Assembly (NCBI GenBank): GCA_022561415.1
Contig: JADFRH010000043.1
Location: 1 to 11,136, forward strand
Direction: 5' to 3'
Length of the DNA stretch: 11,136 nt
Source: Planctomycetota bacterium
Lineage (GTDB): Bacteria > Planctomycetota > Phycisphaerae > UBA1845
The notes beneath the pieces are model-generated. The model ran no database searches, was not told the DNA's origin, and saw nothing but the letters and a program-made list of their open reading frames with translations. A program made the translations under genes and the position numbers. Shown one piece after another: positions 1-11,136 of this stretch (its first letter is position 1; every line of letters begins with the position of its first letter).

Positions 1-1021
1 ACTGAATCTGTCCGGGATCGGGAAATCGATCCTTGTTGAGTTCGTGAATCTCTTGCCAGCGCGATCCGTCCCCCAGCTGCACTCGGGCGATGCTGACATA
101 GCGGTCGTGCTTCTGAATCTGATACCAGGTGGGCGAGGCTTTTTTGATCGTCCCTCGCGGCTTGCTCTTTGTCGATCGATCCGCCGGCCGGACGCCGCCG
201 GCGCCGAGCGGTCTCGTGGTGGAAGAATCAACCCCGTCCATACGGGGCAGCGTGATCTTCATACCGAGCGAGAGGTGGTCCGCGTCCGACAGGATCGCGC
301 GATTCGCGCCAAAGACGGCTTCGATCACCTTTCGCGACTGCGAGCCGTAGTATTTCCCTGCGATCCGCGTCAGCGTGTCGCCGGCCACGACCACATGGTG
401 TCGCGGGCTCCGGCTGCCGTCTCGCGCGGGTGGGTTGCCGCGCGTTGGCGTGCGCCGCGGAGCTGGCGCGGCTTGGTTCGTGCGTAACGTCTGGTCTTTC
501 GTCGCGATGTTCCTGGCCGGCTCGCCGGCCGCGCTCGGCTGCGACTGCGGATTCTGCCGGGCATTGAGATAGTCACGAAGCCGATTCTTGTTTTGGGCTT
601 CAACCCGCGGCGTGGCTGCGGTCGCATCGAGCGAACGCGACCCGCCTCCATCGACCGTCTGATCAGACCGTGGTGAACTCAACGAAGCCGTCCTTTGACG
701 ATCCCCCATCCTAGGCGGAACAGATTGTCGCAATGGCAAATTTGACGGCCGATCCGAACGGATCGACACGCGCTCGCGCGGTGGCCGCACGTTGCCGGGC
801 TGCGCCGCCCGCCCGCCGACAAACTTCAAACCAGAGTCACGTTTGGCCGTTACGGGATTGGAGCGCGGCTTAGACTCGAATCGGTTGGTGGCTACGCCGT
901 CGACGACGTGCGTCCATTGCACGGCGGAAGTCTGCTCCGGATCTGAATTGGCGAGCAGAACCGCAAAACAGACGATGAACCCAAGCCCGATGATCAATCC
1001 AATCTTTGTTTCCGTCGACAA
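1..1021 (-). CDS. Membrane-anchored protein with two LysM domains (3' end off window)
   Basis: Reading the minus strand from a TTG at 1021 gives 340 uninterrupted codons that leave the window still open. Residues about 7-24 (IGLIIGLGFIVCFAVLLA) are one membrane segment. Residues 27-205 are a basic linker rich in Pro, Ser, Arg and Gln, probably disordered. Residues about 208-258 form a LysM domain (HHVVVAGDTLTRIAGKYYG at its start, KITLP at its end), and a second LysM begins at W299 (WYQIQKHDRYVSIA) and is cut at the edge. LysM domains bind peptidoglycan or related N-acetylglucosamine polymers, so this is likely an inner-membrane protein with its bulk in the periplasm. It follows rsmH by 36 nt, the place ftsL normally occupies, and has FtsL-like topology. 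No ATG or GTG lies between the rsmH stop and the membrane segment, so TTG is the only reasonable start; there is no clear Shine-Dalgarno. The function is inferred from the domains only. Confidence 0.82.
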   Translation of the reverse strand, partial: MSTETKIGLIIGLGFIVCFAVLLANSDPEQTSAVQWTHVVDGVATNRFESKPRSNPVTAKRDSGLKFVGGRAAQPGNVRPPRERVSIRSDRPSNLPLRQSVPPRMGDRQRTASLSSPRSDQTVDGGGSRSLDATAATPRVEAQNKNRLRDYLNARQNPQSQPSAAGEPARNIATKDQTLRTNQAAPAPRRTPTRGNPPARDGSRSPRHHVVVAGDTLTRIAGKYYGSQSRKVIEAVFGANRAILSDADHLSLGMKITLPRMDGVDSSTTRPLGAGGVRPADRSTKSKPRGTIKKASPTWYQIQKHDRYVSIARVQLGDGSRWQEIHELNKDRFPDPGQIQ

Positions 1022-1057
1022 CGTTTTTTTCCGGTGTTTAGAAGTCCGATGTGCTTT

Positions 1058-1972
1058 CTATATCTTGCCTTCCGTTCGAATCGCGACGCGGAGCTTGGCG
1101 CTGCGCGACCGAGGGTTTGATCGGCGTTCTTCGGCGTCCGCGATCACCGGCTTTTTGGTGACGATTTCATACACCCCTTCTTTCTTCCGCTCCCGAAAGT
1201 CGACCTTGACCGGTTTGTCCTCGCCGCTGTGAAAGGCGATCACCCCGATCCGCCCGCCCGGGCGAAGCAACGCCGGCGCCGCCGCGAGCAAGGCGTTGAG
1301 GCATTGAGACTCCCGGTTGACGGCGATGCGAAGCGCAAGAAACGTCTTGGTCGCCGGGTGAATCTTGCTCCGGCGCGATTTCGGGTCGACGCCGACCGCC
1401 CTGCAAACGACCTCCGACAATCGGGCCGTCGTCGTGATCCGTCCGTCGCGCCTGACGTTACAGATCCATCGCGCGATTCGCCGCGAGGCGAACTCCTGCG
1501 CGTTGTAGTACAACAGATCGGCCAGCTCTCGCTCCTTCAGCCGGTTCACCAGGTCGGACGCCGTCTCCCGCTGGTCCGACGACATTCGCATGTCGAGCGG
1601 CCCATCCGATTGAAAAGAAAAGCCCCGCTCCGCCTCGTCAAGCTGGCACGAGTTCAGGCCGAGATCCGCAAAAAGCACATCGACGCGGTTCAGGCCGAGC
1701 GATTCGAGCACCTCCGCCAGGTCCGCGAAGTTCGCCTGCACCAGCTCCACGCGACACGAGGCCGACTCGAGTCGCGGTCGCGCCTCCTCGATGCTTCGTG
1801 CGTCTGCGTCAAGGCCGACGAGCGTGCCGGTCTCGCCGATCGCGTCGGCGAACAGGCGCGCATGCCCCCCGAGCCCGAGCGTCGCATCCACGACGGTCTC
1901 GCCGGGTCGAACCGCGAGAAGCTCACGGACCACACGCGTCAGCACCGGGGTGTGACCGATTGGCTCGTCCAA
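1058..1972 (-). CDS. rsmH: 16S rRNA (cytosine(1402)-N(4))-methyltransferase RsmH (MraW)
   Basis: RsmH uses S-adenosylmethionine to methylate N4 of C1402 in 16S rRNA at the ribosomal P site. The 304-residue length is normal for the family. Visible family signatures are HTPVL near the N terminus, the SAM-binding DATLGLGGH and GLDAD motifs, FADLGLNSCQLDEAERGFSF, DGPLDMRM, RIARWI, HPATKTFLALRIAVN, the C-terminal IAFHSGEDKPVK (usually a variant of SFHSLEDRIVK), and NPRSRSAKLR close to the end. The start is TTG at 1972: an in-frame TGA at 2000-2002 bars a longer protein, and HTPVL must lie near the start. The Shine-Dalgarno is weak. It lies downstream of mraZ on the same strand as in the dcw cluster, but with an unusually long 384-bp gap. 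Its TAG stop is in the same frame as the following LysM gene. Confidence 0.96.
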   Translation of the reverse strand: MDEPIGHTPVLTRVVRELLAVRPGETVVDATLGLGGHARLFADAIGETGTLVGLDADARSIEEARPRLESASCRVELVQANFADLAEVLESLGLNRVDVLFADLGLNSCQLDEAERGFSFQSDGPLDMRMSSDQRETASDLVNRLKERELADLLYYNAQEFASRRIARWICNVRRDGRITTTARLSEVVCRAVGVDPKSRRSKIHPATKTFLALRIAVNRESQCLNALLAAAPALLRPGGRIGVIAFHSGEDKPVKVDFRERKKEGVYEIVTKKPVIADAEERRSNPRSRSAKLRVAIRTEGKI

Positions 1973-2356
1973 ATCCGCACCGGTCCACAGCCAACATCGT
2001 CAGGGGTCGTCGCCGATCCGTGGCGACCCTAAGCCCCCCCGACGCGCCCTCGCAGACCCCGGCTTCTCGGGTCCGCGATCACGGCACACTCCGCAGTGAG
2101 GCGAATCCCTTCGCTCTTGCCACCACGTCGGCGTTGGCTAGTAACTTATACTTTTACGATTGCTTCGTAACCACCGGCCCCGGCAATCGAGACCGCCCGG
2201 CAAGCCGGTTTCGCCGGTCCATCGACCGCGCCATCTCGTCCAGGCGGCGCTCGTCCGCGCCTGCCTCGCGCCGCCACTACGCTCTTGTATCGCCACGGCT
2301 AGATCCACTCGCCGCGGCACTCGAATCCCTTCTCGCGCGCGACTCATCAGACCGCC
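1973..2356. other. Intergenic region between mraZ and rsmH (384 bp)
   Basis: No convincing gene is present. A minus-strand frame of 69 codons (2347-2138) starts 9 nt after the mraZ stop, but it is Arg-rich, has no recognisable domain and has only moderate third-position GC, so I treat it as non-coding. Besides the candidate promoter at 2145-2170, there are GC-rich inverted repeats: GACCG/CGGTC arms enclosing CCGGC/GCCGG at about 2191-2219, and GGGTC...GACCC at about 2005-2029. Neither has a T-tract, so neither looks like an intrinsic terminator in either direction. The long leader may carry post-transcriptional structure. Confidence 0.5.
2145..2170 (-). promoter_or_regulatory. Candidate rsmH promoter with inverted repeat
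   Basis: In the otherwise GC-rich mraZ-rsmH gap there is a local AT-rich patch. On the minus strand it reads TTACGA-agcaa-TCGTAA (2170-2154), a perfect 6-bp inverted repeat with a 5-nt spacer, followed directly by TATAAG at 2150-2145, a 5/6 match to the sigma70 -10 box. A weak -35 (TGGTTA, 17 bp upstream of TATAAG) overlaps the repeat. This could be a second promoter for rsmH with an operator over its -35 region, giving a leader of roughly 165 nt. The promoter reading is inference; the repeat is directly visible. Confidence 0.4.
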
Positions 2357-2827
2357 CTATGGTTCCACGGGCGGCTTCATCCGAAGAAAGCCCTGCCAGT
2401 CGGGCCAGTCCTCGCCCTCCCAATCGATCGACATCGTCTTTTCGAGTTCCGCGCGACTCCAGAGATCGAGGCGGAACTTCTGACCGACCAGGACCACCTC
2501 TCCGCTGAGCCGGGCCTTTCGGCAGAGCCGCTCGGGTAACAGGATTCGCCCTTGTTTGTCGATCTCAACGTAGGAAGCGAGGGCATAGAACTGGAGTTCG
2601 AAGCGGCGAGATTCCGGTCCGGGCATGACCTCCGTGCCAATCCGGTCCGCAAGCGCCTCGAACGTTCGGTCTGTGAAAATGGATAAGGTGCCGCGATGCT
2701 CACCGAGCGTGACGTAGAGACCCGGTCCGCCGCCGATCCCTTCGATCGCCCCTCGAACCTGCGAAGGAAGCTGGATCCGGTTCTTGGCGTCGATCGCACG
2801 ATCATATTGCCCCGTAAAAAACCGCAT
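2357..2827 (-). CDS. mraZ: Transcriptional regulator MraZ
   Basis: MraZ is a ring-forming DNA-binding protein made of two AbrB/SpoVT-like swapped-hairpin halves that represses or modulates the division/cell-wall cluster it heads. Both halves show the family D-x-x-x-R signature: DAKNRIQLP near residues 14-22 of the first half, and DKQGRILLP at about residues 94-102 of the second. The start MRFFTGQYDRAIDAKNR matches the family N terminus well. The 156-residue length is typical, slightly long because of an acidic C-terminal tail containing EGEDWPDWQGF. The start codon is ATG with GATGAAG about 4 nt upstream as a weak ribosome site. It is followed on the same strand by rsmH, the standard order. 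The 10-bp-phased TGGG boxes upstream point to autoregulation. Confidence 0.95.
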   Translation of the reverse strand: MRFFTGQYDRAIDAKNRIQLPSQVRGAIEGIGGGPGLYVTLGEHRGTLSIFTDRTFEALADRIGTEVMPGPESRRFELQFYALASYVEIDKQGRILLPERLCRKARLSGEVVLVGQKFRLDLWSRAELEKTMSIDWEGEDWPDWQGFLRMKPPVEP

Positions 2828-2840
2828 TTATCTTCATCAC

Positions 2841-2890
2841 CATCCCCACATCGCAGCATCTATCGACACTACTTACCACTATGACCCACC
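2841..2890 (-). promoter_or_regulatory. MraZ operator: 10-bp-phased TGGG-like direct repeats
   Basis: Reading the minus strand in consecutive 10-base steps from 2890, each step carries a TG-box at the same offset: TGGG (2888-2885), TGGT (2878-2875), TGTC (2868-2865), TGCT (2858-2855) and TGGG (2848-2845). The first two are preceded by G (GTGGG, GTGGT), as is the last (GTGGG). MraZ proteins are known to bind TGGG-type direct repeats separated by about 5 nt, that is, with a 10-nt period upstream of their own gene, so this matches in sequence, spacing and position (18 to 61 nt before the mraZ ATG). The two middle boxes are degenerate. A clear -10/-35 pair overlapping the array could not be assigned; the best -35-like hexamer is TTGCAC just upstream. 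Confidence 0.7.
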
Positions 2891-3111
2891 GAGTGCAAGA
2901 GAAAACTTGGAGAAAAATTTCCGGCCAGATCGGTCGCCGAACGACGAGCGCCAGACGAGACGAGATGTTGCGGCCATCGCCTGTGATAACACCACCGGTG
3001 GGTCGCGATGGTCGGTCGGCAAGAAATGCGCGTCACACGGACGGAACCCATGCCGCACGAGAGGCGCGATGCCGCCGACGCCCCGGAGTTAGGGTGTTGT
3101 TAGCAAACTGG

Positions 3112-4218
3112 TCAGCCGTCGGAGGCCTCGGCGTAGAGTGCCTCATACGCGGCGAGCGTGCCGTCAGAGTGCCAGTTCCTTGACACTGATTCAGCCGCAC
3201 CGCGTCCGAGGCGCATCGCCAACTTGCGATCTCTCAGCAGGCGAGTCATGGCTTCGGCCAGCGCCTCGGTGTCACCGTATGGCACGACCAGACCGGACGC
3301 GTCGTGGTCGATAAGATCGCGGCAGCCCGGCACGTCCGTGGTCACGATCGGACAGCCGGCGGCCATGGCTTCGAGCAGCGCGTTGGGAAGTCCTTCGGTT
3401 CGGGAGGGAAAAACGAAGACATCCGCCGCTCTCAACAACCTCGGTACGTCATCTCGCGACCCGAGCATGTGGATTTGATTCCGCCGGCTCGTTTTCTCGA
3501 TCCGGGTCGTCAGCGCTTCGCGGATAGGCCCGTCGCCGACGAGAACCAGGTGCGCCCGCCCGGCTCCATCGCCGCGTTCGAACGCTCGGATCAAAACGTC
3601 GAGTCCCTTGACCGGATCGAGTCGTCCGACCCAAAGTACAACCGGAGCGTCCTCGGGCACGCCCAGCGTGGATTTCTCAATCGGCTCGGCATGGACAAAG
3701 GCGTTCGGATCGATCCCGCCACGCACCAGCTTCAGCCGATCACGTGGAATCCCGGCGTTTTCGGAGAGGTGGTCGATCACGGAAGAAGAGTTCGCGATCG
3801 TGCAGCGGCAGCCGCGATGGGTCCATCGATCGACGGTCAGGTGCCAGCGTCGCTCGACCTCAACCGTCTGAATCTCGCAGAGCACGCGCTCGGCGGGAAA
3901 TCCAACCCAATCGGCAGCGATTCTGGCGGCCACGTTCGCGTGAAACAGCATCGCGTGAACGACATCCGGGCCGGTCTGTTTGATGATCCTTGCCAGTCGG
4001 TAGATGACCCGCAGATCCCAACCGCAGCAGCCCTTGCAGGCCAGTACTTCGATCCCGTCGCTACGGATCCGCTCACCGACCAATCCGATGCCCGCCAGCG
4101 AAACCACCTTGGATTCCCAACCGCGATCGCGCATCGCCCGAGCCAGACGGTGAAGGTGTAGCGGTACGCCGCCGACGTTCAAGTCGGTGATGACATATAG
4201 AATGACGCGATGACTCAA
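3112..4218 (-). CDS. GT4-type (GT-B fold) glycosyltransferase
   Basis: The 368-residue protein has the two Rossmann-like halves of a GT-B retaining glycosyltransferase of the CAZy GT4 type. The acceptor half begins VILYVITDLNVGGVPLHLHRLA, with the glycine-rich GG loop. The donor-binding half contains VVLWVGRLDPVKGLDVLIRAF, HLVLVGDGP and, near residue 280, FPSRTEGLPNALLEAMAAG, whose E-x7-E pair contacts the sugar nucleotide in this family. It probably transfers a hexose to a lipid-linked or exopolysaccharide acceptor at the cytoplasmic membrane; the substrate cannot be read from sequence. The start is TTG at 4218, with GGACGGGG about 8 nt upstream, and no other start between it and the upstream stop. 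It begins 24 nt after the ABC permease gene, so the two are probably co-transcribed. Confidence 0.9.
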   Translation of the reverse strand: MSHRVILYVITDLNVGGVPLHLHRLARAMRDRGWESKVVSLAGIGLVGERIRSDGIEVLACKGCCGWDLRVIYRLARIIKQTGPDVVHAMLFHANVAARIAADWVGFPAERVLCEIQTVEVERRWHLTVDRWTHRGCRCTIANSSSVIDHLSENAGIPRDRLKLVRGGIDPNAFVHAEPIEKSTLGVPEDAPVVLWVGRLDPVKGLDVLIRAFERGDGAGRAHLVLVGDGPIREALTTRIEKTSRRNQIHMLGSRDDVPRLLRAADVFVFPSRTEGLPNALLEAMAAGCPIVTTDVPGCRDLIDHDASGLVVPYGDTEALAEAMTRLLRDRKLAMRLGRGAAESVSRNWHSDGTLAAYEALYAEASDG

Positions 4219-4242
4219 ACGGCGTACCCCGTCCGGCGGATG

Positions 4243-5187
4243 CTAGTAGTCCTTCCTTGCGAAGCTCCACATCGCGAGCAAAACGATGACGGCCTCGAAG
4301 GCGAGTGACGAGCCGATCGACAGGAGCGCGTTTTTGGCGAGTTCGCGCTCTTCCATCTCACGGGCGCTGTCGATTTGAGCGCGGTTGCTCTGCACGCCGG
4401 CGTCCATCCAAGATGGGGGCACCATGTCGAGGCTTATCCCGGCACCAGCCCACTTGGCTGCCAGGTAGGGAATGTCGCCGGTCTTGGGCGGAATCCAGGC
4501 GGCCACGCGCATCGTCTGGTAGATTCGCTCGTGCTTTTTCAGGTCAGGAAACTGCTCAAACGTTTGCACGGCCGTCACGGGACAGATGTACAAGACCCAG
4601 GCGCCGATGCTCAGCAGGGTGGCGGCGACGCCGCTGCCTGTTCGCACCGCGACCAACACCGACACGCAGTAAACATAGCTGAACAACAGCACCAATAGCG
4701 GAATCGACAGGAGATAGCCCGGCACCCAAACGCCCCAACGAATCCCCATGACGAGAAAGCTCAACCCGATGAACAGCGACGCCTGAAGAAAGACAAACAC
4801 CATGCTCGCAAGGTACTTGTAGAGGAACAGCCGGTGTCGACCGAGCGGCTTGGAGAGCGGGACATCGATCGATCCGTGGCGCATCATGGCCGGAAACATG
4901 CCGGCGGTCGCGATGATCATGAGAATCGTGCCGCCCCAGCCGAGCAGCGAGAAAGTCAACATGTAGACGACCAGGCCCGCGATGTGCGAGCGTCCCAGAC
5001 CCGACAGCGGACTGTAAAAGTCGGTCTCGATGTCCCAGAGCCCGAACAGAATCGTGACGCGGTCGGCCTCCATCCCGATACAGGCCATCATCGCCGCCAC
5101 CAGCACGGCGAACCCGGCCATGACCCAGAAGATCTTGCGATCGAGGGATTCGCGAAAGCCGTCAACGACTAGGGTCCAGAATTGCAT
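4243..5187 (-). CDS. ABC-2 type transporter permease
   Basis: This 314-residue membrane protein has about six hydrophobic segments: residues ~19-37, a long pair at ~70-100, ~125-148, ~155-180, ~185-205, and a C-terminal one at ~290-308 ending in SFARKDY. The cytoplasmic stretch SKPLGRHRLFLYKYLA between the early segments is typical of ABC-2 permeases, where the loop contacts the ATPase. A large extracytoplasmic loop lies between about residues 205 and 285. It should work with an ATP-binding subunit in export of a lipid, polysaccharide or drug, or in a membrane-remodelling role, but no ATPase gene is next to it here. The ATG at 5187 has no strong Shine-Dalgarno. The downstream neighbour is a glycosyltransferase, a combination seen in envelope polysaccharide loci, though that link is inference. 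Confidence 0.75.
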   Translation of the reverse strand: MQFWTLVVDGFRESLDRKIFWVMAGFAVLVAAMMACIGMEADRVTILFGLWDIETDFYSPLSGLGRSHIAGLVVYMLTFSLLGWGGTILMIIATAGMFPAMMRHGSIDVPLSKPLGRHRLFLYKYLASMVFVFLQASLFIGLSFLVMGIRWGVWVPGYLLSIPLLVLLFSYVYCVSVLVAVRTGSGVAATLLSIGAWVLYICPVTAVQTFEQFPDLKKHERIYQTMRVAAWIPPKTGDIPYLAAKWAGAGISLDMVPPSWMDAGVQSNRAQIDSAREMEERELAKNALLSIGSSLAFEAVIVLLAMWSFARKDY

Positions 5188-5268
5188 GGCGAGAGCTAGA
5201 AGGTTGAAGGTTTCAATGTTGCCAGGTTAATGGTTGAAAGTCGCAGGCGCCACGCGTCGCCGACGGGT

Positions 5269-5529
5269 TCACCCAAGAGCCGCGGGGGTGACGGGCTGTC
5301 CGCGATCATAAAGAACATCAGGGCATAGGTCCGCGCCATTGGGCCAGACGATGGTGCCGACGTCGGGCTCGACGCGCACCTGTCGAAAATACGCGTCTTC
5401 GGTGAGCGGCTCGAACACGCCGTCGAATGGGATTAGGGCGGCAATATCCACGTCGCGGCGGACGCCGTTGTCAAAAGTCAGCAGCAAGCGCTGATCTCCA
5501 AGACATTCCACCTTGGTCACGTCGGGCAT
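5269..5529 (-). CDS. DUF2442 family small protein
   Basis: The predicted product is 86 residues. It shows the DUF2442 pattern: PDVTKVECLGDQRLLLTFDNG at the start, a middle region with DGVFEPLTEDAYFRQVRVE, and the hallmark GTIVWPNGADLCPDVLYDRG near the end. The frame is open to an earlier start at 5589, but that would overlap the preceding gene by more than 50 nt. The ATG at 5529 has GGAG 8 nt upstream and begins 5 nt after the DUF4160 stop, so I choose it. DUF2442 genes are commonly paired with DUF4160 genes in bacteria, and the pair is often suspected to be a toxin-antitoxin-like module; I know of no firm biochemical role. Its stop is 81 nt before the ABC permease start. Confidence 0.88.
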   Translation of the reverse strand: MPDVTKVECLGDQRLLLTFDNGVRRDVDIAALIPFDGVFEPLTEDAYFRQVRVEPDVGTIVWPNGADLCPDVLYDRGQPVTPAALG

Positions 5530-5534
5530 ATGTG

Positions 5535-5795
5535 TTACTCCAGCGGTTCGATCTTGAACAGAGGCTTGCGTTGCTTCGTAAGCTCCCATTCGCGAAGGAG
5601 CTCACTTTGATGGGCCATTGCCCACTCCATGACCAGACCACGGGCCTTTGTACCCAAATCTCCGTCAAGAATCTGCATTTCTTCGATCGCGATCCTGGCC
5701 TTTCGTGATCCGTAACGCGCGTGGAAGTGCGGCGGATCATGGTCATTATAGTACATTGCGATTACGATACCGAAGAATCGGCAAATCTCTGGCAA
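5535..5795 (-). CDS. DUF4160 family small protein (TTG start)
   Basis: The product, 86 residues from the TTG at 5795, carries the DUF4160 signature: PEICRFFGIVIAMYYNDHDPPHFHARYG at residues 2-29 with its histidine pair in HFHA, then a C-terminal helical half with WAMAHQSELLREWELTK and the terminal KIEPLE. The frame runs back to 5903, but the extra 36 residues do not resemble the family. TTG at 5795 has a strong GGAGGA ribosome site with a 6-nt spacer and places the family motif at the usual N-terminal position. It is followed 5 nt later by DUF2442, and the two are clearly one unit. Similarly paired genes are scattered across bacteria and often behave as accessory modules; a toxin-antitoxin-type role is only a hypothesis. 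Confidence 0.9.
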   Translation of the reverse strand: MPEICRFFGIVIAMYYNDHDPPHFHARYGSRKARIAIEEMQILDGDLGTKARGLVMEWAMAHQSELLREWELTKQRKPLFKIEPLE

Positions 5796-5921
5796 CGCTA
5801 GTCCTCCGTTCGGGCCAAACGAGCGGTCCGGGGTGCGTGCCACTATCCTTCCACGCGCACCCAGGCTTCGGAACATGATAACCGACCTGCCAAGCCGCAC
5901 CAACGCTCAAGACATACGTGC

Positions 5922-7415
5922 TCACTCACCCTGTCCGCCGGTTGTGAATCGTTTTAGCAGGTCCACTACTTCCTGGACGTGTTCCAGGTGGCTTCGCAGG
6001 CAGAGCACGGCCAGTCGCAGGTAGACGGCGCCGGGACCGATGGACGGGCTCGCCAGCTTCGTGGTGCTGAGGAAGACGTTTCCTTCAGTTCGGAGGCGCT
6101 TGGCCAGGTCCAGATTGACTTCGTTGAGACGCTCGACGTCGGCGGCGTCATCGTTTTTCGGTCTGTATCGAAACGCCACGACGGACAGCTCGGGGTACGG
6201 ACCGCACTCGAACTCGTCCATGCCCTGTAGCTCGCGATAGAACCATCGCGCGAGCAATACCTTTTCCTCAAGGCCCGCGCGGAACGGCTCGATTCCGACC
6301 AGGCGCAAGGGCAGCCACAACCGCAGACCCCGGAAGTGGCGGGTCAGCTCGGGCGAGTAGTCGGCCGGGGAGACTTCGTCGGGCGGTGTGTAGGTGTCCT
6401 GCATGTAGTCGGCCGCTTCGCTGTGCGTATCGCGGAGCTTGCGATGATCGCGTACGAGAACGCAACCGCAGCCATAGGGGAGGAACAGCCCCTTGTGTGG
6501 ATCGACGGTGATCGAATCGCCCCGGTCAATACCCGCCAAGGCCTTGCGTCCCTCATCCCACAGCACGAAAAACCCACCGTACGCCGCGTCGATGTGGTGC
6601 CAAAGGCCGAACCGCTCGGCGACATCGGAAAGATCGTTGAGCGGATCGATCGACCCGGTGTTGGTCGTACCGGCCGACGACACCAACAGCCAGGGCAGCA
6701 ATCCTTCCGCCCGATCGGACTCAACCTGTTTGACCAGTTCGGCGGGCATCATGCGAAAGCGATCGTCGATCGGTACCTCGCGAAAGACGGCCCCACCCAT
6801 GCCGGCGATGCGAAGGGCCTTGACCATCGAGTGGTGTACCTCGGAGCTCATGTAGACCACGGCGCGTCCGCGCTGATCGAAAGGTACCTCCTCCCGGGCG
6901 GTGACCACGGCCGAAAGGTTGGCGAGCGAGCCGCCGGAGGTCAGCGTGCCGCCCGCGGTGTCGGGATAGCCGAGTATGTTGGCGATCCATCGCACTATGC
7001 CGTCTTCGATTCGCGCTGCGCCAGGCGACGCAAAGAAGACGCCGCTGTAGCGATTGGTCACGGCCGCCAGAAAGTCGCCGAGGGACGCGGGATAAATTCC
7101 GCCGCCGGGGATGTAGCCGAAGAAGCGCGGAGAGGCCGGGTTGAGGTGCAGATCGAGAACCTGCCGCTGAAACGTTTCGAGCAGTTTCGGCAGCGGCGTC
7201 GGCGACTCGACGATGGCGAGTTCTCCGGCCGGATCGCCCGGCCCCTCAGGCTTTCCGTAAGCGGGCAAATGGGCCAGGTCTTCGAGGAACGACTCCGAGA
7301 AGTCGACGACGGCCTGGCGCCACGCGGTGCGTCGGGAAGCATCGACCTCGAGCGTGCGCGAGATGCGCTCGAGCGCTGTGAGCCGTTTTGTGAAATCCTG
7401 TGGGTCGACGGTCAT
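5922..7415 (-). CDS. Group II PLP-dependent amino acid decarboxylase
   Basis: This protein belongs to the pyridoxal-phosphate group II decarboxylases (aromatic-L-amino-acid, glutamate, DABA and related decarboxylases), cytosolic enzymes that release CO2 from an amino acid. Numbered from the ATG at 7415 (497 residues), landmarks are RFFGYIPGGGIYPA near residue 97, TSGGSLAN at 159-166 contacting PLP phosphate, SSEVHHS near 190, SSAGTTNTGSID near 247, DAAYGG at 276-281 (its Asp holds the PLP ring nitrogen) and VDPHKGLFLPY with the Schiff-base Lys308. The substrate cannot be assigned. The frame is open to an ATG at 7463, adding 16 Arg/Ala-rich residues; neither start has a good Shine-Dalgarno, and I prefer 7415 because family-like sequence starts right after it. 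It lies downstream of the retropepsin-like gene and may share its transcript. Confidence 0.92.
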   Translation of the reverse strand: MTVDPQDFTKRLTALERISRTLEVDASRRTAWRQAVVDFSESFLEDLAHLPAYGKPEGPGDPAGELAIVESPTPLPKLLETFQRQVLDLHLNPASPRFFGYIPGGGIYPASLGDFLAAVTNRYSGVFFASPGAARIEDGIVRWIANILGYPDTAGGTLTSGGSLANLSAVVTAREEVPFDQRGRAVVYMSSEVHHSMVKALRIAGMGGAVFREVPIDDRFRMMPAELVKQVESDRAEGLLPWLLVSSAGTTNTGSIDPLNDLSDVAERFGLWHHIDAAYGGFFVLWDEGRKALAGIDRGDSITVDPHKGLFLPYGCGCVLVRDHRKLRDTHSEAADYMQDTYTPPDEVSPADYSPELTRHFRGLRLWLPLRLVGIEPFRAGLEEKVLLARWFYRELQGMDEFECGPYPELSVVAFRYRPKNDDAADVERLNEVNLDLAKRLRTEGNVFLSTTKLASPSIGPGAVYLRLAVLCLRSHLEHVQEVVDLLKRFTTGGQGE

Positions 7416-7511
7416 ACGCCGGGCGAAGGTAGTCGACGCACACATCGCCCGCAAACGCCGCATCGAATCGAACCAGGAAACTGCCGTGAGACCTGCGCTA
7501 ATTCGCGGGCG

Positions 7512-8705
7512 TCAGTATCCCTCGGCGTCAACTCCAACGAGCAATCTGAACCCCGAACTCTCCACCATGAAGAGGATGCCGGTCCGCCGGTCCATAAGGG
7601 ATCGAAGAGCGCCGGGCGTGTAATCGCGAGCCGGTCGGCCTTCGATCTCGACGATCCTGCTCCCGACCTCGATGACGCTTCGGTCGATCGGGGAATCGGG
7701 AAAGACCGACACGACGACCATCGCGTTGCGGTCGCTGGCGAGTTCAAGTCCGAATTTCGGGCTGAACGAGAAGTTCATCGGCCACTCCGTTTTTCGTACA
7801 AACCGCACACGGTCGTTCCGCGGATCGAACGTAACCGCAAAGTGTTGGAGTATTTTCCATCCTATCGTGGAAGCGCCCTCCCTGAACTCGAACGGCGCGT
7901 AGGATACCTCGTGGCGTCCGAGCCGAAGCAGGCCCGCGTCGTCCGGCTCGCGTGCTCTCTTTCTCTTCGCCGCGCCCACCAGCAACCTGCCGGGCTTGGA
8001 ACGGTACGCCGACACAACGTCTCCTTTCAGTTCGGCAGGAAACGTAAGGGCGTTTCGGCTCGAGGTATCGATCACGAAATCCACCGCAAGATCTTTCAGC
8101 GTGAGCTTGACCGTCGGTGCGCCGGGCAAGTCGGCGTAACCCAATACGCTCTTTTCGTCCGGTTCCGGCAGTTCACCTTTTTCGATAACCAGCTGCCCTG
8201 CCTCACCATCCAGTGTGATCAACGACTCGGAGAAAAAGGCCAGGGGCAACGTTCCATCCAGGCGTCGCCGCGCACGCTTGCCCGAATTGAGGTCCACCGC
8301 AAGGACATCGAATTCGCCAAACTCCGCGTCACCGATCGACAGGGAACGGACGTGTACGAGATTCGCCGATTCGACACCCGGCACCAGCGCAGCGCTTTTG
8401 TTGAATCTCCCAATGGTCGTGAGTGCGGCCTTGCGCACGACGCGTATGTCGATGACGGGTACACGCGCGGTCGTATCGAGGAGCATACGATACGATCCGG
8501 CGCCGTTGATGCTCACCGACAGGATCGGACGACCGTCACTGAGATCAATGCGAGCAACCACCCGCGGTGATTTGAACTTGGTCTTGGCCGGTACGAAGCT
8601 GGGCTCGCGGTTCGACGGCTGCCCCGAAGCCGGCAGGCCCGTAGCGCACGACCAGAACAAAAGGACAACTCGCACGAGATTCCAATACGATCCCCGAGTC
8701 CGCAT
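7512..8705 (-). CDS. Secreted two-lobed retropepsin-like aspartyl protease with C-terminal PDZ domain
   Basis: The start is ATG at 8705 with a strong GGAGGAG site 7 nt upstream; a TTG two codons earlier is only 1 nt from that site, so it is unlikely. The 397-residue product begins with a signal peptide (basic start, hydrophobic VRVVLLFWSCATGLPASG). It then has two retropepsin-like lobes, each with a candidate catalytic Asp: YRMLLDTTARVPVID with D77-T-T, and DFVIDTSSRNALTFP with D213-T-S-S. Residues about 317-390 form a PDZ-like domain (FGLELASDRNAMVVVSVFPDSP, then a GSRIVEIEGRPA segment). Bacterial members of this clan are little studied, often periplasmic, and may be proteases or binding proteins. 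The first lobe has Thr where active enzymes have Gly or Ser (D-T-G/S), so its activity is doubtful. Confidence 0.8.
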   Translation of the reverse strand: MRTRGSYWNLVRVVLLFWSCATGLPASGQPSNREPSFVPAKTKFKSPRVVARIDLSDGRPILSVSINGAGSYRMLLDTTARVPVIDIRVVRKAALTTIGRFNKSAALVPGVESANLVHVRSLSIGDAEFGEFDVLAVDLNSGKRARRRLDGTLPLAFFSESLITLDGEAGQLVIEKGELPEPDEKSVLGYADLPGAPTVKLTLKDLAVDFVIDTSSRNALTFPAELKGDVVSAYRSKPGRLLVGAAKRKRAREPDDAGLLRLGRHEVSYAPFEFREGASTIGWKILQHFAVTFDPRNDRVRFVRKTEWPMNFSFSPKFGLELASDRNAMVVVSVFPDSPIDRSVIEVGSRIVEIEGRPARDYTPGALRSLMDRRTGILFMVESSGFRLLVGVDAEGY

Positions 8706-8896
8706 CGTCAAACTCCTCCGTTTCGATTCGAGTCCGTAGCGTCGCGCATACCGACAGAGTTATTCTGAATCCGATGAAGCACCACCTGCACGGCGTAAGG
8801 CGATCCAACCTCCACGGCCAGTACCCTATGTCAAACCGCACGAAACCGGAAACAGGTCGAACTCCGAGGTGAAAACGCCTCGGACGTCGAGCTTGC

Positions 8897-8926
8897 ACGG
8901 GGTCAGCCCCGTACGAAGGTACGGGG
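8897..8926. repeat. Two mutually exclusive hairpins (REP-like element)
   Basis: ACGGGG (8897-8902), CCCCGTAC (8907-8914) and GTACGGGG (8919-8926) are separated by 4-nt loops (TCAG and GAAG). The central arm can pair with either flank: 6 perfect base pairs to the left or 8 to the right. It sits between the retropepsin-like gene and the mer-type promoter. It resembles short palindromic REP-type units, and could also act as a transcription barrier, although no T-tract follows. The role is not known. Confidence 0.5.
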
Positions 8927-8958
8927 GCCAAGAAATCTGCGGATATCTGATTTTTCCC

Positions 8959-8990
8959 TTGACCTTCAAGGTGACTTTAAGGTGTAGAAT
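8959..8990 (+). promoter_or_regulatory. MerR-type promoter with dyad operator
   Basis: A -35 box TTGACC (8959-8964) and a -10 box TAGAAT (8985-8990) are separated by 20 bp, longer than the optimal 17. This is characteristic of promoters activated by MerR-family regulators, which untwist the spacer. Within the spacer lies the dyad ACCTTCAA (8962-8969), N6, TTTAAGGT (8976-8983), whose arms match at 7 of 8 positions and closely resemble ACCTT...AAGGT operators of MerR, ZntR and CueR. The promoter faces the merR-like gene, so the regulator most likely controls its own operon. Transcription would be expected to begin around 8997, almost at the first ATG. Confidence 0.9.
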
Positions 8991-8999
8991 AGGGATGAG

Positions 9000-9434
9000 A
9001 TGACGGCACAATCCACGACAGATCAGCTCATGACGATCGGCGAGGTGGCCCGGACGGCGGGCGTGGCCGCGCCCACGCTGCGTTACTACGAGCAGGAGGG
9101 CCTGCTCTCGCCGACCACGCGGAGCCGTGCAGGCTATCGCCTTTACGACGCCCAGGCCGTCGAGCAGTTGCGGTTCATTCGCTCCGCCCAGGCCGTGGGA
9201 TTCACCCTCGACGACATCCGCACGCTCGGCCGGCTCGATGGAGAGAGCGGCAAGACTTGCAGGGCGGGAGTGCGGCAACTGCTGGAGCAACGCCTGGCGG
9301 ACGTTTCCGAGAAGATGAAGGACTTGAAACGGGTTCAGAAAACTTTGGGGCAGGCCCTGGACCGTTGCCGACGCTCGAACGGCGAGTGCAAGGTGCTGAA
9401 GGAAATCCGCCCCGCGAGAAGAAAAAGGAGATGA
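9000..9434 (+). CDS. merR: MerR-family heavy-metal-responsive transcriptional regulator
   Basis: The 144-residue protein has the MerR winged helix-turn-helix: TIGEVARTAGVAAPTLRYYE at residues 12-31, then EGLLSP, GYRLYD and a long dimerisation helix (LADVSEKMKDLKRVQKTL). Potential metal ligands are C87, C123 and C130. A cysteine at the start of the dimer helix (C87) is typical of divalent-metal sensors such as MerR, ZntR and PbrR, whereas monovalent sensors have Ser there. The C-terminal pair is C-x6-C, shorter than in mercury MerR (C-x8-C) or CueR (C-x7-C). In context it probably senses Hg(II) or a similar soft metal and activates the operon. An alternative start at 9030 (M11) fits the family better and allows a 30-nt leader, because the promoter would leave ATG 9000 nearly leaderless. 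Its TGA stop overlaps an ATG of the next frame. Confidence 0.9.
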   Translation: MTAQSTTDQLMTIGEVARTAGVAAPTLRYYEQEGLLSPTTRSRAGYRLYDAQAVEQLRFIRSAQAVGFTLDDIRTLGRLDGESGKTCRAGVRQLLEQRLADVSEKMKDLKRVQKTLGQALDRCRRSNGECKVLKEIRPARRKRR

Positions 9435-9436
9435 CG

Positions 9437-9772
9437 ATGTCGAAACGATGGACGCTTTCTGCCCTGGCGCTGGCGATGCTTGGCGTCGCCGCGCTCGGTG
9501 CCGTGAAGCTGGCTGCCGGGCAAGCCGGTTATGCCGGCGCCAACTCGGAGCGAGCGGACTGCCCCGGAAAGATCGTCTGCCCGGAGACTGGCCGGCTGAT
9601 CTGCCGGGATCACTGTCCGACGATTGACCGGAACCGCTCGGATTGCCCGGGTCGAATCGTCTGCCCGATCACCGGGAAGCTCGTGTGCAAGGATCGGTGC
9701 CCACTCGATAACCAAGCCGCGAAGAACATGGATACGTACGCCAAGCCGTCGTGCTGCGGAAAGGGGAAGTGA
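9437..9772 (+). CDS. Small secreted cysteine-repeat protein, putative metal-binding
   Basis: No named family was recognised. From ATG 9437 the product is 111 residues: an N-terminal signal peptide or membrane anchor (residues ~5-30, TLSALALAMLGVAALGAV), then two copies of a cysteine module at residues 41-61 and 69-89, and a C-terminal CC at 106-107. Each module has spacing C-x5-C-x7-C-x3-C (C42, C48, C56, C60; C70, C76, C84, C88), with conserved blocks PG(K/R)IVCP and TG(R/K)L. The chain thus holds ten cysteines after the signal. An ATG at 9431 also lies in frame, but AAGGAG (9425-9430) touches it directly; 9437 gives a proper 6-nt spacer. Its position between merR and a MerC-like transporter suggests a periplasmic or envelope buffer or donor for Hg(II) or another soft metal; this is inference. 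Confidence 0.85.
   Translation: MSKRWTLSALALAMLGVAALGAVKLAAGQAGYAGANSERADCPGKIVCPETGRLICRDHCPTIDRNRSDCPGRIVCPITGKLVCKDRCPLDNQAAKNMDTYAKPSCCGKGK
9557..9703 (+). repeat. Tandem intragenic repeat encoding two Cys modules (84-nt period)
   Basis: Copy 1 spans 9557-9619 and copy 2 spans 9641-9703. Each encodes a 21-residue D-C-P-start module; 16 of the 21 residues are identical between copies, and several differences are conservative Lys/Arg or Ile/Val swaps. The DNA copies have diverged at many third positions, which suggests an old duplication kept by selection on the protein. Confidence 0.85.
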
Positions 9773-10257
9773 CGACCGGCGACGAAAAGGACGACTCCGC
9801 TGCGGACACCGCCGGGCGATCCCGCTCGGGGGTGCGGCCGAACCGGCCGGCTTGGCTTCAGACGCTCATCGCCGTTCCGGCGGCGGTGCTACCGCTGTTG
9901 CCGAGTTTCTCGTGCCCGGTGTGCGTTGCGGCCTACGCGGGCTTGCTCTCTTCGCTCGGTTTGGGCTTTCTTCTTACTGATCGCGTGCAGCGGCCTCTGA
10001 TCGTCGCGTTCCTGATCGTTTCAGTTGCCGGCGTGGGCTGGGCGGGGAGACAATACCAGAGCGTGGGCCCGTCCATACTTGTCCTTCTTGGCTCCGCGGC
10101 GATCATCGCGGGCCGCCTCGTATGGAGCGTAACGCCTGCGCTTTACGTCGGCGTAGTCTGCCTCGTGGCGGGCACCGTCTGGAATATGATACTGAAGCGG
10201 CCGCGACGGAATCTCGTTTCGCTGGGCGTCGTACAGAAATCGGAGTGCAATCAATGA
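9769..10257 (+). CDS. MerC-like membrane mercury transporter
   Basis: The start is GTG at 9769, overlapping the stop of the previous gene (GTGA) with GGAAAGGGGAA just upstream; an ATG-less extension to 9751 would overlap the neighbour further. The product is 162 residues: a polar N-terminal tail of about 28, then four to five membrane helices (about 30-48, 51-70, 77-95, 100-120, 123-143). A CPVC pair (C49-C52) sits in or at the end of the first helix, followed by VAAYAGLLSSLGLGFL, which resembles MerC proteins that carry Hg(II) across the inner membrane by thiol exchange. A last Cys lies at 160 near the C terminus. MerT or another small CxxC transporter is possible, but the helix count and motif favour MerC. 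It would receive mercury from the MerP-like protein encoded next. Confidence 0.7.
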   Translation: MTTGDEKDDSAADTAGRSRSGVRPNRPAWLQTLIAVPAAVLPLLPSFSCPVCVAAYAGLLSSLGLGFLLTDRVQRPLIVAFLIVSVAGVGWAGRQYQSVGPSILVLLGSAAIIAGRLVWSVTPALYVGVVCLVAGTVWNMILKRPRRNLVSLGVVQKSECNQ

Positions 10258-10616
10258 GGATTTACAAGATGTCGTTCGTCACGGCCATTGCGGCAGCTAC
10301 TCTCACACTGGGCTGTGCGACCGCGCAGAAAAGACCGACAGCGCCGGCCATCTCAATGCGCGGGACCGCCGATGCCGTCATTCACATCAGCGGCTTGTCG
10401 TGACCGTTCTGAGTGCACAACGTGCAGCGTTCGGTCGAACGCGTTGACGGTGTGAAGAAAGTTGAGATCGACCTGAACACGGGCCGAGGAACGGTAACCT
10501 TTGAACCGGGGAAGGCTGCGGCGCCTGCAGCCCTTTGGCAGGCGATCAAGGACAGCGGCTTTACTCCGGTTCGAGTTGAAATAAAAGGCAAGGTATATGA
10601 AGGCCCCGAGCAATAG
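10254..10616 (+). CDS. merP: MerP-like HMA-domain selenoprotein with two in-frame TGA (Sec) codons
   Basis: A single frame of 120 codons plus TAG runs from ATG 10254 (overlapping the previous TGA) to 10616, interrupted by TGA at 10401-10403 (codon 50) and 10410-10412 (codon 53). Residues 1-25 form a signal peptide, possibly a lipoprotein signal ending LTLGC. Residues about 43-110 match a heavy-metal-associated (HMA/MerP) domain: AVIHISGLS, the two TGA codons around PF, VHNVQ, VDGVKKVEIDLNTG, TVTFEP, ALWQAIKDSGFTPV. HMA domains have G-M-x-C-x-x-C at the metal site; here GLS-TGA-P-F-TGA puts both TGAs exactly at the two cysteines. Read as selenocysteine, the site is U50-P-F-U53, a selenol pair that should bind Hg(II) more tightly than thiols. 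It would act in the periplasm, handing metal to the MerC-like transporter. TGA is a normal stop in neighbouring genes. A double nonsense pseudogene is the main alternative, but the exact placement makes that unlikely. Confidence 0.88.
10413..10446 (+). promoter_or_regulatory. Putative bacterial SECIS element
   Basis: Just after the second TGA the mRNA can form GCGUUC (10427-10432), loop GGUC (10433-10436), GAACGC (10437-10442), a perfect 6-bp hairpin. A lower stem CAAC (10418-10421) with GUUG (10443-10446) can extend it, leaving a 5-nt bulge on the 5' side. An alternative small hairpin UGCAC-AAC-GUGCA (10414-10426) sits directly before it. Bacterial SECIS hairpins lie right behind the UGA, with G at the top of the loop; the E. 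coli fdhF loop has GGU. Here the loop GG starts 20 nt after the second UGA and 29 nt after the first, so one element could serve both. It lies inside the coding sequence, as in bacteria. Confidence 0.75.
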
Positions 10617-10641
10617 TAAACGGTTGTCGAAGGAGTGCGGC

Positions 10642-10818
10642 ATGAGATTCTCTCGTTCCAGAAAGTGGATTCACCTCGCGGCATCCGGTGCGCTTCTGTT
10701 CGGTCTGGGCGGCTGCTTGGGACCGAATCCGGGATTCTTCATCAGTTCGTCCGCGGCGAACGCCTCCATCTTCACGCTCGTAAACTCGTTTCTCACGAAC
10801 GCACTTGGCTTAGGATGA
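10642..10818 (+). CDS. Small lipoprotein of unknown function
   Basis: The 58-residue product starts at ATG 10642 with AGGAG 6 nt upstream; an in-frame ATG at 10597 would overlap the selenoprotein gene and has no comparable site. It begins with a basic stretch and a hydrophobic segment ending LFGLGGC, a good lipobox, so the mature protein is probably lipid-anchored at Cys21 and only about 38 residues long. The mature part (GPNPGFFISSS, then SIFTLVNSFLTNALGLG) is hydrophobic and helix-prone at its C terminus. No family was recognised with confidence. It lies between the MerP-like gene and an outer-membrane barrel gene, on the same strand, so it may assist that barrel or be an operon accessory; this is inference. 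Confidence 0.75.
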   Translation: MRFSRSRKWIHLAASGALLFGLGGCLGPNPGFFISSSAANASIFTLVNSFLTNALGLG

Positions 10819-10837
10819 GGCTAAGGCTCTGACACGC

Positions 10838-11136
10838 ATGTGGAACCCGAGAAACACCGTCTTCGCGCTGGCGCTCGTCGTTGGTATCTGCACATCCGTC
10901 CCCGCTCTGGCCCAGATTAACACTGATGTGGCTCTCACCCCGCCCAAAGGCGGAAGCATCCTTCGCCTGCAATACAGCTATAGCGAAGCCGATGGGCGCG
11001 GTGCGATCGCGCACGTGAACGCTTCCGTTGTGAAGGCCACCTACATCTATGGGCTCAAGGAGAACTTCGCACTCTTCTTGACGGCACCTTATGTAAACCG
11101 GCAGGTGGACAAGTTTGCGCCACAACTCGGGCGGTT
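10838..11136 (+). CDS. Outer-membrane beta-barrel protein, Phenol_MetA_deg/transporter-like (3' end off window)
   Basis: Ninety-nine codons are visible from ATG 10838 before the window ends. A clear Sec signal peptide (hydrophobic FALALVVGICTSVPALA) is followed by a likely cleavage after ALA at residue 25. The mature start has short alternating beta strands typical of barrels: GGSILRLQYSYSEADGRG, NASVVKATYIYGLKENFALFLTAPYVNRQ. The pattern of a strand, a turn, then 'YGLKENFALFLTAPYV' resembles the Phenol_MetA_deg family of outer-membrane transporters. It begins 19 nt after the small lipoprotein and has no strong ribosome site. Placement at the end of a mer-type operon suggests either a route for metal across the outer membrane or an unrelated downstream gene; the full length is not visible. 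Confidence 0.72.
   Translation, partial: MWNPRNTVFALALVVGICTSVPALAQINTDVALTPPKGGSILRLQYSYSEADGRGAIAHVNASVVKATYIYGLKENFALFLTAPYVNRQVDKFAPQLGR

Follow-up and report, generated by a model that had tools for sequence, protein, structure and literature searches.

The window, i.e. the whole 11,136-nt stretch of DNA that was analysed, holds in this order the genes for a MerR-type regulator, a Cys-rich protein, a MerC-like protein, an HMA protein with two probable selenocysteines (Sec), a small lipoprotein and an outer-membrane barrel (Table 1). The promoter in front of merR, TTGACC followed by 20 bp and TA, precedes this gene also in three loci of relatives (L001, L002 and L003; L-numbers denote loci in the relatives' DNA and G-numbers the relatives' genomes). 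We take the 20-bp spacer as a sign of MerR control. The best solved relatives of the regulator are 4ua1, which we take to be a mercury MerR, CadR (6jgf) and the mercuric regulator 5crl, and its Cys residues align with theirs. None of the single-metal NCBIfam models is matched over its cut-off; the best of them is that of the zinc regulator ZntR. The Cys-rich protein gave no Pfam or NCBIfam match, and the MerC-like protein remains below the NCBIfam MerC cut-offs.

Table 1. Features of the putative metal operon (positions within the window).
Feature	Position	Strand	Basis
MerR-type promoter TTGACC, 20-bp spacer, TAGAAT	8959..8990	+	pattern search
MerR-family regulator, predicted divalent soft-metal sensor	9000..9434	+	Pfam MerR_1, E 7.1e-21
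Predicted exported Cys-rich protein, two similar DCPGxIVCPxTGxLxCxDxCP repeats	9431..9772	+	homologues at the same place in L001-L003
MerC-like membrane protein with CPVC motif	9769..10257	+	Pfam MerC PF03203, 34.4 bits vs cut-off 27.6
Putative double-selenocysteine HMA lipoprotein gene	10254..10616	+	120 aa, U50 and U53
Predicted signal peptide and lipobox ending at Cys21	10254..10316	+	[GA]C pair ahead of the metal motif
First in-frame UGA (UGA1, probable Sec50)	10401..10403	+	read-through translation, comparison with relatives
Second in-frame UGA (UGA2, probable Sec53)	10410..10412	+	read-through translation, comparison with relatives, hairpin
Predicted bSECIS hairpin GCGUUC-GGUC-GAACGC	10427..10442	+	published bSECIS limits, comparison with relatives
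Small predicted lipoprotein	10642..10818	+	HMA gene followed by a homologue in 11 of 21 scanned Sec-form loci
First part of outer-membrane beta-barrel gene, which runs past the window end	10838..11136	+	61% identity over 92 residues to the L002 barrel

When TGA is read through, the HMA gene yields one frame with in-frame TGA at codons 50 and 53 only, and with Cys substituted at both sites its product matches the Pfam HMA family (PF00403) with an E value of 2.4e-11 and 44.3 bits against a cut-off of 24.8. A sequence-only reading of this DNA had seen a single HMA frame with two TGAs at the CxxC sites, coupled to the upstream gene by ATGA, and this holds: the start of the gene and the stop of the MerC-like gene share four bases. 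The two cysteines it had called catalytic are, however, the metal ligands of an HMA domain. Standard ORF calling gives the 67-aa fragment from GTG 10413 which that reading expected, whereas the orphan of 49 residues that it also expected does not appear, the upstream half being contained in a 93-aa ORF (10122-10403).

The structure model reaches a pLDDT of about 96-98 over residues 41-110 and shows the order beta-alpha-beta-beta-alpha-beta. Near solved folds found with Foldseek are CopZ (6ff2), MerP (1osd and 1afi) and domains of copper ATPases, and profile matches agree for MerP. A [GA]C pair precedes the metal motif in all 23 Sec members and in 17 of the 18 Cys members examined. In the Sec sequences inspected this pair ends a hydrophobic stretch, which suggests that the protein is a lipoprotein and supports the export that had been proposed from a signal peptide. 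Tests by pattern are mixed, as 18 of the 23 Sec members match a PROSITE-like lipoprotein pattern and 10 a strict lipobox.

The 13 proteins found in a first protein search are 66-69 aa long, each a piece beginning past the second TGA. The profile search found 84 proteins at E <= 1e-10. Both searches together give 85 different proteins (homologous clusters, E <= 1e-10), 79 of which begin past site 2, and the remaining six, which span this site, are all CxxC. At the DNA level, planctomycete assemblies revealed CPFU in L001 and L002, UPFU in L003 and L004, and CPFC in L005, the very forms with Cys or TGA at codons 50 and 53 that the earlier reading had suggested looking for. Profile searches were then extended to 392 genomes from the phylum and 114 from the order. 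Once duplicates and matches below 35 bits had been removed from the loci fetched, the comparison comprised 59 motifs including that of the window; one L082 domain without the motif was dropped, and profile matches lacking a locus were considered only where fetched for the later check described below. Site 2 is UGA in 23 of these motifs and Cys in 36, the UxxC motif of L050 being grouped with the latter. Where site 2 is UGA, site 1 is UGA in 18 cases and Cys in five (L001, L002, L066, L039 and L047). An exchange of UGA and Cys is hence seen at both sites of the HMA motif. The middle residues vary in some members (UPGU, UPSU, UGNU, ULGU, UGGU, URGU), and genome G468 has two motifs in tandem. That such a pattern should arise by chance had been called improbable beforehand; with TGA or Cys at both sites in relatives and the great majority of protein clusters beginning past site 2, these comparisons indicate that two TGAs in an HMA frame are more than chance. 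A tree of 23 rows has three of its 20 inner branches well supported and is too weak for counting C-to-U switches at site 1. Among the viral contigs searched no relative was found, and the UGA-plus-hairpin pattern had no exact match there.

The review PMC13188914 gives as limits of a bSECIS element a loop of 3-9 nt, a stem of 4-16 bp with G in the first two loop positions, a distance of 16-37 nt from the UGA and an MFE of -7.5 kcal/mol or lower. In the window, a hairpin with the loop GGUC and 6 bp begins its loop 20 nt past UGA2 and 29 nt past UGA1. It lies within all four limits for both UGAs, its energy being -12.1 kcal/mol when computed from UGA2 to 10 nt beyond the hairpin; the bare hairpin alone has -7.2 kcal/mol. 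Computed over the same extent, all 23 Sec motifs reach -7.5 kcal/mol. The 65-nt local region is no more stable than its shuffles (z 0.26), and an Rfam search of the window gave no match.

The motifs were also compared at fixed distances. A hairpin whose stem has 5 or more bp and whose loop begins with G, located exactly 20 or 32 nt after UGA2 (two distances picked post hoc, after inspection), is present in all 23 motifs that have UGA at site 2, 18 times at 20 nt and five times at 32 nt, and in none of the 36 motifs with Cys at this site. From synonymous recoding one would expect such hairpins in 3.1 of 23 sequences of the Sec set and in 0.08 of 36 of the Cys set. The 18 members of the 20-nt group have stems of 5-7 bp and loops of 3-4 nt beginning in G. 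In 17 of them the loop is GGUC inside the codons TCG-GTC (Ser-Val), and 16 of these 17 encode R-S-V-E-R. L039 retains a 6-bp hairpin at 20 nt despite unrelated amino acids, and the five members of the 32-nt group, with an 8-bp stem, keep theirs with different amino acids, too. Paired changes occur in the stem, GCGUUC/GAACGC in the window vs GCGCUC/GAGCGC in L002 and L003. Four members of the 32-nt group are UxxU, and in these UGA1 is 41 nt from the hairpin and thus beyond the bSECIS range.

With a looser criterion, 6 bp or more at any distance of 14-37 nt, 19 of 23 Sec motifs are positive against 11 of 36 Cys motifs; here 6.5-57% of the recodings of a given Sec sequence contain a hairpin by recoding alone, that is, the coding sequence itself often permits hairpins of this kind. 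Among later-fetched members, three of seven Sec motifs and none of six Cys motifs have the hairpin at the fixed distances; with at least 6 bp at any 16-37 nt it is six of seven against one of six, and in all six positive Sec motifs it is placed at 31 or 32 nt. Two UxxC members were left out of the seven and six (L126, with a hairpin at 32 nt, and L125, without), and L109, L111, L115, L116, L117 and L123, which have no motif at the expected place, were not counted. A second group of UxxU and CxxU HMA proteins (L099-L103, L118-L122, L127) has its hairpin 31-32 nt past UGA2. At the fixed distances the hairpin accompanies UGA, not Cys, at site 2. The UGAs are at the Cys sites of an HMA domain and a bSECIS-like hairpin follows downstream; therefore both are likely to be selenocysteine. 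As a separate observation, L117 and L123 contain HMA-like frames reading U-x-x-x-U, in which the two TGAs are one residue further apart.

The genes for Sec synthesis and insertion, a search for which had also been proposed, are present in most of the relatives' genomes. Among the 21 relatives' genomes that carry the Sec form, SelA exceeds its cut-off in 19 and SelB in 18. Two of these 21, G004 and G459, show neither SelA nor SelB over cut-off, which may reflect incomplete draft assemblies. Of the first five genomes tested, G001-G005, four have a Sec form and G005 has CPFC. All five contain SelD over cut-off (L025-L029), each time with one in-frame TGA, and tRNA-Sec is over threshold in three, G002, G003 and G005. 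SelA is common in the order (93 of 114 genomes over cut-off) and therefore permits, rather than proves, the use of Sec in this family. Of 22 Cys-form genomes taken from the phylum, 7 have SelA over cut-off, a contrast which is partly one of lineage, because all eight Cys-form genomes inside the order are SelA-positive (G405, G416, G418, G434, G479, G481, G501, G506). Two further observations concern single genomes. The SelA frame of G468 (G468:C353:463-1812) has one in-frame TGA itself, in a genome without SelB over cut-off, and G005 (L005, CPFC) possesses SelB, SelD with TGA and tRNA-Sec and gave no SelA match at E 1e-20.

Conservation of flanking genes was examined for 24 loci with flanks, 21 of the Sec and three of the Cys form. 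The barrel gene is the sole tested neighbour present in all 24, on the same strand, downstream of the HMA gene in 19 loci and upstream in five of the 32-nt group (L099-L103). The Cys-form locus L005 has the barrel downstream as well (36% over 246 residues), which raises the count to 25 out of 25 loci. It occurs in none of 27 background loci, a set that, at 98 kb, is smaller than that of the HMA loci (24 loci, 289 kb) and was taken from five of the same genomes. Close full-length homologues of the barrel belong to PF13557 and carry database names such as 'transporter', 'hypothetical protein' or a phenol-degradation label; the distant barrels of L099, L104 and L106 gave no Pfam match. The model of the L002 barrel is all-beta with 13 strands listed; its fold is similar to those of FapF and the COG4313 channel 4rl8, with identities of 12-14%. 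A PDB sequence search with the barrel profile returned no hits. Other neighbours are less constant: MerC-like genes are found in 2 of the 24 loci (L001 and L002), MerR-like genes in 7, and same-strand CopZ-MerT-HMA fusion genes are nearby in 6 (L001, L002, L003, L092, L100 and L101), the domains of the fusion having been checked in L002. MerA is over cut-off in none of 22 relatives' genomes, with weaker matches in all 22.

The two TGAs could also mean that an ordinary HMA gene was broken by two nonsense changes, or that a separate 67-aa protein starts at GTG 10413. Gene callers give exactly this fragment and databases store such proteins; moreover, the part ahead of UGA1 is only loosely conserved between the window and L001 (of 49 codons, 15 differ synonymously and 25 non-synonymously), a looseness which may fit a signal peptide and linker. 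Past UGA2, however, 21 synonymous stand against 17 non-synonymous changes in 66 codons, and the P-F codons between the sites are the same in both sequences. UGA at site 2 with an open frame recurs in 21 genomes, and relatives' copies, checked for scattered stops and frameshifts, keep the frame. The codon following UGA2 differs among the members (GTG, GTC, GGC, GCC, GCG, ACC, ACG), therefore no conserved start exists there. As the hairpin, too, is linked to UGA and not to Cys, we reject both a pseudogene and an independent 67-aa gene, either of which would be most improbable. The exchange with Cys would fit equally a UGA that is read as Cys, or as another residue such as Trp, via a reassigned code or a suppressor tRNA. 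Against this, three upstream genes of the window end in TGA, Cys is written TGC or TGT elsewhere in the same operon, relatives have SelA and SelB and, in three of five genomes, tRNA-Sec, and the hairpin fits a SECIS element. A reassigned code is consequently rejected as well; we give it hardly any credence.

A different matter is whether real selenocysteines would serve a redox role here, with a diselenide/selenol pair that transfers electrons within the envelope instead of trapping a metal. By general chemistry an oxidising periplasm would favour the diselenide. The sequence and the fold, however, are those of an HMA domain, and a MerR/MerC operon in the window as well as the CopZ-MerT-HMA fusions near six of the related loci speak against electron transfer. 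PMC9312934 states that most prokaryotic selenoprotein families are believed to be redox-active, which lends the redox role some weight; we nevertheless consider it unlikely.

Taken as one gene whose UGAs are both read as selenocysteine, which the comparative evidence makes likely, the locus would encode a predicted exported, lipid-anchored U-P-F-U metal binder, and we hold this explanation, together with the mechanism proposed here, to be highly probable. It agrees with the double-Sec U-x-x-U site in an exported HMA protein that the sequence-only reading had put forward, now supported by the frame, the C/U exchange and the hairpin. A soft metal ion would activate the MerR-type regulator at the promoter with the 20-bp spacer. 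SelB with Sec-tRNA would bind the hairpin 20 nt past UGA2 and thereby serve both UGAs. The protein would be exported and anchored by a lipid at Cys21, and the two selenolates of its HMA domain, for which metal binding is predicted from fold and motif, would hold Hg(II), Cd(II) or Cu(I) tighter than thiols do. Judged by gene order, it may buffer or hand over periplasmic metal beside a COG4313-type outer-membrane channel and the MerC-like inner-membrane protein. Overall, this would be a metal-responsive operon making a lipid-anchored UxxU metal trap that works with an outer-membrane channel.

Selenolates bind Hg(II) very tightly. Because of this affinity, and because mercury and cadmium regulators are among the best solved matches of the regulator, our first guess for the metal is Hg(II) or Cd(II), although the best NCBIfam match of the regulator is a zinc model. 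The sequence-only reading had named mercury. This is plausible but is not accepted as proven, with MerA over cut-off in none of the 22 relatives' genomes and the regulator below every single-metal cut-off.

HMA selenoproteins with a UxxU motif are already known. NF041115 (UxxU_metal_bind) likewise has an HMA domain and two Sec in a UxxU motif, but the window protein scores 47.1 bits against its cut-off of 95, the 74-position model spans only residues 38-104, and the window protein has in addition a predicted signal peptide with lipobox and an outer-membrane barrel as neighbour. UxxU is also tabled, with 2 Sec, as 'putative mercuric reductase' in PMC13188914. NF045683 (MerT_CopZ_Se, MerT/CopZ fusion-like heavy metal transport selenoprotein) resembles the window protein as an HMA selenoprotein tied to a Mer-type membrane transporter; here, in contrast, HMA protein and membrane protein are encoded separately, and the former reaches 35.7 bits against a cut-off of 375. 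With MerP (TIGR02052; PDB 1afi, 1osd) it has in common a predicted export and an adjoining Mer-type membrane protein. However, it carries Sec for Cys, is a predicted lipoprotein and scores 41.6 bits against the TIGR02052 cut-off of 92.55, and unlike in a mer system with MerA this enzyme is not found over cut-off in the 22 genomes of relatives; the identification as MerP made from the sequence alone is therefore not upheld. A Sec-containing mercuric transport protein MerP from the Global Ocean Sampling data, given with 2 selenoprotein sequences, 1 sample and 0 Cys homologues in Table 2 of PMC2398784, can be compared by name only, since that table gives no motif. The partner barrel, finally, shares its fold with the COG4313 channel (4rl8) and FapF (5o67), but has the low identity given above and is paired with an HMA lipoprotein.

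New is thus, as far as sequence comparison goes, the exported, barrel-linked form below the cut-offs of NF041115 and NF045683; predicted export, the barrel partner and a motif fixed by the hairpin set the window protein apart. A limited literature search, covering its sources in part, found no description of such a protein. The earlier reading did not contain the SECIS hairpin, the barrel partner in the outer membrane or the NCBI families that already exist for UxxU HMA selenoproteins.

The best-known role of selenium is in catalysis. In this protein of 120 residues, Sec would take the place of both ligands in a small domain for metal binding, and selenolates acting purely as metal ligands would therefore become directly testable. 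The natural CPFC, CPFU and UPFU forms provide a ready series for the effect of each selenium. The constant presence of the barrel partner in all loci tested points to a metal-handling pair. Since ordinary annotation cuts the members into fragments, as in the 79 of 85 clusters, the spread of the family is hidden. We tentatively suggest, without giving it an even chance, that the Planctomycetota have an unrecognised outer-membrane system for soft metals consisting of a lipid-anchored HMA protein and a dedicated COG4313-type channel, in which CxxC was repeatedly upgraded to CxxU and UxxU, selenium would be the metal-gripping element and the SECIS hairpin would have fixed R-S-V-E-R.

Another HMA-type frame with two TGAs, of the signature S-G-A-x-U-x-x-U, was noticed in L001:12421-12900 (+), L003:11402-11880 (+) and L051 (- strand, near 1218). 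The protein from L001 (P0087) matches Pfam HMA with 39 bits (cut-off 24.8) and is below NF041115. These frames sit in the same metal islands as the Sec-HMA gene.
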